Below, one piece after another: positions 1-64,000 of a DNA stretch of 64,000 bases (positions within the stretch are counted from its first letter, which is position 1; every line of letters starts with the position of its first letter). Origin of the DNA: Aldrovandia affinis. Lineage: Eukaryota; Chordata; Actinopteri; Notacanthiformes; Halosauridae. The notes beneath the pieces were generated by a model. It searched no databases, was not told where the DNA came from, and saw nothing but the letters and a program-made list of their open reading frames with translations. The stretch is taken from contig JAINUG010000327.1 in assembly GCA_029706075.1 (NCBI GenBank), forward strand, positions 52,501 to 116,500. Direction: 5' to 3'. Made by a program: the position numbers and the translations under genes.

Positions 1-182
1 TCTCTGAGTCTCTGTGTGTAGCGGCATGTGTGTGTGCGTGTGTGAATAGCCCTGGTGCGAAGGATGTTTCCTGCAGTACAGTATAGATTGAAGTTGTAAA
101 AGTGGAAGGCAAGGCAAATATATTTTTTTGACCATGGTGATTGTTATGGTTCTGTTTGTCTGTCTGTGTGTCTGTGTGTCAG

Positions 183-2005
183 CTTCATCCACCCTGCAGG
201 CGTGTCCCAGGAGCACACCATCAGCTTGGTGTTCCGTGTCCTGCAGGACACCCCACGTGAGCCGTTTGCTCTCTGGCAGCTCACAGACAACGACTTCCAG
301 CCCAAAATGGGGGTGGTGCTGGACCGTGAGTAAGGCGGGGAGGGAATTATGAAGAGAAGGGGCTCCTGTACTCCAGTGCTTCTCAAACTCAGTCCTGGTG
401 ACCCCCTGTGTATGCTGGTTTACGCTGTGTGTCCTGGGGACCCAGGAAATGAACAGTTAAATGACAGAGCAATTGACAACGAGCCGAACCCACATTGTGT
501 TGAAATACATTTAAGGGAAAAATGAACTTAGAACGTGCACACATGTTTTCAACAGCCTTAATTGATCAAGAGACTGGCTGTAACAAAAACCAGCGCACAC
601 AGTGGGTCTGCAGGACCGAGTTTGGGAACCACTGCTGTAGACAGAGCTAACCTGTATCACTAAAGAGGTCAACAGCTATATTCCTCAGCACGGTCTTATA
701 TTATATTCGTTCATCTAAGCAGATAGAGAGAAACGTACAACGCTTCCAGGGATACAAGCCTCTCTTGCAGTTGTATTATGATTATTTTGACTATTCGTAT
801 TATTATTCTTTTGCTTGAGCACTCGAGGTTTATTACTTTGGTCTCAGGCACAGCAGCGGTGTGATCAGTGTCCAGGCCGGCATTCGAACCCTTGACCCTC
901 AGGTGCAGATTTCGGTGCTCATCCAACAACGCGCCTCACAGCACTGCCACCGCTCCCATGCTTAGGGCACTGCCATGTTTGGCCGAGAAATTGCTCACCC
1001 CGTACCTTCTGCTATCTTATTCAGGTGCAAACCGAGGTGTGGGAGATTTGTTTCGTTTGACGTTGGTTAACAGCCATTCGTTTTCCTCTACCCTCATAGT
1101 TTCTCGTTTAGGCCCAATTAAAAATGGAATTTGTGGCTAGCTGCTCCACCGTAGACAACTCTTTGGTGGTTCTTCCACACGTGTTTCTTGAAAGGGAAGA
1201 AATATGACGGTATAACCGTTATTACCGTATAATAATGTATTATTATACATTATATGAATTAACAGTTGTAATGATACAATTGTACGAAGACAAGTACAAC
1301 AAGTATAATGTAGATTCCCAAGTGCGATCCATTATGTAGGCCTACAATAATAGCCAGTTGGAACTTGGAAGCTTAGAAGTTATCTGCAGTAATGCAACCA
1401 TAATTGCAGCTTATGCTGTTGTGATAAAAATATACCATCGATGCCTTCACGTCTTTGAATATCGAATGGGGCAATTTCTCAGTTGCGATGTACTATAAAC
1501 AGCAACCGCAAGGTATTGGAATGAGCAACTTTATTATTATTCATAGATTTCTCTGTTAAGGCAGGATTTGAGTTGTTTCCTGAAAATGACTGTGGATGAC
1601 TTCCTGCCCGACCTGCGCTTACGACAGAATTTGTTTGCGAATCCACCTCCTCGGAATAGCATTCGCAACAGAGCGCCTCTGTTTCAATCAGCGTTCGCAT
1701 TAGCCCCACGGGCTCAATCGTGCCTCCACCGGCACTCGGAAATTGCATTCTGAGTGAGGGGGGCAACCTTAATACACTCTCTCCCCCGCTGTCTATCCAC
1801 TGTAATTCGTGTTAACAATGGCGGTGTCGTGGATGAGTTCACGGGCGTTTGTCATTCAATGGAGCTGCTGTCTGTCTGTTCCCAGCGGTGAGGAAATCCC
1901 TGCTGTACTTCAGTCTGGATTACAGAGAGGAGGTCCAAGAGCTCACCTTCGACCAGCCCCAAGTGCAGAAACTGTTCTACGGCAGCTTTCACAAGGTGAG
2001 GGAGG

Positions 2006-2047
<42 letters not shown>

Positions 2048-3256
2048 GAAAGAGGGATATTTCACATGTTCTAATTGTATGTGTGTTCTCACATGTAGAC
2101 ATCGAATTGTACTACTGTACATAGTCCCCGCATTAATTACATGCCTTAATCTAAACCATGAACATTCCGTTAAAATCTGAGAAACAATAGCCGACTGTGA
2201 AGATCACAAAGGAATGTTGTGTCACAAGGCATATGGTTATGCAATGTAGACACATTCATGTTTGTTTTTGTAGCAAGTTATAATATTTGAACCCATATAC
2301 AATGTCAACAGCAGTGCTGTGGGAAATAGCTAAAGGTATTTACACAAAAGCCTGTGTGTTCTTATGTACTGCCTAGAGACAAGCCTAGAGACGAGGACAC
2401 CAGCGTAGCGTAATGGTTAGGGGAACTGGGTTTGTAACACAAAGGTTGCAGGTTCAATTCCCAGGTGGGGCTCTGCTGTTGTACCCTTGAGCAAGGTACT
2501 TAACCTGGATTGCTTCAGTAAAATATCCAGCTGTATAAATGGATTGTATGTAAAGAAATGTAAACTGTGTAAGTCGCTCTGGATAAGAGCGTCTGATAAA
2601 TGCCTAAAATGTAAAATGTAAATGTACAAACGTGGCTGAATTTCCAAATAATGACGGCAATGGAAGAAACTGTGAAATGTAAAATAAATTATATCGGATC
2701 GCTGATGAAATATCAGTGGAGAAAACTGCTGATGAATAACAATCCAGTCATCATGCAACACTTAGTGGTTATGGTTTAAATACATTTAAATCTACATTGT
2801 ATAATGTTTTACCACTGGAGGCAGTATTGAGTGTAAGGTCCCCTTAAAAACCACATCAGGAACAGTAGAATCCAACAACGTTTTTGAAATATCCAATCTG
2901 ATTGGATCACTGTGGTCACACTTGTCCCACCTCAAACTTTTCCGAGTCACCATGGGACGCAGAAATGCACCCTCCCCACTGCTCTTAATTAGCGTTTCCA
3001 AAGCATGGAAAATGTGTATGATGCTAAGGCGCTTGATTGTCAGTTTTCTTATAGTTCTTCTGAACTTCAGGACCTCAAAACTGCTGATATCGTGGCATTA
3101 TGTGGTAGTGCTTTCATTGGTATGATATTATAAAAGTCTACTATCCACACATTTTAATCCGAAGTGAAATCGTTACATAAACAATATATAGCCAATGTCA
3201 TGGAATGCAGCTTGGAGGTTTATAATATGTTAAATGTTTTTTCTGATACTGTTATC

Positions 3257-3305
<49 letters not shown>

Positions 3306-6300
3306 ATAATGGTATGTCACGCGCCATTTTGTGTTGGCAGGTGCACCTGTCTGTGAGCCAGGTGAGTGTCTCCCTGTCTGTGGACTGCCAGCGTGTGGCT
3401 GAGAGACCTGCCCGCCCTCTCGGCTCTCTGCCCACTGACGGCTTCGAAATGCTGGGCAAGCTGGTGAAGACCCGCGGACCACACAGCGGCTCTGCCCCGG
3501 TACGTCGCTCACAGACGTCTTTCTTAGATGCAGGCACACTAGTTTTGTTTCACTTGTTCTACAGATAACTGGGGGAAAAAAGGAAGCAACGACATAGTGT
3601 CTTAATAGGGCCTTGGCATAGATTCTAGAAGTGTCTGGAACTGGTCTGGAAGTGTCTTGGAGGGATGCAACGCTGTTCTCCCATGAGAAATTCCATCGTT
3701 TGGCATTTTGTTGATGGTGGTGGAAAACGCTGTCTACGGCACTACTCCAGAATCTCCCTTAAGTGTTCAGTTGGGTTGAGATCTGGTGACTGAGATGGCC
3801 ATGCCACCTCGTTGTCCATTTTCAAACCATTCTGTGATCACTCATGCCCTGTGAATGGGGCATTGTCATCCTGGGAGAGACCACTCCCATTAGGATAGAA
3901 ATGCTTGGGGCTGGCACATATGCACATTCAAGTCACCAATTCAAAACTGCATTCTGAATGGGTGTTCACTCAGAGGCAGCAGTATTTAACGGACGTTCTA
4001 AATTCCGGGCATTCCTTTTGTCATAGATCTAGCATTCCATTTGAATTGGGACAATATGTGTTTTTGATTGGAATGACTTTTATCCTACTGTATATGGTTG
4101 ACCTCTGGTCATATCCTCAGTGGTTACACTCCCTATGTGCGTATCTCGTCATGTTATATTTTACTAATGTATCTACATTTCCTTTCTCCAGATCCACAAT
4201 AATAATGAATTTCAATCTAAATATACATCGGAAAAAAATTGCTGAGTACTTTCAAAGTACACATCAACAGAATATTTGATAATACATAGCTTAGAGTGAT
4301 GAGGGTTTCTGTATTATGAAAATAGGAAAATAATGACAGTTTGGGCCACATATACAGAAACATGTACGCATTCATTGATGTGAGTCGCTTTGGATAAAAG
4401 CATCGGCTAAACGGCGTATGTTATGTCACGTTGCTATGTGTGACCCCAGTTTCAGCTGCAGTCGTTTGAGATCGTCTGCAACAACACCTGGGCCTCGGAG
4501 GACACCTGCTGTGACATCCCTGCGCAGGTGAGTCCTGGGACGGGTGTGAAAACCTCTCGGCCGTGGCCGTGCTGCTCCTGTGCGTTTACGCTGGAGAGGC
4601 GGAAACATCTCGAGCGTGCTTTGTCCTCGCTCGTGAGCAGGGCTCAATGAAACGTGACTGCTGTTTGTGGACGAAGGAAGGCAACGAAGGGGGACAGAAT
4701 GGGCATGAGCGGATATCGCTGAGGGACTGTTCTGGTTTTTGTCCTCCCCAGAGAGATGAGGACAGCTGCCCTGCCTCAGCCCACGCCTGCACCTGCACCT
4801 CAGACGTTCCAGGAGCCCAGGGCCCAACTGGCCCTCCAGTGAGTCCAATTATTTAGGAATTGATTAACCCCCCTCTTACATTGTTCCTTCACATTGACAG
4901 AAGACAAGACAAGACAGAACCAGCTAACCCTGTGTGCGTGTGAAGATGATTGGTAGTCCAATGATAAACGGATATATTTTTATTGATTGCTTGTGTGATT
5001 TTTTATGATTGACTAATTGGTTAATTAGTTGATTGGCAAATTTCACGAGTTCTGCAGTCGCTGACGTCTTCTGTCCACATTCCTCAGGGGAAGCCGGGTC
5101 CACGTGGCGAGAAAGGGGAGAGAGGGGAGCAAGGCCAGAAGGTCAGAGTTCACAACATCTGTTTTTCCACACTCCCTTTACCTGGGAGTCAGGTGTGAAG
5201 ACACGCTGACCAATCATTTGCCCCAATCGTTCAATTAACTACCTGATAGAAAGGAAAACCAGCATCTGAATTTTGATTTGTGGGCCAGATTTGAGTAACC
5301 CTGGTATACTGTGTGATCTCTAGTCCTACTCTCGATCTCTCTCTCTCTCAACAGGGAGAAATGGGTCCATCTGGGAACATGGGGCCAGACGGGGGCTTGG
5401 GGCCCCTGGGGTCGCGTGGCCCCCGAGGGATGACAGTGCAGGGTAGAATAGTAGGTGTACCCAATCTATCCCTAAAATATACAGTGCCTTTCTTGATTTC
5501 CAGGTTTAAAAGAGTTAAAAAGTTTTTTTTTAAGTTGAAAGAGTATTGTGGCATGTCCTGTCAAACAGTTCCGCACACACATACCCTCAGACACTTAATG
5601 GAAATCGTACTTTTTGATCGCTGGTCGTGTCTGCATCAGACTGCAGGCACATGTGAAAACCCTTGAAAATGTACTTCTGCTTTATTGTGCTTAGAGGAAT
5701 AATTTAAACAATTATTCCAGTGGGACCAATGGGGCTGACGGTAAGCGGATCAACAAGCTAAGGACCCGCTGTCTCTGCCCATTCCCAACCTTAACCATTC
5801 TAAAGAAAAACACAAAACTGACTTCAGGCTCTTAAGCAAGGGGTCCCTGAAAGACCTGAAGGACGTTCTGTAGAAATAGTTAAGTAAAAAAAAAGGTTGT
5901 CTCAATATATTTCCGTTAGGTCATATACTTATAGTTGTTAACTTTCATTGTGGCTCTTTGTTTAAAGTCATGAACAACAGCAACATTAATACTCAACGTG
6001 CACACAATAATACACAATGAGTTTGTGGCATGTGTCCTCTTTCCTCAGGGCTGTAGCTGCTAGTCTGTAGAGTGCTCGTTTTTAGTTCTGCCTTTTTTGC
6101 TGTGTAATGTACACCATCTCTATCATGTGTTTTCTGTTTCTTCTGGGGTTGAAATTGTAGCATGTAGAGTCTGTGTGTCAGTCCTGTTGTCTCTAGTGTG
6201 TAATGTGTACAGCCACTATCTTGTGTTCTGTTCTGATGTGAAGGGCCCCCCAGGATCAAGAGGGGACAAAGGTGACGTGGGAAAACCTGGCAACCAGGTG

Positions 6301-9300
6301 AGCCTGACATAGTGCTCCCCCCCGCCCACCACCACCACCACCACAGCACACACACACACACACACATACAAGCACAGGTACATGCCCACAAACACACACA
6401 CACACACACACACACACGAGCACAGGTACATGCACACAAACAAACAAACACACACACACACACACATACACAGGTACACGCACACAAACACGACTCCTCA
6501 TGCTTCCTCTGACACACTCTGTTTTATGCAAACGGTCCGTGTTCTTCACCTCCTCCTCTTTTGTGTGTCTGCAGGGGTTGCCAGGTCCACCTGGTTCAAA
6601 AGGCAGGGAAGGAAACCCAGGACCCAAGGTGGGCGCATTGTACGGGAAAGTTGAGATCATTAAGAACTGTATACTCGGTTGAATCACGGTCACAAATATC
6701 ACGACTTCTCTGGAGGAAGCGGATTAAAGCTGCCTCGTCCACAGATGTAGAATTACGTTTGAACAAAGATTCTTTGATTGGAAGTATTCCTGTCAGGGCC
6801 AATGAGCTGGCGGCGTGGCTCACATACCTTGCAGGGTACCCTCAGGGTACCCCCCTCCCCACCCACTGAATAATTCCCAGCGTGTGTTCGAGGCCTCGTG
6901 CTCTGTGTCGAGGCCTCCTGTTCTGACGCGTGTCGTATGTTTCTGCTGGCCACAGGGACTGAGAGGTGTGGAGGGAAACACAGGCTCCCCGGGAACAACT
7001 GGACTCAGGGTAAGAACACTGTAGGCCTGTGTGTGAGGATGGGTCTAGAGGGAGGCTGGAGGCACCTTGTGTGCATTACTAGTGCAAAGCTTGTTCTTAA
7101 AGACATGACACATAAGTGTGTTACTTATTTTTTGTAACTGAAAATCCCTTGTAGTGTTAGTGTTAGGGAAATGCAGTGTTTATGACCATTAAATGCTGTG
7201 GTGCTTCTATCTATATGATGTTTTGAGTCTGCTTCTCCTCACCCTGTCCCCCATTCCCTGTTATCTCTCCCTCTCCATTCCTCCTCCGTGCATTCCTCCA
7301 TTTTACCCCTCCATCAATCTCTGTCTCGTTCTCTGTTTCTTTTTTCCCTCTCTCCCTCCTCTCCTTTCCTCCCTCTTCCATCTTCTGTTCCTCCCTCTCT
7401 CCTCTCCGAGTGCAGGGGTTCCAGGGCATGCCTGGGCTACCGGGCCCCGTGGGGGACAGAGGGCCACTGGGACCAGTGGGGCCGACAGTAAGCGGATCAA
7501 CAAGCTAACTTTGCGCCCAAGGGGATAGTGGTCCCTAAGCACTGACACAGGACCAGCTGTCTCTGCCCATTCCCAACCTTAACCACTCAACTGAGAAAAA
7601 CACTAAACTGACTTGAGACCTGTCGCTCACAGGCGACTTACGCCTACACCGAACTTTACTATCCACCACAAAATGGATTCTGTGTCAAGGGAAAATGGCA
7701 CAAGGATGTGCTGCCACACAGACCGTTTGGCACGTGACAGGGCCTCTAGTTTCTTTGTCTTGCTGTCTCCCGCCGCAAAGCCCTTGCCGTTATTTTACTG
7801 TAATATCTACTGTGCCGTCACTGATGTTGTCATTGTCTGTGTGTTAGGCAAACATTGTATAAAAGCAACATTTAAGGTATAAGAGCTTGTGCTTCCTGTA
7901 TCCATTAACCAACCGCCTTGCCTCTTTGTCCTGTCCCTCAGGGTCTTTCCGGGAGCAAGGGGGAGAGGGGGGAGAAGGTGAGTGGAGCCTGCGGTTCTTA
8001 CTAAAGGGTTCACATAAACGTTTTCCCTGAGAGCCAAAACGGTGCAGGATCCACAAGTCTTTGGCACTGCAGCTCCTCGAGAGCAGGGAACAAACGTCTC
8101 AGATCAAACAGGGAACGGGTTCATTTGAGCGATAGAGGTGGATGGAGGATGAGCAGTGCATCCCTGTGCCCTCCTCTGTCGTAACGATGCGCAGGACAGG
8201 CTGTGATCAGCGATCATCTGCGCGCACAGATCCGCCCATCATTTGTGAGGCTGTGCAGCCATTTATGTCCAGTGCTATGGTAACAGGTTGCACACTTCTT
8301 CTGCATTCAGCCTGTAGTGCTTTGATGCTACGATGACGGATTCAAATGTAACTGCAGAGAGGAGTCCCCCCCAGGTGGCTCAACCGGTAAAAGCACTCGC
8401 CTGGAGTGCAGGTTGCCCACTGCTTCCCCGGCTCTGGCTGGGAGACCCTACCTCTCTGTAGGCCATATACCACAGTTTTGTTTTGGATTAAGTGTGAATC
8501 ATTTTCTGAAGGAAAATAACATTATCATATATATATATATATATGCCATTTATCAATGTGATTTGTATTTTTTTATGATGTTTATGATGAGATTCTGAGA
8601 GGTTACCAACACTTTCCTGTGTTATATGTTGTTTCCTTAAATGTGTTTTATTAGAAATGGGGCTAGCACCTAATCAACAAAGGTGGGGCTACTATACCGG
8701 ATTGTTACACTGCCTGTCACTCAAGCGCTGGAGAACTGTGGAGCCTGTTATATGTTGGATGACCTCTGACCCTTGGGTTGTGTTTTCTAAGGGGGAGCAG
8801 CAGTCTCTCGCCTCCATTTACCAGCTCGTCACCCAGGCCTGTGAGCAGCTGGTGCACAGTACGTACCCTGAAACGTTTCCCTCGTCACATGATATGAATG
8901 TATGAAGTTGGCTCTGAGTTTCCATAAAATGGCTCAGCAATATGTCTTCCCTGAATCATATTAAACAGATAAGGAAAATTCTCCCACGCACCTACTGTAT
9001 ATCACAATGACACCACAAAGCAACAGCAGGCTTTAAAATATCAATGTGAGGTTGTTTGTACTCTAGCGCCTCAAAACAACACAAAACACAATGTAATCGA
9101 CTTTGCATACAGTAAACCTGAAGCTTTTTTCTAACGTCACTGTATCTCAGCATTCCTGCAGGCAGCATTACCGTGTGTCACATCTTGCTGCATGTTCCAT
9201 TTTTGAGCCCTACAGACAAAATAATTACAGGAAGAGTAACATCGTTTTTTTTTTTTACTTTGCTATTATTAAATGTGACGTCTCCAAGCACCTGTGACTA

Positions 9301-11000
9301 ACCTTGCCGGCTGTGGTGACACTACCACATTCAACATGTCTGAAATAAATCAAAGCATATTTCTGAGGCAACCACATTAGTGATTTCTTGTTTTACAGTG
9401 TGTTGTGCTCTTCTATGTGGTGCAATTTGCATTTATTTATTTATTATTGCTGTAGGCCTGATATGTTATTTCTTAATTTGTTACGTTCCAGTGAAGTTTT
9501 CATTTCACCTTCACTGTTGTCATTGCTATTTTACTTTTCGTCGTTGTTGCTTTTTCTAACTCATACTAAACGGAGCTAGAAAACAAGCAAGCCTGCATCA
9601 TGGTTTCAGCAAAAATAACCTGGCAGCTCATCGCACATTTCATCAGATGTTCCCGATTTATTTACTTGTTTATTGTGCAGTTTGTAATGTGTTTTTGTGT
9701 GTGTGTGTGTGTGTGTGTGTTTGTGTGTTTCTCTGTCAGGTGAGGTTCTGAAGCTAGATTCCTTCCTGAATGAGCTGAGTCGCAAACCTGTGCCCCTGGA
9801 GGAGCCAGTGGGGCCCCCGGGAGAGCCTGGCATACCGGGAACGAAAGGGGCCCCGGGGCAGAGAGGGGCCCAAGGGAGACAGGGCACCCGAGGGAATCCG
9901 GGGAAGCCGGGTTACCCCGGAGAACAGGGTGAGGCCCTATTTCTGCAGCACAGACAAACATTAAAGATACAGATGTTTGCAGGCATGGTGTACTAATTAG
10001 AGATCCAGTATACCTGAGCCTGAGTGTGTGTGTCTGTGTTGTGCATTCCCAGTGTGCCTCTGGGAAATGAACGCACAAATACGTCATTTATACATCTGAC
10101 AAACGAATGAAACTAAACATAACTGCGTGTCATGTGGTTCGTCTTTAACATAGAATAACAATTTTAACCTAGCGTTGCTTTTTCGAAACATCGGCATGGT
10201 CACTGAAATTAGCAAACACGCTTGAATGTCTAACTGAAAGTAAAGAAGCCACATATTGCTGTCTGTGGATTTTTGGCTCGAGGGCATAATTTGTAACAGA
10301 CAGCCATTGGGTTTAGTCTGGATACATACTGGGGTAAGAGAAGCATGTTATTGACCCTCATCACCATGTTTCATATTTCCAATTCCAGGACGTAGGGGGG
10401 TTCCGGGTATGAAGGGCAGTGCAGGGAACAATGGGCAAGGGCCACATGGAACCAAGGGATTCGCAGGTAAAGGATTTTGTGAACCTTTTAACAGCGGGGT
10501 AAAAAAACCAAAACACAGGTTCCCTGACAGTTTCAGTCATTGTTTGGCATATAGATACTGACTTTGATGTTTTGTGGGAGCAGGACCCCCAAGGGAGTCC
10601 AGACTGGGGAAAGCAGGGCCTCGAGGGTCTGACGGAAAGCCAGGGGCTCCTGGACAAGCTGGGGCCATCGGGCAGTCCGGAGAGATGGGTCCGCCTGGAG
10701 CATGTGACAGCAGCGGTTGCCATAGAGGACGAGAACCAGCAGGTACAGCCAAACTGGAGAACAAGTGCCAGCCAGCAGGAGAGCTGTGATTACGATGTCA
10801 GCATCATACAAATATGGCAAATGCTAATGTCTCAGTGTGGCGATGATCATATGGTAGCATTGCAAAACAATGCACAGCATTATCCCCTCATATTGTCTCA
10901 TATGTACTTTTCATATGTTATTGAACTGTAATATATATGTGTACAAACATATGCCTTTTTACCTTCTTCAGAAGATCCATATTTTGGGTACCACCCCTGA
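183..11000 (+). CDS. col20a1: FACIT collagen, 3' part (collagen XX-like), 17 exons
   Basis: Extracellular fibril-associated collagen alpha chain; only the C-terminal ~505 residues are in the window. Exons, all GT-AG and phase-consistent: 183-325, 1886-1995, 3341-3499, 4450-4527, 4752-4838, 5088-5141, 5355-5450, 6244-6297, 6575-6628, 6956-7009, 7416-7487, 7942-7977, 8792-8858, 9740-9928, 10389-10466, 10584-10742, 10972-11000 (TGA). The first five encode the thrombospondin-N-like domain (LFHP-type start, GSFHK, VDCQRVAERP, EIVCNNTWA) and a Cys-rich link. COL2 follows in 54-bp-type Gly-X-Y exons, then NC2 (IYQLVTQACEQLVH), COL1 and NC1 with the FACIT C-x4-C motif (CDSSGC), ending DPYFGYHP. The end of exon 5355-5450 is uncertain because there is a Gly-X-Y break at MTVQGRI. 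COL1 has one more interruption (PPRESRLG). Upstream VWA and FnIII domains expected for the family are outside the window. Collagen XIV is the main alternative; the XX call rests on the VAERP and GPHSGSAP region and on synteny, both from memory. Confidence 0.78.
374..634. mobile_element. hAT-like MITE in the first collagen intron
   Basis: A 261-bp non-coding element with terminal inverted repeats: CAGTGCTTCTCAAACTC at the left end and GAGTTTGGGAACCACTG at the right. It is flanked by imperfect 8-bp direct repeats, CTGTACTC at 366-373 and CTGTAGAC at 635-642 (6 of 8 match). An 8-bp duplication and CAG..CTG ends fit the hAT superfamily. No transposase is present. Confidence 0.7.
2009..2055. repeat. 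(GA)n microsatellite
   Basis: A purine GA dinucleotide run with a few interruptions, beginning about 14 bases after the donor of the collagen exon ending at 1995. Confidence 0.9.
2401..2625 (+). mobile_element. tRNA-derived SINE with L2-type tail, copy 1
   Basis: The head resembles a tRNA promoter: an A-box-like GCGTAATGGTTAGGGG and a B-box-like GGTTCAATTCCCAGG. The body is AT-rich, and the tail TCGCTCTGGATAAGAGCG is followed by TGTAAA-type repeats. This tail is characteristic of fish SINEs mobilised by L2-clade LINEs. Near-identical copies occur at 50203-50436 and 53683-53912. Confidence 0.85.
3257..3304. repeat. (GAT)n microsatellite
   Basis: About 15 uninterrupted GAT units. It lies some 35 bases upstream of the acceptor of the collagen exon at 3341, within the branch-point zone. 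Confidence 0.95.
3615..3935 (-). pseudogene. decayed Tc1/mariner-like transposase fragment
   Basis: Read on the minus strand, the stretch at about 3770-3810 encodes a WPSQSPDLNPTE-like peptide, the signature around the second and third catalytic positions of Tc1/mariner transposases. The flanking sequence also resembles transposase but is full of stops and indels. No terminal repeats were identified, so the boundaries are approximate. The element is much older than the Tc1-like copy at 14580. Confidence 0.6.
4378..4425 (+). repeat. L2-type SINE/LINE tail remnant
   Basis: GAGTCGCTTTGGATAAAAGC followed by a CTAAA motif matches the tail of the SINEs elsewhere in the window. No tRNA-like head is visible, so this is a 5'-truncated relic just upstream of the collagen exon at 4450. 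Confidence 0.6.
5721..5826 (+). repeat. relic copy of a collagen exon end and following intron
   Basis: This stretch closely matches 7470-7613: the last ~18 coding bases of exon 7416-7487, its GTAAGCGGATCAACAAGC donor region and about 90 bases of intron, less a ~40-base internal gap. The copy keeps the donor but lacks the 5' part of the exon. The 20 bases between a chance AG and the donor would break the reading frame, so it is probably not an exon. Confidence 0.75.
6328..6505. repeat. compound (CAC)n/(CA)n microsatellite
   Basis: CCACCACC units followed by long CA runs interrupted by AGCACAGGTACATGC spacers that recur about every 65 bases, so the tract is partly minisatellite-like. It begins ~30 bases after the donor at 6298. 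Confidence 0.9.
8371..8470 (+). mobile_element. SINE head fragment
   Basis: GGTGGCTCAACCGGTAAAAG resembles a tRNA A-box region. It is followed by CTGGAGTGCAGG and a GGCTCTGGCTGGGAG stretch that recalls the SINE family at 35180. There is no clear tail, so this is a truncated copy in a collagen intron. Confidence 0.45.
9696..9728. repeat. (GT)n microsatellite
   Basis: A GT dinucleotide run that ends about ten bases before the acceptor of the collagen NC2/COL1 exon (9740). Confidence 0.9.
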
Positions 11001-12300
11001 GAACCAACAGCCTGCACAACTCCAAGATGTCCATGTCCATGTGTCCATGTGACCAGCTCTCCCGTGGGTTTCTATTTTCGGTTGTTTTATTTTCGCAAAG
11101 CCCCTTGTTTTGGACATGGTGCATAGCTGGGGCTCTACCACTGATTGACACTGGCTGCCAGAGAGCTGTCTTTCCGAGACATAACAAGTCTGTTGACTGC
11201 TTGAGAATGTATTATAGCAACACTACTCAACTACAGAGAGCCCAGCTGGGATCAGAACGTTGGATTGCGCCAGATTCTTCAAGACTCCCTGCCTTTCACA
11301 AGAGACATAAAGAAGCCTACTCCAGAATAACTGTTTAACTTCTCTGGAAAATATCTCTTCTCTTTCTTTGTGGATGGAATGGCTTCTCTTTTTCTACTCC
11401 AAAACAATCAAAACCAAGCCAGAACTGCCATTTGTGCCTGAAAACCACATTTTCATGAAGGTGGCCATTTTTGTTAGATACTTTTACTCAACACGTTTTT
11501 CCTTTATATTTGTGTATATTTCAAATGAGAATTTCTCCCAGATATAGCAAATATTATTGTGATTGAATCACAAACAACAGAATGCTTGTGGTTTTACTGA
11601 TGAATATTACAGCTTCCGCACTGAAAATGATGAATTTGTTACTCACATTTGTTGTGTTTTTTGTATTTATTCACTGTAACGTGTATCTCCCTTTAAGTAT
11701 ACTTTGTTCAAAGCATGGCTCCCAGTATGGAAGTTACTTTAACTTCAGCTTGCTCAAGTTAACGTCAAACCCAAAGATTTCCTCATTTTAAGAAAGCAAA
11801 ATGTGTGTTTCAAGACATGATTTATACTGTGATAATCTTTTCTTCGAAACGCCTGTCTGTACCTATGGGTGCGTACCTATAGTTTATATGTTGAATATGT
11901 ACTTGTTTACTTCTGCCATGATTTGTCAAATAGAGGAGTGACTCTTTTGTGAGCACTACTGGGGGTGTCCTGTAATTGTTTTGTTATCTGACAAAATTGA
12001 GACTTTGGACACACTGAACACTTACCAAGGCAGACAGCTACTGTGTCATACATGTATCTCATGAATCCTATTGTGTTTGTTTGCTTGTCCAGAGTATATC
12101 TCATGCCAAGTCTCAACTGCAATGAGAGAGAAAGAGAGTGTGTGAGTGGGAGAGTGTGTGTGTGTGTGTGTGTGCGTGCGTGCGTGTGTGTGCATGTGTG
12201 AGTGCATGGATATGTACACACATGTCTGTGTGTGTGTGCTGCAACATACAACAAAAAGTGGGTATCATATGAACTGACAAAAATAATAAAACATTAAATG
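11001..12300 (+). other. 3'UTR of the collagen gene with poly(A) signal
   Basis: Non-coding sequence after the TGA at 10998-11000. An AATAAA at 12285-12290 is the likeliest poly(A) signal. It follows a GT-rich microsatellite (about 12130-12240). Further AATAAA-like hexamers near 12358 and 12532 are possible alternative ends, so the exact 3' end is inferred. Confidence 0.5.
12130..12240. repeat. (GT)n-rich microsatellite in collagen 3'UTR
   Basis: Interrupted GT/GC dinucleotide runs just upstream of the AATAAA at 12285. A second short TG run is at 12371-12388. Confidence 0.85.
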
Positions 12301-12803
12301 ATTCACTTTAAATTAACATGTTCAATTTTCTCTCATATTGTCTCCTATCACAATATCGAAATAAATGTGTCTGTGTGTGTGTGTGTGTACAATATAAGAT
12401 CAACTTTGTTTGAAGTTGGTCCAAACCCCCCGCAGTTGTCTGATGATCACTAAACACTAAACTTCCAAGTACCCTGTTGATCTGGGGGTTAGGTCTCTTC
12501 CCTTGATATGCAAATAAGAAAATTAGGTGAAATAAAGGTATGTTTCTAAATGTATTTGTGTCCAGTCCATATTTGTCCTCCTCAGACTATGGACATGTTA
12601 AATAATTTATAGGTCTATTGGTGTAGGTCTATAAATGAAGTTATATTGAACTGGGGTATAATCAATCCATTTTTTAAAGGAGAGAGACATTTTGTTGGTA
12701 GCTTGTTAACCATATGTTATTACAAGTTTGTATGAAGTTGTATTTGTTTTGTCCCATTTGCAGCCTTCAAATATGACCAGTAGTTACACAACATATACAG
12801 TAG

Positions 12804-21864
<9,061 letters not shown>

Positions 21865-23460
21865 GTTGTACGTCATTCCCTGGACATCCTGTTGTTCATC
21901 TTCGTTAGCTTACTTCGCCTAGGATCTCAGTCACAATGCTCAGTGTTGCAGGACAGTCGGTCAAAGGAAAGAGTCAAGTCCCAAATTTGTGTGTCTGTCC
22001 TGAGCACCCCACCAGCCCCACCCTTGATTTCAGGCTATCGCTGTGCTTAAAGTTCTTAAGTTCCAAATGACCATGTGCAGGGAGCCTAAGCCTGTGTAGT
22101 CTCCTTCCCCCATAGTCTCATTGCTCATATATTATGCAAAGCCACATCTCAGCACAGGCATAAAGATGTTCGATCACACTCTATTCTGTACATATTGTTT
22201 CTGTGTACTGAAACCTAATAGCCAGGGGCAGTAGACAATCTTTCCAGGAAGGTTCTAAATAATGACTTGAGGTTTGGCGTTTAGTTTTTTTTCTCCTTAT
22301 TTTTTTAAGCACTTAAGTTAAAGTGAAAATGATGGGTTATTACTATAAAAGGATCCAAATTGGGACAAAATATTAAGACAAAAGTATGTAAATTATTAAA
22401 ACATCAGTAAAAAAAAAAACATCAGTGAACACAACCAGAAATTCTGTCTTAATGGAACTGGCTTTAGCATTTTTTCCATTTCTTTTGTTTTAAATTTGTT
22501 TCAGATATTTCCCCGTTTTTCTCCCAATTTCGGACCAGCCAAAATACGGTGCGTTAGACCGCTGCTCTATCCGCCGCCCCCAGCCTTATCATTTTTAAAA
22601 CGTTTTCTACATGTTCAGACTGGGAGGCGTTGTGTATCTGGAAGCTGAATGATCAGAATCCTCTTGTGGAAAGAGATTTCAGTGCATTCGGCTGACAAAC
22701 ACCTGCGTTGAACGAAGTGACTGGCTGCTGAGGCTCTGTGAACCACTTCATGGGTGGAGCAGCTGCATGTGCTATCAGTCACTGACTGAGGTGAACCAGT
22801 CAAACCCTTTGCCTTCAGATGGTTTTAGTGGCTACAGATCAAGGAGTCCTTGAGCGTGCATGCCAGCTCTGTCTAGGAAGCAGCTCATGAATCCTTAGGG
22901 CCCGTAATTACTGCGTAGCAAGTCGGAGGATCATCGCCATGTCAGAGGAGGCTACATACATCTGAAGTGAAATTGGGGTTGGTTCAAGAAGTGATTTAAA
23001 GACGGTACGAAGTAGGCCAAACAGTTCATCCTCTTTCAGATCGCACAGAAGTATTAGCATCGCACTAAAATCGTATGTTTACTTGAGTATCCCCCAGTCT
23101 TGCCACCTGATTATACAAGTTAACCTTTCTTTAATGCTTCAGTGGCGTTTGTGGGTACTTAAAAATAACATGTTTGCAAAATCACTTCATGAGTCTATCC
23201 CAGGCCAAATCTGTCTCCTCTCTTAGACTTTACACCAGACATCTTGTCCCTGCGTTTTAGAAATTCTCTGTTTTGTTTTGTTTTTATTCCGCTGCATATT
23301 GTAGCTACAAATCGTTCTGTGGAGAAAGACAATTATTTCACTGTATGACATTTCAAAGTAAATTAATCCAATGACCATGTTGCCCACTGAACACTAAGCA
23401 TCAAAAAAGCAGACCTGTGACTATTGTAAAATCTGAGAAAATAAATATTTTGTAAAATTG
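21865..23460 (+). other. dpm1 3'UTR with poly(A) signal
   Basis: Non-coding sequence after the dpm1 stop, with AATAAA at 23440-23445 followed by a T-rich stretch. A family A SINE fragment lies within it (22488-22583). An earlier, shorter 3' end cannot be excluded. Confidence 0.45.
22488..22583 (-). mobile_element. internally deleted SINE, family A, copy 3
   Basis: Only the tail (CCGTTTTTCTCCCAATTT on the plus strand) and the tRNA-like head (GTGCGTTAGACCGCTGCTC) remain, joined directly with the ~250-bp body missing. It lies in the presumed dpm1 3'UTR. Confidence 0.7.
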
Positions 23461-23834
23461 GGTAACATTTAAATGCCTACTGTGTTATTGTTTGATTTAT
23501 TTGATGAATAATCATTGAGTGCTGGGATATTATTGACAAACTTTACATTTCAGCACTTATATTTTTAGTTGTGACACCTACTTTGATTAATAATCATGCA
23601 TTTTAATCTAAATGCATTTTGTGTTTGTTTAGGGTTACCAAATGTCCAGGATTTGGTAAATGTGTCAGTGGTAATGCAAGAATTACATGCAAAACTTGCT
23701 TCAGAGAAGGCTATGAATTGGAGAAACCCTGCCCCCTAGTTCAACAATCTCATCCAAAGAAGTGAGATTTGACTCTTGGCACACTTTTTGTCACCTCTCA
23801 GATTTGGTAGTTCTGCAATATTTGTACTATTCAT

Positions 23835-24034
23835 TAGTGATGACAGAATGAGGTATCATTACACCAAAAATGGGTGTAGTTGTATTTATGATCTATATTC
23901 AATCATTGACTTGTTTGAACCAATGGAAAGGTATTTCCTCTTCACAACAAAACACAATGATTGGTTCAAATCAGTGAGTTACTGGTAGCACCACCCATAT
24001 TTGTTGTCATGATACCTCATTCTTCCATCACTAC
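23835..24034. mobile_element. MITE with ~25-bp inverted termini
   Basis: The left end TAGTGATGACAGAATGAGGT and the reverse complement of the right end (TAGTGATGGAAGAATGAGGT) differ at two positions, and the match extends through ATCAT. About 200 bp, no coding capacity. A local AT/TA flank is present but a clear duplication is not. It lies between dpm1 and adnp. Confidence 0.75.
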
Positions 24035-25034
24035 TAATGCTGCCAAAACACAAATTCCATAATTCACATAAATCTGAAGGTTTATTTGGATGAGTAGAGA
24101 GGATGAGTACAGGAACGTGTTCACTGTAAAGTAAATGCTCTGCTTTTGGAGGGGAAATGTGGGACCATATTTATAAAAATTAAAAAAAGTTCATCCATCT
24201 CACATACATTTTTGATGGAAGATTTTATTGATCATCATGGTTTACATTTTTTCTATGATGTTCATGGAATTGTACATACACTTGCATATTTTCTGTTATC
24301 CATTTTACTGTAGAAGATTGGCGTCTCATCCCCAGTTTTCAATGTGTGGCCTTGGTTGGAATAAAATCAAGCAAATGCAGTTTCATCCAGACCACAATTC
24401 AGGGGGACTGAAACTGATGTCACAGAAAAACCAACAGTCATCAGCTGCCATATAAACCTTGTTTTGCACGTGACCCTTGAACCATATAAGGGTCAACGGC
24501 CATCCACACACCAGTCGTGCCAAGAGCACGTTCGTTACTCGAGGCGAAATAACGGCTTCCCAAACCTTAACTTCATGAAAAGTAGTCCGGGTAAGCCATG
24601 CACAATGATATGCACAGCGCCGCCATGTGAACGAATCCATTCGTCCGACGCCATGGAAGTTGTGAGGCACTGTATACATCCGACCATCCGCCAGGGGAAG
24701 GCGCCAGATGTAGGGTTTCAACGCATGCGTTCATCATTCCATTTTGTATTTAGTCGCTGAGCCAGAGTTACACAGCTCGAAGCAATGATGCCCCCTATTG
24801 GCTACTAGTGGGTACTTAAAATTTTACCCTGTCCCTCATGCACTTGAAGAAACCGCCTGCGACTTATGTTGTTGTTATAGCCAAGTGAGAGAGACACCAG
24901 AGGTGAGTATAGGTGTTTCTTTGGCAGATAAATCAAAGCCTAGGTGCTCTCCGATTCTTGTCAGCGAGTATTCGTCAACTCAACTGCTCTCAGTCGGCAC
25001 AATGAGGTCTATTATGCTAATTGAATACATATGT

Positions 25035-25065
25035 CACTTCCGGTCTTTTTCATACGCCATTTTGG
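25035..25065 (+). promoter_or_regulatory. adnp core promoter candidates: ETS and YY1 motifs
   Basis: CACTTCCGGT at 25035-25044 is the exact reverse of the ETS/GABPA consensus ACCGGAAGTG. ACGCCATTTTGG at 25054-25065 matches YY1. The two lie nine bases apart, about 450 bases before a strong donor at 25507. This pairing is typical of TATA-less housekeeping promoters. Confidence 0.55.
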
Positions 25066-25506
25066 ACGGGGCAGGTTCTGGACTGGAGGATATAGGCTAT
25101 GGAAGAAGAGGGGAAAAAAGATTGATTATGAATAATAATAGCGCTAGCAAATATCTGATATATGACTCATTGTAGCGTTTGAAATAACGTTACACTGAGT
25201 TACTCCCCATCACTGGCCATATAATCTAGTTAGGGATTATCAATGTAGATGAGTTACAGCGGCATTTCATCCCCGGCTGCCGAACAGAGAGAGAGAAGGA
25301 CAGCTCCGGGTCGGATAGTAAACGGAGTCGAGCTCCCTCTTTCGGTGTGGTGTGTCCGCCTGGAGATCAGACGGCGAAGTGGCTCGTCCGGCTGCCCAGT
25401 GTGAGGAAGAGGAGGCAGAGAGAGAGAGCAGCGGCCACCCTTTGTCTGAATTGCGGGTTTTGGTGTAGACGAATAGTCTTAAACGGGAGTACCGAATTTC
25501 AGGCAG
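25066..25506 (+). other. adnp: putative adnp 5'UTR exon
   Basis: A CpG-richer stretch downstream of the ETS/YY1 sites, ending in TTCAGGCAG and a strong donor GTAGGTAG at 25507. The coding part of adnp starts at 28753, so a spliced non-coding first exon is expected, as in other vertebrates. The exact 5' end is unknown and the exon is inferred. Confidence 0.45.
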
Positions 25507-25539
25507 GTAGGTAGACCAACACCGATACCCAGCAATAGC

Positions 25540-26250
25540 TAACATTACGCGGTTAGCAAGGTAACGTTAGCCAGCTAACGTAACGATGTGTCCCTCTTCC
25601 TCTTTGTAAGGTCGCTGAAAATGGAGAGGGTTGCTCTGTTGGCTAGCTAAGCTAGCTGCATATTTATCTAGCTTGCTAGCTCGCAATGTGAATCTGTTTC
25701 CCCGCGAGTTGTAGAAATGGTGCGGGTAAACACAAGATGAGTAGCTGCTATCTCTCTGGCTAGCTAATTTAGCTAAATGGAATCAACAGTGTAAGCCGAG
25801 GCTGATGTTCATTTTCTTTTGACAAAGGATTTCTGCTAGCTAGCTAACGTTAGCGGACTTGCTAACTAGCCGTTTTCTTTTCCACAAGCTTGCCAGTTTG
25901 CTCCCTGGTAGCTAACTAGCTAGCGTAAATGTGTTTAGTGGAGCGGATGACGGTAATGTTAGTCGTGATTTGGATAGCGTTAGCCATGTATTTACCGTAT
26001 CTGCATATTCATGGGAGCGATCGTAGTAATTTGTCAGCTAGCTACGAGGAATTGAAAACGTACGTTGCAGGGGAGGAGAGAGCCGGGTCGGCACAAGCGA
26101 TTACAATAACAATTGATGGAATGTTTTTCCCTCGCTCCATCTCTTCCAAACCTCCTTATGCAGCGTACTAGCTATCTAGCGTGAGTGTTTTGGCCAGCAA
26201 TATTTTAACTACTGCACATCAAGTCAACCAGTTAGCTACACGTTGACAGC
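25540..26250. repeat. TAGC/AACGTTA-rich tract in adnp intron 1
   Basis: Begins within 40 bases of the putative first donor. Examples are AAGGTAACGTTAGCCAGCTA, GGCTAGCTAAGCTAGCTGC, GCTAGCTAGCTAACGTTAGC and GCTAACTAGCTAGCG. The copies are degenerate and on both strands, not a simple tandem array. Confidence 0.75.
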
Positions 26251-27049
26251 TTTGATGAATGTGACTCCCGTTGTTTGTAAACTAGGTGTCGCGATGTATC
26301 AATAGCCAGCTAACTACCACAATCACATTCCATACACTTATTTTTATGCATCAATCAGATTTCTAGCCTTTCTTGCGATAGTTATAATAAAGCGTACATG
26401 TGTATAACTGTGTGCTATCGATCGTTGCGCCTCGACATGTTTGCAGGTATGTTGGCTATATTTCTGGCTGTTGATAGTCATACATCGAATAAGCGCTGTC
26501 TTCCCGTGGAATCGGCTCCCCAGACTCGGATAACCACATTATATTCCTACTCGTTGAGGCAAATAATGAGAGTAAAGCATGCAACATATACTTTTAACTA
26601 CCCACGTCGCTGACTAGTTTAGGCAGTTAACTGCATCCAATTAATGCCATTAGTCGTTTTTAACAAGCCGTTTATATTGATATTGCACCGGCTGATAACT
26701 TTTTATTGTTCACTGTTAATATCATATTTACCCCTCCTCTGATTGTTCGTGTTTGTGTGTGGGGTAGTATTGTCTCTTGAAAGATAACAGCAAGCGTTTG
26801 CCAAATTATGTTGTGTTTCAGACTGTCATTTTGAATACTAAAAAAGTTTGTGTCAGAAACAAACATCGTTGATGGGTTTTTTCGTGTTGCGGTCAGGGTA
26901 GAAAAGATTTAAACATTACCACCTCAGTCAGTTTCGTTCGACTCCACTCCCCAGCTGTATAGAGTGTCTGTGCGTGCTGTGCCAGCTACCCTAAGCAGGG
27001 CAGGCTAGACCCTGCCCCCACCCAAAAAAAAAAAAAAAAAATCTGCTGC

Positions 27050-27250
27050 AGACATGTCGTAGATGTTGGGCACCGCTGCTGACTCAATAGGAGGCGCCAT
27101 TCTGTGATCACGGGGAGAGGCTGCAACGGCAGAGCTGGGAAGCTTACATAACAGGGAGGCAGAGGCGCTCCCTAGCGCCATCTACAAGCGATGGGAGAAA
27201 GCAAGCAAGTCGCACAGCCAGCCAATCAGCCAGCCTTTCCGTTCAGTACT
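27050..27250 (+). promoter_or_regulatory. possible second promoter or enhancer in adnp intron 1
   Basis: Several motifs cluster in 200 bases: TGCTGACTCA (MARE/AP-1 type), GCGCCATTCTG (YY1-like), AGCGCCATCTAC (partial CTCF) and CCAATCAG (CCAAT box). A poly(A) run at 27025-27043 precedes it. No exon is assigned; function is inferred only from motif clustering. Confidence 0.3.
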
Positions 27251-28752
27251 GTACTACTGTACTGTAACTCTCCATGGCTGCTGATACTGAATGAGACAAT
27301 CCCAGACTGACAGTGTCAGTATCATTGGTTGCCAAAGTTTATGGGGTACCACATTTGTTCATAGTCCACTTTCACACCATTTTAAGTAAAGGTATAGATT
27401 CTGGTGCCATGTTTGGATACTTGGTGGAGGTGGAGCAGACCAGCTTTGTGTTTCAGACAAACCGGCACTGTGACCAGAATATTGGTGGTGTTAAAGGGCA
27501 TTGGTGGTGGTTTTAAGGATGGAGGATTAGATTTTTTGCGTATATGCTGGTGTGAGACTCCTGTACCCCACTGTCAAAGTTCTGCAACACAGCGTACAAG
27601 ACGTGTCTGTGTGTACAGAATGCACAAGCATCATCAAAGTGTGCTTTTTCATGGAACCGTACTGAGCAATAAACAGTCAATATATCTTGATTTGGCTCTT
27701 GGGTTTGTCACTGTAAGTGTTTGAATCCACTAGTGTTGCATATGAATATGTTTTAATAAGGCCATTGTGTTAAAATCCAGATCTGATGGTGCATTAGTCG
27801 TAGACACACCCACTTCTACAGCTTCTTGAATTTTTAGTTTTGGATTTATGATGATTGTATTTATGGGCAGCTACACCATTCTCCTTAATACAGAGGCATT
27901 TCTAATACAGAGAAAATTAGTCACCAGGTAGCCAGCTTGAGCCAGCCCAACCTACCCCTAAATTGGCTGACTGTCACTGTCTTTACACTATGGGTCATTC
28001 CATGCCCTCAGGGTCTTTGCCCCCCTCTCTGATTTTGCTAGAAAAAAGAATCACTTGCTGTGCATAGCTCAAAAATGCTGTTTATTATATTTATGTTTTT
28101 ATTGAATTATGTACTATGGTTAGACCTGAATAACTTGGATGTACACAGATCTTTTTGGACAGATCTTAATGAGATCTACAAAATTAAGTAAGATATTTAG
28201 GTATCTAGATATTTGGCAAATTTTGAGCTTGCATTATATCATGCGTCCTAGCATTGCTTATTGCCACTTTTGTAAGGATAATTTTCCGCGTGCTGTTTAC
28301 TGATTTGCCATTTGTCTTCAAGTTTTCATTTTCTGTGATTAGATCTGGAATCGAAAGTTGAAGTGTGCACTCCCAAAGCTACTGTTTGGAGCAGAGAGCT
28401 TGTGAGTTTGTCTGGCAACAAACTTGTCTGAAATGATTTTGGAGATCCTGCTATTTTTCTTCTCCCTTGAAAGCCCTATTCATTAAGAGTCAAATGAGGG
28501 GCTACACATACTAGCACCTGACCTGACCTGAGCTCAGGATAAGATGTCTGATCAAGGTCTCTTTCTCACTTTTGATTACTCTTTACCTGGTCCGAGTTCA
28601 AAGGGGAAATAAAGAAATGTATATAATGGATAGAGTTTTGAACTCTGCGTACCTGAAAACCCCCTGGTAAACATTTCTTTGCTATATCTGAGGGGATCAG
28701 GCAACGGAATAAACCCATTTCTGTTGATGTTTTCTTATTTCAGGTGAAAAGT

Positions 28753-30294
28753 ATGTTTCAGCTTCCGGTCAACAACCTCGGCAGTTTACGTAAAGCCAGG
28801 AAAAATGTGAAGAAGGTTCTGGGGGACATTGGCTTCGAATACTGCAAGGACCACTTCCAGGTAAGCCGTGCCATGCCATGCCATGCCATGCCATGCTATC
28901 GCTCTTCTGAGCCCTGTATTCTCATTGGAATATGTGCATGCCATGCTGGCCCTGCTTGTGAGCGTGTCTGGTCTAGAGAAACACAGACCTTTATTGTACA
29001 CCTCTATTGTGCATAACTAATTGGTTGTTAAAATGCGTTTTGCCTCTTGTTTGATGTGGGGTCGGGGTATATGCAAAATAATTGTCAAATTTACAATCTC
29101 AGTTGACAGATGCCAGATAAGTGATTGAGCAGAATCAAAAGATCAGTTACTGATCAAAACTGTTCATAATTCTTAACCGCTACAGGAATCAAGTAATCTT
29201 TTGCTTGCCATGTTGATTAAAACCTTTTTATTTCAGGGTAGGTTTGTTGTCAAACGTAAAAATTGCTTTAAGGGGGGCGGTGGATGGCGTAGCGGTCTAA
29301 CGCACCACACTTTGTCTGGTCCGGTGTGGTGTGCGCTGCCTGTCAAGGACGCGGTTCGAAACCCGCGTCTCTACCAGCCTAGCCCTGGTCGTCAGCCCCG
29401 ATCGGAGGCGGCATTTGGCTGTCCGCCTCCGGGGGAGGGGGAGGGTGAGCCGGCACGAGTCCGTCGAGGAGCAGGTAAAGGCGTCCGTGGTAGAATTCTG
29501 TCTCGGAAGAGGCGGATCAGTCGGCCCGGAAAGAGTGTCTCGACCCGGAGGACGGGCGGCAGACTCGTGGGGGAGGGGAATTGAGATAAATAGAGGGTAT
29601 AATTGGCAACCAAATTGGGAGAAAAACTGGAAAAATTTAGAAAGAAAAAAAATAATTGCTTTAAAAGGACAAATTAAATGAAGTCTCACAAAGTAGACTC
29701 CTATGAGGCAGCATCGCATGCGTGATAAAGGGAGCCCATTGAACAATGCTTCCTAAAGTTAACATTTCCAAACAAATGGATATTATTGGCTACTGTATCC
29801 AGCGTTACAAGTGTATCCGTCACGTACCTTCGATAAGTATACAGCTATGAGCATAGACGACAGCTAGCCATTCTAATTGCTTCTGCCAGCAGGGGGTCAT
29901 CATTGCATGGAGGAATGCATCATTGCATTTGATGGAATTCAGCCAGTACAGTGTGCAAGGGGGGAGGAATTGTTGCACAAGGAAGCATATTTACATGGAA
30001 CAATACACTGCACCAATATTTGTGAATTGCAGCAAGATGGTCCCAAGATGCATTCTTTTAAAAAATATATAATAGATCAAAAATTGATATATTTGAGCCT
30101 AAAATGCTGACCCCCCCCCTCTTGTATATATTGAAGTTTTAGTTTTATTAACAAAGTTATTTATTGTGTCATTTGTGTAGGATTTCAAAGATTTTGTCCC
30201 CAATGACTTCTACGTGAAGAACACTACCTGGGATGATCTGTGTTTTTGGGATCCATCATTAACCAAAATCCAGGTGGGTTGCACACATGCACAT

Positions 30295-30344
<50 letters not shown>

Positions 30345-33300
30345 ATACGTTGACAGTCTCCAATGCCATTGTACAGGAAACACTTGTAGTTACTCTCTCT
30401 CTAGTCACATAATCATTCACATATTGCCTTCAAGTCGTAAGTAACACGCCTGGAGTCTCTGTTATGTGGCTAACATTGTCTGACACTGGTTCTCCTCTAA
30501 ATACACACCAACACTCATCCTATGCCCAGATCAGTAGGCCATTGCTCCTTTTCCTTAATAATATCAATGATTGCATATTGTCATTATCTCTGCACTGTGA
30601 TGGCAAGTTCTTAATTCCTTTCCACATGCAGACCAGTAACATGTTCCTTGTTTTTAAGTTTCATGATGAAACTCAATCTTGCTTCTGTATTTTGGTTGGG
30701 TGACTCAGGACTACAGGTCAAAGCCATTCTGCTGCTCCGGCTGCCCCTTCTCCTCCAAGTTCTTCTCGGCCTATAAGAGCCACTTCCGAAATGTGCACAG
30801 CGAAGACTTTGAGAGCCGGATCCTGCTCAACTGCCCCTACTGCACCTACAATGGGAACAAGAAGACCCTGGAGACGCACATCAAGCTGTTCCACATGCCC
30901 AACAATGTGGTGCGGCAGGGCGTGGGCAGCGCGCAAGTGGGGCTGAAGGATGGCGCGCGGCTGGACATCAACCAAAAGCCCAGGCCAACGGACAGCGTGG
31001 AACAGGCAGTGTACTACTGCAAGAAGTGCACCTACCGGGACCCGCTGTACAATGTGGTGCGCAAGCACATCTACCGGGAACACTTCCAACACGTGGCCGC
31101 GCCTTACATGGCCAAGCCGGGCGAAAAGTCTCTCAACGGCGCCGCTGCCGGGAACGCCAGCACCACCCGCGAAGATGCGCTCCACTGTAAGCGCTGCCTC
31201 TTCGTGCCCCGCTCGTACGAGGCACTGGTGCAGCATGTCATCGAGGACCACGAGCGCATCGGCTACCAGGTCACCGCCATGATTGGCCACACTAACGTGG
31301 TGGTGCCCAGGTCCAAGCCCATCATGCTGCTCACGCCAAAGACGGGGGACAAGGGAATTCTGGGAGTGACACAGAAGGGTGCCCTGGTGACCACCGGTGT
31401 CCGCCCCCTCTCCACTCAGCAGTTGAGTCGGATCGTCATCCCCAAAGCTGGCTTGAACTCGACAGGGCTGCTGTCTGGGGTTCATCTGAAGCAGGGCCCA
31501 TATGCCCTAAAGAGCGGGGGCACAACGCAGACGTTCACCAGCGGCGGCCAGCAGGTGCGCATCACATTGCCTGGCAACGCACAGGTTTCCGTCCCACAGC
31601 AGTCGCACACTGTCAAGCAGCACCTGCCTGGGGGCAACGTTCGCAGCCCAGGGGTGGTTGGATTGGTGGACGGTAGGAGCTTGTCGGGGACCTCTTCCTC
31701 ATCATCCTCCTCTACGCTCAAGCCCGGATCACTGCCCTCGCGAGTGCAGGCCGCCGCCGCCACTGTGGCCTCAGTCGCAGCCAAGAAAGGGGGCACCTCC
31801 ATTCTTGGCACCTCCTACACACAGAAGTGGAAAATCTGCACCATCTGCAATGAGCTCTTCCCCGAAAACGTCTACAGCGCGCACTTCGAGAAGGAGCACA
31901 AAGCGGAGAAGGTTCCGGCAGTAGCTAATTACATCATGAAGATCCACAACTTCACCAGCAAGTGTCTGTACTGCAACCGCTACCTGCCCAGTGACACTCT
32001 CCTCAACCACATGTTGATTCACGGCCTGTCTTGCCCCCATTGCCGTGCCACCTTCAACGACGTGGAGAAGATGGTGGCCCACATGCGGGTTGTCCACCCG
32101 GTGGAGGTGGTGGGCCCCCGCACCGACTCTCCACTCACTTTCGACCTCACCCTCCAGCAGGGAAACCCCAAGAACATCCAACTGATTGTCACCACCTACA
32201 ACATGCGGGACGCTCCTGAGGAGTCTGTAGCCTTCCACGCCCAGAACAACTCTTCTGCCGCTCAGAGCAAAAAGATACCCCCTAAGATGCCCGACGGCCT
32301 GGATGTGTCAGTGAAGAGTGCGCCCCAGGCAGCCGTCCCATACAAGAAGGACGTGGGCAAGACGCTTTGCCCGCTGTGCTTCTCCATCCTGAAGGGGCCC
32401 ATCTCCGACGCGTTGGCGCACCACCTGAGGGAGAGGCACCAGGTGATCCAGACGGTGCATCCTGTGGAGAAGAAGCTGACCTACAAGTGCATCCACTGCC
32501 TGGGCGTCTACACCAGCAACATGACGGCCTCCACCATCACGCTGCACCTTGTGCATTGCCGCGGCGTGGGCAAGACGCAGAACGGCCAGGACAAGCCCAG
32601 CGCGCCCCCGAGGGTGGTCCACCCAACGGGTGTGGCATCCCTCAAGCGTGAATTAGAGCACTCGGACCCAGCTTTCCTGAAGCGGCGGAAGGTCGACCAG
32701 GAGCAGGGCACCGCGGCTTTTGTGGAGAAGCCCGAGGAGCCGGTGGTCTTAGCGCTGGACCCCAAAGGCCACGAGGATGAGTCCTATGAGGCGCGCAAGG
32801 CCTTCCTCACCGAGTACTTCAACAGGCAGCCTTATCCATCACGCCGCGAGGTGGAGAAGCTGGCCGCCAGCCTGTGGCTCTGGAAGTCGGACATCTCCAG
32901 CCACTTCGCCAACCGGCGCCGGAAGTGCGTTCGGGACTGCGAGACCAAGAAGCCGGCGGTGCTGTTTGGCTTCAGCATGCGGGACGTCAACCAGCTCAAG
33001 CACGGCATGGACTTTGACCCCGAGTGGTTTTTCCAGAGCAAAGACGAGGAGGAGAGCCGGACGTCCAAAACGTACATGGGGCGGTCCGCAGACTCTATCA
33101 ACCGCCGCCTGGGGGAGAGCGCTGCAGCCGCCGCCGCTGCGGCCGTACGCCAGCAGGGAAAACAAGGTGTGAGTGTCAACTGTAGCCAAGGGCCAACGTT
33201 GCCCGACAGTGCGAAGTCTGGGTCCACACCTGACGTACACGGAAGCGACCAAAACAAGACAATCGATTGCACCTTAAAACAAAGAACTGATAAGCACTCA

Positions 33301-33857
33301 GAACCCATTGCCCTGGACTCCGACAGCGGGTCAGGGAGGAGGAGGAGGAGGAGGAGGAGAAAGAGAAAGAAAAAGAAAAAGGAGGAAAAAGATCTAAAGA
33401 GAGCAGTGTTCCTGCTGAAGAGCTGATGGAGGTGGGAGAAGGAAGTGGCGAAGAAGCAGCACATGCAATGGAGGTTGACGCCCCGGAGGAAGAGGAAGAC
33501 GAGGTGAAGGAGGATTCCACGCATGGCGATGAGCTCGACCAAGTGAAGGGGGACAGCCCCGAGGCCAGCTCCCCGGGCGACTCGGACGCGGAGGAAGGGC
33601 CCTGGGCAAGCGAAGTGTCTCGTGAGAATGGATATGGGCCAGCCAAGCAGCCGGGGAGAAAGGAGGAGGAGGAGGAAGGGGCGGCTGCGGCCAAGCTGCT
33701 GGGGAAGAGCCATTCCTCGGCATGGCAGGACCACAGCAGCCAAGGCAAGGGAGAGGGCAGGCAAGAAGCTCTAATGCTGGAACAAGCAGCCGGAGCTAAG
33801 GATCCGGGGCCCAGCATGCTGTCTGGAGGCGTGGAGCTGAGCAGTCAGCAGGCATAA
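28753..33857 (+). CDS. adnp: activity-dependent neuroprotector homeobox protein, with apparent frameshift
   Basis: Nuclear zinc-finger/homeobox chromatin factor (partners known from mammals: CHD4, HP1, SWI/SNF). Coding exons: 28753-28860, 30181-30273, 30709-33857; the first begins at 28744 with nine untranslated bases. The N-terminus [17 protein letters not shown] is the family signature. Nine C2H2-type fingers run from residue ~74 ([10 protein letters not shown]) to the YKCIHC...HLVHC finger. The homeodomain is at ~756-815 (ending [15 protein letters not shown]). The NAP octapeptide is NAQVSVPQ at ~356 and the ARKS site reads ARKA. The frame opened at 30709 stops at 33426, but the -1 frame continues to 33857 and ends in the conserved LSSQQA. 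A one-base deletion in the GAG/GAAA tract (33294-33423) would explain this; read through, the protein is ~1116 residues (human 1102). As written it would be 972 residues with a basic tail. Teleosts have adnpa and adnpb; which one this is remains unresolved. Confidence 0.95.
28868..28895. repeat. (CATGC)n pentanucleotide repeat
   Basis: Five CATGC units starting eight bases after the donor of the first adnp coding exon. The next bases diverge (CATGCTATCG). Confidence 0.9.
29272..29653 (+). mobile_element. tRNA-derived SINE, family A, full-length copy with TSD
   Basis: The best forward copy of the family, in the adnp intron. Head GGGGGGCGGTGGATGGCGTA, A-box-like GCGTAGCGGTCTAACG, B-box GGTTCGAAACCC, body GCGGCATTTGGCTGTCCGCC and GAGCCGGCACGAG, tail CCAAATTGGGAGAAAAACTGG. 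A perfect 11-bp duplication AATTGCTTTAA flanks it (29261-29271 and 29654-29664). Confidence 0.92.
30287..30345. repeat. (CA)n microsatellite
   Basis: A CA dinucleotide run starting about 14 bases after the donor of the second adnp coding exon. Confidence 0.92.
33336..33403 (+). repeat. (GAG)n/(GAAA)n purine tract inside adnp coding exon
   Basis: A GGA/GAG trinucleotide run followed by GAAAGAGAAAGAAAAAG. It reads poly-Arg/Lys in the upstream frame and poly-Glu then Glu-Lys in the frame that leads to the conserved C-terminus. This is the likely place of the frame break. Confidence 0.85.
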
Positions 33858-34985
33858 GGGATAGACAGACAGACAGACACACTCACACACAGAAAAAGAA
33901 ACACTATATATATATATACATACACACTCACACACAGAGTTGACCATGCCCAAGCCCCACTACACCAGGAGACTTGAAATGGTCACGGGTGGTAGAGGGA
34001 TAGGGAGGGATCTTTCACCCTTAAGCCATCCAACGGCATAGCAAGTCCATGTAAAAGGCGAACTTAGCTAGCTTTGTGTTAATGTTCAACAGTGGCAGGA
34101 TGAGATAAAAATGGCATAGATTGTTTCCCGGGAAGGGAAACAAAATGTTGAGGATGCACCAACCAAATGGTACAAAGAAGTTTGAGTTCTGCCTTCAGTT
34201 TACTTTCTTTACGTATTCCAATATTTACTTATTGAAATGTTTATTTTGCCGCTTGAATGGGGCAAAGATGACACGTTACAAATTATTAATAGTTTTAAGA
34301 AAGAAAAAAAAGTTAAAATCCCTAATTTTTTCATATAGTCATACAGAATACAGGTAGTTTAGTGTATATTTGTACAGTCTTTTAGAACTGTTTGAAGAGA
34401 CTCATCACATTGCTATAGTGCATCCATGATAAATTTGCTACTCTTTTTGTGCACAAGCTAGACTCATAAGTTAAAATTTTTGTCTCCCTTCTCCCATGGA
34501 TAAAAATGCTTTAGTGGCTGGTATCTTTTTTTTTTTTTTTTTTTTTTTACACAACCATAGTATTTTGCAAAATAATGTATCTATATATGAAATGCAAATT
34601 AAAGGAACATAATCCCTTGCTTATTTTGTTTTGTTTGTTTGTTTTTGCAGTAAATGATAACTTTGGTTCTGCAATAAGAACTGTATTCCTACCAACACCC
34701 CCTCAGTCTGTCACACGTTCTAAATGAAAGAGCAGATTCACCAATTTCATTATTCCATAAGTATGTACTTTGTAGTCTAGACTGTGTTTAAAGCAGCCTC
34801 GACAGAGCTGTACCACTTTTGAATAGTTTTACTTTTTAGAGAATTGACACCTGCTACCACGGTGTTGTGAACATTTCTCATTATTAATATATGACTCACT
34901 GTATGTATGTTAATTTGTGATATTTTCATTTCTGTTTGTATTTTTCGTTTAAGCATTTCTGAACAATAAAGTGCTGTATTGTGCT
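33858..34985 (+). other. adnp: adnp 3'UTR with poly(A) signal
   Basis: Non-coding sequence after the TAA at 33855-33857. AATAAA at 34965-34970 is followed by a GT-rich GTGCTGTATTGTGCTT element, a convincing cleavage site. It contains a short TA repeat (33907-33919) and a poly(T) run (about 34526-34549). Confidence 0.7.
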
Positions 34986-35179
34986 TCTCACAGTGTTCCC
35001 CCGCTGGCTTGGTTTTTACTCCCTCCATAGAGAGGAACACGTGTGTCAAGAGAGCAGGTAGAACATCGCAGTTGACTTATTACTGAAGTTCTAATGTATG
35101 AGCCTGGCTTGTATTCAAGGAACACATTCGAGAAAACTACAGAGAAGCCTTATTGGAAAGTAGAAATGACTGTTCTTGG

Positions 35180-35353
35180 CCTCCCGGGTGGCATAACGGT
35201 AAGAGTGGCATATGACTGGAATGCAAGTTGACCACTGTAGCCGTGGTTCGAAACCCCCCTGGCTGAGTACCGCTAGGGGGCGGCAATTGGCTGTCCACCC
35301 CAGAGGGAGGGGGGAGGGAGAGCCGGCACAAGCTCGCCGAGGAGCGGTAAAGG
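35180..35353 (+). mobile_element. SINE, family A, 3'-truncated
   Basis: Head GGGTGGCATAACGGTAAGAG, B-box GGTTCGAAACCCCCC, body GGGCGGCAATTGGCTGTCC and GAGCCGGCACAAGCTCG. The AAATTGGGAGAAAA tail is missing. Confidence 0.75.
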
Positions 35354-35611
35354 ACACAACACGACAGCAACAACCAGGGCTTTGCAACATCAACGCACCC
35401 TTTGCAACTTCAGCAGAGGGGATTTCAGAGGGTGTTGCATACCCTAGCACAAAATATAACTACAGCGCAACCGTTCACGTAGATGTTGCGCATCATTGAT
35501 TGTTGTTAGCAAATGGAACATAGTCATAGTTCATAGGTCACATTTCATTGAGTTAGTAGCTAATGATATAGATATAGCATCATTTGTTCAACATGGTATA
35601 AAATAAACCAA

Positions 35612-35950
35612 CGTCCGACGCTGGCCACGGAGACCGGGGTTCAATTCCCCGTCTCGCCAGAGTCAGCTCTGGCCGGGAGCGCCACCAGGGGCGGCGATTG
35701 GCTGTCCGCCCCAGGGAGTGAAGAGGGAAGCCGACATGACGTTCGCTGCGCATAAGAGTGGGCCTGTAGTAGCAGGTTACGGTGGACAGCTTGGTGAGTG
35801 CTGTCTCGGAAGAGGCATCAGGTCGCCTTCGTCACTACCGGTTGCAGGACTACGGCAGCGAACTCGCATTACTAGGGGGGATTGACATAAAAATAGCAGG
35901 TCTAATTGGCTATCAAATTGGGAGAAAATGGGATAAAAATCTGAAGCAAA
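35612..35950 (+). mobile_element. SINE, family A, nearly complete
   Basis: Contains GGGTTCAATTCCCC, the GGGGCGGCGATTGGCTGTCC body, CTGTCTCGGAAGAGGC, and the tail ATTGGCTATCAAATTGGGAG. The head is partly degraded. Confidence 0.8.
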
Positions 35951-36104
35951 AATTTAAAAATAAAAAAAGTGTAAGGACACCATGTTGCATAGGCTGCACA
36001 TAGCCTTTGCAGATGTATAAATTGCAGAGTGCTTGTGATTGTTGCATTGCGTGAACTGCGAAGAAGTTGCACAAGTTACGTAGAAGTATGTAGAGGCCTT
36101 AACG

Positions 36105-36372
36105 CGACCTGGTAAACATAGTTGGGCGAGTCCAGTCTCGGAGGAGGCGGATCATTGGCTGTCTGCCCCAGAGGGAGGGGGGAGCGAGAGCCGGCACGAG
36201 CTTGTCGAGGAGCGGTAAGGTGACCTGGTAAACATAGTTGGGTGAGTTCCGTCTCGGAAGAGGCGGATCATTGGCTCAAGGTATTAGCTTGTCCCGTTGG
36301 GGCGGGTGGCGAGTTCATGGGGGAGGGTATAATCAGCCACCAAATTGGGAGAAAAACAGGAAAAAAATCAGA
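36105..36372 (+). mobile_element. SINE, family A, fragment with internal tandem duplication
   Basis: The segment beginning GACCTGGTAAACATAGTTGG occurs at 36105 and again at 36222, giving a ~117-bp tandem duplication of the SINE body. It ends in the usual CCAAATTGGGAGAAAAACAGG tail. Confidence 0.75.
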
Positions 36373-39300
36373 AACTGTTCTTTGGTTCTAACTTTCTGAA
36401 AACCATGCCTGAGCCCTGGAGTGAACCATCCATGTGGTGAATTTATATAGTAGATTAGAGACCTTGAATGTCTTCCATGGGTTGAGGTCAGGACATAAAT
36501 GTGCTTACGTTATATTTTTCTCCGACCGGTGTGAGGACTTAAGCCACTATGAAACCTGCCTAGCACCTGCTTGTGTCTCGATATAGCGAGCTATGGGAAC
36601 GCCCCTTGCTTTTCTACAGGAATACATACACAAGGTGGACGTTTCATTCCTTTCTGTTGAGTGGGGGGCATTGTTTACTGTCTGTCATGATCCCCTTTTT
36701 TTGTTAATTAGCCTTGTTGATGAAGAAAATCTCTGAAGTGATCTCATGGGTGAAGTAATTAAGCATGACCTGGCAACCCAGATACTATAGATAGTTGGTA
36801 CACAACGAATTTGTAAAAACACCTCAAAAGGTAGATGATATCACCACAGCTGGCACTCCAAACATTATTGTGCATCATTACAATTACAATGCATTTTTTT
36901 GTAAGCTTAAAAGTACACTTCTACGTGTAAGGATCACCAGACAGTGGTATTTCCAAAGGTATTGTTTTGCACTAGTTACTTGCTGATGCACTTTACATTT
37001 TAGTTACCTAATAGTTGTTTTTATTTGCAAATAGTAAGGGAGAAAAGCACATTTGGATCTGGAACTTAGAATGGGCTGATTATTTTTTTCCTCAGAATCT
37101 AGCTCAAACATCTGAAGCTGTTAAAATATTCAACATAGATACTCTACAATTGTTGACATTAGCTGTGTGAGTTCTTTGCGTACTCTGTTCTTAGGGTTTT
37201 TGAGGAAAACATTCTTCTGTCCTGAAGAGGGTTCAGAGCTCAAAGGGATGGTGTATTTCTTCTTTCTGAGTGAAAGAAGAAGCACATTGAACGTGTTACA
37301 TTGAAACAGGAATGGGAACATTAGTGCCAAAGCTAGCTCGGCAGTGCACACTGGCTGTAATTGCAGATAAAAATCCAGCAATGTGTTAAGCGTACACTTG
37401 CCTGGGTAAAGAGAGATTAAATTGATAGAAACTACCTTCTCTGAGAAGTCATGAGATCACTGATTAGCCTTACAGGTGAACAGCAGAGAGAGAGGGGACG
37501 GTGTAGGGAGGGAGCAGTGGTTGGAGGCTGTAAGAAGGGAAGTTGGGCTGTAGGCCCTGATCTGCAGTGCAGTGTGCAGCAACAGCGCCAAGCAGCCCAG
37601 GAGCAGGGGTGGGGGAGGGGTGCCACCATAGCTGGAACTGTTCTGATATAGTGGAGCCCCCTGGAGGAAGAGAGCAGTAATTGACGCTTCACAGTCCCTG
37701 GTGGCAGATCAGGGGAACTGTAGAGGAGGGATAACTGGCAGAGATAAATGGCTGTCGGAGACAAGAGTACAATAAGAATATAAGAATAAGAGGTGAATGT
37801 CTGTGTTCTTTGTTTTCTCTCCCTAATCAGCTGAAGAGCGTTACCAGGATGAATCAGGGTTCATGTGCTCTCTGGTGCATTCCGCCTGTATTGTATTCAG
37901 GGATTCTGTGCAGTTGCCATGAAACTGGCCTGGTTGTTTGGTGGGATCTTTTGAAATGGTCACAGCAATCCCTTCTGTGCACGTTCCACCTCCACCATGA
38001 AGTGGGTTTTTGACAGAGAACTGTGAATGGTAAAGATGGTTATTTTGTGACGTGTACCTCAAAACTTATCCAAGCGTGTGTGTATTCTCCTCATCGCTGC
38101 TGTCTTGGCAAGGATAAGGGGTACTTGGTGACACGGTAACTGGCTGCGGTACTGAGCCAGAACCAACAGGTCAGACAAGGACAGAATACTGACCTGCAGT
38201 CTACCTGCCATGACTGTCAAATCACCCGATGTTCTATCATGCACACAATGTCAAATAAACTGCCAATGTCTAGTGTGAGAAAGCACCATCAATTGTTTCT
38301 TTGGAAATGTCTTCCATATGTGAAATGTATGGACTCTAACCAAATGCAAAGACAGGAATGTAATTTGAATGCCATTTTCAGTCAGTAGAGGATCCTCAGT
38401 TATCACCCCACATACAATAATATGCAAGTATATTTAGCCTACTGACATTTTCACATTGATTGCTGGCAATTTCTTTGAATGAGAAAGGCTTTGAGTAATT
38501 GCCAAAATCATCACACTCGTAACAATCCCTAAGCCACTATTTGAGATGTGTGTTAGGAGACTGAGGCAAAACCTGGCCACTTGTTTTCAATGACCTGGTT
38601 TTGCAGCCTGCAATCCGTCAGCCTGAAATCTGTCTCTATGGTTGAACACATATCAAGATAATTAGTGGCGGTTAAGACATAAATACTTTTTAAAAAGACT
38701 GAAGTTATAACTTTAACAGAATGGACTAATCTAAAAGGCTTTTATTGACAAAAAGCATATGATGTTGTCCTGACGATGCACTGTACACAGGTGGTGTTGT
38801 TTTGCACAGTGCCATGACAGCTGGATTTGCTCAATGACTTTATTTAAGTTAAAATATAAGGCACTATTTTTTTTCAGTGTAAGTGGTACTTGCCCTGTGC
38901 ACAACATTTTACTAATTGTATCTCCTAGATAGGTGATGCCTCTAACCATTTTAAGGATGTCAAACTTTTTTATTTTTAAATATAATAAATATTTATAAAC
39001 ATTGTGAATTACAGGAAAGTATGAACATTAACAATGGGACAGATGTACTGGATTTTCAGTTGCTTTTATATATTTTTTAGTACCATGTTGTCATTAATAA
39101 ATAGTTAATGTCAGTAATGAGTGATAACCTTTTAAAACATCTCCTTAGTGCCAATGGGTATTTCAGATTCATTATTTGTTTTCTTGGAAGAAGTACACAG
39201 TGGAAAGAATGCAAGTACACAAGTCACATTATGTTACTAGTAAACATGTCTTATTGATAGAGTAGCGTGAAAACGGCTGATTAAAATGGATAAATTGCTC

Positions 39301-41639
39301 TTTGTGCCAATAGCCATGAGCACAACTACAAGAATCACAAGTGCAATATCGTACATTACATGACTAATTGGATTATTCAGGGTCCGCAATGAGATAACAT
39401 TCAATGGTTGCTCAACAAGTGGATTCGTGACTGGATCGAATTACAGTCTATAAAATCTAAAAATTACAGCCCCGATAAGCCTAAATATGTGTTGGTCAAT
39501 TTTAGAATAATTGTGCTCTTGTTATTTTGTCATCTCCGATTTTCTGGTGATTTTATTCATTTTATTAAGTGTTGACCGGCCGACTCTCTTATGGCGAAGG
39601 ATATGCTATTGCCTACGTGCAGGCAACGTGTTTCAGCATAACACTGCACGCAAACCGGAGGTTGCCATTCTATAAGATGAGTAACTCTCAGTGTATCAGC
39701 CTTGGTGCAGTTGATCAATCCATACAGGTGATACTGATAAAAACCCCATTGGATGTTTGGGAAGATTGGGAGATAACTGTTTCGAATAGCTTATGCAGCA
39801 GAATACGTCTCGACAGCATCTCATTCATGCCCTCCTGAAACGACAAAACCTTTCTAACAGCTTGCCCCTCGTCTCCCGAGGGCCCTCTGTCGGTGTGACA
39901 GGTTCGAAATCCGCTGTGCTGGGGCTTATCGCAGTAAGCAGGCGTGTGTTTTTCCTTCGTTGGCTCCATGTTTGGCATTGTGTTGTCTTGTTCTCTTTAA
40001 AATGGTTCAAACCTATCCTTAACCGCCGTGGCACGATTTTCACTAATTTTCAAAAATAATATTTTCCAATAATTTGTTAGCTATATCTTAACTGTAAAGC
40101 GAGTATCTCTCCCTCTAGTGCTGCCGGGAGGGGGGCTGTGTTGCTGCGTGTTCCACCTACACTGGAAACAAATGGCAGTTAGCCCTCAACTCTTATTTTC
40201 TACTTACAAACCTGTTGACGTGTAAACCTTGCATTCACTATTCGGCCTGTTCGTTGTTCAAGGGGTGACTTGGATAACGAAGTTGATTCTCAAACTATTG
40301 TTCCACATCAAAGTAGGATGGGGTATCTGTGAATTCCATATCGATGTTTTAATTATTTATTTATTTAGTATTTTTGCTGCTTAACATAAATATAACATAA
40401 ACGTATAACATAACGTAACATAAAAATTTTATCCTAGAGACTTGTGTGGGTAATTTGAATGATTACATTTAGATCACTTATGCCTTAATTGTCTTTTAAA
40501 GCTCATAAAGGCAATTCGAAATGTATGTTCCAACCATCACCGCGAGATGTCACAATTTTACTGATAATAAGCAACTGTAACAATAAGCGCCTTTTGAGAG
40601 GGGCTCAGAAGTTAAAAGCGGGTTAATGTAGGCTACTTCATTATAATTCAAAGCCCATTTTCCTTGTTCAATAACCTACATATTGACCTTAGAGAAAATA
40701 ACGGGGTTACCGTGGACATGTACACTTAATTAAATAGTGTTTTTTAATTAAATAACGTTTTTCACAGTAGCAACTAATTTTGGTATCTTTGACCCAATAT
40801 CAGGATCCATTTTTGAAATACTTTAACTCTTTAGATGCGAGTGAAATTTGAAAAACCTCCTGGAGGTCCCTAATAATTAATGAAGAAACATGTTACTAAC
40901 CAAAACGTACACTCATGTGTTAGAAATGAGTTTGAAATAGTTGTGGAAATAGATGTTTCTTTCAAAATGGTCAGTAATCTGCAGGACATTTTATTTTATT
41001 TTAAAATATTTGATCCAGGTCCTTTACTTCTTTATGTAATCTATTTGTGTGCCTGATAGTACATTTGTGAAGCTTCTTGAAGATTTGGATTGTATTCACT
41101 TCCAGATAATGGGAACCTGGGAATTCTGTGCATGATAATGGGAATGTTGTGTGAACAAAAACCACAATTGTTTGTCAAACCATGCTCTGTGCACTTTTTG
41201 TATAAAACATTTTCAAATATGGAAAAAATATTATGCGCCTGCATTACCTCTCTAAAATAACAAAAAATACAATTTCTCAAGAGTATGAATAACTATGGAG
41301 GCCAAAAGTGTGTGTGTGTGTGTGTCTGTGTATGTATTTAAAATAACTTTGAAAAATAAATCCACCCATAGTCAAATCTCTACCCATAATAATGAATTGG
41401 ATATTATAAATTATGAGTTAAATTATAATATTCATTGAATTTGCAGAGGAAGGAAATAAGAAACACAAATGAATGATACATAACTGAAATTCCTTGTAAT
41501 TAACTGTTAAATATCAGTATGTAACTTGCGCACTTTACAGTTCTGTGTCTATATCTATAGTGGTTGGACATTCTCACTAGGTGTGGGTATTGTTCATTGT
41601 AACAACTATTGTAATACAATGCTGTTCAATGAATATCGG

Positions 41640-41740
41640 GTTGAACGAGCACTCGCACGAGGCGCAGCGGAGACGCGCCTGATGAAAGCGAGGCTGAAGC
41701 CGGGAGCAGTTTCCTGGGTGCGTACAGCGTCACTGTAAGG
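41640..41740 (+). other. pard6b: putative pard6b 5'UTR exon
   Basis: A CpG-rich stretch (GCACGAGGCGCAGCGGAGACGC) ending in a strong donor at 41741 (GTGAGTAT). Acceptors at about 41803 and 41826 would join it to the exon carrying the ATG. Inferred from splice signals and base composition; the transcription start is not located. Confidence 0.35.
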
Positions 41741-41992
41741 GTGAGTATTATGTGTGTGCATGAGAGGATAGAGGGAGAGAGTTTGGACGCAGGTTGTTGT
41801 CAGGCGGAGGCGTTGGTATTCCCACAGGAGGACAGCACGGCGATATACCTACCTGAGTGGCTTAGGACACAGGCACATACTTGGGATAGTACGCGGAGAC
41901 CATTAGGTGTACGAAGAGGGAGTGCAAGTCGGAATAGGGCAAGCCCCGGTGAGGGCAAGTGTGAGCTGTAACGGGGGTCCTGGTTTTGAAAG

Positions 41993-44608
41993 ATGAACAA
42001 AAATCACCGAGTGCCGAGCAACCGAACTCTGAGCGCCGTGGAGGTGAAGAGTAAGGTGCGTATTAACCAGCAAGTAGATGTGCAGTGTGTCTTGTGCCGC
42101 AGCACCCCCTGTTATAAAAGCCATGGCTAGCAAACTAGCTAGCAGCTTACTATCGCCCTCTTAAGATTGTCTGTGCCGCTAGCCAGCTACTAGCTATCCA
42201 GGTTTCGGCTTAGCCAACTTGCTAGCTACCTACGCTGCGAAGACAGAACAAGTGTCAGGACGGGTTTGTTTTGGGGGGTGTTGCTAACGTAACGTTAGAA
42301 GTTGTCATGCGATGTTCTTGTAACTGGGAGCTAGCGGGCTCGTGAAGTTGGAGGGATGTCATTGAGGGCGACAAGTTAATGTTTTTTTTGTCAACATGCT
42401 AGCCAGCTATCTAACGGCATGTCACGTATTATTACGCAGCCCTGGCTACCACAGAAAGCATTCCGAATCACAAACGGTGCTTAATGCCAGCCAGCGAGCT
42501 TGCAAGTCACGGAACAATTAGCTAGTTGGCTAACTAGCTGGCTAACGCTAGCTTTGAATCTTTTTCCTCTCTCTGGGTCAAATTGCGTTTGTCTATAGCC
42601 TAATGGCTATCTCAGATGTGTGGGTCTATAAAAAAACTTTGGAAAACAACAGGTATTACCAGTTAGCTAGCTGTACTTTACACGTAGCTAACGAATGTTA
42701 GTTTTTCTTATAACTTTTGTTAACGCAACGTTACAGGTTACAGCTCACAAATGTATTTGCTATTGCTGTGTGAAGAAAATACAGGGGAAACGGCTACAAT
42801 TGGGAATGTAACTTGGCTAATGTTGGTTAGCGAAATTGTTTGAATTAAAAGTTGTGTCTGGTTTGCCAAAACGAGTAAATTAACCATGGCCCTTGGACTC
42901 TTGACGGACCTGTCTTATTTAGCTAGCTACCTGCTTCCTCCAACAGGTGGACCGTTTACAGGCAGGTTGATTTGGCCTCTTTCCAGTTTACAGGAGGTGC
43001 AGGAACGTCTCGTTTCGTTAACGTAGTGCACTTCTATCGCAGCGTTGTGTTGTTATCCAGCCCATTGCGAATGTGCAGCAAAGGTGTAGACAATTAGCGT
43101 CTTTAGCAGGCGAATTTACCAATGTAATTTACATTTCTTATTTATTTCATTAAACGATGAATTACACCTTCCACGTTACGTCTTCGAGAAATGCGAAACA
43201 AATTCATAGCTAGTTAGCAGTATCGAGCTAGATCGTTTAAAAAAATCTGAAGGCATATCCCGGTTAACTGCAAATGTAGCTGCATTTGTTGATGATCTGC
43301 TTGAATGACAAACTAAATAACGCTAGGTAGCCAAGTCAAGTCATACACGGACATTATAAATGAGGGAAACAAATGAGTCACGTTTACGTTAAATAAAGAT
43401 AGCTTGCTAGTTCGCTATATAAAGTAGTAGCTACCACTAAAACTGGAGCATTTGGCTTTGCTGATTTGGTGGGAGTTGTCCCAAGTTATGATTTCACAGC
43501 AAAAGGTTAACGAGTCACTGAAAGTTCCAAATAATTTCATTTTAGCTCTAATTGTTACACGATAACAGCGAAACCTATGGGATGTCAGTGAACCGAGAAT
43601 CTCAAACGATAACATACTGCTTGAAAAGAAAATGATTAATGCCAGTTTAGTACCTCATAAGTACGGTCATCTTGACCGTTTGAGGTCAGACCGTAAATGT
43701 TCCAACGCAGCGTGCTTTGTACGCTGCTAACTGACAGCCAGTCGCACTTGTTTTTCCCTGTCCAGGCATCACATTTTTCCCTTGCAAATAACCCAAGACT
43801 TTTGAAACCACACTGTGTGAATAATGAGCGCTTGAAGCACACAGTTCCTAACTGGTACACTAGCGGGAATTCCTGCGGGCAAAAAGCGACTGATTCATTT
43901 AAGACCGATGTGTCAACAGGGGCTGAAGACGCGAGCGCGTGCGTGTGTGTGCGCGCGCGTACGTGTTTCGGGATTATTTCGTAAGAAACAATGCCTCCAT
44001 CGATACATTTGACAAACAAAAGAAAGTAAAAGAAACGTATTAAAAATATTTTCAAATAAGTCAACTCCTGCAGCAGAGAAAGACCCCCCCTCCTGTCATG
44101 CACTAACACACACACAAAATCCACTCATTTGTTTAGAAAACGGACACGCAGTAAAAATTTGTTGGTCAAATTAAAGCCCTTGTGATGCATGCTGGATCTG
44201 CATAGACCCTGAGGAACTACTTATGACATAGCATTTGAGTTGTTGAGCATGTATTGTCATGCAAATGGTCCCTGTATGGTTTACGTATCATCACCCTGTG
44301 TGTTATAAATCCTCTCCTCCAATCTACAACTGTGTGTTTGTGTGTGTGGCAGTTTGGTGCCGAATTCCGTCGGTTCTCCCTGGATCGCTCGAAACCGGGT
44401 CGATTTGACGAGTTCTACGGGCTCCTGCAGCATGTGCACCGCATCCCTAACGTAGACCTGCTGGTGGGCTACGCCGACATCCACGGGGACCTGCTACCCA
44501 TAAACAACGATGACAACTACCACAAAGCCATCTCCACCGCCAGTCCACTGCTGCGCCTCTTCCTACAGAGAAAAGGTATGGGAGAGGTGGCTTCTGGGGG
44601 TGTACTGC

Positions 44609-44661
<53 letters not shown>

Positions 44662-46303
44662 TGTGTATTGAACAGGCAACAAAACCAATAATTATTTGTA
44701 AAAAGTAGTAATACGTTTTTAAAAAGGCATTTCCATTTCCATTTCCATTAGCCTTCATTATGACTGACAAGCCTGTAAATTCTGGTTCTGGCATTGTCCA
44801 GTGCAATTGGAGTCATTAAAAATGAACAATGAAGGATAATTTTATTTCCTCGCCCACCCTCCTCTTAATCTCAGGCTGCTTCGTCTTGCTGTAACATGTC
44901 TGCTGAGGACTGAAAGTGGCAACGTGATTGTTACAAGTGCTATTGGATTTCTGACCTGTCTTGGTTGGGCTGTGTGTGGAAATGGCCCGACTGCAGATTC
45001 AGCGTCTGTTTTGTCTGTTTGAGTGATACTGAGAGATTATGACCTCAGGGCTCCGTGCTTAAGCTCTCTCCCAGTGCCATACGTCCTGTAGACGCTAAGC
45101 CACTTTGTCAGACTGGGATTACAGGGGTCACTGTGTAATACCGTATGCTTGAGTTTCGGTTACGAGTGGACGCCAGCGTCACACTGCGGTCACACCCACT
45201 GTCGCTCCTAATATAATATAATAAAATACGCCATTTAGCAGACGCTTTCACTTACAGTAGTGAATGCATACATTTTTCAGTATGTGTGGTCCCAATGGGA
45301 ATTGAACCCACAACCTCAGCGTTGCCAACGCCATGCTCTACCCACTGAGCCACACAGAACCACGTGGCTCCTCCGGCATTGTGAACTGTACTGTGTTTGG
45401 GCCGAGAGGCGGTCAGAAGTGTGTGTGCGCGCTTGTGAGCATGGGTGTACATTTGACATTTTAAGCATTTAGCAGACGCTCTTGTCCAGAGCGACTTACA
45501 AGATGTGCATTAATACATGGTAGATAATACATGTACAACCTTCCGTGTGTCACTCCTACCTGTTTGGAAAGCTTTGGCTCAAGCAGTGGTGCAAGTGTGC
45601 ATGTTATGCAGTGTGTATCTAATTTAAGAGCTCAAGACTGAATTCCCCTCTTATAGTTATTAATGAACGAATGATATAGACTTCACTGACTGACCTTCAC
45701 TTTTGCTGTGCTTAACATTTACGTAGCTACGGTCCACCTTGCGTTTAAATTGAAGGTGTGGCGTGCAGATCTTATCACTGCATGGTAGAGGTGGCGGTTT
45801 TACATAGGTAGGGAGACCGCTCTGCTGATCTCTTGGATTTCATTCAGTGGGTTACTGTGACAACGTTACCTTTTAAATTTTTCTTAAAAATAAAACTGTG
45901 TAGATAAGTAGAAAGATTTTCATGTGTCGTTTGAAAAACTGAAAAAAATAAGATAACACAGACTGTCCCTAAAACCAGAGTAATGACTGAGTGCAATAGA
46001 TTTTTGAACACACTGGTATGAGTGCTCTCTTGAAATAAGGTTGGTGTGTTTGTGTTTGTGTGGGAGATGGAGCGTGTTATGTAGCCTACGTATTGAATTT
46101 GACAAGGCCGTCAGGTCTAGAATGAGATGTGGATATTGTGCTCCTCCTCGAGTCCTTCTTTTCATCCCAGCCTCAGGGCTTAATCACTCCCACCTCCTTT
46201 ATCCAGATAATTTCTTGTTGTTGCAAGTTGTACCTGCAAAACAAGAGCCGTCTGACCCCTAACCCCTTAGTCCTGGCATGCACACGCACACACACACACA
46301 CAC

Positions 46304-46337
<34 letters not shown>

Positions 46338-46588
46338 GCAATCTCTCAGGCATGCCTACAGTTACACGAACCCTCACGACCCATCCTTTCTCTTACGTAA
46401 TGCCTGGACTTCTACAGTGCCACCAGCAAATTCCCCGCTTGTTTACCCGTTTCCATGGTAGCACTGGAGAGGCCTGCACTCTGTGGGATTAATGGTTGTG
46501 TGGTTTCTCTGGGCCTGAGTGCTGTAGATGGTGTGTGGCTGGCTGCGCTCTGAGTGTGTGCGCTGTTTTGTGTTGTGTGCACTGGATT

Positions 46589-46635
<47 letters not shown>

Positions 46636-49600
46636 TTTGTTTGTTTATGTTTGTTTATAACCTGATGCTGTATGTCTGCCATTCCAGTGCAACCAAATTT
46701 GTATTTGCATCCACCCGGTGGAGTCTTACATTCCACTACACAAGTGCTTCTGACCGCAAACAACTTCAAAGCTTTTCAACTTTTGATGAAAGAAATCCAG
46801 ACGGTCACGCTTCGGTTATTGCTGTTTTGGAGAGACAATGAAATGCTTGTGGAGGATGATGTACAGTACTGGAGGTGAAGTGTAAATGATAAGAACAATA
46901 CTCAGTTACCTCGGTGAGAGTAAGCGTTGAAGAAGATCCATTCTGCTATGGTATTTTACCCAGAATAAGGTTACCTGCTTCCACTAAACTTGCCTGGGCC
47001 CAGGATGAACCTGCTGTCATACCAGGGATTGGCCAGTATTCTATTGGTCAGGGACAGTTTGCAGTGCAAAAGCTTCCAGCTTGCCTCAGGTGTAGCTGAC
47101 TAACAGCTAAGTCAGGTCAGAGGAAAATGTAGCTTATGTGCTGCTTCCCTTACTGAGAACTGCGTTGTCATTGGCCAGACAGGCAGCATCGAAGCTGCTG
47201 CTGGGAGTTCTTGGGTACTTTCCGTGGTTCTCTGTGGCTGAGTTGGTAGAGCACAGCGTTGGCAACGCTTAGGTTGTGGGTTCAATACCCACTGGGTCCA
47301 CATATACTGAAAAATGTATGCATTTACTACTGTAAGTCGCTCTGGATAAAAGCATCTGCTAAATGGCATATATTATTATTTTTTTTTTTTAATGAGAAAA
47401 AAGCCAAGACCAGTGGCATTGGGCAACTGCAGAAAAGCAGTGGTCTTTGCTCCCACGTCATGGTCAGTCCGTGCACTGGGGGCGACGTTTAGAAGCTCTG
47501 TGCCATCTGTAGTCAGTCAGCAGAATCCCTCACTCAATATGAGCAAATATAGATGTGTGATTGTGTGGCATGGTGGATAGAGCACTGGACTTGAGGTTGT
47601 TTTGCTCCCCGGCGAGGTATTTACCGTAGTCACGCAATCTAGACACAAAGTCTACAGGATTTGCTATGCCTCCATGTTATTAATTTAAAAATAATTTAAA
47701 TGCATATCGACAATTGGATTTATTATTTATTATTATTATTTTTTTTTTTACTCTATATTCTATTTTCCTTTGTCTGCGATCAGCCGAATCCATAATATAC
47801 ATTGGAAAATGTGAAAATCAACAACCTTTTTGTGAAACCAGAACTAGGTTTGTGACGACATGGTACCCAGAGGTAGTTTCTCCTCATAAGCACCCAGAAG
47901 GTTTGCCGGTTGGTTTCCCTGACCGCCCTGATACCTGCTGGTGTTTGGGAGGCTCTCCGTTACCCTGCAGAAATATGTAAACAGTGAACAGAGTGCGTAA
48001 CAAACAGAGGGAGTCATTGATGGCGTGGTTCAGTCTTAGATAACGACTCGATAACGCTGACTAATGTAGTGTTTGAACTAGCCCGGATATAGCCCAGGTA
48101 AACCTTTGGTCATATTTTGTTCCGGTTAGGCCTATACCTTCGGCCCCGGCTGGCACTCGTCTCTCACATCTGCTAGAGTAGATCCAAAATCACGTTTACT
48201 TGTGGAATTTCAACAAAAACATTTTTTAAAGGGCTCCAAGCTGGCGCGGTATAGCCCAGGTGCACTTGAATATGGCCGGTGAGAACAAGGCATGTGACTC
48301 AAACGTATGGGCCTCCTTGTTACATAAACACAGTGAAAAAGAGAGAGGGGGAGAGGCAGAGAAAGGCAGGCTACCTACCTGCCAGGACTGGAATGGATGT
48401 TGTAATGCAGTGAGTTGTGTCAACCATGTATGTGAGTTATGCGACTTTCGTGTGCACTGTTGCCAGGGCTGGTTTTTTTTTTGGTGGGGGGTTTGAGCGC
48501 CAAGTCAATTGTACTACAGCTCATTGTATTCATAACCCATGTTAATCACCAAAGGCCAACAGTCTCTGCATGCTTACAGTAGGTTTAGGCTTCTATGCTA
48601 ACATTTTTGTTTGAAAATCTTGCATCGTGGGTCACTGATTCCCCTACCCAGCAAGACTGGATGGAGTCCAGTCTTGCCTGGCATGTGCGTATGCGTGAAG
48701 GTTAAACACGCATACACAATGAAATCCCATTACCTTTTGTGGCGTTTCATTTGAATAGGAATGCATTGTGTTTATTGTTTGTATGAAACGGCGTGCAAAA
48801 GAACATTAATCTGTGAAACAAAAGACTTGAGTGCATTCAGAAGTGATATGAAAATAATGTCCAAAATTTCCTGGAGCGGTCTGCGTGACCAATGAGCCGT
48901 CACTGTGGCTGGCTGGGAGGGAGGAAGGGAGGGAGGGAGAGAGAGAGCAGTGAGGTGTGTGTGGATCTGGTTGGGGGATGGAGGGGTGGGAACTCGACCA
49001 TGTGGAATGTGGCCAGCCTCTGATCAGTCCTTCTTTGGAGATTGGAGAGGACAGGAAGACTGTACACAAGAGTGAGAATTTGAGCCCAAAAGCCCCCGGG
49101 GTGGGAGGAGGATGGAGTCGGCGGTGGCCGCAGAGCGTGGCTGTGGATTCACTGCTCAGCTATGCAGGGGTACATTAATTCAGAGGTGACTGTACCTGGC
49201 ACTGTGGGTAAAACCTCTGAGGATTGCAGTGCATTAATGATAAAGGGCATACACAGGGCTGTGGTTTGAGTCGGCGAGGATGAGCAACACAATTTATTCA
49301 TCCACTCATTCATTCAGATGTCCTTCCAGAGAAACAATGAAAAACAGAGTCTGTATGCGCTGTTAAAGCACTGCCTTCATTTCAAATTTCCATATATATT
49401 GTTACACTATCAGTTTACAGTTTATTAGTCTAGGCGGGAGTGAGGGGGCCCTTGGAGGTGGCGATGGATAGATAGACATACAGCCAGCAGTGGAGAAACA
49501 CAGGGCTAAACCCAGCATGTAGGCAGAGAAGAGACTGTGAGTGAGAAAAGCGGTGGTCCAAAGGTGTGCATGGGTGTGTGCATGAGTGTGAATGGGTGAA

Positions 49601-51251
49601 TGGGTGTGCGTGTGTGTGCATGACTGTGAATGGGTGTGCGTGTGTGTGTATGAGTGTGCATGGGTGTCAGATGGTGCTGAAGGGAGAAAGGAGTTTTAGG
49701 TGTTCAAGCGAGATGGCTGAAGGGCTTGTACCAGTAGCTGTGTGGGGGGAAATGGACAGATTTTTCCTCACGTTCTCTGTGAAGAAGGAACAGCATTCTA
49801 GGAGAAGGTAATTGAAGGTAATTGCATTGTTATTCGTAATTCCAAGGCTCTTGGAAAATGCTCAAGGCATTGTTGGTTTTGGTTTTGGTTTTGGTGTTGG
49901 TTTTCGGAGATTGTCAGGTCCACGGTTTGTGATAATTCGGCTGGGAGGGAAAGGAATGGCCGACAGAGAAGTTAAGCTTCAGGCGACGGGAAGTCATTCC
50001 GTCAGCGACATGAGCAAGGCAGGTGCGATGCCTGAAGGGAGCTGTGTAACAGAAGGAAGAGAAGGAATGACAGATGTGAGTATCATCTCCGTGACGGTGG
50101 TATGAGAACCCCCGGGAGGCTGTGAGTGGCGGCAGTGGGAGAACGGTGGGTCCGGACAGAGCGTCGTTATACGCTTGTGGTCAGAAGCTGTGGGGGTCGG
50201 GAGATGTAGTATAATGGTTAGGGAACTGGGTTTGTAACTCAGAGGTTGCAGGCTCGATTCCCAGGTGGGGGCACTGCCATTGTATCCTTGAGCAAAGTAC
50301 TTAACCTAAATTGCTTCAGTAAATATTGCTTCAGCTGTACAAATGGATTGTATGTAAAAGAAATGTAAACTGTAAGTCGCTCTGGATAAGAGCGTCTGCT
50401 AAATGGCTAAAAATGTTTTTAAAAAATGTAAAAATGGGAGATGGAGCTGGAACGGACAATTCAGCTAAAAAAACTTTTTTTGGGGAGGGGGGGGGGGCTG
50501 GGCCTTTAAGAGCAGTAGATTAACAGTTCTGAACTGTCATAAAACATTTCATGGGGGGTGACATGTTAGGGTAGTGGTGTGGGGGACCACAGCAGTCACG
50601 GGGAGGATGACTGCCTCCATGCAGTGGTCAGCAAAGAGCAGTGGCTGGTCGCGCTGTTGAGCATCTCACAAGTGCCGCAGAGGGGAAATGGAAAAAGGGA
50701 CTCTGGCCGGTAATTTGTTGGACAACTCTTGGAGTTAATGTCCGACGCAGGCTTGCTTGGAAGAGTGATGTGCTTTTCACGCTGTCCTTGATCCGCGCTC
50801 TAATGCGGCACCATTTTGAGCATCACATCCGTTGTGTTGATGTACGCTTAGGAGATGAGTGATGTGATTTGTAACCCAAGAGCATACACTCTCTCAGAAA
50901 CATAATTACCATAATGGCTAAATTAAATTGTTACTCCAGAAGGCTAAGTAGCTATACATGTTTGTCCACTCCACAAAATTGGATTTTGCGCAGAGTCGTA
51001 CGGGCTTTTTGAACCATTCCGTTTATCTCCAAAGATTGCGATTTTTCTCCTGTCTTCCACCCTCCATTGCGCAGTGTTTTCTTCTTCTTTGCTGTTTCCC
51101 ATACATCTCTCACAGTCCTCCATTTTTCAGAGCAAAGCTCCTGGAGAGCGTCCTATGACATCACGTGCCGTCTTGACAGTGTTGTTCCCTATGCAGAATG
51201 GGGGCTTTGCCGCCCCCCCTCATCCACAGCCATTATTATGGGTCGAGCTCG

Positions 51252-51282
<31 letters not shown>

Positions 51283-52990
51283 CCCCCCATTCCATTCTGA
51301 CTCAGATTTGGAGGGTCTTTGCGTCTTATTGTTGTCGTGTTTATTCGACACCTCCGCGCTGGAGTGCGATTTATTAACGCACGCGGTTTTCCGCGAGGGA
51401 TATTGACTTCCAGCTCGCTGCGGAGCTGATAACCCGCTGACTGGGAGAAAGAAAAAAAGAAAAAAACACTCACAAAGAACTCTCTGTGCCTGCCCCCCCC
51501 GCACCCCCACCCTCAACCCCACCCCCACAGCAACACTCTCTGGCCCTCGATGTTGAACACACAGTTCTGTCTGTACCCAGACTCTCTCAAGCTCCATTCA
51601 CTCTCCTCTCCTCTCCTTTATTCCCACATTAAAGTGGTGCTCATTCACAGAAATAGAATGACTAGACTGGCTTTATTCTCTTTTCTTTTTTTTCAGAAAA
51701 AGGAGGGGAAAGTGTTTGTGAGAGCCCCAGTGGGTGCATTTTACAGGACTGAATCATAATCCGTGTTCAAATTCAAATGAGGGCCCACTTCTTTATTTAT
51801 TCGATCTAGTCTATCTGTTCTGCATTAACTTTGTGCGTGGCCATTCAGGATTCTATTTTCTTTGGCTAGGATGGTGCGCACGAGTTTTGACCAACAGTCA
51901 TCCCGTATCTGTGCCGGACCTTTCCCCAGAAGGAGACGAGTCACCACAGCGTTCGCTCCGACCAAGCTTTTGTAACCACCGAAACTAATCTGAGGCTGAT
52001 ATTGAATTATTACAGTCATATGAGCCCGTGCGGGTGGGCTGGCTCAGTCACTGGACCACAGGTCGACTGTGGTTCACTGGTAGTCGGCCACAGAGCTGAT
52101 TGTTGGCACAAACGCGGGCTGTGATGGCTATCACCCATTTGTCACTGTTGTGATTGGATCCCCAACCGCTTGTTCCCTCAATTCCTCTGAATCACTTTCA
52201 TCTCCAAGGGACTGCAGCTGCGTGACAGAGCTGGAAACCCCCTCGGTATAGCCTTGTGTTGGACACCTTCTCAGACTCTCTTCCGTTACATTGAGTTTAC
52301 TGCGCTGCTCTCCCTAATCTTTTTTAAATGGCTCCTTCAATCAGACCACACATATTCGCTGAGCTCCTTACATGCTATTGCCAGTTGTGTTTATTGTTAA
52401 TGGAAAGTAGAGATCTTAATATGGGAAAATAGCCTTTTCTTTGTTGTGGTGTCAGTTGAAGCTGTGTAGGTAGGTAGGATGGGGGGGGGGGTGTGTAAGA
52501 GAACAGAACAGCAGGTAATGACATATTTGCTTCATAGTTTTAATTTGTCCCTGAATGTTTAACCTGTGACCTCCCCGCCCTTTGACCCCCTCTTGACAGT
52601 GCCAGGGGCAGAAGGGTGCAGGGCGTTTGTGACGGGCCCGGCCCAGGCGAGGTCCCTGCTCAGGCGCCTGAGTGACAGGGTGTCCCACCTGGGGCTCGAC
52701 ACAGGGGACCCACGCGCCTGCTCTCCCTGGTCCCAGTCCCCTCAGAGGCCAGGGGACCTGGGCCGGAGCAGGGGGGGTCACGGGCACAGACGCAGATGCA
52801 GCCCTGCAGCAGCCGCAGGACAGAGAGGCCAGCCAGCAGCTTGGAGGGAGAGAGAGAGAAAGAGAGGGAGAGTTTGCGTTGTCAGCAGGAAGGGAACTGA
52901 TGAACTACCCTGCAGTGGTGACGACAGGCATAGAGAGAAAGGCTCGCTACTCATAGGAAGCGTCTCGTACGAAGAAATGCACACGCACAC

Positions 52991-53024
<34 letters not shown>

Positions 53025-56000
53025 GCACACACAAACACGCACACCTGTGTCTGTTAAAAAGGTGTGTTTTAGTGTTTTAGTTATGTATGCATGCATGCAT
53101 GCATGTTTGTTTTGCTTTCTCAATGTGAGTGCATCACAGTGACGTGTTGACATCTGAGGGACATGCTTTGTGGACCCTCAGTAACACTCTCCACCTGAGG
53201 GGTTTAGCGCTGGAGTCTCCACCCCTCCCCTGTCACTGTTCCTTTCCCCTTTGTGCCCTGAGCTTTGAACTTTCTGTCTGACGTCGCTTGTGTTTACACG
53301 CATGCACCACAGGCACCCACGACAACGGCAGGGTGCGGAAGGTGCAGGCCAGCCGACCGTTCTCCCTGGCGTCAGCCTGACTGTGTGGCGTGTAACAGGA
53401 CACCAGGTTCAGCAGCAGTTAGGGGCTGCTCTGTCCAGAAAAGTGCAGGCTTTGTGCATGTGGGCGCTGGACGCATTCTGGAGGTCACCAGCAGGAGCAC
53501 CCTGAATGTGTCACGGTGCGCGATACTCTATGAAAGGGTTGCGTTCCCAAGAAACGCTAAGAAACACTGTTTCAAAATAAATTATTTTAATTGATGTCAT
53601 TATGGATACTCATAACCTGAGATGATACATGGAAATCCTAGTCTTCCAGTTGAAATTACAGTTAATATATATGATACAGGGCTGGCAGTGTAGTGTAATG
53701 GTTAGGGAGCTGGGCTTGCAACTCAGAGGGAGCAGGTTCAATTCCCAGGTGGGACACTGCTGTTGTACCCTTGAGCAAGGTACTTAACCTGAATTGCTTC
53801 AGTAAATATCCAGCTGTATAAATGGATTGTATGTAAAGAAATGTAAACTGTGTAAGTCGTTCTGGTTAAGAGCGTCTGCTAAATGCCTAAAATGTAAAAT
53901 ATAATGTAATATAGGGGAAAAAAGTATATATATATATATGGTTCTTTCAGGAAACTCACACGACATGGATACACAATATATGAAAGCTGCAAGCTATAGC
54001 TCTTTGTTGTGACCTTTGTACCATCGTCATCGCAGCTAGTGCAATGTGCGACAGGTCGTTGGGCGCGATGGGCATCTTCGCTTCCTGTTAAACCTTTTTG
54101 TCGTAATGCCTTCTTCTTTAATGGCGAGGCTCGGGCATGTCCGGACGTGTCTTTGGCGCTTGCCGTTTGGACAAACGTCAGCGAGCCAGTCCACGGCTGC
54201 GCAGCCCGGTTTTTCCCTTCCGCCTCTCCCTGCTCTCCGCAGCCCGTCCTGCAGGAAGCCGTCCCAGGCTAAGAAACCTTCCCGCGCGAGGAACGTACGG
54301 AGCATTTGTTCAATCAGTAACTTGTCACGGCGCTGGATGGAACCTTTGGCCGCGTGCCGTCGCACCCGATGGTGTCGGATTCAAATTTAGCAACAGATAT
54401 CAAATCTGCTACCGAAGTATGAAAGTGTTTCCTTATTGGTCGGTGACTGCGGTGAAAATGTACTTAGGAATTTGTCAATAGAGGCCTATCTGTAGAGCGG
54501 AGTGCCTTTCTGCTACAGCATCGCCCCCCACTGACCCCCCTCCCCGGCCTGCTTTCTCCCTCTGTTTCTCCTCTCCCCAGATCTGTCTCCTGTTTGCCCC
54601 CCTCTCCCCCACCCCCGCCTCCTGCAGCAGCTCCAGTTATCAGCGCAAAGCTCTTTATCTTCGCTGTGCCAGGGAAATATGCGCACCGATCCCAGAATAG
54701 TAACACTTCAGGAATTCCCTCTTTGTTTTTTCTTCTTTCTAGTTTTTTTTATTTGAAAAGTATTCATTATCCCACTTGTTGACACTCGGGAGGGAGGTTT
54801 AGTTCTCCCCCCGGAGCCCAGCGTGCCTGGAGCAGCGTGGTACGCACCCTGAGGGAGCCCTCCGGCCCGCTCGCTTCGGATGGCTGTGCTGCTGCTGCGG
54901 AGGGAGGAACATGACTGCGGGCCCTGCTGTTTCTCTGCCTGACCACGCACACATACCAATACACACACTCATCTACAAATGTGCCAATATTCAAATGCGA
55001 TAATATATATATATATACGGTGCCCCTTTAAAGTCTATGCCCCATCTAAAAAATGTCACATTTTGTTGCCTTACAGCCTGAAATCAAAACATGTTAAATC
55101 ACTTTATTATTTACACATTTTGTATTTACACATACCCTACAACTATGAAGTGGAAAAATTTTTCTCAAAATTTCTGAACATTAATAAAAAAAAAAAAAAC
55201 TAGAATAACTACACTGAAAGTGGATACTTTAAAGGGGCACTGTGTGTTAGTGTGTGTGTGTATATATATATCTATATATTATAATTTTTTCCAAATGCAA
55301 GCGCACATGCCCATGCAAACAAGCACACTGATAAATCAAAGGGGCCCACCGAACAAAACAACTCATGTGTAGTATTTCAGTGGGAGAAACTACTTTAGTA
55401 AAGTTTGCTTTTTGATACTGTGGTATATATATGTATATTAATGAAGCTTACACACATGACAACTTGCAGGGCCATACTGGGCTGCCAGTACTACACAACT
55501 ACAGTGTCCTCCAGGAGGATCAGCCATTTATCCACACAAGGGTGACAAACAATCATGCATATGTAACATTGTAGGAAAGTTAATATTGCTTATAGTTAAC
55601 CTTCAATTTAACCGGAACCACTTTAGTGCAAACAGAACCTTGCGTTTGCTGAGGGTGTTGCGTCACACTGAGATGCTGTCCCCGTGTGGTGCCGTTATCC
55701 TACCAGGACCTGCCCTGCAGGCTCACAGCAATGGATGTCCAGCGCTTTGATGTGCAGTGTCACGCTTTGAAAAGAGAATCCTCCTCGCTGCAAAAGCATT
55801 GATTTCTCATGGCTGGAGGGTAATCATGAAGATTGTCAAGAGTTATGAAAGCCAAGTATAAATGGCAATCTAGATTTTATCTAGGTCTCTGATTTTATCT
55901 AATGTCATTGGTGAAGGGATTAGTCATATTTCACAGATCCATTTGTCATAAAAATCACAAATGGATGGCAATGTACAGTACACACAACATTCGAATACTC

Positions 56001-59000
56001 TAAATGCATATCCGTGCACATACGGGTAACAGCCAAAATGAAGGCAACACTTTAGTAACCGGGAGGGGGGACACTCAACAAATGGCCCTGGCCAAGAGAG
56101 TCCCAGCTGGGCAGGGGGACTCTCTTGGCCAGGGCCATTTGAAAGGGGAAGGCTGGGCCTATCTGATGGACACTGGCGGTACTGCACCTGTTTAAATCAT
56201 CCCTCATTTACATTTAGTGCTGTCTTTACATTTACATTGCATTTGACATTTTAAGCATTTGGCAGATGCTCTTATCCAGAGCGACTTACAAGATGTGCAT
56301 TAATACATGGTAAGAACAATCATAGTTCGCGCAAGAGATTAGTGCAGTAATACAGCGATAGACATCGTTGTTGACAGCTGCATACCATACCTGTAACACT
56401 GGGAAGGAAAAGGTTAGTAAACTTTTTTTTTTTTGAGGAGTAAGCAAGGATACATATATAAAAAGTGTTGAACAAGTAGGCACTGGTGATGACAATTGGC
56501 TAGAATTCAGTGGTAGTGGAGTCTGAAAAGGTGGGTTTTGAGTCTCTTGCGGAAGATCGTTCGTGATTCTGTGGTCCTGACCGATTGCGGACCGATTCAG
56601 GACAGAGAAGAGGCGAGACCCCGAGGAGTGGCTGGAGGGGTGGGACAGTCCGTTTGCCAGAGGAGGCGGAGCAGAGGGGTCTGGCTTGTCTTTATTTTGG
56701 CAGTTATATATTTACCCTTGTGTACGTTCGGCGCATGTTGAAACCAACGTTTTCAAACAAAAGGAATAATTTGAAAGATTTTGTATCGTAACATCGTAAG
56801 TTGAGCCTGGGCTCGGTGAGGTTTAATGAAGTGATCCGAGCCACACAGCAATACCGTTCTCCTAGTTCTTCGGCAGGATGGTAACACGAGGACATGAGTC
56901 ACGGAGGCCTGGGCTGAGAGATGGCACTCCCGCCCCCTTAAGTCTGGTGTCACGTGGGGGCAGAGCCCCTCTGAACATCACGCTGAAGTGCCTCATCAAG
57001 GTGGAGTAGGGATCTATTGTCCTTCATGGTGTCCCAGATAAAACAAAACACACATTCTTTATCAATGACTTTGCATCTTTCCCTTTTCTCTGAAAATAAA
57101 AGGTGTAGTTTGTTTGTTCGCCTGCCCCCCGCTGGCAGGTTGGTAGGAGAGCGGTACGCATGTGTAGGGCAGCGTGGAGCGGGTCTTCAGCCCACAGCCG
57201 GTTCTCCAGTTCTGCACGTGTGCAGACGCAGCTGAGGGAGTGAGCTGGCGTTAAACAGAGCCTCACCCTTGCATGGCTCCCGGGCCTAAACGTGTCCTTG
57301 GAGGGCTGGTGGATGGGGACCAGAAATGTAAATGTAAATACTGCCCTCTCTAAAGTAGTGTTTCTCAACCGAGGCCCAATCAGCAGGGGTCTGTGGGCCA
57401 TAACACATGCTATAAAGAGAGAGGGGAAAAATGACATTTTTTGGCACAAAGAGAGAGGCATGAAATGGCAACCTTTTTTTGTGCTGAATTACTGGACGGG
57501 TCACAAAGCCCTCCTTTAGACGAGTAGTCGGAGGCAGGCGAACAGCCCACTTGACACATTCAGGGTACGACACTTAGCCCTTAATGGAAACTGGATTATT
57601 GTATTCTGTTATGGAGCAGAAATGAGTAAGTAAAATGTTTAAAAATTGGAGCCAGGGGAGGCTTTTGGCTCTGCGTGCTTTGAGCACTAACAGGGGCAGC
57701 GTCTGACCAATATACTTCCCCTGAAATGAAAAAGAAAAAACTTCAAAGGCACTGGAATGAATTTAAAAAGCCTTTATTCTTGGGGCCGGAACATTAAAGA
57801 ACCCGCTGGTGCTCAACGCGCTGCGGCTAAACGGCCTTCATCAGGGTCCCCACTCCCCTGCACTGAGGGACTCTCGCGGCGTTCATCGATCAAAGCACAC
57901 AAATTGATGGAGTTCAGCAAAGGTCCCAAGTTGACTGCGTGTGCACGTCTGCATGTGTATGTCTGTGCATGCGTATGAGTGTTTGTGCGTGCGTGCATTG
58001 GTGGAAAACCCAAACTCTTCCCAACCTAAATGACTGTGTGCAAGAGCACTTTAGTTTTTAAATCATAGTCGGAAATGAACAATATTGCCTTAGTACCTTC
58101 CTTCGATAAACATGCTCACATAATGTAATTGTATTGATTGCCATCATTAGACGGACTGCAGGCCCGTCTTTAACACTGTAGCGGATGGAGATCAGATGAG
58201 TTCTCTTGGGTGCATCCAGTTCCATACACACAAGAAGTGAGTAATGGTTGTAAGGAGGGGTCAGCCTCGGTCTCCTCCCTCCGAGAGGCCAGCCGCTCTG
58301 TCGAGAAGTCTGCTGTGTGAGTGGCCCCGAGGGCCGTTGGAGATTCCTCCTGAACCCCATTGTTAATGCCGCCGTCGCTTTAATAGCGGCCAGAGAAAGA
58401 CCGATGACGCACACACCCGCCCACTCATCCCATCACGCACAAAAACATACCTGCGTTTGTGCACGATGGGGTGGATGAGCGTGTGTGTGTGTGTGTGTTC
58501 AGCAGACTCATATCTGCACACTTATCTTTCTCCCCCCTCTCTCTCTCTATTACACAACAGAGCCTTTGTTTTTTGAGGGGGGTGGGTGAGAACGAGCATA
58601 CTGGAATGAGGAATAACCTGGTCCCAGATATTGTGATCCATTACCTGTACATGCCGTACACCAGCATGCTCTCACACGAGAAGGCCCTATCCCACGGGCT
58701 GATGCTGGAGGAGGGGGCAGGGGCGGGGGCAGGGGCAGGGGCTGGGGGCTGGGGGCAGGGGGTGGATGGTAGTACTGGCGTGGCTGACTAGTTCATATTT
58801 TGATCATGCAACCATGAAAGACCTTATTGATTACTTTGACCAGGATTCACAAAAAGTGAGGACCAATCCAGTTCAGTCTCAATCGATATCTATGTAGCAG
58901 AACCATTCGTTTACATTTTTTTAAAAAATCTGACACTTCATTCAAGTTTATTTATTCTCTTCCCAGAAACCGCTTGTCAAGGCAGATCTCTTGGCAGCAC

Positions 59001-61321
59001 GTCATTATTTACACAGAAACCGGTATCCATTTTTTATCCTTCCAAAGAAGGGGGGGTGGGGGGTGTAGAAATCAAATATCCACCCTTGCATCTATAGGAC
59101 ATTAGTCTCATATTTCAGTGCAGATGCCGAGTTGACAGGGTGCTGGACAAGGCCAGAATCAGCTCTTGTTCCGGCTGCTCATTTTTTATTACCGTTACAC
59201 AGTGCGGATCTGGGCCTTGTGGAGTTGGCGCCAACTCAGGTTTTTTTTTTTTTTTTTTTTTTTAAGCGGAGTTTCAGCATTTTCTTTTTTTTTTTTTTTT
59301 TTTTTTTTACAAGGTCAGATCAGGTGTATCAGTGAGAAGATTGCCAATTCGTTCCCACACACCACTGTTACTGTTCTGCTGCAAATCATTAAGGGAGGAC
59401 CGAGACTACAAAAACACTGATCCAACTTGACCAGGTGAAGCACTGAAGGCCTCCCTCACGTCCCCCCCTTGTAATGTAGTCAGTCTTTCAGGGATGTTAC
59501 ACTACAGTACAGCACAGTTGTGTCCTGGAGAATATGTGTGTGAGGGAGAGCGAAAGGAGGGAGAGAGAGAGAAGAGGGAGAAGGAGAGAGGCTCGATACC
59601 AGCGTTAACGAAGGCGGGTTAATTATTAGTGCCACTTCCAGGTTAACGATTACTCAGCCGGGATGAGGAGAGAGACCGCCCAAGAGCCCGACCTTTGCCC
59701 TTTGAACCCTCCTTGTCGGTTGAAAGTCCAGGTGCGGTGAACATGAGTAAGCCACTGTGGAATGTGGATGTGCCCGCGATAAGAGAAAGGCTCGATTCAT
59801 GCGCCCGGTGTCAAGGAGGAGAAAAGGGAGGGACAGACGCAGGGCCGGGCGGGCTCTTAGATCGTCTGCGATTGAGCGGGCGCCACGGTCACATGGTGCC
59901 GTTTAGGTGGTCGGGTTTCTAACGTGACCTTACATGACGATGTCAGACTTTGCCTTGTTCCAGTAGAGGTCGGGAGAGCAAGGCGGGCGATGGAGACGTA
60001 CCGCACCTGCTCTGTCGGGGGGTGGGAATGGTGGGGCTCCCTCGGGTCCGCTGGAGTTTTCTACGCCAGCCTCTGCTTTCAACGGTGTCGTTACCGTACC
60101 CTGTGAATGATTCATGTTCACAGTTTCGACACTGAAGGACAATGGGAACACCCCTCTATCTAATTGGACACTGGGGTTAAAGGGGTCAATCACTTCTTTA
60201 ACCCCACCCAAGTCTTTCAAGGTGGTCAAACATTGTAATCGTCCCTAAAAGCGAGGAGCAGGTCTCGCTTTAAAGTCCCTTCCCCGTCTGTTTGTACAGC
60301 TGCATTGGTGTTTTTGTTCAAGTTTAATTTCATGTAATATAATAATAATATAATAATAATAATGTCCTAAGAAACGTAGAGATGACATGAGACGCTCTCA
60401 CAGCAAATGACTTGACAAGAAGAATCAGAGTTGTGCACCCTCAAGCGATCAACCGTTGTTGGAAGAACCGTAGTCTAGTAATTACAATGCATGTATGTCT
60501 ATGTAACTGTCTGCACACGCATGAACGCACGCGCGCACGCACTCACACAGTGTATGTAAGGCATACATACATACGTGTAAGTAAAATATATTCAGATATT
60601 CTAATCTGTCAGTTTGGGGTCACAGAAGATGATATGATATTCCAGCATTCAAGCACTTTAATGTACATACTAAATTATAAGTCATAAGTAAAAAATCAGC
60701 TAAAAATCACCAAGCTAAAAACGGTGTTACGTATGAAAATATCCTAGATCATTGGTCGTGTTGTGTTTTGGTTATAAGAGGAGGTCTGGCTTGTATTTGG
60801 GTATATTTCCACATGCATTTTTCATTTTACGGGTGGACACGTTAAAGAGCTTTCTATAAACCTTTAAAAGAATGCTGGAGTGGTGAGACGCATGTTATTT
60901 TGTTTGCTTTTTCTTAGATCCCCCTTTTAAATTCTTTAATCAGGATTTTAAAGAGAAAAGTAATTATATAGAATAATAGCATTGGAACTTTTGCAGTGGG
61001 CAACTGTGCTTAATTATAGCAATTGCTTAATTAATTTTGACCTTACTCAGGATTATTCCTTGGAAATGTGACCTTTCAATGAAATTATCGTTTGATTCTT
61101 CAAATCATCCTGAGGACTTCCGTCATTGTAGTGCAGGGGGCTTTGAGGGTCCACAATCCCTGCTCCAAATGTTCTTTTGTTTGTGCTGTTGTATTCACCA
61201 TGTCCCTGCCCACTCTCTCTCTCTTTCTCCTCTCTCTTCTCTCCGTCTCGCTCTTTCCCTCTCTCTCTGTCTCTCTCTCACTCTATCTCTTTCTCTCTCA
61301 CTCTCTCTTTCTCTCTCTCTG

Positions 61322-61395
<74 letters not shown>

Positions 61396-62297
61396 CCTCC
61401 CTCCCTCCCTCCCTCCCTCCCTCCCTCCCTGCAGAGGAGGCAGATTACTCGGCGTTCGGGACCGACTCTCTGACCCGCAAGAAGACGGTGCTGTCGGCGG
61501 TGCTCCTGCGGCCGGACAACAACCGCAAGAAGCCGGCGGTGATCATCAGCCTGCCGCGCGACTTCCGGCCCGTGTCGTCCATCATCGACGTCGACATCCT
61601 CCCCGAGACGCACCGGCGCGTTCGCCTCTACAAGCACGGCCAGGAGAAGCCGCTGGGCTTCTACATCCGGGACGGCTCCAGCGTGCGCGTCACGCCCCAG
61701 GGCCTGGAGAAGGTGCCGGGGATCTTCATCTCGCGCATGGTGCCCGGCGGGCTGGCCGAGAGCACGGGGCTGCTGGCGGTCAACGACGAGGTGCTGGAGG
61801 TCAACGGCATCGAGGTGTCGGGCAAGTCCCTGGACCAGGTGACGGACATGATGATCGCCAACAGCCACAACCTCATCATCACGGTGAAGCCGGCCAACCA
61901 GCGCAACAACGTGGTGCGCAACAGCGGCGCGTCGGGCAGCTCCGGCCGCTCGTCCGACAGCGGGGCCAGCCACTATGGCTACCGGGCCCCCGCGGCGGCC
62001 ACGCCCTCCTCCGCCGCCGCCGCCGCGCACATCGTCCAGAACTACGGCGAGGGCGAGCCGGAGAGCGACGAGGACGACGAGGACCTGGTGATCGAGGTGG
62101 GCGGCGAGGCCGAGGCCGCGCCCGTCCCGCGGGCCGCCTCCAGCAGCTGCAGCATGCCCTCGCTGCCCCGCTACGAGCCCCACCTGGGCCTCCGGCCCAA
62201 CGGCGCGCTGGCCACCAGCAGCAGCGCGGGCTCGCTGAGCGCGCCCGAGAATGAGCGACGGGGCCTGGAGGAGGACGGAACGGTCATCACGCTGTAG
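41993..62297 (+). CDS. pard6b: partitioning-defective 6 homolog beta
   Basis: Cytosolic scaffold of the PAR3-PAR6-aPKC polarity complex at apical junctions. It binds aPKC through PB1, GTP-bound CDC42/RAC through the semi-CRIB, and PAR3, Crumbs or PALS1 through PDZ. Exons: 41993-42055, 44353-44575, 61435-62297 (TAG), 1149 nt in frame, 382 residues (human 372). The PB1 domain spans about residues 16-96 ([16 protein letters not shown] ... [20 protein letters not shown]). The semi-CRIB is near 133 ([17 protein letters not shown]) and PDZ at ~155-251 ([15 protein letters not shown] ... [11 protein letters not shown]). The C-terminus EEDGTVITL matches the family. The linker after PDZ is divergent, with Ala runs and an acidic [12 protein letters not shown] stretch. 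Exon 3 is extremely GC-rich at third positions. The start is the first ATG, giving MNKNHR like vertebrate PARD6B. PARD6A/G are excluded by the N- and C-termini. Confidence 0.96.
42120..43420. repeat. TAGC/AACGTTA-rich tract in pard6b intron 1
   Basis: Starts about 65 bases after the first coding exon. Examples: GGCTAGCAAACTAGCTAGC, GCTAACGTAACGTTAGAAG, GGCTAACTAGCTGGCTAACG and CCAGTTAGCTAGCTG. It is densest to about 42730 and thins afterwards. Confidence 0.75.
44609..44660. repeat. (TTA)n microsatellite
   Basis: About 17 TTA units, starting 34 bases after the donor of pard6b exon 2. Confidence 0.95.
45211..45359 (-). mobile_element. tRNA-derived SINE with L2-type tail, second type, copy 1
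   Basis: On the minus strand: GTGGCTCAGTGGGTAGAGC (A-box-like) and GTGGGTTCAATTCCC (B-box), then a short body and a tail whose plus-strand form is GCCATTTAGCAGACGC. The head differs from the 2401-type SINE but the tail is shared. Not a tRNA gene, since the second half of the cloverleaf is not followed by a proper acceptor stem. Confidence 0.8.
45450..45530 (-). repeat. L2-type LINE/SINE 3' tail fragment
   Basis: TTAAGCATTTAGCAGACGCT followed by CTTGTCCAGAGCGACTTACA is the reverse of the L2-type tail. GATGTGCATTAATACATGG follows, and the same stretch recurs at 56238-56312, so both are fragments of one element. Confidence 0.7.
46278..46336. repeat. (CA)n microsatellite
   Basis: A CA dinucleotide run with two GCA interruptions in pard6b intron 2. 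Confidence 0.9.
46591..46631. repeat. (GT)n microsatellite
   Basis: A GT run followed by TTTG tetranucleotides, in pard6b intron 2. Confidence 0.9.
47230..47376 (+). mobile_element. tRNA-derived SINE with L2-type tail, second type, copy 2
   Basis: CTGTGGCTGAGTTGGTAGAG and GTGGGTTCAATACCC are the tRNA-like boxes. TAAGTCGCTCTGGATAAAAG and GCTAAATGGCATATATTATT form the tail. It is the forward counterpart of 45211-45359. Confidence 0.8.
47555..47620 (+). mobile_element. SINE head fragment
   Basis: TGTGGCATGGTGGATAGAGC followed by ACTGGACTTGAGG resembles a tRNA A-box region, but no B-box or tail follows. A truncated copy is likely. Confidence 0.35.
49560..49680. repeat. GTGTGCATGGGT minisatellite-like tract
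   Basis: Irregular 8-12 bp units built on GTGTGCATGGGTG and GTGAATGGGTGTGC, in pard6b intron 2. Confidence 0.7.
50203..50436 (+). mobile_element. tRNA-derived SINE with L2-type tail, copy 2 of the 2401 type
   Basis: Block order matches 2401-2625: GTATAATGGTTAGGGAACTG, a GGCTCGATTCCCAGG B-box, CTTGAGCAAAGTACTTAACC, and GTCGCTCTGGATAAGAGCG with AAATG-type tail repeats. Confidence 0.88.
51241..51290. repeat. (CT)n microsatellite
   Basis: A pyrimidine dinucleotide run ending in a C-run (TCTCCCCCCC). Confidence 0.9.
52981..53105. repeat. (CA)n and (ATGC)n microsatellites
   Basis: CA runs at 52981-53045, then a self-complementary GCATGCATGCATGC tract at about 53087-53105. Confidence 0.85.
53683..53912 (+). 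mobile_element. tRNA-derived SINE with L2-type tail, copy 3 of the 2401 type
   Basis: Almost identical in layout to 2401-2625: GTAGTGTAATGGTTAGGGAG, GGTTCAATTCCCAGG, GTACCCTTGAGCAAGGTACT, TCCAGCTGTATAAATGG, then the tail with AAAATGTAAAAT repeats. Of the three, it keeps the best match over the body. Confidence 0.9.
55018..55242. mobile_element. mariner/Tc1-like MITE
   Basis: CGGTGCCCCTTTAAAGT at the left and ACTTTAAAGGGGCACTG at the right are inverted repeats with one mismatch, enclosing about 190 AT-rich bases. The internal CACATTTTGTTGCCTTACAG resembles a block common in fish Tc1-like repeats. It is flanked by a TA repeat, so the duplication cannot be defined. Confidence 0.65.
56079..56141. 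other. perfect inverted repeat (26-bp stem, 11-base loop)
   Basis: The arm 56079-56104 (CAAATGGCCCTGGCC...) is the exact reverse complement of 56116-56141 (...GGCCAGGGCCATTTG); the loop is AGCTGGGCAGG. No other copy was noticed in the window. Confidence 0.9.
56238..56312 (-). repeat. L2-type LINE/SINE 3' tail fragment
   Basis: TTAAGCATTTGGCAGATGCT with CTTATCCAGAGCGACTTACA and GATGTGCATTAATACATGG, matching 45450-45530 closely. Confidence 0.7.
58712..58764 (+). other. G-quadruplex-prone run
   Basis: Eight runs of four or five G separated by one- or two-base loops (CA, C, CT) within about 50 bases on the + strand, which is the non-template strand of pard6b intron 2. By sequence rule this is a strong G4 candidate. 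Confidence 0.75.
59240..59308. repeat. two poly(T) runs
   Basis: Two T runs of about 22-24 bases separated by AAGCGGAGTTTCAGCA. No SINE body is attached. Confidence 0.85.
61205..61430 (+). repeat. (CT)n/(CCCT)n pyrimidine tract at a splice acceptor
   Basis: About 225 bases of almost pure pyrimidine: CT dinucleotides, then CCCT units, running directly into the GCAG acceptor of the last pard6b exon at 61435. It doubles as an extreme polypyrimidine tract. Confidence 0.93.
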
Positions 62298-64000
62298 ACA
62301 CGCACACGCCACACACACACACACACTGAAATCGAACTCTCAGTACTAAGCTTCAAAGTACCTGTTTCTCTTATCGAGAGGAGGTTCCTGTGTTCTTCCG
62401 GCGGTGGATGATAAGGGCGTTCCCCCACAGCGCCCCTGGAGCTGTAAATGAATGTGCATATCCACAAGCTCTGATCTCTGTGCACCGAAACCGAGGTGTT
62501 AGACAAAAGACAACGAAAGCGTACACGGACAGAGATTATCGTGACAATCCGGTGTCTCCGCGACACCTTTGACTGAAGTCCTCTACATGAGTCATGTGAT
62601 TACGGCATGCAAATTGTAACGAAAAATGACTTCCATAGCATAAATGACTATAGTGTAAATGACCAAGGAAGTGTAGAGTTTGCAATAATCTTAGTCTGGG
62701 TGATGACACTATTAAGGATCTTGGGTTTAGCATTTAACTGGATATTTTTACCACTGCTCTTTTATGTTGGCTCTTCTTATTGTATTCTGGGGGGGATTTT
62801 AAATCATTTGAAACTGTTATGTAGAGCTATTCCATTTCCAAAACCACTAATCTTTCAAATAAGTTTATTTTATTGGAAGTGAATCTCCCAATTGTAATTC
62901 TTTCTCTGGCACTCGGGTGCGGGCCCAAAGAAGACCCCCCATTCCTGTGGCGTTTAAAGGTACTTTCTGCCCCCAACAAAATGAACCAAGTTCGTCTTGC
63001 ACAACCCTAACCCCCAGCTGTAGTGTGAAGAGCACAGGTGTTCAGATCAGGACACTTGCTGAATCCCACAGGTCTGTTGCCTCGATCATTACGTTGGGGA
63101 AAGATCCTCCTTGTTTTTTTGTTTTTTTGTCCCAGCGTAAAATTATTTTTATTTTTAATTGTTTTTTTGTGTTGTTGTTTTTTGTTGTTTTTTTAACTTC
63201 ATGACAAGGGCTACTGTCCCGCCTCTGGTAGTGAAAGTGTAATTGCATGAACAAAGCACAGAATCTGGACCCCTGTGAGAGGAGTAAAGTTTCATTCCCA
63301 CGGTTCAGCACCTTCCAGCTCTGGGCAGTCTGATTTAACCTGATAGCTGGAAGACCCTGGGCTACAGCACGCCCACCTGTTTTCCCAACACGCCTGGTCC
63401 AATGACAAAGCCATAGCCACATATAGAAGGGCTAGGATTGGTCACAAAAAATCTGCTCTGAAAGAAACTGGCCTATCATATGGTGCGAGCGGAAAGTGGT
63501 TGCAATCGTCACTCGCATTCAGCCTTTGGTTCTATTTATAAGAGGTTACTCTAGAAACGCTGTTCCCGTGGTCCTGTGCGATTCACTTTGTCAGATGCGG
63601 GACTATCATTTTAGCCATTATTTTGCACAATTTCATTCTCCTGAAATATTCAACTGTAAAGAGGAATAGAATAGCAATAGAATACAAGCTCTAACCAAGC
63701 ACTTTAAATTTCCAGTATCTAAGAATCCAAGTCAGAATGCACAGAACGGCTGCGGGATACCTCCAGGACCAATTGGCGAGGACTATTGGTTAGTGCCACT
63801 ATAAACCTCTGACCTCTGTTATTAATTAGTAATGTTTGCATTAATGTATATCCGTGAACAAGCAGTGCTACAAACTGTGAAACCCCACCCTCCTCCGCTC
63901 TCCCTCAGCGTGTGTGTGTGTGCGCGCGCGCACACTTACACACCACCGTATGTGTTCATCGTCTTGTTTAACCAAGGCGGAGACTGGCACACACATACCT
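62298..64000 (+). other. pard6b: pard6b 3'UTR and downstream sequence
   Basis: Follows the TAG at 62295-62297. I find no clear AATAAA before the window ends, so the 3' end is open. It includes a T-rich stretch (about 63115-63195) and a GT/GC repeat (63908-63935). No further gene is seen. Confidence 0.45.

Follow-up and report, generated by a model that had tools for sequence, protein, structure and literature searches.

The 64,000-nucleotide stretch of fish DNA analysed here (the window; C1831:52501-116500 of the assembly) carries an adnp gene that is, with high confidence, intact apart from one short indel near 33334-33340, by which the given sequence departs from the ancestral one. A single missing base, or two surplus bases, at the 5' boundary of a GGA microsatellite would shift the reading frame. 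As written, the protein has 972 residues, the last of which are basic and non-homologous; were translation to pass into the -1 frame at 33336, its length would be about 1115 residues and its tail acidic. The indel probably goes back to an error in the purine tract, made in sequencing, consensus or assembly. The identity of the gene, the two frames and the homology of the -1 tail with that of a second (sister) adnp of this genome are shown, whereas the indel as cause, and an error rather than an allele as its origin, are inferred.

The adnp gene and its two reading frames

The gene lies on the + strand and consists of three coding exons, the last of which is large. The first exon (28753-28860) begins with the ATG start, matches positions 1-36 of the Pfam family ADNP_N (E 8.3e-17) and ends at the donor CAG/GTAAGC. 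The second exon (30181-30273), located by motif and joined in frame, covers ADNP_N positions 32-68, and the last (30709-33426 in the main frame) belongs to a frame open from stop to stop over 30670-33426 (918 aa). Matches to ADNP_N (1246.5 bits, cut-off 27) and to the homeodomain (30.2 bits, cut-off 22.9) identify the gene as ADNP (activity-dependent neuroprotector homeobox). A conserved C-terminal tail in the same frame, also expected of an ADNP gene, is absent from the window as written, in which the tail lies in the -1 frame.

The main frame ends with a TGA codon at 33424-33426, where an earlier sequence-only reading had placed its stop. The same reading had described a -1 frame that is open over 33294-33857, runs through the same purines and ends in LSSQQA, all of which is reproduced from the sequence; the frame is 187 aa long. 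The two frames overlap over 33294-33426. The E-rich tail proper (33336-33857, + strand, 173 aa), delimited by the open frame, the codon model and the sister-tail alignment, ends in VELSSQQA before a TAA stop. Human ADNP likewise ends in LSSQQA; a literature search with these letters gave no match. The frame is lost in a purine tract (33334-33391, + strand), defined by the sequence itself, Tandem Repeats Finder, the codon model and the nucleotide comparison with the sister gene. It consists of (GGA)8 followed by an A-rich array; Tandem Repeats Finder gives 33335-33359 for the former, as (GGA)8.3, and 33360-33381 for the latter, as an AAAGAA-type array.

An HP1-binding motif of the PxVxL type is expected in the C-terminal part of ADNP. 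A scan of 32650-33857 in both frames with P.[VILM].[VILM], a loose stand-in for a family motif that may be degenerate, gave no match. In a PDB search, the main frame had no match at E 0.001 and the tail had none at E 1. The sole Pfam match in the tail frame, UfSP2_N (E 0.081), is under the cut-off and was taken as chance.

The surroundings of the gene contain other coding sequence and several repeats. Upstream of adnp lies dpm1, found as eight tblastn pieces over 12972-21861 with an approximate human DPM1 sequence as the query. Downstream, Pfam identifies an exon with a PB1 domain at 44407-44562 and one with a PDZ domain at 61395-62294 (a 300-aa stretch ending in TVITL), which together look like pard6b. 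The dpm1 pieces and the large PDZ exon showed no frame break, and the adnp break is alone among the coding sequence examined. UnaL2 LINE 3' elements are present on the + strand at 2556-2609, 47319-47372 and 50359-50412 and on the - strand at 45459-45511. Two tRNA-like matches (45295-45352 and 47232-47295) are located within about 200 bases of two of these elements, and such pairs may be tRNA-derived SINEs.

A second adnp gene carries the tail in a single frame

A DNA search of the assembly (G000; 1.22 Gb in 2576 contigs) recovered the window itself and, on contig C1113, two stretches that belong to a second adnp; it gave no further adnp copy beyond these two. With the ADNP_N family as the query, 13 matches were obtained in the assembly, among which four large exons are open for 918 (window), 946, 919 and 989 aa, and the 919- and 989-aa exons are presumably adnp2 genes. 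A set of two adnp and two adnp2 loci would point to a teleost. Searches for relatives in viral_contigs and genome_contigs yielded 2 and 17 stretches, respectively, that fitted a pattern, none of which was confirmed. The sister adnp is encoded on the reverse strand of its region (C1113:8249000-8257500, L004). Transposon-like frames adjoin it there, one of which, 193 aa long, we take to be a Tc1-type transposase look-alike.

The sister gene crosses the homologous place in one unbroken frame of 946 codons from stop to stop. This frame ends ...SSPLSGRVGLSGQQT and then TGA; its last residues, LSGQQT, are in the frame homologous to the -1 tail of the window. When the three frames of the window tail are aligned to the sister tail, the -1 frame reaches a local score of 91 (best of 2000 shuffles 90, a margin of one point) and a global score of 82 (best of 2000 shuffles 50), and none of the 2000 shuffles does as well by either measure. 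For the main frame the local score is 32 and the global score -67, and 458/2000 and 1460/2000 shuffles do at least as well. The third frame reaches 75 locally and 21 globally, with 86/2000 and 115/2000 shuffles as good, perhaps owing to its Gly-rich make-up. Restricted to the last 60 residues, the comparison of the -1 tail with the sister gives a score of 52, and a single shuffle in 5000 is as good.

Both tails have IALD..SGS with acidic residues after it, both contain ENGYG, and both close with LS.QQ. By these alignments the -1 tail is shown to be homologous with the tail of the sister adnp, and the sister gene favours the view that the tail of the window adnp was ancestrally read in this frame. 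The alignment also leaves about 40 residues of the window (33169-33310), between the homeodomain and the acidic tail, without a counterpart in the sister adnp.

Coding statistics of the -1 tail

Openness by itself is only moderate evidence for the tail, because dinucleotide shuffles of its non-overlapping part (33429-33854) keep the given frame open in 138 of 5000 cases and any frame open in 440 of 5000. For the longer stretch 33294-33854, the corresponding counts are 28 and 87 of 5000. A -1 frame of such length is thus uncommon at the given composition, yet possible by chance.

The codon model uses log-odds learned from the upstream exon, with the triplet frequencies of the window as background. 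Switching from the main to the -1 frame scores best at 33325 (+18.9), compared with -10.4 for the main frame followed to its own stop. Switches at 33319-33337 lie at most 2 units below the best, and a late switch at 33421 still gives +15.6. Segment scores favour the main frame as far as 33333 and the -1 frame over 33334-33857; past 33858 all three frames are poor. Comparison with an approximate human ADNP sequence agrees with the -1 tail and is weaker than the comparison with the sister gene: against the whole window tail, 21/500 shuffles are as good for the -1 frame, 447/500 for the main frame and 469/500 for the third. For the last 48 residues of the window tail against the last 60 of human ADNP, 7 of 2000 shuffles are as good.

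Position and nature of the frame break

The nucleotide comparison places the break most likely at the 5' boundary of the GGA tract, at about 33334-33340, because the window leaves the frame at the start of (GGA)8, where the sister continues with acidic residues. The sister reads ...LDIESGS-EQEGQEEQEK, and the window reads ...LDSDSGS and is then out of frame. At the nucleotide level, GGG TCA GAG CAA GAG in the sister corresponds to GGG TCA GG GAG GAG GAG in the window. A break inside the A-rich array appears less likely, since a run of Arg codons would then face acidic and Gln residues of the sister. Gain or loss of entire GGA units leaves the frame unchanged, so only a change by a number of bases not divisible by three can truncate the protein. 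The exact base within the repeat cannot be assigned.

The sequence-only reading had proposed a missing base in (GAG)n/(GAAA)n as the simplest cause. This proposal holds in its main part, with the sister gene supporting the -1 tail frame as ancestral, and is refined in two respects: the 5' edge of the GGA tract is a likelier seat than the A-rich array, and a surplus of two bases explains the break no less well than the loss of one. GGA tracts elsewhere in the genome (30 loci sampled, four distinct tracts displayed) were uninformative, none having a long open GAG frame on both sides.

Origin of the indel and alternative explanations

An isolated break fits an error and a young real mutation equally well. 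With one assembly and its sister adnp as the basis of comparison, an error in the purine tract appears to be the probable origin. According to extracts of PMC9186530 and PMC10462168, GA-rich sequence is a weak spot of HiFi coverage.

A real indel is a less likely explanation: a recent mutation, fixed or segregating, would truncate the window adnp, for which the intact second copy could serve as a backup. A purine microsatellite is a plausible site for such a mutation, the genome does contain an intact second adnp, and human last-exon ADNP truncations are disease alleles (as given in an extract of PMC11208605). Zebrafish with a mutation in adnpa or adnpb alone are reported to grow to adults that show no evident morphological defect (PMC7293280), and a real truncation beside an intact copy might therefore be tolerated. 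Easy tolerance is, however, at odds with the developmental delay and brain deficits reported for adnp/adnp2 mutant zebrafish (PMC11395604), and the frame-preserving nature of whole-unit GGA slips also speaks against a real truncation. An old truncation is unlikely, because the tail is still stop-free over the 142 codons from 33429, although 57 of the 1278 possible single-base changes there would create a stop. About 22 neutral changes are expected before the first tail stop, so a moderately young truncation is still compatible with the open tail.

An intron within the last exon that takes out the break and joins the frames, such as 33169-33326 or 33169-33728 (each beginning with GTGAGT), is very improbable. 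There are 605 GT-AG pairs able to join the frames, and with a rough matrix of approximate frequencies the best pairs with the donor at 33169 reach 10.8 bits (33169-33728) and 9.3 bits (33169-33326). With this matrix the real last acceptor of adnp scores only 4.2, which does not surpass the candidate acceptors (3.6 and 5.2 among the two). Such values are ordinary for the same exon, in which 89 of 5366 GT-AG pairs reach 9.3 (spacing 70-800 bases; donors 30709-32999, acceptors up to 33329). Over 33169-33333 the main frame has a better codon score (-5.1) than the other two (-20.2 and -24.1). Both introns would delete codons retained by the sister, which codes for TIALDIESGS at the end of the shorter intron and for ENGYG inside the longer one, and the frame-joining introns were rejected.

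Least credible of all is that programmed -1 ribosomal frameshifting, or polymerase slippage on the tract, yields the full-length protein from the sequence as written. A -1 tail frame that shares 33294-33426 with the main frame, and two in-register G AAA AAG motifs (33369 and 33375), would suit frameshifting, but no X XXY YYZ heptamer is in register in 33294-33423, and the RNA at 33382-33500 folds no more stably than chance (z +0.86; 162/200 shuffles at least as stable, pseudoknots being outside the model). The A runs in the purine tract are five long. The sister adnp, the sole relative with a readable tail compared, has no two-frame arrangement and needs no shift. The sequence-only reading had ranked frameshifting as less likely, and the missing heptamer and fold give it no support. 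Equally far-fetched is the related view that the sequence is real and that one gene makes both a truncated, basic-ended and a full-length, acidic-tailed ADNP by slippage of the ribosome or polymerase.

Comparison with known systems

PEG10 is a gene with a programmed -1 frameshift. The window adnp resembles genes of the PEG10 type in having a conserved -1 tail that overlaps the main frame. Unlike them, it is without a canonical slippery heptamer or downstream structure, and its sister uses one frame.

Another comparison is with indel or coverage faults of assemblies in GA-rich sequence. As described in the extracts of PMC9186530 and PMC10462168, such faults share with the window a purine-rich tract and an isolated defect in an otherwise intact gene. 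They differ in being losses of coverage in long repeats, not one-base errors, whereas the adnp tract is short and its assembly may not be HiFi. Caution is warranted here: one short indel in a purine repeat can cause a conserved neurodevelopmental gene to be annotated as truncated or with a false intron.

If the indel is instead a true allele, it may be compared with human ADNP truncations such as p.Asn832Lysfs*81, which, in the extract of PMC11208605, are alike in that a frameshift in the large last exon removes the C-terminal part of the protein. The window differs from these in being one assembly sequence of a fish whose genome has a second, intact adnp. Such an allele would be a natural fish counterpart of the human ADNP-syndrome truncations, in a species with a second copy of the gene.
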